Shown here: piece after piece, positions 1 to 43,838 of the stretch
Position numbering within the stretch: position 1 is the stretch's first letter
Layout of the letters: the number at the start of each line of letters is the position of its first letter
Source of the DNA: Candidatus Propionivibrio aalborgensis
GTDB lineage: Bacteria > Pseudomonadota > Gammaproteobacteria > Burkholderiales > Rhodocyclaceae
DNA length: 43,838 nt
Assembly (NCBI RefSeq): GCF_900089945.1
Contig: NZ_FLQY01000009.1
Span: forward strand, 1-43,838
Direction of reading: 5' to 3'
The notes under the pieces: generated by a model
The model's input: only the letters and a program-made list of their open reading frames with translations
Database searches by the model: none
Told to the model about the DNA's origin: nothing
Translations under genes and position numbers: made by a program

Positions 1-3000
1 CAGGAAAACCCTCTCGGCTTCGGTATCGGCCGTGGCTTGTATAACGAAAAAGGGAACTGGGAAGGCGTCTTTGCCATGGCGTTCCAGGATTCACACTTCA
101 AGCCTTCGTATACCGGGGGTTACCAATGGAAAGCAATCTGGCGACCAGCCGAGGACGTTCGTCTGGGATTGGGTTATCTTGCAGGTTTGATGTCGCGCTC
201 GGACATCCTGAGCTATGTGCCTTTTCCAATTGTGTTCCCAGTGGCTTCTGTGGCTTACAAGAACTTCAGTCTGGAAGGAACGTACATTCCCCCGGGTGGC
301 GACAATGCCGGCAATGTCCTCTTTATCTGGGCCAAGTGGGAAATGGGCAAGACCGGTGAAGCAATCGGTACGCCGGCGCAGCCGGCGCCGCCAACTCCGA
401 CGGAAATGGCCAATGCATCATTCGGTCCTTCCACGCCGGTTACCAGGCAGCGTGTGCCGTATGGCCCCGTCCTTGAGCCGGGCTCGACCCCACGTCTGGT
501 CTCCTCATCTGAAACCGTGCCACCAGTGGTGCGGGCCACAGGTCGCCGCGACGAGGAGGAAGTTCCCGACCCCCTGCCGTCCCTCGTTTTGCAACCCTCG
601 AGAAGCATGGTGACGCCGCCCAAAGACAGCGCGGTATCGCGACCGGTGTTCCTCAGCGCATACCGTATGGGGGGTGACATTGATCGGGAGTTCAATGCGG
701 AAGGGGAGGCCGAATTGCGCAAGATTGGCACCGTCGTCAATGCGGATCGATTGACCTACTGGCCGATTGACGATGAAATCGAGGCAGAGGGTAATGCGCG
801 ACTTGAACAGGGCGAGGATCTGATTACCGGCCCGAAGATGCGCTTGAAACTTGAGGACCAGGTCGGCTTCTTTGAGCAGCCTTCCTATACGATCAAACGT
901 CAGCCGTCGTCCGGAGGAAAAGCCAAGGCAGAAACGGAATCTACGGCACTCAGTGCTGAGCAGCAAGATGAAGATTCATGGCTTACTTCGGGTTTTGCCT
1001 CGCCGCAGGTGCTAGACATCAAGCCGGGGCAAACGAGCTTTGACTACTCTAAGCAGAGCCCTCGGAGGGCGACCGTAGCGCGGGGAGAAGCGGATCGTAT
1101 CGATTTCGAGGGCGAGAACCAGGTCCGGATGACCAATGCCACCTACACGACATGCGAACCGGGCAATGATGACTGGTATGCCAAGGCAGGCAGTCTCAAA
1201 CTCGATTATGACCGCGAGGTAGCCGAGGGTACCGACGGTACGGTGTACTTTCTAGGTACGCCGATTCTCTATTCGCCATGGCTATCTTTCTCGCTCAACA
1301 ACCAACGGAAATCGGGCTTCCTCGCGCCGACATTCGGTACGAGCAGTAACAGGGGCATCGAACTTGCGATGCCCTACTACTGGAATATTGCGCCGAACAT
1401 GGATGCAACAATTGCGCCACGCGTGATGACCAAGCGTGGCGTTCAATTGAATAACGAATTCCGATATCTCAACACGGCGTTTGGCGGCACGTATCGAGGA
1501 GAGCTTCACGCCGAGGTGCTGCCCAACGACCGGGAGCGGAACGGCGAGAATCGCTACGGTTACTCGGTGCAGCATAACCAGGCGATGGCGAATGGCTTCT
1601 CCGGCGTGATCAACTACGGCAGGGTATCGGATGACGATTACTTCACCGATCTGTCCAGTCAGATTTCCCATACTTCGCAAGTCAATATCCTGCAGCAAGG
1701 CGTATTGAGCTATGGCGGGGGCGGATGGTGGAATGCAACAGCCAATTTCCAGCAGTATCAGACCTTGCAGCCCGATCCCGAGAATCCGACTCTGTACCCT
1801 TACCAGTTGTTGCCGCAGTTTACAGTCACTGCCAGAAGACCTGATCTGTATATGACCGATACCAGTTTCTTTGGGCAGTACACAAACTTTACAATCAAAG
1901 AGCGCATACAGAATGTCGATGGCGTGCCCACGCTTTACCCTGATGGTCAGCGGACCGTGCTTTATCCACAGGTTGCGCTACCTTACGTGACGCCGGGTTG
2001 GTATGTGACTCCGAAGATCGGGGTGAACGTCCGGCACTATGAGCTTTCCGGCCAGGCCGCTGGCACGCCGGGATCAATCAATACCACGCTGCCGATTTTC
2101 AGCATCGACTCGGGGATGACCTTCGAGCGGCCAAGCAACTGGTTCGGACGCGATTACACACAGACACTCGAGCCACGCCTCTTCTACGTGAATATCCCAT
2201 ACAAGAACCAGGAGCAGATACCGATATTCGATTCAGGTCTGGCGGATTTCAACTTCGCGCAGATTTTTTCCGAGAACCAGTTCTCCGGATGGGACCGTAT
2301 CAATAATGCCAATCAGCTAACGGCGGCGATGACGACTCGATTGATTGAGCCATCATCCGGAAACGAGATCATGCGTGCGATGTTTGGGCAGCGTTTCTAT
2401 TTCACCCGGAACAAGGTGGAACTCAACGCGAGTACAAGTACCCCGACAGAAGATCAGTCGTGGCAAAAATCCGATGTCCTCGCAGCATTCAGCGGTCAAA
2501 TTCTGCCCAAGGTATATGCGGATGCAGCTTGGCAATACAATCTGAATGATCGCCAGGTAAATCGCTTTTCGATGGGGGGGCACTATCGTCCGGAACCGGG
2601 CAAGGTTTTCAATGCGGCCTATCGTTACAACCGCGATCCGAATGCGCCGATCGATCAGGTCGATTTTTCCGGACAGTGGCCCCTTACGGGACGCTGGACT
2701 GCTGTTGGCCGATTCAATTTCTCGTTCAAGGATGATGCAACCAACACTTCGACAGCCACACAGAATGGACGATTGATCGAATCCATAGCCGGGCTGGAGT
2801 ACAACGGCGGTTGCTGGGTTGTGCGTGGCGTTGCGCAGCAAATCGCCCTTACCCAGGACAAGACCTCTACAGGGTTTTTCATCCAGCTTGAGCTGAATGA
2901 TTTTTCGCGAATTGGTTCCAATCCGCTGAATCTTCTCAAACGCAATATTCAGGGCTACAGCCTGATCAATCAGCCGGCAGCCGACCCTGTCTTTGGTGAA

Positions 3001-3003
3001 TAG
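1..3003 (+). CDS. lptD: PagP-LptD fusion: lipid A palmitoyltransferase barrel joined to LPS-assembly protein LptD (5' partial)
   Basis: The frame is open from base 1 to the stop at 3003, giving 1000 visible residues; the true start lies upstream. Residues 1-119 match the C-terminal three quarters of PagP: EKGNW, AMAFxDS (the Asp-Ser pair of the active site, codons 88-93), a WRP motif, PFPIVFPVASVAYKN, and a closing strand with GNVLFIWAKW. The catalytic His of PagP would lie upstream of the window. Residues 120-216 are a Pro/Thr-rich linker without a signal peptide. Residues 217-1000 are a full-size LptD: a periplasmic OstA jellyroll (about 222-300) and then a large barrel. LptD inserts LPS into the outer leaflet with LptE; PagP palmitoylates lipid A there. 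Only two cysteines remain in the LptD part (Cys385 in TTCEPG and Cys938 in GGCWVV), corresponding to the E. coli Cys173-Cys725 pair. surA, which encodes the LptD chaperone, follows after 12 bp. LptD assignment is near certain; PagP assignment is strong. Confidence 0.93.
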   Translation, partial: QENPLGFGIGRGLYNEKGNWEGVFAMAFQDSHFKPSYTGGYQWKAIWRPAEDVRLGLGYLAGLMSRSDILSYVPFPIVFPVASVAYKNFSLEGTYIPPGGDNAGNVLFIWAKWEMGKTGEAIGTPAQPAPPTPTEMANASFGPSTPVTRQRVPYGPVLEPGSTPRLVSSSETVPPVVRATGRRDEEEVPDPLPSLVLQPSRSMVTPPKDSAVSRPVFLSAYRMGGDIDREFNAEGEAELRKIGTVVNADRLTYWPIDDEIEAEGNARLEQGEDLITGPKMRLKLEDQVGFFEQPSYTIKRQPSSGGKAKAETESTALSAEQQDEDSWLTSGFASPQVLDIKPGQTSFDYSKQSPRRATVARGEADRIDFEGENQVRMTNATYTTCEPGNDDWYAKAGSLKLDYDREVAEGTDGTVYFLGTPILYSPWLSFSLNNQRKSGFLAPTFGTSSNRGIELAMPYYWNIAPNMDATIAPRVMTKRGVQLNNEFRYLNTAFGGTYRGELHAEVLPNDRERNGENRYGYSVQHNQAMANGFSGVINYGRVSDDDYFTDLSSQISHTSQVNILQQGVLSYGGGGWWNATANFQQYQTLQPDPENPTLYPYQLLPQFTVTARRPDLYMTDTSFFGQYTNFTIKERIQNVDGVPTLYPDGQRTVLYPQVALPYVTPGWYVTPKIGVNVRHYELSGQAAGTPGSINTTLPIFSIDSGMTFERPSNWFGRDYTQTLEPRLFYVNIPYKNQEQIPIFDSGLADFNFAQIFSENQFSGWDRINNANQLTAAMTTRLIEPSSGNEIMRAMFGQRFYFTRNKVELNASTSTPTEDQSWQKSDVLAAFSGQILPKVYADAAWQYNLNDRQVNRFSMGGHYRPEPGKVFNAAYRYNRDPNAPIDQVDFSGQWPLTGRWTAVGRFNFSFKDDATNTSTATQNGRLIESIAGLEYNGGCWVVRGVAQQIALTQDKTSTGFFIQLELNDFSRIGSNPLNLLKRNIQGYSLINQPAADPVFGE

Positions 3004-3015
3004 GAGGCGCGACAC

Positions 3016-4326
3016 ATGACGCAATTGCTTCGTACCCTGGTACTGTATTTCTGTTTCGTCGGACTGGCTGCGTCACAATCGCCCAGCCGCCAAGTCAGGG
3101 AACCACTACCGGCTGATCGAATCGTTGCCGTTGTCAATGACGAGGTAATTACGCTCCATGAATTGCGTACGCGCCTCGATCTTGCGCTTAACCAGCTTAA
3201 GAAGCAGGGCACCCCATTGCCAGCTCGCGATGTTCTAGAGCGTCAGATGCTCGAGCGGTTAGTGATGGACAAGGTTCAATTGCAATTCGCACGCGAGACA
3301 GGTTTGCGCGTTGATGATGCACAGCTTGAGCAGGCGCTGCAGCGTATTGCCGCCGGCAACAAGATGTCACTTTCCCAGTTTCGCGAGGCACTGCAAAAAG
3401 ATGGCATCCCGTTCGCGAGATTTCGTGAGGATATTCGTGAAGAGATGACCATATCGCGTGTCCGTGAGCGAGAAGTCGAGAACAAGATCACAATCTCGGA
3501 AGGCGAGATTGACAACTACCTTAGTGCCAATTCCGCCAAAGGTGGTGCTGGCGAAGAGTATGAAGTTGCCCATATCCTCCTGCGCGTGCCCGAGTCGGCG
3601 AGTCCGGAGCAGATTCAGAAGCTCAAGGCCAAGGCTGATGAGGTGATGGGGCGACTGAAGAAGGGCGAAGATTTTGCACAGCTTGCCGCAGCTTATTCTG
3701 ACGCACCTGACGGCTTGCAAGGCGGCAATCTGGGCATGCGCCCCCTGGATCGCTTGCCAGGGAGTTTCGGAGAGTTGGTGATCAAGCTTCAAGTCGGTGA
3801 GGTCGCGCCGATTCTGCGAAGTCCAAACGGATTCCATATCGTCAAACTGGTTTCAAAACGAGGTGGTTCGGACATGCCAGCAGTGCAGCAGACCCATGCG
3901 CGACATATTCTGATCAAGGTAAACGAAGTGGTTTCGGAATCCGATGCCAGGCACACGCTGGCCGGTTTGTCCGAACGAATCAAGAATGGCGCCAGTTTTG
4001 CGGAGCTGGCCAGACTGTATTCGCAGGATGGGTCGGCATCCAAGGGTGGAGACCTGGGCTGGATCTACCCCGGCGATACCGTGCCGGAATTTGAGCGGGC
4101 AATGAACAAGCTCAAGCCCGGCGAGGTTAGCCAGGCAGTTCATTCGCCATTCGGATTTCACCTGATCGAAGTGCTTGAGCGACGCGTGCAGGACGTTTCG
4201 GCCGAGCGCCAACGGGTGATTGCGCGGCAGGTGCTGCGCGAGCGCAAGATGGATGAAGCGTATCAGGATTGGTTGCGTCAGGCGCGCGATCGCGCCTACG
4301 TGGAAATACGCATCGAGGAGCGCTGA
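3016..4326 (+). CDS. surA: Periplasmic chaperone / peptidyl-prolyl isomerase SurA
   Basis: SurA escorts unfolded outer-membrane proteins, LptD among them, across the periplasm to the BAM complex. The 436-residue protein has a signal peptide (about residues 1-20), the SurA N-terminal chaperone domain beginning with DRIVAVVNDEVIT (34-46), and two parvulin domains at about 182-280 (EVAHILLRVPE ... GFHIVKLV) and 292-390 (THARHILIKV ... GFHLIEVLE), then a short C-terminal helix. Length and domain order match the family. The start is supported by an AGGAGG-like site (TAGGAGGCGCGACAC before ATG) just after the lptD stop. It is cotranscribed with the upstream fusion and with pdxA, whose start is 3 bp after its stop. 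Confidence 0.97.
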   Translation: MTQLLRTLVLYFCFVGLAASQSPSRQVREPLPADRIVAVVNDEVITLHELRTRLDLALNQLKKQGTPLPARDVLERQMLERLVMDKVQLQFARETGLRVDDAQLEQALQRIAAGNKMSLSQFREALQKDGIPFARFREDIREEMTISRVREREVENKITISEGEIDNYLSANSAKGGAGEEYEVAHILLRVPESASPEQIQKLKAKADEVMGRLKKGEDFAQLAAAYSDAPDGLQGGNLGMRPLDRLPGSFGELVIKLQVGEVAPILRSPNGFHIVKLVSKRGGSDMPAVQQTHARHILIKVNEVVSESDARHTLAGLSERIKNGASFAELARLYSQDGSASKGGDLGWIYPGDTVPEFERAMNKLKPGEVSQAVHSPFGFHLIEVLERRVQDVSAERQRVIARQVLRERKMDEAYQDWLRQARDRAYVEIRIEER

Positions 4327-4329
4327 GCC

Positions 4330-5316
4330 ATGCTGGCCCGGCCCCTCGTCGCCGTCACTTCAGGAGAACCCGCAGGAGTCGGGCCTGAAATCTGTCTGCG
4401 ATTGATGGACGGTGTTACGGGTGCGCTTAATGCGGACTTGGTCGTTCTAGGTGATCGTCATTTGATGGCCGCGCGTGCCGAAGCCATCAGTTTTACAGGC
4501 GAATTGCGCGAATGGTCTCCAGGTTTGATGCCATTGCCCGGACACCTTGATATCCTTCATGTGCCACTGTCTGTCCCTTCGCGTCCTGGACAACTTGATC
4601 CGGAAAATTCGTCTTATGTGCTTCAGTTGCTCCAGCGGGCGATCGAAGGCTGCAGAACGGGTGAGTTTTCCGCGATGGTTACGGCCCCTGTGCACAAAGG
4701 CGTGATCAACGACGCGGGCATTCCGTTCACCGGACACACCGAGTATCTGGCAGAGCAGACGCAAACTCCGCGCGTTGTGATGATGCTCACGGGCGGTGGT
4801 CTGAAAGTCGCATTGGCGACGACTCACCTGCCTTTGAAGGAGGTGCCATCGGCGTTGACGCAGAATTCCATTGAGCAGACGCTGCGTATCCTGCACGCTG
4901 ATTTGGTCAGAAAATACGCCATCGAAGATCCGCGAATTCTGGTTGCCGGGCTCAATCCCCACGCCGGTGAAGGTGGGTACCTCGGGCGCGAGGAAATCGA
5001 GATCATTGCCCCGGTGCTGGACCGCTTGCGTGCCGAAGGCATGCGGCTGATTGGCCCCTTGCCTGCCGATACGATGTTCACGCCGCCGATGCTGGCCCTG
5101 GGCGATTGTGTATTGGCCATGTACCATGATCAGGGGTTGACGGCGCTCAAGTATGCGAGTTTTGGAGCCGGCATCAATGTGACGCTTGGCCTGCCAATCA
5201 TCCGTACCTCGGTCGATCACGGTACTGCCCTCGAACTGGCCGGAAGCGGTCGGGCCGATCCGGGAAGTCTCTTCGTTGCTGTTGAGCAAGCTATTGAGAT
5301 GGCGCAACGGCAGTGA
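4330..5316 (+). CDS. pdxA: 4-hydroxythreonine-4-phosphate dehydrogenase PdxA
   Basis: PdxA oxidises 4-phosphooxy-L-threonine with NAD in de novo pyridoxal 5'-phosphate synthesis; it is a cytoplasmic, metal-dependent dimer. The 328-residue product has the family signatures: TSGEPAGVGPEI near the N terminus, the metal-ligand motif GHTEYLAEQT in the middle, a second metal site around GLNPHAGEGG, and MYHDQGLTALKY with GTALELAGSGRADPGS near the C terminus. Length is normal. It follows surA with a 3-bp gap, so it is translationally coupled, in the classic lptD-surA-pdxA-rsmA arrangement. Confidence 0.97.
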   Translation: MLARPLVAVTSGEPAGVGPEICLRLMDGVTGALNADLVVLGDRHLMAARAEAISFTGELREWSPGLMPLPGHLDILHVPLSVPSRPGQLDPENSSYVLQLLQRAIEGCRTGEFSAMVTAPVHKGVINDAGIPFTGHTEYLAEQTQTPRVVMMLTGGGLKVALATTHLPLKEVPSALTQNSIEQTLRILHADLVRKYAIEDPRILVAGLNPHAGEGGYLGREEIEIIAPVLDRLRAEGMRLIGPLPADTMFTPPMLALGDCVLAMYHDQGLTALKYASFGAGINVTLGLPIIRTSVDHGTALELAGSGRADPGSLFVAVEQAIEMAQRQ

Positions 5317-5407
5317 CGTACCTGCAATACAGCACTCACAGAATTCTGGGCTTCGGATTTCTGCTTTGCAGGTTCATGGAATGAGCAAGCGTGTGGCGCG
5401 CAAACGT

Positions 5408-5440
5408 TATAATTCCAGCGTAGCCCGTTGGCATGGGCTA
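5408..5440 (+). promoter_or_regulatory. Candidate sigma-70 -10 box and leader hairpin before rsmA
   Basis: The spacer between pdxA and rsmA contains a perfect TATAAT at 5408-5413, followed by a small hairpin TAGCCC/GGGCTA (5421-5426 with 5435-5440). No good -35 hexamer is seen 16-18 bp upstream. This suggests rsmA has its own promoter besides read-through from pdxA. The -10 match is direct; the function is inferred. Confidence 0.45.
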
Positions 5441-5475
5441 GCCTGCTCTGAAGCATTTGAATTCAGGTACGCGGC

Positions 5476-6255
5476 ATGAACCAGCATGTTCCACGCAAAC
5501 GTTTTGGGCAGAATTTCCTGATTGACCGACAGGTGATAGCCGCTATTGTCGATGCAGTCGCACTGGAGCGTGACGATTGTGTCGTTGAGATAGGTCCTGG
5601 ACTTGGAGCGTTGACTGACCCATTGCTGAAACTTCTGGATCATCTGCAAGTCGTCGAGATTGACCGCGATATCATCGCCCGATTGAAGACGCGTTATCCG
5701 CCAGGAAAACTGACCCTCCACGAGGGCGATGCCCTGGCTTTCGATTTTGCTTCGCTGTGCAAAGGATCATCCGCAGGTCTGCGCATTGTCGGCAATCTGC
5801 CCTACAACATCTCGACGCCATTGCTGTTCCATCTGGCCGGCTTTGCCGATCAGGTCGTCGACATGCACTTCATGCTCCAGAAGGAGGTTGTCGACCGTAT
5901 GGTCGCCGAGCCCGGCACTCCCGACTATGGGCGTTTGACGGTAATGCTTCAGTATCGTTTTGTGATGGACTGGCTACTTGATGTGCCGCCGGAATCCTTC
6001 GACCCGGCGCCGAAGGTCGACTCGGCCTTGGTGCGTCTGATTCCCCGTCTGCCGGCTGACTTGTCGGCGAAAGACGAGTCAAGGTTCGCAGCGATAGTGT
6101 CTGCCGCTTTCGCTCAGCGGCGCAAGATGCTGCGCAATAATTTCAAGGGCATATTTGATGACACGGATTACGGGCGGCTCGGAATTTCCTCGACCGCCCG
6201 AGCGGAGGAACTGTCGGTTGAGGATTACATCCGCATAGCCAACAGCATGCGATGA
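5476..6255 (+). CDS. rsmA: 16S rRNA dimethyladenosine transferase RsmA (KsgA)
   Basis: RsmA dimethylates the two adjacent adenines (A1518, A1519) of the 3' end of 16S rRNA using S-adenosylmethionine, a late step in 30S maturation. The 259-residue protein shows the family motifs: KRFGQNFLID at the N terminus, VVEIGPGLGALT (SAM motif I), the acidic VEIDRD loop, and the catalytic NLPYNIS motif (IV), with the small C-terminal domain following. Length is typical. It ends the lptD-surA-pdxA-rsmA block; apaG and apaH, found next in E. coli, are absent here. Confidence 0.97.
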   Translation: MNQHVPRKRFGQNFLIDRQVIAAIVDAVALERDDCVVEIGPGLGALTDPLLKLLDHLQVVEIDRDIIARLKTRYPPGKLTLHEGDALAFDFASLCKGSSAGLRIVGNLPYNISTPLLFHLAGFADQVVDMHFMLQKEVVDRMVAEPGTPDYGRLTVMLQYRFVMDWLLDVPPESFDPAPKVDSALVRLIPRLPADLSAKDESRFAAIVSAAFAQRRKMLRNNFKGIFDDTDYGRLGISSTARAEELSVEDYIRIANSMR

Positions 6256-6369
6256 ATTTGCCAAGAAGCGACGACGGAAACTGTCGTCTGGATTGATTCA
6301 CGGCGTGACGAACGGCGCACCGTAGTGGAGCGCCGCATTCTGTTGCAAGGCGGATTATGCAGAATTCGC

Positions 6370-6567
6370 TCAGCTTTGCTTCTTCATCGGGCAGGTGCTT
6401 ATGCCGAGAAGCGGGTAAGCAGGACACCAGCCGATCAGCCCGGTCAGCAAGGGTACGACACCGATCCAGCCCCAGACACCGACGACGCCCATTGCTGCAA
6501 GTGCAATGAGGACTATGCCAACAGCAATGCGCAGGATGCGATCAAGCCCACCGACGTTCGCTTTCAT
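6370..6567 (-). CDS. DUF2892 (YgaP-type) small inner-membrane protein
   Basis: This 65-residue protein begins MKANVGGLDRILRIAVG and has two hydrophobic segments (about residues 12-30 and 33-50) separated by a short Gly/Trp turn, then CPAYPLLGISTCP. This is the DUF2892 pattern, related to the membrane part of YgaP-type rhodaneses, and the family's biochemical role is unknown to me. I chose the ATG at 6567 because GGAGAG lies 6 bp upstream; an in-frame TTG at 6582 has no such site. It lies downstream of a crp/fnr-type regulator on the same strand, with a CRP-like palindrome in between, suggesting regulation by that protein. Confidence 0.8.
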   Translation of the reverse strand: MKANVGGLDRILRIAVGIVLIALAAMGVVGVWGWIGVVPLLTGLIGWCPAYPLLGISTCPMKKQS

Positions 6568-6626
6568 GATGCTTCTCTCCAAAGGTTAATAAGGGAGGCA
6601 GTCTATGCCCGAGTCTCTGCGCTGTA

Positions 6627-6642
6627 TGTAACCCAGGTCACA
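6627..6642 (-). promoter_or_regulatory. CRP/FNR-like palindrome upstream of the DUF2892 gene
   Basis: On the minus strand the site reads TGTGACCTGGGTTACA, an interrupted palindrome (TGTGA-N6-TTACA, one mismatch from a perfect TGTGA-N6-TCACA). It is about 60 bp upstream of the DUF2892 start, and the neighbouring gene encodes a Crp/Fnr-family protein. The sequence is seen directly; its use by that regulator is inferred. Confidence 0.5.
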
Positions 6643-6768
6643 GAGCGGCATGGCTCCGGGTGTTCCGGGTGTCGATGCGAGGCATATTGCTTCGGAAGAC
6701 ACATCAAAAGAAACTTGAGGATCCCCATGCAGCCTTGTTTGCGTGCTTCGTGCTTTACGCGTTGGGTA

Positions 6769-7443
6769 CTATTTCCGATCGATGCCGGCCAGTTGTTTCA
6801 AGCCGTCCCGGTCGAGCAGGCTTATCCGTTCGCGTCCGATAGAAACGAATCCCTGCGCGGCAAAGCCTTTTAGCAGTCTGCTGACGATTTCCCTGACGCT
6901 GCCCAGTTCATCGGCCAGCCCTTGATGTGTCGCCTGAATCGGCTCGCTCTTGCCGAGCAGTAGTTTGGCCAATCGCTGGTCGAGTCGGTGAAAGGCAACT
7001 TCCTCGACGAGTTGCATCAAATCGGCGATGCGGTCGGCGAGCAGGTGAAAGACGAAATCGCGGAAAGTGGCGTCTCCGGCTATCAAGCGTTCAAAAAGTG
7101 TTTTCGGCAGGATGGCTATCTGCAGTGCTGTCTCGGCGATGCCGCGTGCTGAGTAGGGCATGTGGCCGAGAAGGCAACTCGATGTGATTACGCAGGAGCC
7201 GCCCGGTTCTATGCGGTAGAGCAACATTTCTCGTCCGGCAGGCATGCTCTTCACGACTTTGATGGTGCCAGAGAGCAGTAGGGGAAAGCCGTTGCAGGGT
7301 TGCCGTTCTGCAAACAGGACGGTGCCCGATGTCAGGCGCGTTACGGCGTCCGGTCGGCAAAGCGCAGTAACCTCACCGTATTCAAGCCCTGCAAGCGAGG
7401 GATACAGCGCTAGAAGTTCGTTGGCCGATAGGGCGGGGATCAT
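6769..7443 (-). CDS. Crp/Fnr-family transcriptional regulator
   Basis: The 224-residue protein has an N-terminal cyclic-nucleotide-binding-like beta-roll (about 20-120, including GTVLFAERQPCNGFPLLLSGTIKV), a dimerisation helix (about 125-155), and a C-terminal winged helix with THQGLADELGSVREIVSRLLKGF as recognition helix region (about 170-195). I see no cluster of N-terminal cysteines as in FNR, so it is not an obvious Fe-S oxygen sensor; the ligand is unknown. Its ATG overlaps the stop of xthA (ATGA), so it is the last gene of the oligopeptidase-DUF4124-xthA operon. Likely targets include the adjacent DUF2892 gene. Confidence 0.88.
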   Translation of the reverse strand: MIPALSANELLALYPSLAGLEYGEVTALCRPDAVTRLTSGTVLFAERQPCNGFPLLLSGTIKVVKSMPAGREMLLYRIEPGGSCVITSSCLLGHMPYSARGIAETALQIAILPKTLFERLIAGDATFRDFVFHLLADRIADLMQLVEEVAFHRLDQRLAKLLLGKSEPIQATHQGLADELGSVREIVSRLLKGFAAQGFVSIGRERISLLDRDGLKQLAGIDRK

Positions 7444-8219
7444 CCGTGGGAAATGTCGGAAATGTCGGCGGTAACCGGCGCGTGATCCGACGGCCGTTCG
7501 CGCTTGCGCATCTCGCGATCAATCCCAGCGGCGGCGCAGCGACTCGCCAGTGGGTCGGAGAGCAGAATATGATCAATGCGCAGTCCGTGATTCTTCTGGA
7601 ATCCGAGCATCCGGTAATCCCACCATGAAAAGGCCTTTTCCGGCTGCTCGAAAAGGCGAAAACTGTCTTTCAGTCCCAGCGCCAGCAGACGCCTGAAAGC
7701 AGTACGCTCAGGCTCCGAGCACAGTATCTGGCCAGCCCATGCTTCTGGGTTGTGAACATCGCGATCATCCGGGGCGATGTTGAAGTCGCCGGCCAGCGCC
7801 AGCAGCGGGTTCTCCTGTAACAACTCGCCAAGCCAAGCCTCCAGTTCGTCCAGCCAGGCCAGCTTGTAGTCGTATTTTTCACTGCCGACTGCCTGACCGT
7901 TAGGTATGTAGGCGCATACGATACGGATGCCATTGACCGTGGCGGCGATCAGGCGCTTCTGCGGGTCGGGAAAATGCGGGTTGCCACGTATGACATCACT
8001 CGGTATTTCGCGAGTCAGGAGGGCGACACCGTTGTAGGTCTTTTGCCCGGAAAATTCAACCTGATAACCGGCGGATTCAATCTCCTTCTGTGGAAAATTG
8101 TGATCCTCCAGCTTGGTTTCCTGCAGGCAAAGGACGTCGGGTTGTTGTGCTGCGAGCCACTCCAGCAACTGTGGGAGGCGAACCTTGAGCGAGTTAACGT
8201 TCCAGGTGGCCAGTTTCAT
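7440..8219 (-). CDS. xthA: Exodeoxyribonuclease III
   Basis: This is a Mg-dependent AP endonuclease and 3'-5' exonuclease of base-excision repair. The 259-residue product has the EEP-family motifs in order: ATWNVNSLKVR at the N terminus, LCLQETKLED (metal-binding Glu), YIPNGQ, GDFNIAPDDRD (catalytic Asp and Asn), and SDHAPV near the C terminus (Asp-His pair). Length is typical of XthA. It overlaps the upstream DUF4124 gene and the downstream crp/fnr gene by ATGA, so the three are translationally coupled. Confidence 0.96.
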   Translation of the reverse strand: MKLATWNVNSLKVRLPQLLEWLAAQQPDVLCLQETKLEDHNFPQKEIESAGYQVEFSGQKTYNGVALLTREIPSDVIRGNPHFPDPQKRLIAATVNGIRIVCAYIPNGQAVGSEKYDYKLAWLDELEAWLGELLQENPLLALAGDFNIAPDDRDVHNPEAWAGQILCSEPERTAFRRLLALGLKDSFRLFEQPEKAFSWWDYRMLGFQKNHGLRIDHILLSDPLASRCAAAGIDREMRKRERPSDHAPVTADISDISHG

Positions 8220-8728
8220 TGGCCAAAAGTGCCCGACGGCTTGGCACCATAGGCCGCCGATTTTGGATACCCGGCAAGATCAAGCAGGTTGTTCCATGCG
8301 TCGGGTTCAAAGCCCTTGAAGTTTTGCTGGCCGACGCTGATGCTGGGAACCCCTGCCTCGCTGCCCAGCCGTTTGGTCAATGCAGAGATTTCTTCCTGGG
8401 TGTTGAGCATTTTTTCGGTAAACGGGATGCCTCGTCCGTTGAGCAGATCGCGAGCAGTCTTGCATTCATTGACACAACTGGCGGCTGTATAAAGGGTTAC
8501 CGGAAATCTTTCCGCTGCTTGGCGAGTGGCGTACGGCAGCTGTTGATCGTCAGCGCGTCCGTCGCCCGAAATCTTGACAACTTGTATGGCGCCCGGGGGT
8601 GGGGGTTTGTCCGAGTAAACGACTTGTCCTGTTGTTTTGTCGGTCCAGCGGTAGGTGGTGGTTTGGGCGCTGGCGGCTGAAACGCTTAGCAGGGTGACGC
8701 AAACCAGAATGAGAAGTCGCTTGGGCAT
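8216..8728 (-). CDS. Secreted DUF4124 / glutaredoxin-like protein
   Basis: The 170-residue protein has a signal peptide (about 1-21), a DUF4124 segment (YRWTDKTTGQVVYSDKPPP, about 26-44), and a glutaredoxin-like domain (about 75-155) that starts PVTLYTAASCVNECKTARDL. The redox motif is CxxxC, not the usual CPYC, and a cis-Pro loop (AGVPSISVG) is present. This points to a periplasmic thiol-disulfide role that I cannot specify. The start is backed by AGGAGG upstream. It begins 17 bp after the oligopeptidase stop and overlaps xthA. Confidence 0.85.
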   Translation of the reverse strand: MPKRLLILVCVTLLSVSAASAQTTTYRWTDKTTGQVVYSDKPPPPGAIQVVKISGDGRADDQQLPYATRQAAERFPVTLYTAASCVNECKTARDLLNGRGIPFTEKMLNTQEEISALTKRLGSEAGVPSISVGQQNFKGFEPDAWNNLLDLAGYPKSAAYGAKPSGTFGQ

Positions 8729-8745
8729 GGCTATATCCTCCTGAA

Positions 8746-10878
8746 TTACCCAGTAATCATACCACTGTGCCGGAGCAGCGCGTCGACCTGGGGTTCGCGG
8801 CCGCGGAATGCCCGGAAATTGTCCAGTGCAGGACGGGCGCCACCAACCGAAAGGATTTCGCTGAGGAAGCGCTTGCCCGTTGCCGGATCAAACGGATTTC
8901 TGGTTTCTTCGAAAGCCGCATAGCAGTCGGCCGAGAGAACCTCGGCCCATTTGTAGCTGAAGTATCCTGCGCCGTATCCGCCAGCGAAGATATGCGAGAA
9001 GCTGTTCGGAAAACGGTTCCATTCTGGCGGGACAATAACGGCAACCTCGCGCCGTACTTCGGCAAGAACTTCCAGAACGCTGGAATTGCCGGCATCCCCC
9101 GCCGATGGATCAAAGTCACTGTGCAAACGCATGTCGAATAGCGAGAATTCGATCTGGCGGATGATTTGCAGGCCGCTCTGGAAGTTCCTGGCCGCCAGCA
9201 TCTTGTCGAACAGCGCGCGCGGCAGGGGGGCGCCGCTGTCGATATGCGCTGTCATCTGTTGCAGCACGCTCCAGTCCCAGCAATAGTTTTCCATAAATTG
9301 CGAGGGTAGTTCGACCGCATCCCATTCGACGCCGTGGATTCCAGAGACACCGAGTTCTTCGACCTGCGTCAGCAGGTGATGCAGCCCATGGCCCGTCTCG
9401 TGAAACAACGTGGTGACTTCGTCGTGCGTGAATGTCGCGGGCCGCAGTTGTCCACCTCTTCCGGAAACAGGGCGCGAGAAATTGCAGTTGAGGTACGCAA
9501 CCGGTTTCTGGATGTCGCCCATAGTTTCACCGGTGGAGATCCGACGTCGGGTGATCGCTTCGTCCATCCAGGCACCGCCACGCTTTGTTTCGCGGGCATA
9601 CAGATCAAGGTAGAACTGGCCGATGAGTTCGCCGGCATGTTCTCCGTCCCGAACCTCGATGCGAAAGAAGCGGACATCCTCATGCCATACGGGAGCCTCG
9701 TCAGGCTTGATGCAGACGCCAAACAGGTTTTCGACAACCTGGAAGAGGCCGTTCAGCACCTTGGGCTCGGTAAAGTATTGCTTCACTTCCTGTTCGGAGA
9801 AAGCGTAGCGCGCCTGCAATAGTTTTTCGGAAGCGTAACTGACATCCCAGGCCTCGAGCGTTTCAAGCGCCAGTTCGCGACGGGCGAATTCACGCAATTC
9901 GGCAATGTCTTTTTGCGCGAAAGGTCTGGCCTTGACTGCCAGGTCGCGCAGGAACGAAAGCACTTGCGGTACTGACTCAGCCATTTTTCGAACGAGCGAG
10001 ACTTCGGCGAAGCTGTTGTAGCCAAGTAGTCGCGCTTCTTCTTGGCGAAGCTCAAGAATGCGACGGATGAGTGGCGTGTTGTCGAACTCGACCGGACCGA
10101 ACTCGGCGGCACGGGTAGCATTGGCGCGATACATTACGGCGCGCAGTCTTCGGCTGTCGGCGTATTGCATCACCGGCAGGTAGGAAGGCATGTGCAACGT
10201 GAATTTCCAGGTTTGAGCCGGCGAGTATTTGCCATCCCGTGCAGCCTTGCCGTCTTTTTCTGCGGCTTCCCGGGCCGCTTCTATGACATCGTCCGGAAGC
10301 CCGGCCAGTTCGGCTTCATCGGTCACGATTTCGGCAAACGCATTGGTCGCATCGAGCAGGTTTTCGGAAAACTTGGCTGAGAGGCTGGACAATTCTTCGG
10401 AAATGGCCTTGAATCGCGACTTTTTGTCCTCGGGCAATTCGGCGCCGGCAAGGCGGAAATCGCGGATCTCGTTTTCGATGATCCTGCGCTGAACCGTGGA
10501 GAGGTTGGCGTACTCGCTGCTATCACGCAGTGCCCGGTACTTGTCAAAAAGCCGAAGGTTCTGACCGAGTTCGGCATTGAAGCGGGAGACGTCCGGCAGC
10601 ATGCGATTGTAGGCTTCGCGCCATTCGGGTATGTCGTTGACGGCATGAAGGTGACAGACGATGCCCCAGGCGCGCGTGAGCTGCTCAATGCAATCATCGA
10701 GCGGAATGACAAAGCCGTCCCAGCTTGCCTTCACCTCGTCGGTTGTGAGCTGTCCGATAACGGTGCGGGCCTGATCAAGTAGCTCACCGATGGCCGGTTG
10801 GACATCGGCAGGAGTGACGGCATCGAAGCGTGGCAAGCCAGAAAAATCGAGCAGGGGATTGGTCGTTGCTGAGTCCAT
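8746..10878 (-). CDS. prlC: Oligopeptidase A (M3 family zinc peptidase)
   Basis: This M3-family cytoplasmic metallopeptidase degrades short peptides, including cleaved signal peptides. The product is 710 residues, close to E. coli OpdA. It carries the zinc-binding HExGH motif in FHETGHGLHHLL, followed by GIHGVEWDAVELPSQFMENYCWD with the third zinc ligand, and a conserved C terminus (FAGGYGAGYFSYKWAEVL). I chose the ATG at 10878 (MDSATTNPLL); an in-frame TTG 18 bp upstream is less likely. It is the first gene of an operon with the DUF4124/glutaredoxin gene, xthA and the crp/fnr gene. Confidence 0.95.
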   Translation of the reverse strand: MDSATTNPLLDFSGLPRFDAVTPADVQPAIGELLDQARTVIGQLTTDEVKASWDGFVIPLDDCIEQLTRAWGIVCHLHAVNDIPEWREAYNRMLPDVSRFNAELGQNLRLFDKYRALRDSSEYANLSTVQRRIIENEIRDFRLAGAELPEDKKSRFKAISEELSSLSAKFSENLLDATNAFAEIVTDEAELAGLPDDVIEAAREAAEKDGKAARDGKYSPAQTWKFTLHMPSYLPVMQYADSRRLRAVMYRANATRAAEFGPVEFDNTPLIRRILELRQEEARLLGYNSFAEVSLVRKMAESVPQVLSFLRDLAVKARPFAQKDIAELREFARRELALETLEAWDVSYASEKLLQARYAFSEQEVKQYFTEPKVLNGLFQVVENLFGVCIKPDEAPVWHEDVRFFRIEVRDGEHAGELIGQFYLDLYARETKRGGAWMDEAITRRRISTGETMGDIQKPVAYLNCNFSRPVSGRGGQLRPATFTHDEVTTLFHETGHGLHHLLTQVEELGVSGIHGVEWDAVELPSQFMENYCWDWSVLQQMTAHIDSGAPLPRALFDKMLAARNFQSGLQIIRQIEFSLFDMRLHSDFDPSAGDAGNSSVLEVLAEVRREVAVIVPPEWNRFPNSFSHIFAGGYGAGYFSYKWAEVLSADCYAAFEETRNPFDPATGKRFLSEILSVGGARPALDNFRAFRGREPQVDALLRHSGMITG

Positions 10879-10946
10879 GGGATATCGGTTTTCCAAAACA
10901 GGTTTGGGCGGCCCTAGCCGCCATCAATTGATGCAACAGTCAGTTG

Positions 10947-11723
10947 TCACTTCTCGACAAGATCCTGGTAGGCGTGCCACGAGGCATGGCCAAGTAGAGG
11001 CATCGTTAACACCAGTCCGAGGAGCAGTGTGGCGAAGCCGGCCAGCGTTAGTGTCACGACCAGCACAGCCCAGAGAAACATTACGTCTGGATTGAGAACG
11101 GTGGCGCGCAGGCTCGTGATCATGGCGGTAACGAAGTCGACATCACGATCGATCAGCATGGGTATCGATACGGCGCTGACGGCGAATACGAGGATCGCCA
11201 GACAAGTTCCGACCATGAACCATGCCAGGGTAATTCCGGCGAATTCAGGATTCAGCAGCACGTCAAAAATGAATGACGAAAGATCCGGCGCCATTCCAGG
11301 GACGAGAAGTGCGAATATCACCGCCGAGGTGCGCTCCCACACGAGGGCTACCAGGGCCAGCAGGAGGCCGAACATGGCCATCGATTGACCGTTTCGGCGC
11401 CAGCCGTCAAGGGATTCCAGCAGGGTCGCGGGTTGACCTTCAGCCTGTCGGCGGCTGATTTCATATAGGCCGCCAGCGAGCAACGGGGCAATCAGGATAA
11501 ATCCGGAAACAGCCGCAGTAAACAGATACGGTTTGCTCCAGGAGAAGATCAAGACAACGGCGCCGGCGATGCCGAACAGCAGGCCATAACTGAGGCTGGT
11601 CACCGGATTCGAGCGCATATCGTGCCAACCCGATTTGAGCCAGTTCCTCGGGCGAGCCAGGCTGACACGGCGTACGGAAGGCAAGGCAAATCCTTGGCCA
11701 GGTGGGGATTCTGGGTCACTCAT
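10947..11723 (-). CDS. DUF2189 integral membrane protein
   Basis: This 258-residue protein has six or so hydrophobic segments after a roughly 40-residue hydrophilic N terminus containing the family motif WLKSGWHDMRSNPVTSLSYG. This matches DUF2189, inner-membrane proteins often near respiratory genes and of unknown function. The ATG is preceded by GGAGGAGAG. It is on the same strand as prlC and about 110 bp downstream of the DUF3422 gene. Confidence 0.8.
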   Translation of the reverse strand: MSDPESPPGQGFALPSVRRVSLARPRNWLKSGWHDMRSNPVTSLSYGLLFGIAGAVVLIFSWSKPYLFTAAVSGFILIAPLLAGGLYEISRRQAEGQPATLLESLDGWRRNGQSMAMFGLLLALVALVWERTSAVIFALLVPGMAPDLSSFIFDVLLNPEFAGITLAWFMVGTCLAILVFAVSAVSIPMLIDRDVDFVTAMITSLRATVLNPDVMFLWAVLVVTLTLAGFATLLLGLVLTMPLLGHASWHAYQDLVEK

Positions 11724-11834
11724 GCGCTCTCCTCCAAGGTGTAAATCATGCTCTCCGACTCCGGCCGGGCGCCAAGGCTCTTGGTCGACAATATTCAGGC
11801 TGCTATGAATATGGCGGGTGGGACTGATTCTGCA

Positions 11835-13163
11835 TCAATCGGTTTCGTTGGTGTCTTCTGCTTCCAGTGCCAATGTCTTGCGCATTCGCTTGATGCCGAA
11901 CAAGGCGAGGATCGCGATCAGCGGAATCGAAATGGCGGTGGCAACTTCCGGCGAGATGACAGGGAAAAGGTATTTTCCTCCCTTGGTGAGGTATTGCACA
12001 AGCTGCGAGCCGTAATAGGTGATGGCGACAATCGACAGACCTTCGACGGTTTCCTGCAGGCGTAACTGAACTTTTGCGCGGGTGTTCATCTGGGTCAGCT
12101 GTTCCTGGTTCTGCCGTTTGAGCTCGATATCGACCCGCGTGCGCAGCAACTGGCTGTTGCGAGCCACTCGGCACGAAAGGTCTTCCTGGCGTTTGGCCAT
12201 TGCGGCACAGGTGCTCATCGCTGGATGGAATCGGCGCTGCATGAATTCGTGCAGCGTCTGATAGCCCGGAACGCGAATCTCGCGCAATTCCTCGATGCGT
12301 TGCCATACCAGACTATTGAACGCATGGGAGGCGCCAAAGCGGACGGTGGTGCGTGCCACCGAATGTTCGACTTCCGCCGCCATCTTCGAGAGGTCGGTCA
12401 GAACGGAGCGTTCGTCTTCCGGTGTACTGGCGCTTACGATGTGATCCATTAATTCAGCCAAACGGCTTTCGGCGCCGTTTAGCCAGTTGCCGACTTCCGT
12501 CGCAACCGGCAGACCAAGCAGAGCCATCATGCGATAGGTCTCAATCTCGAACAGTCGCTGAACTGCGCGGCCGGGCTGGCGCCCCGTCAAGCTTTCATCA
12601 AGTAGCAGGAAGCGCGAGAAACCGTTGTCAAACATGAAATCGGTAAATACCCAGGCTGCTCCATTGGCAATTCGGGAGACGACCATCTGTCGGCCAGACT
12701 TTGGTGAAAGGCTAGAGAATACCGACTCGGGTGTAACGTCCTCGGTTGAGCGCAATTCGATATGGGAAGCCACGATCAACTTGCCCGGAATGGCCGATAG
12801 CCAGTCCGGAAAGACGCTGTCAAAGGCGGTCGCGTCCGGGTGACGCGGCTCGCCGGCTTGCAGCGGACGAAAGAATGTGTAGCTCGAATATTCGGTATGT
12901 AATTCCCAGCGCATCTGAAAGTTTCCGGCGTCCAGCAGCAGATGCGTCGCCGAATTTTCGATGAATTTGCACGGGCTGGTTTGGCAGATTCGCAGAACGT
13001 TTTCGCGCTCATCCTGACCGGACAGGCCATCATGTTGGAACGCAAGATGCGAAATCAGCGAGGGATTGTTCAACGGGACAGGCGTACGCGCATGGAACTC
13101 GTTGTTCAGATACTCGCGTAACGGGTGTTGCTCAATGTCAGTAAGGTTGAATCGGGCGTGCAT
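11835..13163 (-). CDS. DUF3422 family membrane protein
   Basis: The 442-residue protein begins HPLREYLNNEFHARTPVPL, the conserved N terminus of DUF3422. A long soluble region (about 1-350) is followed by a helical, coiled-coil-like stretch (about 340-385, rich in Gln, Arg and Leu) and two C-terminal membrane segments (about 382-402 and 410-430). The family is common in Proteobacteria and has no established function. GGAGA precedes the ATG. It lies downstream of pyk on the same strand with a 255-bp spacer in which I see no gene. Confidence 0.85.
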   Translation of the reverse strand: MHARFNLTDIEQHPLREYLNNEFHARTPVPLNNPSLISHLAFQHDGLSGQDERENVLRICQTSPCKFIENSATHLLLDAGNFQMRWELHTEYSSYTFFRPLQAGEPRHPDATAFDSVFPDWLSAIPGKLIVASHIELRSTEDVTPESVFSSLSPKSGRQMVVSRIANGAAWVFTDFMFDNGFSRFLLLDESLTGRQPGRAVQRLFEIETYRMMALLGLPVATEVGNWLNGAESRLAELMDHIVSASTPEDERSVLTDLSKMAAEVEHSVARTTVRFGASHAFNSLVWQRIEELREIRVPGYQTLHEFMQRRFHPAMSTCAAMAKRQEDLSCRVARNSQLLRTRVDIELKRQNQEQLTQMNTRAKVQLRLQETVEGLSIVAITYYGSQLVQYLTKGGKYLFPVISPEVATAISIPLIAILALFGIKRMRKTLALEAEDTNETD

Positions 13164-13418
13164 TCATTCTCCAGAATTCTGATTATTTCGATCTTCCTGA
13201 TTCATGTAAGAAATCGCGTGGCGACACAGACGAGTTGCCGGAACTTGCCGAGACAATTCCAGAATCAGGATAATGCGCTTGTGTCGGGATGTCTGTGCGA
13301 GCTGAAAGTTGGTGGGCTTACCGTGCTGCTGGATGATTCGACTACCAGTGATGCACAAAATTCAACCCGCCGGACGTAGCAACGGACGACGACGGTACCT
13401 GGCAACTCGTGTGCCGGT

Positions 13419-14858
13419 TCAGGTCTTGGGAGCCGCGCGATCACCGATGCGTACTATGGTCATCGTATTCGTTCCTCCGGTCAGACCCATCTGGTCACCG
13501 TAGGAAAGCACGATCAAATCTCCCTTGGTGACCACGCCAGCCTCGATCAACCGTTGTTCGGCTTCGTAGCGCAGGATATCGGGATCTTGATGCGTTTCTT
13601 TCATCAGCAGCGGGAATACCTCACGATATAGCGTCATTTTCGATCGCGCCGTAGGTTCCGGCGTCAATGCGAAGATCGGTATTCCACAATTCAGCCGACT
13701 CATCCAGAGCGCTGTAGAGCCGGAAGTCGTTAGTGCGGCAACGGCTTTGACATTGAGGTGATAGGCAGCAAAAACCGCAGCCATGGCGATCGACTGGTCG
13801 ATTCGCGTAAAAATCCGGTCGAGAAAGTCGCGATCGAGCGTAATCAGAATCGATTTTTCTGCTTCCAGGCAGATGCGAGCCATGGACTCGACCGTTTGCA
13901 CCGGGTATTTGCCTGCCGCCGTTTCGGCTGAAAGCATGACTGCGTCCGTGCCGTCGAGCACAGCGTTCGCCACGTCTGAAACTTCGGCACGGGTCGGAGT
14001 CGGCGAAAGGATCATCGATTCCATCATCTGTGTCGCCGTAATCGCCAACTTGTTTTTAGTGCGCGCCAAACGAATCATTCGTTTCTGCAATGCGGGAACG
14101 GCGGCATCACCGACTTCAACAGCGAGATCGCCGCGTGCTACCATGAGGCCGTCGGCAGCGTCGAGTATTTCTTCCAGCGCTGCAACCGCCTCGACGCGCT
14201 CGATTTTGGCAATGGTGAGTGCATGGCCGCCGCAAGCCAGCATCAATTGACGCGCCATGTACATGTCGGGAGCGCCCTTGGGGAAGGAAACGGCGAGAAA
14301 GTCGGCACCGATAAGCGCGGCTGTCTTGATGTCGTCCATGTCCTTGGCAGTAAGTGCCGGGGCCGACAAGCCACCCCCCTGGCGGTTGATGCCCTTGTTG
14401 TTCGAGAGTTCGCCGCCGTGGCGTACGGTGGTGTGAATCTCCTTGCCGGCGACACGCTCAACGTCAAGCACAATGCGCCCGTCGTCAAGCAACAGCACAT
14501 TGCCGGAACTGACGTCCTTGGGCAGGTCCTTGTAATCAAGACCTACTCGTTGCTGATCACCTTGTTCGCATTGGGCATCAAGAATGAAATGATCGCCGGC
14601 TTCCAGAGTGATCTTGCCGACGATGAATTTTCCGATGCGGATTTTTGGACCCTGCAAGTCCGCGAGGATTCCGACCGGGCGGTCCACTTGAGCGGCAATT
14701 CTCCGCACGCTGGCGGCGAGGGCGATGTGATCGTCCTTGTTGCCATGCGAGAAGTTGAGCCGCACCACGTCTACGCCGGAACGAATCAGTCTTTCAATGA
14801 CGAGTGGGTCGCGAGATGCGGGGCCAAGGGTGGCTACGATCTTGGTATGGCGGGACAT
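13419..14858 (-). CDS. pyk: Pyruvate kinase
   Basis: Pyruvate kinase converts phosphoenolpyruvate and ADP to pyruvate and ATP. The 479-residue protein shows RHTKIVATLGPASR at the N terminus, ADLQGPKIRIG, the catalytic-site Lys-containing TIAKIER, the metal-binding ARGDLAVEVG, and TATQMMESMI. The C-terminal domain runs from about 360. AAGGAAG lies 6 bp before the ATG. In many Betaproteobacteria pyk follows gapA-pgk; here a decarboxylase operon and other material lie between pgk and pyk. Confidence 0.96.
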   Translation of the reverse strand: MSRHTKIVATLGPASRDPLVIERLIRSGVDVVRLNFSHGNKDDHIALAASVRRIAAQVDRPVGILADLQGPKIRIGKFIVGKITLEAGDHFILDAQCEQGDQQRVGLDYKDLPKDVSSGNVLLLDDGRIVLDVERVAGKEIHTTVRHGGELSNNKGINRQGGGLSAPALTAKDMDDIKTAALIGADFLAVSFPKGAPDMYMARQLMLACGGHALTIAKIERVEAVAALEEILDAADGLMVARGDLAVEVGDAAVPALQKRMIRLARTKNKLAITATQMMESMILSPTPTRAEVSDVANAVLDGTDAVMLSAETAAGKYPVQTVESMARICLEAEKSILITLDRDFLDRIFTRIDQSIAMAAVFAAYHLNVKAVAALTTSGSTALWMSRLNCGIPIFALTPEPTARSKMTLYREVFPLLMKETHQDPDILRYEAEQRLIEAGVVTKGDLIVLSYGDQMGLTGGTNTMTIVRIGDRAAPKT

Positions 14859-15383
14859 TCACTTCCTTAGGTCATCAGGCCCGAGCAAACCGCTCTTCTT
14901 TCGTCCAATTCGCGCTTGCGGGCTGTGCGTAAACCCGCATTCTAGCGGCTGTTTCATCATTGCGCCGAAAACCTGTCGCGGGGTTGCATCACCCCTCACC
15001 TATCGGGGAAATGCTAGTTTGGCGAGACGACCTCGCCAAACTAGCAGGGCATGAGTTTAGAGCAGGGGTGTTGCAGCAAGATTACGCGCTGCTCTGAGTG
15101 CGCTGCAGGGCTGATGAGCGCGTCCCCGGCACTATCCTGAAATGAGCATCCTGGCGACCGGGAATGACGCTTCCAACAGTCCTTCAGCCCTAAAACCGGG
15201 ATTGCTACACGAGGAGTAGAAGAAGGGGCGGGTGAACCAAGCACCACCGCCAACGGAGGTAGCACGAATACCCGGACATGTGAAAGCTCCGGGAATTTCA
15301 TTCAACCGCCGTCAACGACAGGGTCGCTTGATTGTTGATGGCTCGCGCTGTAGCTGACAGTCTGAAATACGACTGTAGAGCTA
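14859..15383. other. Non-coding spacer upstream of pyk with a possible structured-RNA or group II intron fragment
   Basis: No convincing gene lies here. An 86-codon minus-strand reading frame (15041-15301) lacks domain or start support and is probably spurious. The plus strand from about 15099 (GTGCG, a typical group II intron 5' end) to about 15340 has several short self-complementary stretches and looks like structured RNA, for example the 5' part of a group II intron. I see no domain V or reverse transcriptase, so at most it is a remnant. This reading is tentative. Confidence 0.25.
15013..15045. repeat. Perfect 14-bp inverted repeat
   Basis: GCTAGTTTGGCGAG at 15013-15026 pairs perfectly with 15032-15045 across a 5-nt loop. 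No T-run follows on either strand, so a standard intrinsic terminator is not indicated. It could be a transcription-end structure, a protein site or a mobile-element target. It lies between pyk and the unknown 260-residue gene. Confidence 0.7.
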
Positions 15384-16166
15384 TCAAATGTTGGCGGAAC
15401 GCCACCACTGATTGTAGTTGTCCCGCAACTCACGATGGTTGAACATCGGGTAAAACACCAAATCGGCGCCATTCCCGATATAGAAACCCTTTTTGATCAT
15501 GCGGTACGGGAATTCCAGCGAGTGTACGCGATGTACCATCTTGCTGTCCTTGGTACTCGGCTTGTCCCCGGATCTTGGTTCCAAAACCATCAGGGCCTCG
15601 CGCAGGTGATGCATGAACGAGTAGGGGAGATTGTTCGCTTGGCCGTTTTCCGGGTCAGTCGCCAACTCGTCGAGTTCGAGTTCGACAAAGCAGAGTGCGG
15701 GGAAACGGATAAACTTGGTCGGGCTGGTGGTGACGCTCTCATAGAATGTGACTGGGTCCAGATTGCTGACAACCAGACTGTTGGTTGGCGAAAGATCCTG
15801 GTAAAGATGCAGAACCGAGTCTCTTTCCGGAGTCAATACGCCACGATCAAGCCCCAAGGTGTGGCCGTAGGCGGTTGTCAGATAAAGTTTGCCTAGCGCA
15901 CTGATCGGGAGATGTTCCAGTACCCGATAGACAGAGATGTAAACAGAGTGCTTTGGCGTGCCGTCGGCGGCGGGAACGCAGCGTTCAATGGCTGTCTCGA
16001 TATCGAAATAATCATTCCGGAAGTCTGGGGCGACTTCAAAGAACAGGCTTTGCCCCTTTGACTTGTAGCCGCTACCTGTCGAGTAATACTGCCCGAATTT
16101 CTCCGGCGGAAGATTGGAGGCAATCAGCGCCTCGGGAATGAGAGAAAAATAAAGATGAACAGTCAT
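15384..16166 (-). CDS. Unrecognised 260-residue protein
   Basis: I do not recognise this family. The sequence looks like a real soluble protein: no signal peptide or membrane segment, mixed alpha/beta composition, and regions such as TTAYGHTLGLDRGVLTPERDS (about 97-117) and a Trp-rich C terminus (NQWWRSANI). GGGAAGGG lies upstream of the ATG. It is about 300 bp downstream of the minus-strand decarboxylase beta subunit and on the same strand, so it may belong to the same inserted block between pgk and pyk, but no operon can be shown. Confidence 0.7.
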   Translation of the reverse strand: MTVHLYFSLIPEALIASNLPPEKFGQYYSTGSGYKSKGQSLFFEVAPDFRNDYFDIETAIERCVPAADGTPKHSVYISVYRVLEHLPISALGKLYLTTAYGHTLGLDRGVLTPERDSVLHLYQDLSPTNSLVVSNLDPVTFYESVTTSPTKFIRFPALCFVELELDELATDPENGQANNLPYSFMHHLREALMVLEPRSGDKPSTKDSKMVHRVHSLEFPYRMIKKGFYIGNGADLVFYPMFNHRELRDNYNQWWRSANI

Positions 16167-16472
16167 GTCTGCATACCCTTCCCACTATTGAATGGATCAC
16201 AACTAAATGAATCGGACTAAACGAATATTGCGCTATCAAGATTGTGCTAGTTAACCACTGGGGTAATTATATGGCGGCGCCGCGTCAATGTCATTCGGTA
16301 AACAAGCGAAATATGGTCTTGCCGGAAGGTGCGATCGGCAGGATGGCGGATAGGGCAGTTCGGTCAAGTTCGAGCGACGCGCGAAGAATTCGAGTCGATG
16401 GCGATCTGGGCACTGATCACCGTGAAGCGATTTCTCGCACGATCAGGAAGAATCGCGCAAGAGAACGCGTGG
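16167..16472. other. Intergenic region without recognised gene
   Basis: These 306 bases separate the beta subunit gene from the 260-residue gene. I found no credible reading frame, RNA gene or strong terminator. The part nearest 16170-16270 is AT-richer and probably holds the promoter of the 260-residue gene. Confidence 0.4.
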
Positions 16473-17678
16473 TCAACGCAGCAGCGCGATATATACGCCG
16501 GTAATGATCGCCGTGGTAATAACCCCGCTGATGTTGGCGCCTAGGGCTTGTGGCAGGATGATTGCCGATGGGTTGACGCCAGTCGCGATTTTCTGCACCA
16601 CTTTGGCGGTCGTAGGCACACAGCTGACCCCGGCAATACCGATCATCGGGTTGAATTTCTTTCCGGTCGCGAAATAAAGGACATACCCTCCGACTATTCC
16701 GCCGATCGCTGAAATCAGAAGCGCCAGGATGCCGAGCAGCAGCAATTTGAGTACCGTTGGATCGAGCAGGGTGTTGGCCTCGCAGAGCACGCCCAACGTG
16801 AGTCCGAGAAAGAATGTGGCGCCGTAGAGGAAGGTCTCGCCGATGACATCGGCGAAGTTTTGCAATCCACTTTCGCGCACGGCGACGCCGAGAAAAAGGG
16901 AAAAGAACAGCGGCGCTGCAACCGGAAACAACAGGCACAACAGCGTGCAGGCGACTACGGCAAAGACAAGCTTCTGTTGCCGGGTGATCGTTGGGCCGAC
17001 ATCGGCAGCCATGTTGATGCCGCGCAGCTTTTTCGGGATAAGCCACTTAATCAGATAGGGATACCCGCCGTAGGTGAGGCCGAGGTACAAATAGCCCACC
17101 ACGGTGATCGGAACGAACAGGTGCTTGGCCAAAACCAGCGAAGTGAACAACACCATTGGGCCGTCTGCACCGCCGATCGTGGCGACAGAAGCGGCTTCCT
17201 GCTCAGTAAGGCCCAAGCCGACGGCAATCGGGAAAACGGCAATGGTTCCCAATTCAGCAAACAAGGCAATGATCATGCTCTGGAAAGGGCGCGCCATGAC
17301 GTAACCGACATCCAGTAGTACGCCGATACCCATAAACACAAGGCACGCGATCAGGCCGTTGCTGAAGGTCAGCGTGTAGATCGGCTGCAGCCAGTTGATT
17401 TGCATGATGTTGACCAGATCCGTCGGGTCGGACATCAGCGGGTCGACGAACAGCGTTCCCATCTTTCCGCCTTCGAGAAACATCACTCCAGCATTAATCG
17501 TCGACATGCCCAGCCCCATCGGGATCATCAACAAAGGTTCAAGTACGTTTCGAGAACCGAGATACATCAGGAAGAAGCCGAGCAGCATCAGAAAGATTCG
17601 ACCAAACATGATCTTCGGTTCGGAAGCCGCCAAGGTGGCGATACCCTGAAAGAGATCGATAAAGTTAATGGTTTCCAT
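16473..17678 (-). CDS. mmdB: Sodium-pumping decarboxylase beta subunit, operon 1
   Basis: This OadB/MmdB/GcdB-family integral membrane protein decarboxylates carboxybiotin and couples it to Na+ export. The 401-residue product has about 9-11 hydrophobic segments, the hallmark IGGADGP motif carrying the essential Asp, and the C-terminal NPMIGIAGVSCVPTTAKV and GANISGVITTA motifs with the conserved Asn. One motif differs from its paralogue: GVAVRESG here where the other has GNIMRESG. It is the last gene of the alpha-delta-biotin carrier-beta operon. Substrate is set by the alpha subunit, so methylmalonyl-CoA is an inference. Confidence 0.9.
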   Translation of the reverse strand: METINFIDLFQGIATLAASEPKIMFGRIFLMLLGFFLMYLGSRNVLEPLLMIPMGLGMSTINAGVMFLEGGKMGTLFVDPLMSDPTDLVNIMQINWLQPIYTLTFSNGLIACLVFMGIGVLLDVGYVMARPFQSMIIALFAELGTIAVFPIAVGLGLTEQEAASVATIGGADGPMVLFTSLVLAKHLFVPITVVGYLYLGLTYGGYPYLIKWLIPKKLRGINMAADVGPTITRQQKLVFAVVACTLLCLLFPVAAPLFFSLFLGVAVRESGLQNFADVIGETFLYGATFFLGLTLGVLCEANTLLDPTVLKLLLLGILALLISAIGGIVGGYVLYFATGKKFNPMIGIAGVSCVPTTAKVVQKIATGVNPSAIILPQALGANISGVITTAIITGVYIALLR

Positions 17679-17798
17679 GGGATTCAGACCTCTTAGCAGG
17701 CGGGTCGAACCGCCAGTGGCTATTGCGATGCGAAAACGGCTGGCACAGGGGGTACCGGGTTTGAGAGCGGGGCCGACAGACTGCCTACGTAGACGCGA

Positions 17799-18200
17799 TC
17801 AGGCGATGGTCAGCAATGCCTGACCGTTTTCGACGCCGTCGCCTACCGCGACAAGTATGCGCGCGACTTGACCAGAGCGATCTGCGATCACCGGAACCTT
17901 CATTTTCATGGCTTCAAGTTCGACGACGACGTCGCCTTCATTGACGCTATGTCCCTGTTTTACCGGGATGTTAACAACAACACCACCCATCTGGGCGCAT
18001 TGATCTCCGGCGCCCGCTGGCCCAGTCTTCGCCGAAGGTGCAGCGGCGACCATCGCGGCGGCCGGAACCGAGCTGATTGGAGCTATCTGTGCCGCAATCG
18101 GTGTGTAAGAAGGCATGGCCTGGGGGGATCCCGCACCGATTTCGAGAACATCAACGTCGTAATCGACGTTGTTGACGGTGACTTTGAATTTTCTTGGCAT
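17799..18200 (-). CDS. mmdC: Biotin carrier (gamma) subunit of decarboxylase, operon 1
   Basis: The 133-residue protein ends in a biotinyl/lipoyl domain (about 65-133) with the biotinylation motif EAMKMKVPV. An N-terminal strand region (PRKFKVTVNNVDYDVDVLEIG) and an Ala/Pro linker precede it, as in MmdC, OadA and GcdC tails. The carrier moves the carboxyl group from the alpha carboxyltransferase to the membrane beta subunit. An AAGGCG site precedes the ATG; it begins 18 bp after the delta gene and 120 bp before the beta gene. Confidence 0.92.
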   Translation of the reverse strand: MPRKFKVTVNNVDYDVDVLEIGAGSPQAMPSYTPIAAQIAPISSVPAAAMVAAAPSAKTGPAGAGDQCAQMGGVVVNIPVKQGHSVNEGDVVVELEAMKMKVPVIADRSGQVARILVAVGDGVENGQALLTIA

Positions 18201-18218
18201 GATATTTCGCCTTGCAAT

Positions 18219-18536
18219 TTAGTGTCTTGGTTGATGAGAATGCTGGGCGATACGACCTTCGTTTGCCCAAGAACGTTTGCTTTCGGCAATACGCAATACG
18301 TGATGCGGTCCGGTGACGACGGCAACTGCCGCCGAAATTGCCGCGACCACCTCAGACGGAACTCCGGCTACTGCGCCTAAGTCTGCGGATTTCTGCACGG
18401 TTGCGACCGCCTTGACAACGGGCTCGGCACGGCTTGTCAGAACAACCAGCAACTTGATCAGTACGGCAACGAGCATCGAGATGGCGATGGCAATCCCGTA
18501 AATCTGAATCGCTTTGATTGCGGCCAGGCTAAACAT
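18219..18536 (-). CDS. mmdD: Decarboxylase delta (OadG/MmdD-type) membrane anchor, operon 1
   Basis: The 105-residue protein has one N-terminal membrane helix (about 10-34, IYGIAIAISMLVAVLIKLLVVL), a short linker, and a C-terminal segment VPSEVVAAISAAVAVVTGPHHVLRI followed by SWANEGR, the pattern of OadG/MmdD tails. This subunit binds the alpha subunit and anchors the complex. GGAGGA precedes the ATG. It lies 20 bp after the alpha gene. Small anchors of this type are poorly conserved, so position in the operon is an important part of the call. Confidence 0.82.
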   Translation of the reverse strand: MFSLAAIKAIQIYGIAIAISMLVAVLIKLLVVLTSRAEPVVKAVATVQKSADLGAVAGVPSEVVAAISAAVAVVTGPHHVLRIAESKRSWANEGRIAQHSHQPRH

Positions 18537-18556
18537 GGATGTTGGTCCTCCGGGCT

Positions 18557-20110
18557 TTACAGCGGCATGTTGCCGTGCTTCTTGCTGGGGCGAAGTTCGC
18601 GCTTGTTCAGCGTCTTGCGTAGCGCGATCGAAATGGCGGCCCGGGTCTCGCAGGGCTCGATGACATCGGTAATGTAAAAATTGGCAGCCGCCTCGTACGG
18701 AGACGCGAATTCATCGCGGTACTCCTGTGCCAGTTCGGCCGCGCGGGCAGCGCGGTCCTCGGCCGCGTCAAGTTCCTTGCGGTACAGGATTTTGACCGCA
18801 GCTTCGGAACCCATGACGGCGATTTCAGCGGTTGGCCAGGCAAACACCATATCGGCCCCCAATTCCTGACTGCACATCGCAAGATAGGAGCCACCATAGG
18901 ATTTGCGTAGCAATACAGTGATCTTTGGCGTTGTGCAGGAAGCATAGGCATGAAGCATCTTGGCGCCATGCCGGATGATTCCGCCACGTTCTTGTTCTAC
19001 CCCCGGCAGGAATCCAGGGACATCAACCAGGGTAACCAACGGCACGTTGAATACGTTGCAGGTACGAACGAAGCGCGCCACTTTGTCGGCGGCGTTGAGG
19101 TCAAGGGCTCCAGCCATTACCTTCGGCTGGTTGGCAACGACTCCGACAATCACGCCCGAAAACCTGGCGAAGCCCACGATGACATTGCGGGCAAAATCGG
19201 CGTGTACCTCGAGCAGTTCACCGTTATCCACTAGGCGCCTTATGATCGACTCCATGTCTAGCGGTTCTGACGGGGAGTCCGGAACGAGTTCCTCCAGCCC
19301 ACGGTCCGGGGTGTCCTCGATCATGGTATCGAGATTGTGTGGGGGATCCTCGGTATTGTTGGCAGGAAGGAACGAAAGAATGCGTTTAACCAACGCAATC
19401 GCACTCTGATCGTCTTCAGCGACAAAGTGAACGTTTCCACTGACGGACGAGTGCATCGTGGCGCTGCCAACTTCCTCCATGGTTGTTGCGCGACCTGTGA
19501 CTGCTTTGATCACCTCAGGTCCCGTCAGGAACATGTGCGAATTCTTGCGCGTCATGATCACGAAATCCATCAAGGCCGGCGAGTAGGCCGCACCCCCCGC
19601 GCAGGGCCCGCACACGACTGCGATTTGGGGCACAACGCCCGAGAGCATTACGTTCGAGTAAAATACGTCGCCGTAACCGGAGAGAGCATCGACACCTTCC
19701 TGAATTCGCGCTCCGCCGGAATCCTTGAAGGCGACAACCGGAACGCCGGTCTTTAGAGCGTAGCGCATGATGCGGGTGATCTTGCGCGCCTGCATCTTGC
19801 CAAGCGTACCGGCCAGCACATTGAAATCCTGGCTGTAGCTGGCGACCTGTACGCTTCCCAGATAACCCGTGCCAGTGATCACGCCGTCGGCGGGCAACTC
19901 GCGTCCCGCCATTCCGAAATGCACGGCGTGGTGCTTTGCGTGCATGCCGACTTCCTGAAAGGTTCCTTCGTCGAAAAGCCAGTTGATCCGCTCGCGAGCC
20001 GAAAGCAAACCCTTGGCATGCAAGGCATCAAGTTTCTCGGGGCTAACGTGCTCAGTTATCTTTCCCCGCCTTGTTCGCAGGATTTCTATCAGTTCGGGTT
20101 TGATTGCCAT
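18557..20110 (-). CDS. mmdA: Acyl-CoA carboxyltransferase (methylmalonyl-CoA decarboxylase alpha type), operon 1
   Basis: The alpha subunit transfers the carboxyl group of an acyl-CoA, probably (S)-methylmalonyl-CoA, to biotin. The 517-residue product is a complete two-domain carboxyltransferase: N-half with KDSGGARIQEGVDALSGYG and GPCAGGAAYSPALMDF, C-half with VDVPGFLPGVEQERGGIIRHGAKML and KSYGGSYLAMCS. No biotin carboxylase gene accompanies it, while membrane beta and delta subunits do, which favours a decarboxylase over propionyl-CoA carboxylase. I chose the ATG at 20110 (MAIKPELIE), with AAAGG upstream; an extension to 20221 looks untranslated. Paralogous to the gene at 24217-25764. Confidence 0.9.
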   Translation of the reverse strand: MAIKPELIEILRTRRGKITEHVSPEKLDALHAKGLLSARERINWLFDEGTFQEVGMHAKHHAVHFGMAGRELPADGVITGTGYLGSVQVASYSQDFNVLAGTLGKMQARKITRIMRYALKTGVPVVAFKDSGGARIQEGVDALSGYGDVFYSNVMLSGVVPQIAVVCGPCAGGAAYSPALMDFVIMTRKNSHMFLTGPEVIKAVTGRATTMEEVGSATMHSSVSGNVHFVAEDDQSAIALVKRILSFLPANNTEDPPHNLDTMIEDTPDRGLEELVPDSPSEPLDMESIIRRLVDNGELLEVHADFARNVIVGFARFSGVIVGVVANQPKVMAGALDLNAADKVARFVRTCNVFNVPLVTLVDVPGFLPGVEQERGGIIRHGAKMLHAYASCTTPKITVLLRKSYGGSYLAMCSQELGADMVFAWPTAEIAVMGSEAAVKILYRKELDAAEDRAARAAELAQEYRDEFASPYEAAANFYITDVIEPCETRAAISIALRKTLNKRELRPSKKHGNMPL

Positions 20111-20272
20111 GGGTGCCTTTGCCAAGTGATCTTTAATAGGTCGTTGCCCGACCGTCAGACTTGCGGGCCTCCTCGCACAGGGACGGTTAGTCGAGTCATT
20201 CGGGATGACTGCGGAGGCCACGGTAGGAATTCAAGCTTACGCCGCGCTTACAAATGTACAATTTATTAAATA

Positions 20273-20301
20273 AATACAATAACTTAAAGAATGCTTGCCA
20301 A
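20273..20301 (-). promoter_or_regulatory. Candidate promoter of decarboxylase operon 1
   Basis: On the minus strand, TTGGCA (20301-20296) and TGTATT (20278-20273) are separated by 17 bp in a very AT-rich stretch about 165 bp upstream of the alpha gene. The matches are moderate. The IS200 remnant begins just beyond it. Confidence 0.35.
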
Positions 20302-20410
20302 TTGCTTAACGGCGGCTTGCGAGACGATGGTTTTTTTGGATTGGCGTCCAGCACCTGCACCGTGCGTAATAGCATCGACTCGAATCAGGCGCCTGTGCTG
20401 CGAGTAACAA

Positions 20411-21063
20411 AGGGAGGCTCCCCCGGCTCTGCCGGGGAGGCACTAGGAGTTTGGCATTCTCGGGCTTGTCCATCGTAGAAGCTTCCAATCGTGAGCCGCC
20501 AAGCAAACAAAAGGAAGAAATACGATGGACAAGTTGGAAAGTTGGAGTCGCACGGCGTGGGATTGCAAATATCACGCAATACTCACCGCGAAGCGTCGAC
20601 GCAGGACGTTATAGGTGGGGTTACGGCAGCATCTGGGAGAAGAGTACCGGAAGCTTGCTGTGCAGAAGGAAAGCCAGATCGTGGAAGGACACCTGATGTC
20701 CGATCACGTGCGCACGATGATCGCGATCCCGCCGAAGTATGCGGTATTGCGGGTGATTGGTTTCATCAAGGACAGGAGCGTCATTCACCTGTCCAGGGTA
20801 TATGGAGAGCGCAAGCGCAATTTCGTCGGGCAACACTTCTGGGCTCGCGGATACCTCGTATAAACAGTCGGCCGCGACGAGGCAGTGATACGGGAGTACA
20901 TCAAGAACCAGGAGAAAGAGGACGAGCGACTGGATCAGCTCGGCCTTTGGAGATGAGCTGCCGCCGGATACGCTGGCACCTGAGCTGTGGGGCCTAGCGA
21001 CCCCGACCTGCCGCTTAGAGCGGCTCACAAATTATTGCCGCCGGCTCTGTTGGGGGATATTTA
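20411..21063 (+). mobile_element. Degenerate IS200-group (IS200/IS605 family) insertion sequence
   Basis: The element lies between pgk and decarboxylase operon 1. Its left end has the hairpin around a TCT loop (20418-20440, CTCCCC...GGGGAG), and its right end has CCGC/GCGG (21011-21023) and a damaged second TCT hairpin (21038-21056) followed by GATATTTAC. Subterminal hairpins instead of inverted repeats are typical of this family. The internal transposase is interrupted. Exact boundaries are approximate. Confidence 0.75.
20525..20956 (+). pseudogene. tnpA: IS200 TnpA transposase, interrupted
   Basis: Reading one frame from ATG 20525 to TGA 20954-20956 gives a recognisable Y1 (HUH) IS200 transposase of about 143 codons with two internal stops: TAG at 20612-20614 and TAA at 20861-20863. 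Family landmarks are WDCKYHA near the start, QKESQIVEGHLM, IPPKY, VYGERKRNFVGQHFWARGY, and the C-terminal REYIKNQE with the catalytic Tyr. The HUH motif, normally DHVH, reads DHVR, so even with read-through it should be inactive. No frameshift is needed to recover the protein. Confidence 0.88.
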
Positions 21064-21140
21064 CCCGGTTACTTCAAAACCACCCGGCACACATGTCATG
21101 TACATAGAGGATGATTAACTTTGCGACTGGTGAAAACAGC

Positions 21141-21164
21141 GAAGGCTGCTCAATGGCAGCCTTC
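21141..21164 (-). terminator. Likely terminator downstream of pgk
   Basis: GAAGGCTGC (21141-21149) and GCAGCCTTC (21156-21164) form a 9-bp stem with a 6-nt loop. On the minus strand it is followed by GCTGTTTTC, a short T-run. It lies 24 bp after the pgk stop. Confidence 0.6.
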
Positions 21165-21188
21165 GTCTGTGCCAGACGGGTTCGCCGT

Positions 21189-22358
21189 TCAGTCCTTGAA
21201 GCGTGACTCAAGGATGTCGACAGCCGGCAGACGCTTGCCCTCAAGGAACTCGAGGAAGGCGCCGCCTGCGGTTGAGATGTATCCGACCTTGTCTTCAATC
21301 TTGAAGACGTTGATTGCCGAAACCGTATCGCCACCGCCGGCCAGCGTGAATGCCTTCGAGCTGGCGACAGCGGCTGCCAGCGCCTTGGTTCCGTTGGCGA
21401 ACGAATCCATTTCAAAAACTCCCACCGGGCCGTTCCAGACGACCGTGCCCGCTTTGGCGATGATGTCGGCCAATGCCTTGGCCGAGTCCGGGCCGATGTC
21501 AAGGATCATGTCGTCGTCGGCGACGTCATCAACGCTCTTGATCGTCGCTGGGGCCGTTGCGGAGAACTCCTTGGCGCAGACGACGTCGGTCGGCAAGGGC
21601 ACCTTGACCTTGGCCATGACAGCCTTCGCCTGATCGACGAGATCGCGCTCGGCAAGCGATTTGCCGATGTTCTTGCCGGAGGCAAGCAGGAAGGTGTTGG
21701 CAATACCGCCGCCCACCACCAGTTGGTCAACTTTGGCCGAAAGGCTTTCGAGTACGGTCAGTTTGGTCGAAACCTTGGAGCCGCCGACGATGGCCACCAT
21801 CGGACGAGCGGGGCTGGCAAGGGCTTTGGTCAGTGCTTCGAGTTCGGAGGCGACACAGGGTCCGGCGCAAGCGATTTTAGCGTACTTGCCTATGCCATAG
21901 GTGGTAGCTTCAGCGCGGTGCGCTGTGCCGAAGGCATCCATTACCCAGACATCGCATAGCGCTGCCATTTTCTGCGAAAGTTCATCGTTGCTCTTCTTTT
22001 CGCCTTTGTTGCAGCGGCTGTTTTCCAGCATGACGACTTCGCCCGGCTTGACTTCAAAGCCACCATCGACCCAGTTCTGGACGAGGCGAACCTCTTTGCC
22101 GAGCAGTTCCGACATGCGTTTTGCGACTGGCGCCAGAGAGTCATCAGGTTTGAACTCGCCCTCGGTCGGGCGGCCAAGGTGGGAAGTAACCATTACGGCG
22201 GCACCTTTGGAAAGCGCGTACTGGATGCCAGGGAGGGCAGCGCGGATACGGGTGTCGTCTGTAATGGCGAGGTTGTCGTCTTGGGGTACGTTCAGGTCGG
22301 CGCGAATGAAAACTCGCTTGCCGGCGACGTCAAGGTCGGTGAGACGTTTGAAGGTCAT
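21189..22358 (-). CDS. pgk: Phosphoglycerate kinase
   Basis: This enzyme interconverts 1,3-bisphosphoglycerate/ADP and 3-phosphoglycerate/ATP in glycolysis. The 389-residue product has [12 protein letters not shown] near the N terminus, [35 protein letters not shown], and the C-terminal nucleotide-binding [14 protein letters not shown] chose ATG 22358 ([11 protein letters not shown]); the 45-bp extension upstream is not conserved-looking. It follows gapA by 70 bp, with an intrinsic terminator in the gap. Confidence 0.96.
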
Positions 22359-22385
22359 GGCGATTCTCGATTCAAAACTTGGATT

Positions 22386-22416
22386 AAAAAAAGAAAGGGG
22401 CACCCGGAAGTGCCCC
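22386..22416 (-). terminator. Intrinsic terminator between gapA and pgk
   Basis: On the minus strand GGGGCAC and GTGCCCC form a perfect 7-bp stem with a 6-nt loop, followed by TTTCTTTTTTT. It sits 12 bp beyond the gapA stop and just upstream of pgk, so gapA transcripts should end here at least in part, and pgk would depend on read-through or its own promoter. Confidence 0.85.
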
Positions 22417-22428
22417 TGAGCACGGGTA

Positions 22429-24216
<1,788 letters not shown>

Positions 24217-25764
24217 ATGGCAATACGCAAGGAACTATTAGCAGAGTTGACCGCTCGCCGCGAAGAGGCGATGGCCGGAGGTGGTCTCGACAAAATGGAG
24301 AAGCGTCGCAAGAAGGGGTTGCTCACTGCACGTGAGCGCCTTGACGATCTTTACGACAAGGGATCGCTTCAGGAACTCGGAATGCACGTTGACCATGACA
24401 CGGCAGGCATCGACCACAAACGGTTGCCGGGCGATGGCGTGGTGACCGGCATTGGAAACGTGGGCGGACGTCCGGTTGCAGCCTTCTCCCAGGACTTCAC
24501 GGTGTCCGGGGGCTCGCTGGGCCGTATGCACTCGGAGAAGATCTGCCACATGATGGAAACTGCGGCCAGTCTCGGGCTTCCCGTCGTTGCCATCAATGAC
24601 TCGGGCGGTGCGCGCATCCAGGAAGGTGTTCTCTCACTTTCGGGCTACGGTCAGGTGTTCTTCCGCAACGTCGAGCTGTCCGGGCTGGTTCCCCAGATTG
24701 CCATCATTGCCGGCCCCTGTGCCGGTGGCGCGGCGTACAGTCCGGCGTTGATGGATTTTCTGATCATGACCCGCAAAGGCTCACAGATGTTCATCTGTGG
24801 CCCGGATGTGATCAAGGCCTCGACCGGCCAGGAAGCACCGATCGAACAGTTTGGAACCGCGGATGCCCATGCCTCGGTGAGTGGCAATATCCATTTCGTG
24901 GCCGATGACGACAAGCATGCGCTGGAGATCACACGCAAGCTGTTGTCCTTCCTGCCGCTGAACAACATGCAGGATCCACCGCATCGCATTCCTGACACCA
25001 TCAAGGTCGAAGTCGATACCGCCATGAATGACCTCGTCCCTGAGGAAAACAGGACGCCGTTTGACGTAAGCAAAGTGATTGCCCGGCTCGTCGATGGCGG
25101 CGATTTCCTGGAAGTTCAGCGCGAGTTTGCGAAAAACATCGTCGTCGGATTTGCCCGTATTGACGGTATGGTTGTCGGTATCATCGCCAATCAGGCGATG
25201 GTCAAGGCGGGCACACTCGATTGTGATTCCTCCGACAAGGGTGCCCGTTTCATCCGCTTCTGCAACGCCTTCAACATCCCGATCGTCACCCTCGTCGATA
25301 TTCCGGGCTTTATGCCCGGGCTCGCCCAGGAACGCGGCGGCATCATCCGCCACGGCGCCAAGATGCTGTTCTCCTACGCATCGGCGACGGTGCCGAAGAT
25401 TACGGTCATCCTGCGCAAGGCCTACGGTGGCGCTTATCTCGCGATGTGCTCCAAAGACCTGGGTGCCGACTTCGTATACGCTTGGCCGTCTGCGGAAATT
25501 GCCGTGATGGGTGCAGAGGGGGCTGTCAAGGTGATCTACAAGAAGGAAATCGACGGCGCCGAAGATCCGAAAGCCAAGGAGATGGAACTCAGAGCTCGCT
25601 ACGTCAAGGAGTTTGCTTCGCCATACCAGGCCGCCGAGCACGGTTTGATCACCGATGTGATAGCCCCCTCCGAGACGCGTTCCAAAGTGGCGATGGCGTT
25701 GCGCATCGCGCTGACCAAACGAGTTACCCGTCCACCCAAAAAACATGGACTAATCCCGTTATGA
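24217..25764 (+). CDS. mmdA: Acyl-CoA carboxyltransferase (methylmalonyl-CoA decarboxylase alpha type), operon 2
   Basis: This 515-residue carboxyltransferase is a paralogue of the operon 1 alpha subunit, with the same landmarks: NDSGGARIQEGVLSLSGYG, GPCAGGAAYSPALMDF, VDIPGFMPGLAQERGGIIRHGAKML, KAYGGAYLAMCS, and a C terminus ending PPKKHGLIPL. The start at 24217 is set by AAGGAG 5 bp upstream. Neighbouring delta, biotin carrier and beta genes and the absence of a biotin carboxylase mark it as a Na+-pump decarboxylase subunit. The most likely substrate is methylmalonyl-CoA, by resemblance to MmdA; glutaconyl-CoA or malonyl-type substrates are not excluded. Confidence 0.9.
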   Translation: MAIRKELLAELTARREEAMAGGGLDKMEKRRKKGLLTARERLDDLYDKGSLQELGMHVDHDTAGIDHKRLPGDGVVTGIGNVGGRPVAAFSQDFTVSGGSLGRMHSEKICHMMETAASLGLPVVAINDSGGARIQEGVLSLSGYGQVFFRNVELSGLVPQIAIIAGPCAGGAAYSPALMDFLIMTRKGSQMFICGPDVIKASTGQEAPIEQFGTADAHASVSGNIHFVADDDKHALEITRKLLSFLPLNNMQDPPHRIPDTIKVEVDTAMNDLVPEENRTPFDVSKVIARLVDGGDFLEVQREFAKNIVVGFARIDGMVVGIIANQAMVKAGTLDCDSSDKGARFIRFCNAFNIPIVTLVDIPGFMPGLAQERGGIIRHGAKMLFSYASATVPKITVILRKAYGGAYLAMCSKDLGADFVYAWPSAEIAVMGAEGAVKVIYKKEIDGAEDPKAKEMELRARYVKEFASPYQAAEHGLITDVIAPSETRSKVAMALRIALTKRVTRPPKKHGLIPL

Positions 25765-26327
25765 GCCTACATGAATCCCTTGCGGTCGTATTGGCCGTTG
25801 CCAAGGACACGGCGTTTGCCGTGGCAGACTCTTCCGCGGTGCAGGAGGCAGCGAAAGCGGTCTCCCAGGGAGCTGCTGCCACGGTTGCGGAGGCTGTCGA
25901 GAATAGCGCATTTTCGGCCAAGGTAACGCTCGGGCAGGTCGTCGAATTTCAATTGACCGGCTTGCTTGTGGTTTTCACCGTGCTTGGCGGCCTGACCCTG
26001 ATGCTCTACCTGATGGCTTGGCTTCTCAAAACGTTCGCGCCGGATCAATACCACTGCAGAAAAACTGCTCCGGCTGCTCCGGCTGCTCCGGCACCCAAGC
26101 CTGCAACGGCAGCGCAAGCCGCAGCCGTTGCGGCAAGCGCTCCGCCGGTTGTGGCAAGCATCCATCCCGGACTTTCCGACGAAGAGCTGGTTGCCATTCT
26201 GGCCGTCGCCGCTTCGGAAGGCATCGGGCAGTCGGTAACCGTCGTCAAGTTTCGGCCCATGGACAGCATGGACTGGACATGGTCGGTACAGGGCCGGGTC
26301 GGCCTTCACTCTTCACGCAAGCTCTGA
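25761..26327 (+). CDS. mmdD: Decarboxylase delta (OadG/MmdD-type) subunit, extended, operon 2
   Basis: The 188-residue protein starts at an ATG overlapping the alpha stop (ATGA). An unusual Ala-rich N-terminal region of about 65 residues precedes the single membrane helix (about 68-93, LTGLLVVFTVLGGLTLMLYLMAWLL), then an Ala/Pro linker, and a C-terminal segment LSDEELVAILAVAASEGIGQSVTVVKF ending with a Trp-containing tail. The C-terminal pattern fits OadG/MmdD. It is much longer than the 105-residue operon 1 counterpart. Role: assembly and anchoring of the alpha subunit on the membrane beta subunit. Confidence 0.8.
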   Translation: MSLHESLAVVLAVAKDTAFAVADSSAVQEAAKAVSQGAAATVAEAVENSAFSAKVTLGQVVEFQLTGLLVVFTVLGGLTLMLYLMAWLLKTFAPDQYHCRKTAPAAPAAPAPKPATAAQAAAVAASAPPVVASIHPGLSDEELVAILAVAASEGIGQSVTVVKFRPMDSMDWTWSVQGRVGLHSSRKL

Positions 26328-26364
26328 GCGCAGTCTCAGAGTCGAATCATAAAGGACGCTTAAC

Positions 26365-26775
26365 ATGAAAATGCTCAAAATTACCCTGCAAGGCAAGACG
26401 TATGAAGTGGGTGTCGAAGTTGTCGATGGCGCCGCCCCGGCAACAGCGGCTCCTGCTCCAGTACAAGCGGCGCCTGCTGTTGCCGTTGCCGTGCCCGTTG
26501 CCGCCCCAGCTCCAGCACCAGCACCAGCGCCTGCGGCCGCTGCACCTGCAGCGGTAGCCGGTGGTCAATCGGTGACCAGCCCGATGCCCGGTCTGGTCAT
26601 GAAGGTTCGCGTGACCGTTGGTCAACAGGTCACCGCCGACCAGGAAGTTCTCGTTCTGGAAGCCATGAAAATGGAATCTCCGGTTTATGCGCCCGGCGCG
26701 GGTACTGTTGCGTCGATCCTCGTCAAGGAAGGCGATGCCGTGTCTGAAGGTCAGGTTCTGATCCAACTAAGCTGA
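26365..26775 (+). CDS. mmdC: Biotin carrier (gamma) subunit of decarboxylase, operon 2
   Basis: The 136-residue protein has an N-terminal strand segment ([20 protein letters not shown]), a long Ala/Pro/Val linker (about 23-66), and a biotinyl domain (about 68-136) with EAMKMESPV, whose Lys is the biotinylation site. It ferries CO2 between alpha and beta subunits. It is 37 bp after delta and 7 bp before beta in the same operon. Confidence 0.94.
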
Positions 26776-26782
26776 GGTTCAT

Positions 26783-27943
26783 ATGTCCGGAATCATTGAG
26801 CAATTCATGTTGATGATGACCCAGTCGACCGGGTTTTCGCATATCACGGGCGGCATGGTTATCATGTGGGCGGTCTGCGTCGTTCTTTTCTACCTGGCCA
26901 TTGTCAAAGAGTTCGAGCCCTTGTTGCTGTTGCCGATCACCTTTGGCGCGTTATTGGCCAACATTCCGACCGAGGGCGTGCTGAATGCGCCGCATGTCGA
27001 AGGACTGATCACGGTGCCGGGGGGCTTGTACTACTACATCTCGCAAGGCATCCATCTGGAGCTGTTTCCGCCTATCATATTCCTCGGGGTCGGAGCACTG
27101 ACTGATTTTGGTCCGCTGATCGCCAACCCTCGCACCTTCCTGCTTGGTGCGGCGGCGCAACTGGGTATCTTCATGACCATGTTCGTTGCTGTGATGAGCG
27201 GGGTATTTACGCCGGGTGAAGGCGCATCGATCGGCATCATCGGCGGTGCCGACGGCCCAACGTCGATTTTTACGGCCAACAAGCTCGCTCCCCATTTGAT
27301 CGGGCCGATCGCCGTTGCGGCGTACACTTACATGTCGCTGGTTCCGCTGATTCAGCCGCCGATCATGAAGTTGCTGACGACCGACGCCGAACGCAAGATA
27401 CGCATGAAGACGCTGCGCCCCGTGGGTAAGTTGGAACGCATCATCTTTGCCATCGTGGTGATGGTGGCCGTTTGCCTGGTGGTTCCGCCGGCCTCAGCGC
27501 TGATCGCCATGCTGATGCTCGGTAACATCATGCGCGAATCGGGTGTGGTCGATCGCCTGACCAAGTCGACGCAGAACGAAATCATCAACATGACGACCAT
27601 TTTTCTTGGAACATCGGTCGGTCTGACCATGGGGGCAGAGAATTTTCTGCAAACCAAAACGCTGATGATCATCGTCATGGGTGTGGTGGCTTTCGCCTTT
27701 TCGACGGCCGGCGGAGTCGTGTTCGCCAAGATAATGAATAAACTGTCACCGGGCAATCCGATAAACCCCCTGATCGGATCGGCGGGTGTGTCGGCGGTGC
27801 CGATGGCGGCTCGTGTTTCGCAGGTGGTCGGTGCGCAGTATGACAAACAGAACTTCCTGCTGATGCATGCCATGGGTCCAAACGTTGCCGGTGTTATTGG
27901 TACGGCCGTTTGCGCAGGCTATTTCATCTCGCGTCTGGGTTGA
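26783..27943 (+). CDS. mmdB: Sodium-pumping decarboxylase beta subunit, operon 2
   Basis: This 386-residue OadB/MmdB-family membrane protein carries the hallmark IGGADGPTSIF with the essential Asp, the GNIMRESGVVDRL motif, and the C-terminal NPLIGSAGVSAVPMAARVSQ and GPNVAGVIGTA with the conserved Asn. About nine to eleven hydrophobic segments are visible. It couples decarboxylation of carboxybiotin to Na+ extrusion. It is the last gene of operon 2, followed by two hairpins. Confidence 0.93.
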   Translation: MSGIIEQFMLMMTQSTGFSHITGGMVIMWAVCVVLFYLAIVKEFEPLLLLPITFGALLANIPTEGVLNAPHVEGLITVPGGLYYYISQGIHLELFPPIIFLGVGALTDFGPLIANPRTFLLGAAAQLGIFMTMFVAVMSGVFTPGEGASIGIIGGADGPTSIFTANKLAPHLIGPIAVAAYTYMSLVPLIQPPIMKLLTTDAERKIRMKTLRPVGKLERIIFAIVVMVAVCLVVPPASALIAMLMLGNIMRESGVVDRLTKSTQNEIINMTTIFLGTSVGLTMGAENFLQTKTLMIIVMGVVAFAFSTAGGVVFAKIMNKLSPGNPINPLIGSAGVSAVPMAARVSQVVGAQYDKQNFLLMHAMGPNVAGVIGTAVCAGYFISRLG

Positions 27944-27946
27944 TCA

Positions 27947-27978
27947 ACGCGTCCCCAGTCTTATGACTGGGGACGCGT
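27947..27978. repeat. Perfect 14-bp hairpin after operon 2
   Basis: ACGCGTCCCCAGTC (27947-27960) pairs perfectly with 27965-27978 around a TTAT loop, directly after the beta-subunit stop. No T-run follows, so it may act in mRNA 3'-end stability rather than termination. The true terminator appears about 30 bp further on. Confidence 0.75.
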
Positions 27979-28010
27979 CTCTAACGAAACAGAGCGTGTT
28001 TTACTGGAAT

Positions 28011-28053
28011 GCCCTGTGAGCCTGTGAAGTCTGGCTTACAGGGCATTTTTCTT
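28011..28053 (+). terminator. Intrinsic terminator of decarboxylase operon 2
   Basis: GCCCTGTGAGCC (28011-28022) pairs with GGCTTACAGGGC (28033-28044), with one G-T wobble, and is followed by ATTTTTCTT. It lies between the convergent operon 2 and AEC transporter genes. Confidence 0.88.
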
Positions 28054-28111
28054 GAATGCTGTCTGATCAGCACTGGCTATTCCTCGGATGATCAAGGATC
28101 GGACCAGATTG

Positions 28112-29014
28112 TCATCTAAAGTGCAAGGCAATCGCCAGCCAGACCGGCAAGGTAAGCATAGCTGTGAGCGTGTTCGCAGAAATCAGCCAGGCGACACCCG
28201 GCCCATCGCCGCCCATCCGTACAGTTAGAATATAAGCTGATGTCGCCGTCGGAAGTGCAGCGAAGATGATTGCGGTATCCAAGTAGATTCCGCGCAAGCC
28301 GAGGCTGGATGCGGCCAGTAGCGCCATCGCGGGAAGCGCCAACAATTTGACCAGCAGCAGGTAGCAGGAAGCCACCGGCCATCCGCTGGCACGGCGCACC
28401 CTGAGCGCCGCACCTACCGCCAGCAGACCGAGCGCAATTGCCGCTTCGCCCAGCCGGCCCAGGAAATGGGTAGCAATCTCCGGCAGCGTTAATCCGCTGA
28501 AGCTGAAGAGAAAACCAGCCAGTGTAGCGATAATCAGCGGATTGCGCGCCATCTCACCAAGGACATTTAGATTTCCGAGCCGGGCCAGCATCCAGACCGA
28601 AGCGAGGTTTGCCAACGGTACCATCGCCCCGATCAGAAGGCCCATCGCCACGATGCCGTCTGTGCCGTGCAGCTTGCCGATTACCGCCAGTCCGATGTAG
28701 GAATTGAAGCGGAATGCACATTGGAAGCGCGAAGCGTAAGCGGTCTTATCGTGACCGAAAAGCGGGCGGGAAAGGTAGCCGAGAACAATGCCGCTGGTAA
28801 TCGCGGCAGCGCCGCAAGCGAATAGCGGGGCCGTTGCGCTAAAGTCGATGCGTGTCCTGGCCAGCGCGTTGAACAGTAGGGCCGGAAAGAGTACGAAGTA
28901 GACGAGCTTTTCCAGCGAGCTCCAGAACTGATCGGGCAGGTCCATCAGGCGACAAAGCGCCCAGCCGAGCAGGATCAAGCCAAAATCGGGAAGTAGTAGC
29001 AGGATGCCTTGCAT
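28112..29014 (-). CDS. AEC-family transporter (auxin efflux carrier type permease)
   Basis: The 300-residue protein is almost entirely hydrophobic, with about 10 predicted membrane segments in two halves of five. The start LPDFGLILLGWALCR and the C-terminal IIFAALPTATSAYILTVRMGG motif are typical of AEC carriers, which move small carboxylates such as malonate or malate in bacteria. The substrate here is not determined; the neighbourhood suggests an organic acid. It begins 24 bp after the CoA transferase gene on the same strand. Confidence 0.88.
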   Translation of the reverse strand: MQGILLLLPDFGLILLGWALCRLMDLPDQFWSSLEKLVYFVLFPALLFNALARTRIDFSATAPLFACGAAAITSGIVLGYLSRPLFGHDKTAYASRFQCAFRFNSYIGLAVIGKLHGTDGIVAMGLLIGAMVPLANLASVWMLARLGNLNVLGEMARNPLIIATLAGFLFSFSGLTLPEIATHFLGRLGEAAIALGLLAVGAALRVRRASGWPVASCYLLLVKLLALPAMALLAASSLGLRGIYLDTAIIFAALPTATSAYILTVRMGGDGPGVAWLISANTLTAMLTLPVWLAIALHFR

Positions 29015-29038
29015 CGCCTGAGGCGCTGTCGAGCAGGC

Positions 29039-30202
29039 TCAGATCGCCTTCCGGCTCCGCAGGCTGGCGATCTCGTCGGCGCTGAAGCCCGCTTCCCGGA
29101 GGATGTCGTCGCTGTGTTCGCCTGCGGCAGGCGCCGGCATGCGGACTTCGAACGGCATCTCGCTGATCTTGTACGGCGGCGTGAATTGTTTGACGCCATC
29201 AATCTCGACGACCATTCCGCGCGCCTGCAACTGTTCATTTGCCAGGCTTTCCTCGAAACGAAGCACCGGCGTGACGCAACAGTCGACCTTGTCGAACACT
29301 GCAGTCCACTCCGCGAAGCTGCGCTGAACGAAGACGGCTTCCAGCTCACGCCGGATGCGCAGACCTTCGCTACCCATCAAGTAGGCGCAGGGCTTGAGGT
29401 CCGGGCGGCCGATGGTCTCGCAAAGCAACTGCCAGAATTTGGGTTCCAGGGCGCCGACCGCAAAGTGGCGGCCGTCGCTCGTAGGATAGACACCATAGCA
29501 GGGCAGTCCACCGGAGAGCACGTCTTCACCACGCGGCAGCGCATGACCCAGACCGAGTACCGCCAGGAGCGGAAAAAGCGTGTGCGCGAATACGGCGTCA
29601 GTCATCGACACATCGACATAACGGCCGTGGCCGCTGGCGCGGGCATCGACGATTGCGGCGAGAATGCCGACCAGAGCGGTCAATGAACCACCCAGCAGGT
29701 CGCCGATCTGGAAGTTCGGCATGGCAGGAGTACCGCCTTGAGTTCCGATCTGGTCGAGCAGGCCACTGTAGCCCAGGTAGTTCAGGTCGTGGCCGGCTCG
29801 CTCACGGTACGGCCCATCCTGTCCGTAGCCGGTGATCGCACAATACACGATCTTCGGATTGATTGAAGACACCGCCTTGTAGCCGACGCCAAGCTTGTCG
29901 ACGACGCCTGGTCTAAAACTCTCGATAATGACATCGGCGTCACCCGCAAGGCGCATGAATACTTCAACTCCGGCCGCCTGTTTGAGGTCCAGGCGGAGGC
30001 TGCGTTTGTTGCGATTGATGAGCTGAAAGTAATTGACGTCGCCATAACCGGATTTTGCATCCCGGGCGTAGTCGCCGGCGCCGGTGTCTTCGATCTTGAT
30101 CACATCGGCACCAAGGTCGGCGAGGTGGAGGCTGGCCAACGGTCCGGGTAAGAGTCGGGTGAGATCCAGCACGCGAATGCCGGCGAGAGGAAGTGAGCGC
30201 AT
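29039..30202 (-). CDS. CaiB/BaiF family CoA transferase or alpha-methylacyl-CoA racemase
   Basis: The 387-residue product begins PLAGIRVLDLTRLLPGPLAS and has HLADLGADVIKIED, RNKRSLRLDLK and GYGQDGPY, all class III CoA-transferase landmarks. NFQIGDLLGGSL contains the Asp expected at the catalytic position. It most resembles the racemase-like members (AMACR), which act on 2-methyl-branched acyl-CoAs. This would fit the branched-chain acyl-CoA genes nearby; a true CoA-transfer role remains possible. Confidence 0.85.
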   Translation of the reverse strand: MRSLPLAGIRVLDLTRLLPGPLASLHLADLGADVIKIEDTGAGDYARDAKSGYGDVNYFQLINRNKRSLRLDLKQAAGVEVFMRLAGDADVIIESFRPGVVDKLGVGYKAVSSINPKIVYCAITGYGQDGPYRERAGHDLNYLGYSGLLDQIGTQGGTPAMPNFQIGDLLGGSLTALVGILAAIVDARASGHGRYVDVSMTDAVFAHTLFPLLAVLGLGHALPRGEDVLSGGLPCYGVYPTSDGRHFAVGALEPKFWQLLCETIGRPDLKPCAYLMGSEGLRIRRELEAVFVQRSFAEWTAVFDKVDCCVTPVLRFEESLANEQLQARGMVVEIDGVKQFTPPYKISEMPFEVRMPAPAAGEHSDDILREAGFSADEIASLRSRKAI

Positions 30203-30331
30203 AGGGATGAGCTTTCGGAGTCATGAATCAGATTCGGTAGAAGGTAGTGCTCGTTGTAGGTGTTGTGCACGCCAGACAGGAGCGTACCTCAGGCGCATGG
30301 CGAGATGCCAAGGATTTACTTTGATCAATGC

Positions 30332-30793
30332 TCAGGCGCCGAAGTTATCTGGCATCTGAACAGCAACCACTTCACCTTGGGCAGTCGCCACGCCGTCGAC
30401 CAGTACGGTTGCCTCGACGACCACCTTGCGCCCTTTGATTTCTTTCACACGTCCGCGAATCTCCAGCTCCCGGCCGAGTGGTGTCGGCTTGAGGTAGCTG
30501 ACGTGCAGGGACCCGGTCACGAAACGGCAAGCCGGCAGGGTGTCCATCTCACGCCCTTCCAGGCGATACATCGCTGCGGCGGCTGTGCCGGTGCTGTGAC
30601 AATCGATCAGAGAGGCCAGCAGGCCGCCGTAGACGAAACCGGGGATGGCCGTGTGATAGGGCTCCGGCATAAAGCGGGTGACGCTTTCTTCGCCCTCCCA
30701 ATAGGTCTTGATGCGGTGGCCGTGCGTGTTGTGGCTGCCGCAGCCGTAGCAGTGGGCGAGGTTTTCCGGGTAGTAATCCTGAAAGGCCTTCAT
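30332..30793 (-). CDS. PaaI-type hotdog thioesterase
   Basis: The 153-residue protein (from MKAFQDYYPENLAHCYGCG) has the hotdog-fold thioesterase core with PGFVYGGLLASLIDCHSTGTAA (catalytic Asp region) and VSYLKPTPLGRELEIRGRV. I chose the ATG at 30793 because AGGAGA lies 8 bp upstream; an upstream in-frame start at 30847 has none. Probable role: hydrolysis of acyl-CoA esters of the adjacent branched-chain pathway. It lies divergently from liuR. Confidence 0.85.
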   Translation of the reverse strand: MKAFQDYYPENLAHCYGCGSHNTHGHRIKTYWEGEESVTRFMPEPYHTAIPGFVYGGLLASLIDCHSTGTAAAAMYRLEGREMDTLPACRFVTGSLHVSYLKPTPLGRELEIRGRVKEIKGRKVVVEATVLVDGVATAQGEVVAVQMPDNFGA

Positions 30794-31003
30794 GCGCGTG
30801 TCTCCTGTAGGGTGATATTCCGGCGTTATCGATGTGCAGCGGTGCAAGGGTAGTCAGGCAACATTTGGCGGATTGTAAAAGCCACGGGATTCTATAAACT
30901 TGGCCCACTGAAAACGCTGTCCCTGGGGTGCGCTGATGTTCATGGCGTATCCTTCACGAAGAATAGTATTCGATAACCCTCGACCTTATCAGGCAGGCCA
31001 CCG

Positions 31004-31426
31004 GTGGACAAACAAGCGACAAGCTTCAGCATCTCCGATCTCGCGCGTGAATTCGGTATCACGCCGCGCACGATCCGCTTTTACGAGGATCAGCGGCTAG
31101 TTGCGCCGAAGCGCGAAGGAAGAACCCGTGTGTTCAGCCGCCGCGACCGCACCCGGCTCAAGCTCGCTTTGCGGGGCAAGCGACTCGGGTTCAGTCTGGC
31201 CGAGATCGGCTATCTGATCAACATGTACGACTCGGCACGCGACAAGAAAACCCAACTTACCGAACTCCTGAACGGGCTGGCGCAGCGCAAGGCGGCGCTT
31301 GTGCAACAGCGCGAAGACATTGAAGCCGTGTTGCAGGAAATCAATGCCGTTGAATCGCAGTGCCGCGAACTGCTGACAGCCCGTGCGGCCCAGGATGTTG
31401 CGCCTTCAGAGCAGCCGCAAGCTTGA
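31004..31426 (+). CDS. liuR: MerR-family regulator of the leucine/isovalerate genes (LiuR-like)
   Basis: The 140-residue protein starts with GTG (AGGCAGG upstream) and has an N-terminal MerR winged helix (about 8-75; FSISDLAREFGITPRTIRFYEDQRLVAPKR), then a dimerisation coiled coil (about 80-125). The C terminus lacks metal-binding cysteines. LiuR proteins control branched-chain amino acid degradation in Proteobacteria. The gene stands directly before the liu genes, and a perfect palindrome of the right kind lies 40 bp after its stop. LiuR identity is inferred from both facts. Confidence 0.85.
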   Translation: MDKQATSFSISDLAREFGITPRTIRFYEDQRLVAPKREGRTRVFSRRDRTRLKLALRGKRLGFSLAEIGYLINMYDSARDKKTQLTELLNGLAQRKAALVQQREDIEAVLQEINAVESQCRELLTARAAQDVAPSEQPQA

Positions 31427-31465
31427 GCATTTTCGACAGCGAATGACTCATAGGGTACAAACCAG

Positions 31466-31496
31466 TTGACGTTAACGTCAACGTCAATTTTAATAC
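31466..31496 (+). promoter_or_regulatory. MerR-type operator/promoter of the liu genes
   Basis: TTGACGTTAACGTCAA (31466-31481) is a perfect 16-bp palindrome, with an extra ACGTCAA copy overlapping its end at 31481-31487. Read as a promoter, TTGACG (31466-31471) and TAATAC (31491-31496) have a 19-bp spacer, the lengthened spacing typical of MerR-controlled promoters. The predicted transcript start nearly coincides with the ATG at 31502, so the message may be almost leaderless. Confidence 0.7.
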
Positions 31497-31501
31497 CGCC
31501 T

Positions 31502-31951
31502 ATGCACAAAGCTCAGGATCCACAATTTGCCGAACGCATCCGCGCCAGTTTCGGGCGGCAACAGGCCATGAGGCTGATCGGCGCCAGCATGCCGGTGATC
31601 GAGCCCGGCTATACGGAAATTCACCTGCCGCACAAACCCGAGATTACGCAGCAGCACGGCTACATCCACGGTGGAGTGGTCGGCATGATTGCCGACTCGG
31701 CCGCCGGCTATGCGGCAAGCACGTTGACGTCGCACGAGACGGGCGTGTTGACCGTCGAGTACAAGCTGAACCTGCTCACGCCAGCCGAGGGCCAGTTGCT
31801 GATCGCCGAAGGCTCGGTGATTCGCTATGGTCGAACGCTAATCGTGACCCGGGCCGATGTATTTGCCATCAACGACGGCAGTAAAACCCAGTGCGCGGTG
31901 ATGCAGCAAACGATCATGACCCTGCACGGCAAAAAGGACAACGTCCTTTAG
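31502..31951 (+). CDS. PaaI-family thioesterase, first gene of the liu operon
   Basis: The 149-residue hotdog protein contains YIHGGVVGMIADSAAGYAA (the catalytic Asp segment) and VEYKLNLLTPAEGQLLIAEG, typical of PaaI/YbgC-like acyl-CoA thioesterases. It begins right after the LiuR-type operator. I chose the ATG at 31502 because the N-terminal stretch AERIRASFGRQQAMRLIGA looks conserved for the family; no good ribosome site is seen upstream. It probably relieves acyl-CoA build-up in the pathway. Confidence 0.82.
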   Translation: MHKAQDPQFAERIRASFGRQQAMRLIGASMPVIEPGYTEIHLPHKPEITQQHGYIHGGVVGMIADSAAGYAASTLTSHETGVLTVEYKLNLLTPAEGQLLIAEGSVIRYGRTLIVTRADVFAINDGSKTQCAVMQQTIMTLHGKKDNVL

Positions 31952-31972
31952 GGCAAGAACAAGGAGAGCGAC

Positions 31973-33157
31973 ATGGACTACCCGAGCCTCGGTTTTGACC
32001 ACGGCGAAACCATCGACATGCTGCGCGATTCGATTCGCCATTTTGCCGCGAGCGAGATTGCTCCACGCGCCGAAGCCATCGACCGGGACAACCTGTTCCC
32101 GGCCGATCTGTGGAGAAAGCTCGGCGACATGGGCCTGCTCGGCATGACCGCCGACGAGGAATATGGTGGCACCGGACTCGGCTATCTTGCGCATATCATC
32201 GCCATGGAAGAGATTTCGCGCGCTTCGGCCAGCGTGGGGCTGTCCTACGGCGCACATTCCAACCTTTGTGTGAATCAGATCAGCCGCAACGGCACCGCCG
32301 CGCAGAAGGCGAAATACCTGCCCGAGCTGATCTCCGGCGAACACGTCGGCGCACTGGCGATGTCCGAGTCGAATTCCGGATCCGATGTCGTCAGCATGAA
32401 GTTGCGTGCCGACAAGAAAGGCGATCGTTACGTTCTCAACGGCTCCAAGATGTGGATTACCAACGGCGCCGATGCCGATACCCTGGTCGTCTATGCCAAG
32501 ACCACGGTCGACGCCGGCGCGAAAGGGATCACCGCGTTCATCGTCGAGAAGGGGGTGAAGGGTTTCTCCTGCGGCTCCAAGCTCGACAAGCTCGGAATGC
32601 GAGGCTCGAATACCTATCCGATGTTTTTCGATGACTGCGAAGTGCCTGAAGAAAACGTACTCGGTACTCTCGACGGTGGCGTGCGCGTTCTGATGAGCGG
32701 TCTCGACTACGAACGTGCGGTACTCGCCGGCGGACCGCTCGGCATCATGGCGGCGGTGATGGATGTCGTCCTGCCCTATGTGCATGAGCGCAAGCAGTTT
32801 GGTCAGGCAATCGGCGAATTCCAGTTGATGCAGGGCAAGATCGCCGACATGTACACCACCTTCAACGCCTGCCGGGCGTACGTCTATGCTGTTGGTCAGG
32901 CGTGCGAGCGTGGCGATGGCGGTCACAGCAGCGGGCGAAGTCCGCGCAAGGACGCCGCCGGCGCCATCCTCTATGCGGCCGAGAAGGCGACCTGGATGGC
33001 CGGCGAGGCGATCCAGACGCTGGGAGGCAATGGGTATGTCAACGAATATCCGGTGGGCCGCCTGTGGCGCGATGCAAAACTCTACGAGATCGGTGCCGGC
33101 ACGTCGGAGATCCGCCGCATGCTGATCGGACGCGAACTGTTTGGCGAAACGGCTTGA
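31973..33157 (+). CDS. liuA: Isovaleryl-CoA dehydrogenase
   Basis: This flavoprotein oxidises isovaleryl-CoA to 3-methylcrotonyl-CoA, passing electrons to ETF. The 394-residue product has the acyl-CoA dehydrogenase folds with [29 protein letters not shown], and a C terminus [20 protein letters not shown]. The catalytic Glu sits in [14 protein letters not shown], the position specific to isovaleryl-CoA dehydrogenases, while the usual Glu position near the C terminus is Gly. An AGGAGAG site precedes the ATG. Confidence 0.94.
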
Positions 33158-33182
33158 TCGCCATCAAGAAGGGAGGTTTGCA

Positions 33183-34319
33183 ATGATTCTGACGCATGAA
33201 CACGAAATGATCCGCGACTCGCTGCGCGCTTTTGCGCAGGAGCGTCTCGCCCCCTTTGCCGCCGAGTGGGATCGCCATCACACGTTCCCGGCCGCGGCGT
33301 TGCGCGAACTCGGCGACCTGGGCGCGCTGGGCATGGTTGTTCCCGAGCGCTGGGGTGGCGCCGGAATGGACTTCCTGTCGCTGGTGCTGGCACTGGAGGA
33401 AATCGCTGCCGGCGATGGCGCGACATCGACCATCGTCAGCGTGCAGAACTCGCTGGTTTGCGGCATCGTGACGAAGTTCGGTTCGGACGAACAGAAGGAA
33501 GCCTGGCTCAAGCCACTGGCGCGCGGCGACAAGCTCGGCTGCTTCTGCCTGACCGAGCCGCACACCGGTTCCGACGCGTCGACGATCACCACGCGTGCCG
33601 ACAGGGATGGCGACGATTTCGTGCTCAACGGTGTCAAGCAGTTCGTCACGACCGGCAAGTACGCACAGGCCGCGATCGTCTTCGCGGTCACCGACAAGCC
33701 GGCCGGAAAAAAGGGAATTTCCTGCTTCCTGGTGCCGACCGATATGCCCGGCTATGTCGTTGCCCGTATCGAGGAAAAGTTGGGACAGAACGCTTCCGAT
33801 ACCGCGCAGATCATTTTCGAGGACTGCCGTGTTCCGGCCAGCACTCTGCTTGGCGCGGAAGGCGAGGGCTATCGCATTGCGCTCTCCAACCTCGAAGCCG
33901 GGCGCATCGGAATTGCCGCGCAGTCGGTGGGCATGGCGCGTGCGGCCTTCGAAGCGGCGGTAAAGTATGCCAAGGAGCGCGAAACTTTTGGTACAGCGAT
34001 CATCAACCACCAGGCCGTCGGTTTTCGCTTGGCCGACATGGCCACCCAGATCGACGCTGCGCGTTTGTTGACTTGGCGCGCCGCCGTTCTGAAAGATGCC
34101 GGCAAGCCTTGCCTGACCGAGGCGTCGATGGCCAAGATGTTCGCTTCCGAGATGGCCGAGAAAGTGTGCTCCGATGCCATACAGATTCACGGCGGCTATG
34201 GTTACGTCAGAGATTTCCCGGTCGAGCGGATTTATCGCGACGTGCGCGTCTGCCAGATCTACGAAGGCGCGAATGACATACAGCGGATGGTTATCGGCCG
34301 CGCGATTGCGGCGGATTGA
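33183..34319 (+). CDS. Acyl-CoA dehydrogenase (short/branched chain type)
   Basis: The 378-residue flavoprotein starts at ATG 33183, 9 bp after an AGGGAGG site. It has CLTEPHTGSDASTITTRA, FVTTGKYAQ, and the C-terminal catalytic Glu in QIYEGANDIQRMVIGRAI, the position used by short- and medium-chain enzymes. So, unlike its neighbour, it is a general-type acyl-CoA dehydrogenase. Substrate is uncertain; 2-methyl-branched or short acyl-CoA is plausible given the cluster. Confidence 0.9.
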   Translation: MILTHEHEMIRDSLRAFAQERLAPFAAEWDRHHTFPAAALRELGDLGALGMVVPERWGGAGMDFLSLVLALEEIAAGDGATSTIVSVQNSLVCGIVTKFGSDEQKEAWLKPLARGDKLGCFCLTEPHTGSDASTITTRADRDGDDFVLNGVKQFVTTGKYAQAAIVFAVTDKPAGKKGISCFLVPTDMPGYVVARIEEKLGQNASDTAQIIFEDCRVPASTLLGAEGEGYRIALSNLEAGRIGIAAQSVGMARAAFEAAVKYAKERETFGTAIINHQAVGFRLADMATQIDAARLLTWRAAVLKDAGKPCLTEASMAKMFASEMAEKVCSDAIQIHGGYGYVRDFPVERIYRDVRVCQIYEGANDIQRMVIGRAIAAD

Positions 34320-34343
34320 GCCGGGAAAGGCAAGGTGCAAGTC

Positions 34344-34946
34344 ATGGACAACGCTCTGGAATTCTATTTCGATTTCTCGTCGCCGTATGGCTATCTGGCG
34401 TCAGAGAAGATCGACGCGCTGGCGCAAAGATTCGGGCGTCAGGTCAAATGGCGCCCGATCCTGCTCGGCGTTGTCTTTCGTGAAACGGGCGCGGTACCGC
34501 TGACCGAGGCGCCCCTCAAGGGCGAGTATTCTCTGCGTGATTTCGCGCGCTCGGCACGCTATCTGGGGGTGCCTTATACGCACCCCGCGCGTTTTCCGCT
34601 GGCCACGCAACACGCTGCCCGCACTTATTACTGGCTGCATGAGAAGGACTGCGCCATGGCCCGGGCGTTTGCTCACGCCACCTTTCGATCCTTCTATATT
34701 GAAGGGTGCGATATCTCCGATCTTACGGTCGTGCTTGATCTGGCATGTCGTCAGGGTGCGGATTACAACGCCTTGTCCGAAGCGCTGGCCGGCCCGTCGG
34801 TCAAGGAGCGCCTGAAAGGCGAATGCGAAGCAGCCATCAGGAAGGGCGTTTTCGGCTCCCCGTACATCATCGTCGACGGCGAACCTTTCTTTGGCGTCGA
34901 TCGCCTGCCGCAGATCGAGCGGTGGCTTGAAAAAGGCGGTTTCTGA
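34344..34946 (+). CDS. DsbA-family isomerase (2-hydroxychromene-2-carboxylate isomerase type)
   Basis: The 200-residue protein begins [18 protein letters not shown], the signature of the kappa-class GST/HCCA isomerase group in the DsbA superfamily; Ser of SSPY replaces the redox Cys. The C terminus has [21 protein letters not shown] with the cis-Pro motif. It overlaps liuB by one base. Such genes are common in aromatic and liu clusters; its substrate here is unknown, and a glutathione-linked role is possible. Confidence 0.85.
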
Positions 34947-36565
34947 TGCCCGTTCTGACGACCCAGCTCAACCCGCGCAGTGCGGAGTTTCTGGCCAACA
35001 CCGAGGCCATGCAGCGGGTTGTCAGCGATCTGCGTCAGACGATCGACAGGATCGCGCTGGGCGGGCCCGAAGCGGCTCGCCAGAAACATATTGCGCGGGG
35101 CAAGCTGCTGCCGCGCGAGCGGGTCAATACGCTGATCGATCCCGGCTCGCCCTTTCTCGAACTGTCGCAACTGGCGGCGTACGGCATGTACGGCGGCGAG
35201 AATTCTTTCGAGGTCCCCGCCGCGTCAATGATTACCGGCATCGGGCGGGTCAATGGCGTCGAATGCATGATCGTCGCCAACGATGCGACAGTGAAGGGCG
35301 GCACCTACTATCCGATGACCGTGAAGAAGCATTTGCGCGCGCAGGAGGTTGCCGGCGAAAACCGGCTGCCGTGCATCTATCTGGTCGATTCGGGCGGCGC
35401 TTTCCTGCCGTTGCAGGATGAGGTCTTTCCCGACAAGGAGCACTTCGGGCGCATCTTCTACAACCAGGCAACGCTTTCGGCGGCCGGCATTCCGCAGATC
35501 GCCGCCGTGATGGGTTCGTGCACCGCCGGCGGCGCCTACGTTCCGGCAATGTCCGACGAGTCGATCATCGTCAAGGATCAGGGCACCATCTTCCTTGGCG
35601 GACCGCCGCTGGTGAAGGCCGCGACAGGTGAGGAGGTCAGCGCCGAGGATCTTGGAGGCGCCGACGTGCATACGCGCATTTCCGGCGTCGCCGACCATCT
35701 TGCCGAAAACGATGCGCATGCGCTGGTCATTGTCCGGCGCATCGTCGGCAATCTCAACTGGCAGAAACGCCCGCCGGTAAGCCTCGCCGCGCCGCGCGAA
35801 CCGGCTTATGCCAGGGAGGAACTCTACGGCGTCATTCCGGCCGATACGAAAAAGCCCTTTGACGTGCGCGAAATCATCGCCCGCATCGTCGATGCTTCCG
35901 ACTTCGACGAGTTCAAGGCGCGCTACGGGCCGACCCTCATCTGCGGGTTTTCGCGCATCTGGGGTTACCCGGTCGGCATCGTGGCCAACAACGGCATCCT
36001 GTTTTCCGAATCCTCGCTCAAGGCCGCGCATTTTGTCGAACTGTGCAGCCAGCGCGGTATTCCTTTGGTCTTCCTGCAGAACATCACCGGGTTCATGGTC
36101 GGTCGCAAATACGAGAACGGTGGCATCGCGCGCGACGGCGCCAAGATGGTCACCGCGGTCGCCTGCGCCAGGGTGCCGAAATTCACCGTTGTCATCGGTG
36201 GCTCGTTCGGCGCCGGCAACTACGGCATGTGCGGGCGGGCCTACAGCCCGCGTTTTCTCTGGATGTGGCCCAATGCGCGCATCTCGGTGATGGGCGGCGA
36301 ACAGGCCGCCGGCGTGCTCGCCACCGTCAAGCGCGACGCTTTGGAGGCTGCCGGGAAAACCTGGAGCGCCGAGGAAGAGGCCGAGTTCAAGGCGCCGATT
36401 CGCGAACAATATGAAGCGCAGGGTCACCCCTACTACGCCAGTGCGCGACTCTGGGACGACGGCGTGATCGATCCGGCCGATACGCGGCGCGTGCTAGGCT
36501 TGGGCCTGTCGGCGTCGATGAATGCGCCGGCTGAAGAGACGAAATTCGGAATTTTCAGGATGTAA
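34946..36565 (+). CDS. liuB: Methylcrotonyl-CoA carboxylase carboxyltransferase (beta) subunit
   Basis: This subunit transfers CO2 from biotin to 3-methylcrotonyl-CoA, making 3-methylglutaconyl-CoA. The 539-residue product matches MCC-beta: [62 protein letters not shown] in the second half (motif continues), [16 protein letters not shown] and [18 protein letters not shown]. It is distinct in sequence from the two decarboxylase alpha subunits. It works with the biotin-carrying subunit encoded at 37721. Confidence 0.95.
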
Positions 36566-36572
36566 TCGAGCG

Positions 36573-36669
36573 AACCACCAAGACACCAAGAGCACCAAGT
36601 TACACAAAGCAATACAAGAATGCTTTTCCTTGGTGGTTCTTGGTGCTCTTGGTGTCTTGGTGGTGAAAG
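36573..36669. repeat. Long palindromic CCACCAAG repeat, copy 1
   Basis: A 26-bp arm at 36574-36599, built of CACCAAG-like heptamers, matches perfectly as reverse complement the arm at 36639-36664; the loop is about 39 nt. It lies between liuB and liuC. Repeats of this CCACCAAGACACCAAG type occur dispersed in many bacterial genomes and behave as small non-coding elements. Confidence 0.85.
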
Positions 36670-36691
36670 ATTTTTGGATTTGGAGACGTGC

Positions 36692-37480
36692 ATGTATCAA
36701 TCGATTCTTACCGAAGTCGACGTCGACGTCGGCATTCTCACCCTGAACAAGCCGGAGAGACACAACGCGTTCGACGACGTGTTGATCGCCGAGCTAACGG
36801 TCGGCCTGCGTGAGCTTGAGGCAGATCCGCGGGTGCGTGCCGTCGTGCTGTCCTCGACCGGGAAGAGTTTTTGCGCCGGTGCCGACCTCAACTGGATGAA
36901 GCGTGTTGCCGACTATTCGCCGGAGGAAAACCTGCGCGACGCGCATCAACTCGCCGAGATGATGTCGACGCTGAACGAGCTGAGCAAGCCAACCATTGCG
37001 CGTGTGCAGGGCCCGGCCTATGGCGGTGGTGTGGGTCTGGTTGCCGCCTGCGATATCGCCGTGGCGACTTACGATGTTCATTTTGCGTTGACCGAAGTCA
37101 AGCTCGGCATCGTGCCGGCAGTGATCAGCCCTTATGTGCTGGCAGCCATCGGCGAGCGCTATGGACGTCGATACATGCTCAGTGCCGAGCGCTTTTCCGC
37201 CGCCGAGGCGTATCGTATCGGCCTGCTGCACGAGATCGTTCCGGGCGACGAGCAACTCGACGAAGCGATTAGTGAAATCCTCGACACACTGCTGAACAAC
37301 GGCCCCGCAGCGCAGGCCGAATGCAAGGCGCTGATCCGCGTCGTCGCCGGCCAGCCGATCGATCAGGAAACCATAGAAGAGACAGTGCAGCGAATTTCCC
37401 GCGTCCGGGCCAGCCCGGAAGGCAGGGAAGGTTTGGCGGCTTTTCTGGAGAAGCGCACGCCGAACTGGATCGTTGGCTGA
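36692..37480 (+). CDS. liuC: Methylglutaconyl-CoA hydratase (enoyl-CoA hydratase family)
   Basis: Hydrates 3-methylglutaconyl-CoA to HMG-CoA in leucine degradation. The 262-residue crotonase starts at ATG 36692 (TTGGAGA 6 bp before it) and contains FCAGADLNWMKRVADYS, GPAYGGGVGLVAACDIAVA and FALTEVKLGIVPAVISPYV. The oxyanion-hole and catalytic regions are intact. The gene is bracketed by two copies of a palindromic repeat, one on each side, inside the otherwise compact liu operon. Confidence 0.92.
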   Translation: MYQSILTEVDVDVGILTLNKPERHNAFDDVLIAELTVGLRELEADPRVRAVVLSSTGKSFCAGADLNWMKRVADYSPEENLRDAHQLAEMMSTLNELSKPTIARVQGPAYGGGVGLVAACDIAVATYDVHFALTEVKLGIVPAVISPYVLAAIGERYGRRYMLSAERFSAAEAYRIGLLHEIVPGDEQLDEAISEILDTLLNNGPAAQAECKALIRVVAGQPIDQETIEETVQRISRVRASPEGREGLAAFLEKRTPNWIVG

Positions 37481-37490
37481 TGAAACAGCG

Positions 37491-37594
37491 AACCACCAAG
37501 ACTCCAAGCGCACAAAGCTTCACCAAGAAGCGACAAAGAAGATTGCCAGGTTTTCTTGGTGCTTCTTGGGGTCCTTGGTGCCTTGGTGGTGAAA
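37491..37594. repeat. Long palindromic CCACCAAG repeat, copy 2
   Basis: Arms AACCACCAAGACTCCAAGCG (from 37491) and CTTGGTGCTTCTTGGGGTCC...CTTGGTGGT (to 37590) form a large imperfect inverted repeat. It has the same outer heptamers and orientation as copy 1 and lies between liuC and liuD. Confidence 0.8.
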
Positions 37595-37602
37595 GGTTCT
37601 GA

Positions 37603-37637
37603 ATGTTTACAAAAATTCTCATCGCCAATCGCGGCGA
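37603..37637 (+). repeat. Vestigial duplicate of the liuD 5' end
   Basis: From ATG 37603 the sequence encodes MFTKILIANRGD, almost the first 12 residues of liuD, then drifts off into 30 unrelated codons to a TAA at 37727-37729. The last 20 bases of the copy (37618-37637) are identical to those at 37736-37755. The copies are 118 bp apart and so in different frames. Confidence 0.8.
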
Positions 37638-37720
37638 CCAATCCCGCAGGGATGCAGCGACGAAGTCAAATTGCCGTGCGTGCGCAGCACGTTCAGGCGA
37701 TTGCGCCGCCGGAGAAACCA

Positions 37721-39778
37721 GTGTTCAGTAAGATCCTCATCGCCAATCGCGGCGAAATCGCCTGCCGTGTGATCCGAACGGCACGACGCATGGGTATCCG
37801 TACGGTTGCCGTGTATTCCGAGGCCGACGCCAATGCGCGGCATGTGCGTCTCGCCGACGAGGCTGTCTGCATCGGCCCGGCAGCCGTCAACGAATCCTAC
37901 CTCGTTGTCGAGCGCATTCTCGATGCCGTCAGACGCACCGGTGCGCAGGCGGTGCATCCGGGCTACGGCTTCCTTTCCGAAAACGACCGCTTTGCCGATG
38001 CCTGTGCCGAAGCCGGTATCGTCTTCATCGGCCCACCGGCCGAGGCGATTCGTGCGATGGGTTCGAAATCAGCGGCGAAAAAGATCATGGGTGCGGCGAA
38101 GGTGCCGCTCACGCCGGGTTACCACGGCGACATCCAGGACGCCGATTTTCTGCACTCGCAGGCAGATGCCATGAGCTACCCGGTACTGATCAAGGCGTCG
38201 GCTGGCGGTGGTGGAAAAGGCATGCGGCGGGTCGAAAAAAGCGAGGACTTCCTTGCCGCGCTCGCCTCGTGCAGGCGCGAGGCGGCAGCGTCCTTTGGCT
38301 CCGAACATGTGCTGATCGAGAAATACTTGAGCCGTTCCCGGCACATCGAAATCCAGATCTTTGCCGATACCCACGGAAATTGCGTTTATCTGTTCGAACG
38401 TGATTGCTCGGTGCAGCGCCGCCACCAGAAAGTGCTCGAAGAGGCGCCAGCGCCGGGCATGACGACGGCGCGCCGGGCAGCGATGGGCAAGGCCGCCATC
38501 GACGCAGCCAAAGCCGTTGGTTACGTGGGCGCCGGCACCGTCGAGTTCATCGCCAGCGAGAACTTCGCGCAGGACGGCACGTTTTATTTCATGGAAATGA
38601 ACACCCGCCTTCAGGTTGAGCATCCGGTCACCGAAATGATTACCGGGCAGGATCTGGTCGAGTGGCAGCTGCGTGTTGCCAGCGGCGAACCGCTGCCGCT
38701 GCGTCAGGACCAGCTTGAAATCCGCGGGCATGCGCTGGAAGCGCGCATTTACGCCGAAGACCCTACTCGCGAATTCCTGCCGTCGACCGGTCGTCTGATC
38801 CATCTTGCGCCGCCGGCCGAAAGCCTCAACGTGCGCGTCGATACCGGCATCGAGCAGGGCGACGAGATCACTTCATACTACGATCCGATGATCGCCAAGC
38901 TGATCGTCTGGGATGTCGACCGCAACGCCGCGCTGGCGCGCATGCAGCAGGCGCTGGCCGATTACCGCATCGTCGGCGTTACCGCCAATGTCGATTTCCT
39001 GACGCGGCTGGTTGCCTGCCCGGCTTTCGCCAACGCCGATCTCGACACCGGCCTGATCGACCGGAGCCGTGACTTCCTCTTTCCGGCGCAAGTCGAGCCG
39101 CCCAGAAATGTCTTCTTCGTGGTTGCCGTTGCCGAGCTGCTGCGCGAACAATCGGCTGCGCTCGCCAAAGCCCGGCATTCGGGCGACCCCTGGTCACCGT
39201 GGAGTTCAAACGACGGCTGGCGTCTGAACATCCAGTCGCGGCGCACGATCACCTACCGCAGTGGAGAAACTCTGCACGAAGTCGCCGTTGCCTACGAGGT
39301 CGATGGCTGGCGGCTGACGCTGGCCGGCGAATCGGTACTGGCGCGGGGGCGGCGGCTCGACAGCGGCCAGTTTTCGGGCCAACTCGCCATTGAACTCGAT
39401 GACCGCCGTATGATCGCCAGCGTCATCGCCGTGACTGAAAAGCAGATACAGAAACGCCACGTCTTTCTCAATGGCACGACTTGGATCATTCAGCGCGACG
39501 ACCCGCTGCATCTGGTCGAAGCCGGTGGCATGCAGGGAGGCGGCCTGACAGCGCCAATGCCGGGCAAGGTCGTTGCGCTGCTTGCCGTACCGGGGCAGGC
39601 CGTAGAGAAGGGCACGCCGCTGCTGATTCTCGAAGCCATGAAGATGGAGCACACGGTGATCGCACCAAAGAATGGGGTGGTGAATGCTTTCCTTTACGCG
39701 GCCGGCGATCAAGTGAAAGAGGGTGCCGAGCTGGTCGAATTTGAGGCAGAGAAGCAACGAGCGATGGCAGTGGATTGA
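37721..39778 (+). CDS. liuD: Methylcrotonyl-CoA carboxylase biotin-carrying (alpha) subunit
   Basis: Carboxylates its own biotin with ATP and bicarbonate. The 685-residue product has a biotin carboxylase half (FSKILIANRGEIACRVIRTA; GGGGKGMRRV ATP-grasp loop; EMNTRLQVEHPVTE) and ends in a biotinyl domain with LEAMKMEHTVIAP. I chose GTG 37721 because GGAGAA lies 6 bp upstream and the family N terminus starts exactly there; the frame extends upstream only through the repeat and is not coding. A second, out-of-frame copy of the start lies 118 bp upstream. Confidence 0.94.
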   Translation: MFSKILIANRGEIACRVIRTARRMGIRTVAVYSEADANARHVRLADEAVCIGPAAVNESYLVVERILDAVRRTGAQAVHPGYGFLSENDRFADACAEAGIVFIGPPAEAIRAMGSKSAAKKIMGAAKVPLTPGYHGDIQDADFLHSQADAMSYPVLIKASAGGGGKGMRRVEKSEDFLAALASCRREAAASFGSEHVLIEKYLSRSRHIEIQIFADTHGNCVYLFERDCSVQRRHQKVLEEAPAPGMTTARRAAMGKAAIDAAKAVGYVGAGTVEFIASENFAQDGTFYFMEMNTRLQVEHPVTEMITGQDLVEWQLRVASGEPLPLRQDQLEIRGHALEARIYAEDPTREFLPSTGRLIHLAPPAESLNVRVDTGIEQGDEITSYYDPMIAKLIVWDVDRNAALARMQQALADYRIVGVTANVDFLTRLVACPAFANADLDTGLIDRSRDFLFPAQVEPPRNVFFVVAVAELLREQSAALAKARHSGDPWSPWSSNDGWRLNIQSRRTITYRSGETLHEVAVAYEVDGWRLTLAGESVLARGRRLDSGQFSGQLAIELDDRRMIASVIAVTEKQIQKRHVFLNGTTWIIQRDDPLHLVEAGGMQGGGLTAPMPGKVVALLAVPGQAVEKGTPLLILEAMKMEHTVIAPKNGVVNAFLYAAGDQVKEGAELVEFEAEKQRAMAVD

Positions 39779-39807
39779 TTGGCGCAGGGCTTTTGTTTAG
39801 TATTACA

Positions 39808-39821
39808 AACGTTATAACGTT
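39808..39821 (+). promoter_or_regulatory. Palindromic operator of the toxin-antitoxin pair
   Basis: AACGTTATAACGTT is a perfect 14-bp palindrome that contains a -10-like TATAAC (39813-39818). It is 11 bp before the antitoxin ATG, with TTGGAG as ribosome site. AbrB/MazE-type antitoxins usually repress their own promoter through such a site. Confidence 0.6.
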
Positions 39822-39832
39822 GGAGTTCAAAC

Positions 39833-40057
39833 ATGTTCGCCCTGAAACTGACCCAGATCGGCAATTCGGTTGGCGTTGTTCTGCCCAAGGAGTTGCTTGG
39901 CCTCCTGCACTTGGAGAAAGGCGATACGCTGTATGCCACAGAATCGCCCGAAGGCGTGCGCCTGACACCGTTCGACCCCGAATTCGAGCAGCAGATGGAA
40001 GCCGCCCGCAAGATCATGAAATCACGTCGCGATGTATTGCACGAACTTGCAAAATGA
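39833..40057 (+). CDS. AbrB/MazE-type antitoxin
   Basis: The 74-residue protein has the swapped-hairpin AbrB fold signature LKLTQIGNSVGVVLPKELL at the N terminus and a charged C-terminal tail (about 48-74) expected to wrap the toxin. Its stop overlaps the doc start (ATGA). It belongs to a small TA unit lying inside the liu operon, with its own palindromic promoter. Confidence 0.9.
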   Translation: MFALKLTQIGNSVGVVLPKELLGLLHLEKGDTLYATESPEGVRLTPFDPEFEQQMEAARKIMKSRRDVLHELAK

Positions 40058-40443
40058 CCGCTTGGCGCTGGATCGAAGATAACGTCGTATTGGCAGTACA
40101 TGAAGCGCAGCTTGCCGAGCATGGGGGCCTCGTCGGAGTACGCGATACGGGCTTGCTCTCTTCCGCGTTGTCGCGGCCGCGTAACTTGGCCATCTACGGA
40201 TCGCCGGATGCGGCTGATCTTGCGGCAGCATATGCGTTCGGGTTGGCACGGAACCCCCCGTTTGTCGATGGCAACAAACGTACCGCCTTTGTTTGCGCCG
40301 AACTGTTTCTCCTGCTCCATGGGTATCGGTTGGAGGCCGGCGATGCGGAGTGCGTCACTCAGATGCTGCGACTTGCGTCGGGAAGTCTCGATGAATCCGA
40401 TTTCGCCGCCTGGCTGCGCGCCGGCAGTGTGGAAGTGAAATAG
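40054..40443 (+). CDS. doc: Doc-type Fic-family toxin with altered catalytic motif
   Basis: The 129-residue protein aligns with Doc toxins (EF-Tu kinases of phage P1 type). Landmarks: [29 protein letters not shown], and the Fic loop. In the loop the expected [11 protein letters not shown] reads [11 protein letters not shown]: the catalytic His is Pro (codon CCC at 40252-40254). The anion-binding GNKR is intact. The toxin is therefore probably inactive, unless this is a sequencing error. It ends 2 bp before liuE. Confidence 0.9.
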
Positions 40444-40445
40444 GC

Positions 40446-41369
40446 ATGTCACTACCAAAGCAGGTCAAGATCGTCGAGGTCGGCCCGCGCGACGGGCTGC
40501 AGAACGAGAAGCAGGTCGTTCCGGCGGCCGTCAAGATCGAGTTGATCGAACGGCTGGCCGGGGCGGGCTTGCCGGCCATCGAGGTGACGTCCTTCGTGCC
40601 TGCCCGATGGGTTCCGCAGATGGGCGACAACAGCGAAGTTCTGCGCGCCGTGCTGTCCAGCCCGCGGCGCAGGCCGGGCGTGGCCTATCCGGTGTTGACC
40701 CCCAATCTGCAGGGATTCGATGCGGCGGTGGAAGCCGGAGCGACGGAGGTCGCCATCTTCGGCGCCGCGTCCGAAACGTTTTCGCAGAAGAACATCAACT
40801 GCAGCATTGCCGAGAGCCTGAAGCGTTTCAACGTCGTGGCGGATGCGGCGCAGGCGCTGGATATCCGCGTGCGCGGCTATGTTTCCTGCGTTGTCGCCTG
40901 CCCCTACGAAGGCGCGATTGATCCGGAAAAGGCCGCGTGGGTGGCGAAAACCCTCCACGAAATGGGCTGCTATGAGATTTCGCTCGGCGATACGATTGGC
41001 GCCGGCTCGCCGGCCTCGATCAAGCGCATGATCGCCGCTTGTGCAACGCACGTCCCGATCGGTAAACTGGCCGGCCATTATCACGACACCTACGGCATGG
41101 CCATCGCCAACGTCTACGCATCGCTCGAACTCGGCATGGCGGTTTTCGACAGCTCGATCGCCGGGCTCGGCGGTTGCCCGTATGCCGCTGGCGCCTCTGG
41201 GAACGTGGCCACCGAGGACCTTGTCTATCTGCTACATGGACTGAATATCGAAACTGGAATTGACATGGATAAATTGCTGGAAGCCGGGCAGTACATCTCG
41301 CAGCAGCTCGGCCGCAAAAATCAATCGAAGTCGGCACGAGCCCTGCTGGCTCGACGGAGTGCCGCATGA
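40446..41369 (+). CDS. liuE: Hydroxymethylglutaryl-CoA lyase
   Basis: Cleaves HMG-CoA to acetyl-CoA and acetoacetate, ending leucine breakdown. The 307-residue TIM-barrel protein begins [16 protein letters not shown] (metal-binding Asp) and contains [23 protein letters not shown] (metal-binding His pair), and [19 protein letters not shown] with the active-site Cys. Length matches the family. The toxin-antitoxin pair separates it from liuD, but strand and spacing suggest it is still read with the operon. Confidence 0.95.
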
Positions 41370-41596
41370 GCCTGTCACCCTTCTCACCGGCAGGCGTTGT
41401 TTCGCCCTGCGTCAACATTTGCCAGATGGACGAGATCAGCGGGCTTTGCCGCGGCTGCTTTCGCACTCTGGATGAAATTACAAGCTGGAGTCGCGCGGCG
41501 GTCGATGACAAGCTGGCCATCCTGGCCGCCGTCGATCGGCGACGTGCCGAGCACGACCCCAGCGGCGATGAGTTTCGCGGAGACTGCGATCGATGA
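41366..41596 (+). CDS. DUF1289 small cysteine-motif protein
   Basis: The 76-residue protein has [26 protein letters not shown], a C-x3-C-x8-C-x2-C motif, which is the DUF1289 pattern. Function is unknown to me; the four cysteines suggest metal binding. It overlaps the liuE stop (ATGA) and the next gene by four bases. Confidence 0.85.
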
Positions 41597-41832
41597 GCCC
41601 GCCGGACATGCCTCCTGAAGACGAGTACCTCTGCGTCGGCATCTGCATGCCCGAACCGGATTCGGGCTACTGCCTCGGCTGCGGCCGCCCGCCAATCCCC
41701 GTATCCACGGGCGGGCAGCAGGATGAGTTTGAAGCGCTTTGCGCCGAGCACGTGGAGAATGGAACATCCCAAACGCCCGAAACCCCTCAAGCTGATTCGG
41801 CCACGAACCGCGATTCGTCCAAAACACCCTGA
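41593..41832 (+). CDS. Second DUF1289-like small protein
   Basis: The 79-residue protein contains YLCVGICMPEPDSGYCLGCGRPP, with the same C-x3-C-x8-C-x2-C spacing as the preceding gene, then an acidic, Thr/Ser-rich tail. It looks like a diverged tandem partner of the DUF1289 gene, joined to it and to the downstream hydrolase by short overlaps. Confidence 0.75.
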   Translation: MSPPDMPPEDEYLCVGICMPEPDSGYCLGCGRPPIPVSTGGQQDEFEALCAEHVENGTSQTPETPQADSATNRDSSKTP

Positions 41833-42746
41833 TGCTCCCCGACAGCCTGCTGGTCCTCGAGCGCGGCTGGCTTTCCTCGAACAACATCGTATTCTTCGAA
41901 GGTGAGCAGGCGGCGGTGATCGACAGCGGCTATCTCACGCACGCCGCACAAACCCTCGCACTGCTGGCCCACGCGCTCGACGGCCGTCGCCTGACGCGTT
42001 TGCTCAACACGCACTCGCATTCCGATCATATCGGTGGCAACGCGGCGGTCGTGCAGTCGTTCGGCTGCCAGGTCATCGTTCCCTCCGGCATCGATGCAAC
42101 GATCGCTGAATGGAATGAAGAGGCGCTGCTGCTCTCACCGCTCGGCCAGTCGGCGGCGCGCTTCCAGCACGACGCGACGATCGCCGAGGGCGACCAGGTC
42201 GAACTTGGCGGACTCGTCTGGCACGCCATCGCCGTTCCCGGCCACGACATGGATGCGCTGGCCTTCCACAACAGCGAGCATCGCATCCTGATCTCCGGCG
42301 ATGCGCTGTGGCGCGACGGCTTCGGCGTCATATTTTCCGAGCTGCTCGGCCATCCCGACGATGCCGGCGGACTCAGGGCGACGCGGCAGACGCTCGACAA
42401 ACTCGCCCGTCTGCCGATTGACGTCGTCATCCCCGGCCACGGCGCGCCCTTTGTCGAAGTCGAAGACGCCTTCGAACGCGCCTACCAGCGGCTCGCTTCC
42501 TTCGAACAAAGCAGCGAACGCTTGGCGCGCCACGCCCTCAAGGTGATGCTCGCGTTCGCCCTGATGGAGCGGCGGCAACTGCCTTGCAACGAGTTGCCGG
42601 CCTTTCTCGCCAGCCTCAGTTTTTGCCAGAGCGTCAACGCCCGCTACCTCGGTTATGAAGATGAAGCCCTTGCGCAGTGGCTGACGAGCGATCTGATTCG
42701 TGCCGGCACGATCAAGAACGAGAGCGGCGTTTTGATCGCCGTTTAG
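41832..42746 (+). CDS. Metallo-beta-lactamase-fold hydrolase
   Basis: The 304-residue protein has the metal-binding motif LNTHSHSDHIGGNAAV (HxHxDH), a following AVPGHDMDALAFHN, ISGDALWRDGFG, and VIPGHGAPF, so all metal ligands are present. The family includes glyoxalase II-like thioesterases and lactonases; the true substrate is unknown. It ends the compact run liuE-DUF1289-DUF1289-hydrolase with a one-base overlap upstream. Confidence 0.88.
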   Translation: MLPDSLLVLERGWLSSNNIVFFEGEQAAVIDSGYLTHAAQTLALLAHALDGRRLTRLLNTHSHSDHIGGNAAVVQSFGCQVIVPSGIDATIAEWNEEALLLSPLGQSAARFQHDATIAEGDQVELGGLVWHAIAVPGHDMDALAFHNSEHRILISGDALWRDGFGVIFSELLGHPDDAGGLRATRQTLDKLARLPIDVVIPGHGAPFVEVEDAFERAYQRLASFEQSSERLARHALKVMLAFALMERRQLPCNELPAFLASLSFCQSVNARYLGYEDEALAQWLTSDLIRAGTIKNESGVLIAV

Positions 42747-42930
42747 TTGGATTGAAGATGCACTCGCGTTGCCGGCAAACGCTTGCCAGGATGCCGGATA
42801 AATCGTCTAATCCGATTTGGATACGCGGGTTCGGTAGATGCGTCAGTGTATTGAAACGTACCTGCGCCCCGATTTCCCCTAGCATGCTGTGTGCTGAACA
42901 CAGTTCGACAGAGATAAACGCTATTCGTTA

Positions 42931-42946
42931 GGGCGTGTTCTCAATT
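42931..42946 (+). repeat. Left terminal inverted repeat of the IS5-family element
   Basis: GGGCGTGTTCTCAATT; exact reverse complement at 43821-43836. Confidence 0.9.
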
Positions 42947-43696
42947 AGGCCAACCAGACGAAAGTGCAAGCCAGATGGATGAAGGACAGAAAGGAGATTG
43001 CCAGTTTGTCGTATCGCGTGGCGATACGCCGGAAGTGCTTGATGCGAGCGAAGAAGCGTTCGATCAGGTTGCGGTCTTTGTAGAGATGGCGATCGAAATG
43101 GCGTTGGACGAGTCGATTGGAGCGGGGCGGGATGACGGCTTGGGCCCCCGCCGCCTCGATGACCGCAACAAAGTGATCGGCATCGTAGCCCTTGTCGGCA
43201 ATAATGGCTTGAGTTGGCAGGTGTTCGATGGCCTCGGCAGCGCATTCGATGTCGGCAATCTGCCCTGCCGAGAGGATCACCCGCAGCGGATTGCCCAAGG
43301 CATCGACTACCACATGCAGCTTGGTTGTCAGCCCGCCCCGCGAGCAGCCGATTTCCTGAGGGCCTGCTTTTTTTGGGCACCGGCGGAATGTTGGTGGGCG
43401 CGCACGATGGTCGAATCGATGAATAGTTGTTCCATGTCAGCGTCACTGCGCAGAGCACGGGCAACGTGCTCGAAGACCCCTTTCTCGCGCCAACGGGAGA
43501 AGCGCACATACGTCCGATGCCAAGGTCCAAACTCAGCAGGCAAGTCGCGCCACGGACTGCCAGTACGCATGATCCAGAGGACGGCCTCGACAAACCGCCG
43601 ATTATCCCTTGCCGTAACCCCACGGTCACCCGCCTTGCCTGGAAGAAGCTGTTCAATGCGTTCCCACTGGTCATCTCGCAACATCTTTCGATCCAT
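42945..43696 (-). CDS. IS5-family transposase OrfAB, made by -1 frameshifting
   Basis: The first frame starts at ATG 43696 (MDRKMLRDDQWERIEQLLPG; GGAGTC upstream) and runs to a stop at 43328. A run of seven A on the minus strand (43368-43374) in QKK allows a -1 shift into the second frame, which reads AGPQEIGCSRGGLTTKLHVVVD and continues to 42945. The combined product has the DDE triad: FIDSTIVRAHQHSAG, ADKGYDAD, and RNLIERFFARIKHFRR. Its length, about 250 residues, is right for this IS group. Confidence 0.9.
43368..43374 (-). other. Slippery A7 frameshift site in the transposase gene
   Basis: Seven consecutive A on the minus strand at the overlap of the two transposase frames; a -1 slip joins them in a continuous protein. 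Confidence 0.8.
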
Positions 43697-43820
43697 TCTG
43701 ACTCCAACCAAAAGTCAGGATATGACCAGATTTCATCCGCTGTGAACAGCCCATCGCTATCCCATTGATCGTGAACGACTTCTCTTCCTCTTCTTGTGTA
43801 TGGCATATCAGAATTCGATC

Positions 43821-43836
43821 AATTGAGAACACGCCC
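43821..43836 (-). repeat. Right terminal inverted repeat of the IS5-family element
   Basis: Exact reverse complement of the left end at 42931-42946; only TA remains beyond it in the window. Confidence 0.9.
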
Positions 43837-43838
43837 TA

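Follow-up and report, generated by a model that had tools for sequence, protein, structure and literature searches.

A PagP-LptD fusion gene in Candidatus Propionivibrio aalborgensis and other Rhodocyclaceae

The phospholipid:lipid A palmitoyltransferase PagP, the LPS-assembly protein LptD and multi-barrel outer-membrane proteins as a kind are all known, and the locus described here resembles each of them. Like other PagP proteins (PF07017; 1THQ, 3GP6, 1MM4), its PagP part has the same fold, the N-terminal helix, the His-Asp-Ser site and many conserved positions. Unlike the PagP of PF07017, it has no gene of its own but sits ahead of a long linker and LptD, and in the species of the window it differs from E. 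coli PagP by a Gln at position 88. The LptD part shows the jellyroll and large barrel of known LptD (PF04453; 7OMM, 4Q35, 8H1R and others), and its gene lies ahead of surA, pdxA and rsmA as well. However, known LptD carries neither the N-terminal second barrel enzyme nor the long linkers of the fusion. More than one barrel per chain is likewise a property of the multi-barrel outer-membrane proteins treated in the excerpts of PMC11494523 and PMC8592465. GfcD, described there, pairs barrels of 12 and 13 strands, unlike PagP-LptD, and the excerpts of these two papers name PagP and LptD only as separate proteins. In f20, another Burkholderiales family, PagP is N-terminal in a two-barrel chain, as in the fusion (partners read in five genomes), whereas its partner barrel resembles OMP_b-brl and not LptD. 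Multi-barrel outer-membrane proteins have reportedly been surveyed by Solan et al. 2021, a study cited in PMC11494523. The sequence-only reading of this DNA had named no described enzyme of this design. The literature matches listed agree, as no description of a PagP-LptD fusion, and hence of this combination, was found among them; that survey lies outside the search, and an earlier listing is possible.

The window, i.e. the whole stretch of DNA analysed (43,838 nucleotides), is contig C9 of the Candidatus Propionivibrio aalborgensis genome from base 1. Its positions 1-3003 (+) are one 1000-codon frame that runs off the contig at its 5' end and carries both PagP and LptD. The features are as follows.

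1..3003, + strand: PagP-LptD fusion gene, 5' end cut by the contig end, counterpart on contig C365
4..336, + strand: PagP domain, profile positions 36-144, part of the 8-stranded barrel; helix, first strand and catalytic His are on C365
70..96, + strand: PagP active-site stretch FAMAFQDSH, residues 24-32; Asp and Ser align to E. coli Asp76 and Ser77
337..645, + strand: Pro/Thr-rich linker without internal signal peptide, from the sequence; disordered in the model of relative G019
727..861, + strand: LptD N-terminal periplasmic jellyroll, LptD_N match
1546..2697, + strand: LptD barrel, PF04453 match
3016..4326, + strand: surA, downstream neighbour of lptD; best SurA model 327 of 394 bits, below the equivalog cut-off
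4330..5316, + strand: pdxA
5476..6255, + strand: rsmA (ksgA)

Because surA, pdxA and rsmA follow downstream, the fusion occupies the usual place of lptD. In the profile search suggested by the sequence-only reading, PagP, LptD_N and LptD all matched within the one frame. PagP covered residues 2-112 (E 2e-37, profile 36-144 of 144), LptD_N residues 243-287 (E 5.1e-05; 23.9 bits, cut-off 20.4) and LptD (PF04453) residues 516-899 (E 1.1e-99; 334.9 bits, cut-off 22.4). The PF07017 score was 128.3 bits for the window part and 171.6 on C365, another contig of the same genome, against a cut-off of 24. The identification of the N-terminal residues as PagP holds by this strong sequence match and by the fold match given below. 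At the equivalog level of NCBIfam, PagP of G019 passed the cut-off of 155 bits with 195.5, and the window part, cut short, scored 132.6, below it. For LptD the window's best NCBIfam score was 357.7 of the 683 bits of the equivalog cut-off, and LptD_N fell below its cut-off in three of the four relatives scanned.

The 5' part of the gene was located on C365, which overlaps the first 379 bases of the window with 371 identical and 8 different bases. All 112 PagP residues compared are identical, and the two contigs look like strain variants of one locus. Upstream, C365 carries the rest of PagP, then a stretch rich in Pro and Ala, the signal peptide and its ATG; beyond these lies a divergent gene of the APH phosphotransferase family. 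PagP begins there at profile position 2 and includes the catalytic His, and the signal peptide after the in-frame Met is hydrophobic, with a mean hydropathy of 2.5 in its best 11-residue stretch. The start, signal peptide and catalytic His that the earlier reading proposed to seek upstream are thus all in place. The complete protein would have about 1207 residues, by arithmetic from the residue numbering on two separate contigs, and an expected mass of about 125-130 kDa; the Rhodocyclus proteins should be larger. No hydrophobic internal signal peptide was found at residues 101-270 of the window protein (best mean hydropathy 0.92), which bears out the earlier claim that LptD lacks a signal peptide of its own. 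On the same ground we reject, for the window's protein, an LptD translated on its own from an internal start with its own signal peptide.

A Met and a hydrophobic signal peptide lie in frame upstream of PagP in 12 of the 14 fused genes, namely that of the source genome on C365 and those of 11 relatives, the R. gracilis case being assigned by eye. The P. dicarboxylicus contig does not extend so far but stops in a simple repeat upstream of PagP. In G013 a different frame holds the start and signal peptide; the break, at a simple repeat upstream of PagP, could be either an assembly error or a real change. This break, together with a source genome of 405 contigs and about 5% contamination and a window that starts at a contig end, might speak for an assembly chimaera or a frameshift artefact. 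Yet PagP and LptD lie in one frame in 13 further genomes, 4 isolates among them, and the two contigs of the source genome agree in protein over their overlap, so that we give this explanation a negligible probability. A binning artefact or frameshift at the PagP-LptD junction itself is ruled out by the relatives, the isolates and the C365 overlap. The PagP-LptD fusion is confirmed as real.

The 14 different Rhodocyclaceae genomes with PagP and LptD in one frame comprise the source genome, 9 of 27 other Propionivibrio, all 3 Rhodocyclus species covered (g83: R. tenuis 2761, R. gracilis DSM 110, R. purpureus DSM 168) and the one g50 species covered, a groundwater betaproteobacterium MAG. The Propionivibrio set includes P. 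dicarboxylicus DSM 5885 and MAGs called Propionivibrio. The search for the same architecture in related genomes, also proposed from the sequence, thus returned 13 relatives. As in the window, for which this had been claimed, the PagP-to-LptD frame runs uninterrupted in all 13 stretches read, without stop or frameshift between the two parts (LptD of G008 is cut by the contig end, and the stretch read of G005 is cut on its 5' side). Among near genomes (n=59, source genome included), PagP was present in 16, and 10 of these had it fused with LptD (the source genome and the 9 of 27 of the same genus). In the family sample (n=395) a PagP match was seen in 52 genomes, 13 of them fused (source genome, 8 of the same genus, 3 g83, 1 g50); the other family PagPs were taken as unfused from fetched loci, or else from a frame length of at most 404. 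None of the fetched unfused PagP loci had an LptD match. At order level 58 of 399 genomes had PagP, and at class level 15 of 369; both sets count the source genome, and the order set includes some of its family. In these two samples, the source genome aside, no PagP frame exceeded 539 residues, which is too short for both domains.

The surroundings of the fused genes are those usual for lptD. At the 13 fused loci fetched, surA comes next in 12, and an APH-family kinase gene lies divergently on the other side in 12; at the two misses the stretch or contig ends. No second PagP was found in the fused genomes, the two matches of the source genome (G000) being two contigs of one locus. G000 and 8 of the 9 other fused genomes of the genus have one LptD match, G008 has two partial ones at two contig ends, and G109, G158 and G076 have one each. 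Reading LptD past its 5' end in 14 other Propionivibrio genomes revealed no PagP, and none was found elsewhere in these genomes, some of which are incomplete. Hence, the tether is dispensable.

Propionivibrio LptDs, fused or unfused, have a long Pro/Ala-rich N-terminal stretch with a motif, typically LRVDPALLG. Of 20 further LptDs read from the family, chosen mostly for their long frames, 19 had the same kind of stretch; many other family LptDs have shorter frames than these. The motif pattern matched 44 of 48 proteins, with 1.52 copies per protein versus 0.0015 in shuffled stretches. The pattern missed four: the window, whose 5' end is cut, L068, where the stretch is cut, L067, in which the first position is by eye a Trp, and L198. 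Among the fused proteins it matched 11, and in all of these PagP lies between the last motif copy and the jellyroll. Therefore, PagP was placed in a Pro/Ala-rich stretch of that kind, which varies much in length. No PagP was found in the lptD surroundings of 20 family genomes, most picked for long LptD frames (up to 1448); their extra N-terminal length was either rich in Pro and Ala or, judged by eye, open frame ahead of the likely start. Between PagP and LptD runs a linker of about 60-155 residues (51-145 counting from ten residues after the PagP match), part of which, resembling ATGxRDEEEVPDxLPxLALR, is shared by several Propionivibrio and R. tenuis.

Predicted structures were compared with solved ones. 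PagP from C365 was modelled with pLDDT 84.3 as a barrel preceded by an N-terminal helix, and this model matches the solved PagP 3gp6 at TM 0.77/0.85. The model of the G019 fusion, from PagP to the end, contains the PagP barrel, linker, jellyroll and LptD barrel (pLDDT 71.5, pTM 0.53), and matches both solved LptD (7omm, TM 0.82 by target length) and solved PagP. As modelled, the protein is two barrels in one chain. The linker has mostly pLDDT <50 and is probably disordered; with this value and the pTM of 0.53, the model gives no trustworthy placement of PagP relative to LptD.

The E. coli-numbered residues H33, D76, S77 and R114 are kept in all 14 fused PagPs, and the His, Asp and Ser, which we take to be catalytic, were also placed by an alignment to 1MM4. 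For the same 11 pairs, dN/dS was 0.03-0.28 for PagP, 0.07-0.29 for LptD and 0.11-0.55 for the linker, with PagP measured over 111-112 codons from the window's first residue and silent sites near saturation in many pairs. By these values the PagP and LptD parts are both under purifying selection, about equally strong. We infer that the fused PagP is catalytically active. Chance read-through of neighbouring genes was also considered, and is ruled out by the conservation of and selection on both parts. The linker exceeded PagP in 10 of the 11 pairs and was below it in one, so the two are not told apart by selection in every pair.

A long linker that changes faster than its neighbours in most pairs and is probably disordered would suit a chain that is cut after insertion into separate PagP and LptD. 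Part of the linker, the ATGxRDEEEVPDxLPxLALR-like stretch, is nevertheless conserved, and we regard such cutting as very improbable.

The residue at the E. coli Gly88 position, which presumably forms the bottom of the acyl pocket as its hydrocarbon ruler and where Gly would go with selectivity for palmitate, varies among the fused PagPs. It is Gly in 9, Ser in 2 and Gln, Ala and Thr in one each of the 14 fused rows, and Gly in 29, Ala in 23, Ser in 1 and Val in 1 of the 54 standalone rows. Gln was seen in the window's species only, among all 68 rows, and its acyl-chain choice or activity may differ.

As to the origin of the fusion, a quick LptD tree (78 rows, 73 different) placed all 14 fused rows in one 33-row clade with SH-aLRT 99. 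The 19 unfused rows of this clade are 14 Propionivibrio, 3 g43 (two from one genome) and 2 g56. The tree needs five gain/loss changes, three of them forced by its starred branches; a single insertion of PagP followed by four losses fits it and is the probable course, with more gains also possible. In the PagP tree (68 rows), from which repeat loci of one genome, partial matches, matches weaker than 1e-25 and hits without a fetched locus were left out, the fused rows form two groups, 3 Rhodocyclus and the other 11. A single clade of fused PagPs appeared in 32% of bootstrap trees and is compatible with the AU test (p 0.37). G006 (L087) lacks PagP but keeps RQRxPYG and ATGxRDEE, a stretch that follows PagP in its fused relatives and that occurs in 1 of 34 unfused proteins. 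Its linker aligned to fused linkers with a score of 167, versus 68 +/- 8 (highest 90) in 100 shuffles, and is possibly a trace of PagP loss. Several other unfused LptDs also scored above their shuffles, up to 158; a large part of the linker thus predates the fusion or is shared. For the window's PagP the nearest relative is that of G014 (91% identity), and for its LptD that of G007 (80%). Because the nearest relatives differ, parts may have been exchanged between species, or rates may have been uneven.

With regard to function, the reading that we favour, and consider rather likely, is a single-chain two-barrel LPS translocon with a tethered lipid A acyltransferase acting on newly inserted LPS. 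The chain would run from the signal peptide through the Pro/Ala-rich periplasmic stretch, the PagP barrel, the flexible linker and the LptD jellyroll to the LptD barrel. Both termini of PagP are periplasmic, as the fusion requires. The linker would keep PagP within reach of the point at which LPS passes from LptD into the outer leaflet. PagP would take an acyl chain from a phospholipid that has strayed into that leaflet and add it to the newly inserted LPS, and the fusion would tie the PagP copy number to that of the translocon. PagP would thereby work close to the lateral gate and prefer new LPS; the length of the linker could also let it sit well away from the gate. As for the interpretation drawn earlier from the sequence, its architecture, intact PagP active-site residues and sound topology stand on the profile matches, the alignment and the G019 model; that delivery is coupled to acylation may reasonably be supposed. 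In Rhodocyclus, C16 fatty acids dominate, with C16:0 at 33-36% according to the part of PMC8954225 available, and palmitate donors should therefore exist there.

The fusion might instead be a tether without channelling, which does no more than fix copy number and provide joint export and assembly, with PagP acting on any LPS it meets. Standalone PagP relatives occur in many genera of the family and order, and the insertion stretch and the post-PagP linker both vary in length, as this explanation would allow. On the other hand, the fused copy is the only PagP found in the fused members of three genera. Furthermore, E. coli LPS and outer-membrane proteins are reported to be immobile in the excerpt of PMC11912417, so a PagP bound to LptD would mostly meet LPS inserted nearby. 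We consider a tether of this kind unlikely, though worth keeping in mind. Another explanation is that the main job of the fused enzyme is to guard asymmetry by removing outer-leaflet phospholipids where LPS is inserted, acylated LPS being a by-product. Phospholipids are the source of the acyl chain that PagP transfers, and the excerpt of PMC7617971 names access to them as a regulator of PagP activity. The evidence, however, does not separate this role from a translocon with a tethered acyltransferase, and both could hold; as the main function we regard it as improbable.

If the tethered acyltransferase does act on newly inserted LPS, LPS would be acylated on leaving the translocon, as a modification tied to insertion and not as an inducible repair of a finished membrane. 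In some species the pocket would be retuned (Gln, Ser, Thr or Ala at Gly88), and the added chain would maybe be shorter than palmitate. We hold this picture as a whole tentatively, with slightly less than even confidence. How PagP reaches enough LPS, given low outer-membrane diffusion, is called unclear in the excerpt of PMC7617971. A PagP chained to LptD would be one natural answer to this question of access, since new LPS is brought to the enzyme. As fused and unfused species exist in one genus and fused isolates are held in collections, the question can be put to the test in environmental bacteria.

The two parts of the fused frame (window 1-3003, plus strand) do not share a nearest relative. 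When compared with the loci L066 and L064, the PagP part was closest to one relative and the LptD part to another, and thus the PagP module was possibly exchanged between species. At the residue corresponding to E. coli PagP position 88, the window's species carries Gln (window 1-336 and locus L001), which was found solely in this species among the 68 rows of the PagP tree.

Simple repeats, GSGS/QAQA and QAT, were observed in the stretch preceding PagP (upstream of PagP in locus L070 and at the 5' end of locus L097). The same stretch contains a frame break in the fused relative G013 and the contig end in P. dicarboxylicus. Repeats of changing length 5' of PagP-LptD could reflect either assembly trouble or genuine variation. 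Within the N-terminal stretches of Rhodocyclaceae LptD, a pattern count revealed a short motif, typically LRVDPALLG, in 44/48 proteins, with one to three copies per stretch in Pro/Ala-rich surroundings (for example, L062-L089 and L187-L206).

In five genomes of the Burkholderiales family f20 (L207-L211), an apparent second small barrel lies in-frame 3' of PagP. When two of these proteins were scanned with profiles, OMP_b-brl scored above the cut-off in L211 and slightly below it in L209. The f20 protein thus looks like a two-barrel protein with PagP, as the PagP-LptD fusion is, but with a different partner barrel.

Some genomes of the genera g43 and g56 have an unfused PagP (L014, L018, L019, L028); the sampled LptDs of both genera fall, without PagP, inside the 33-row LptD clade that holds all 14 fused rows. 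These unfused PagPs were placed outside the fused groups in the PagP tree, as if they had been separately acquired.
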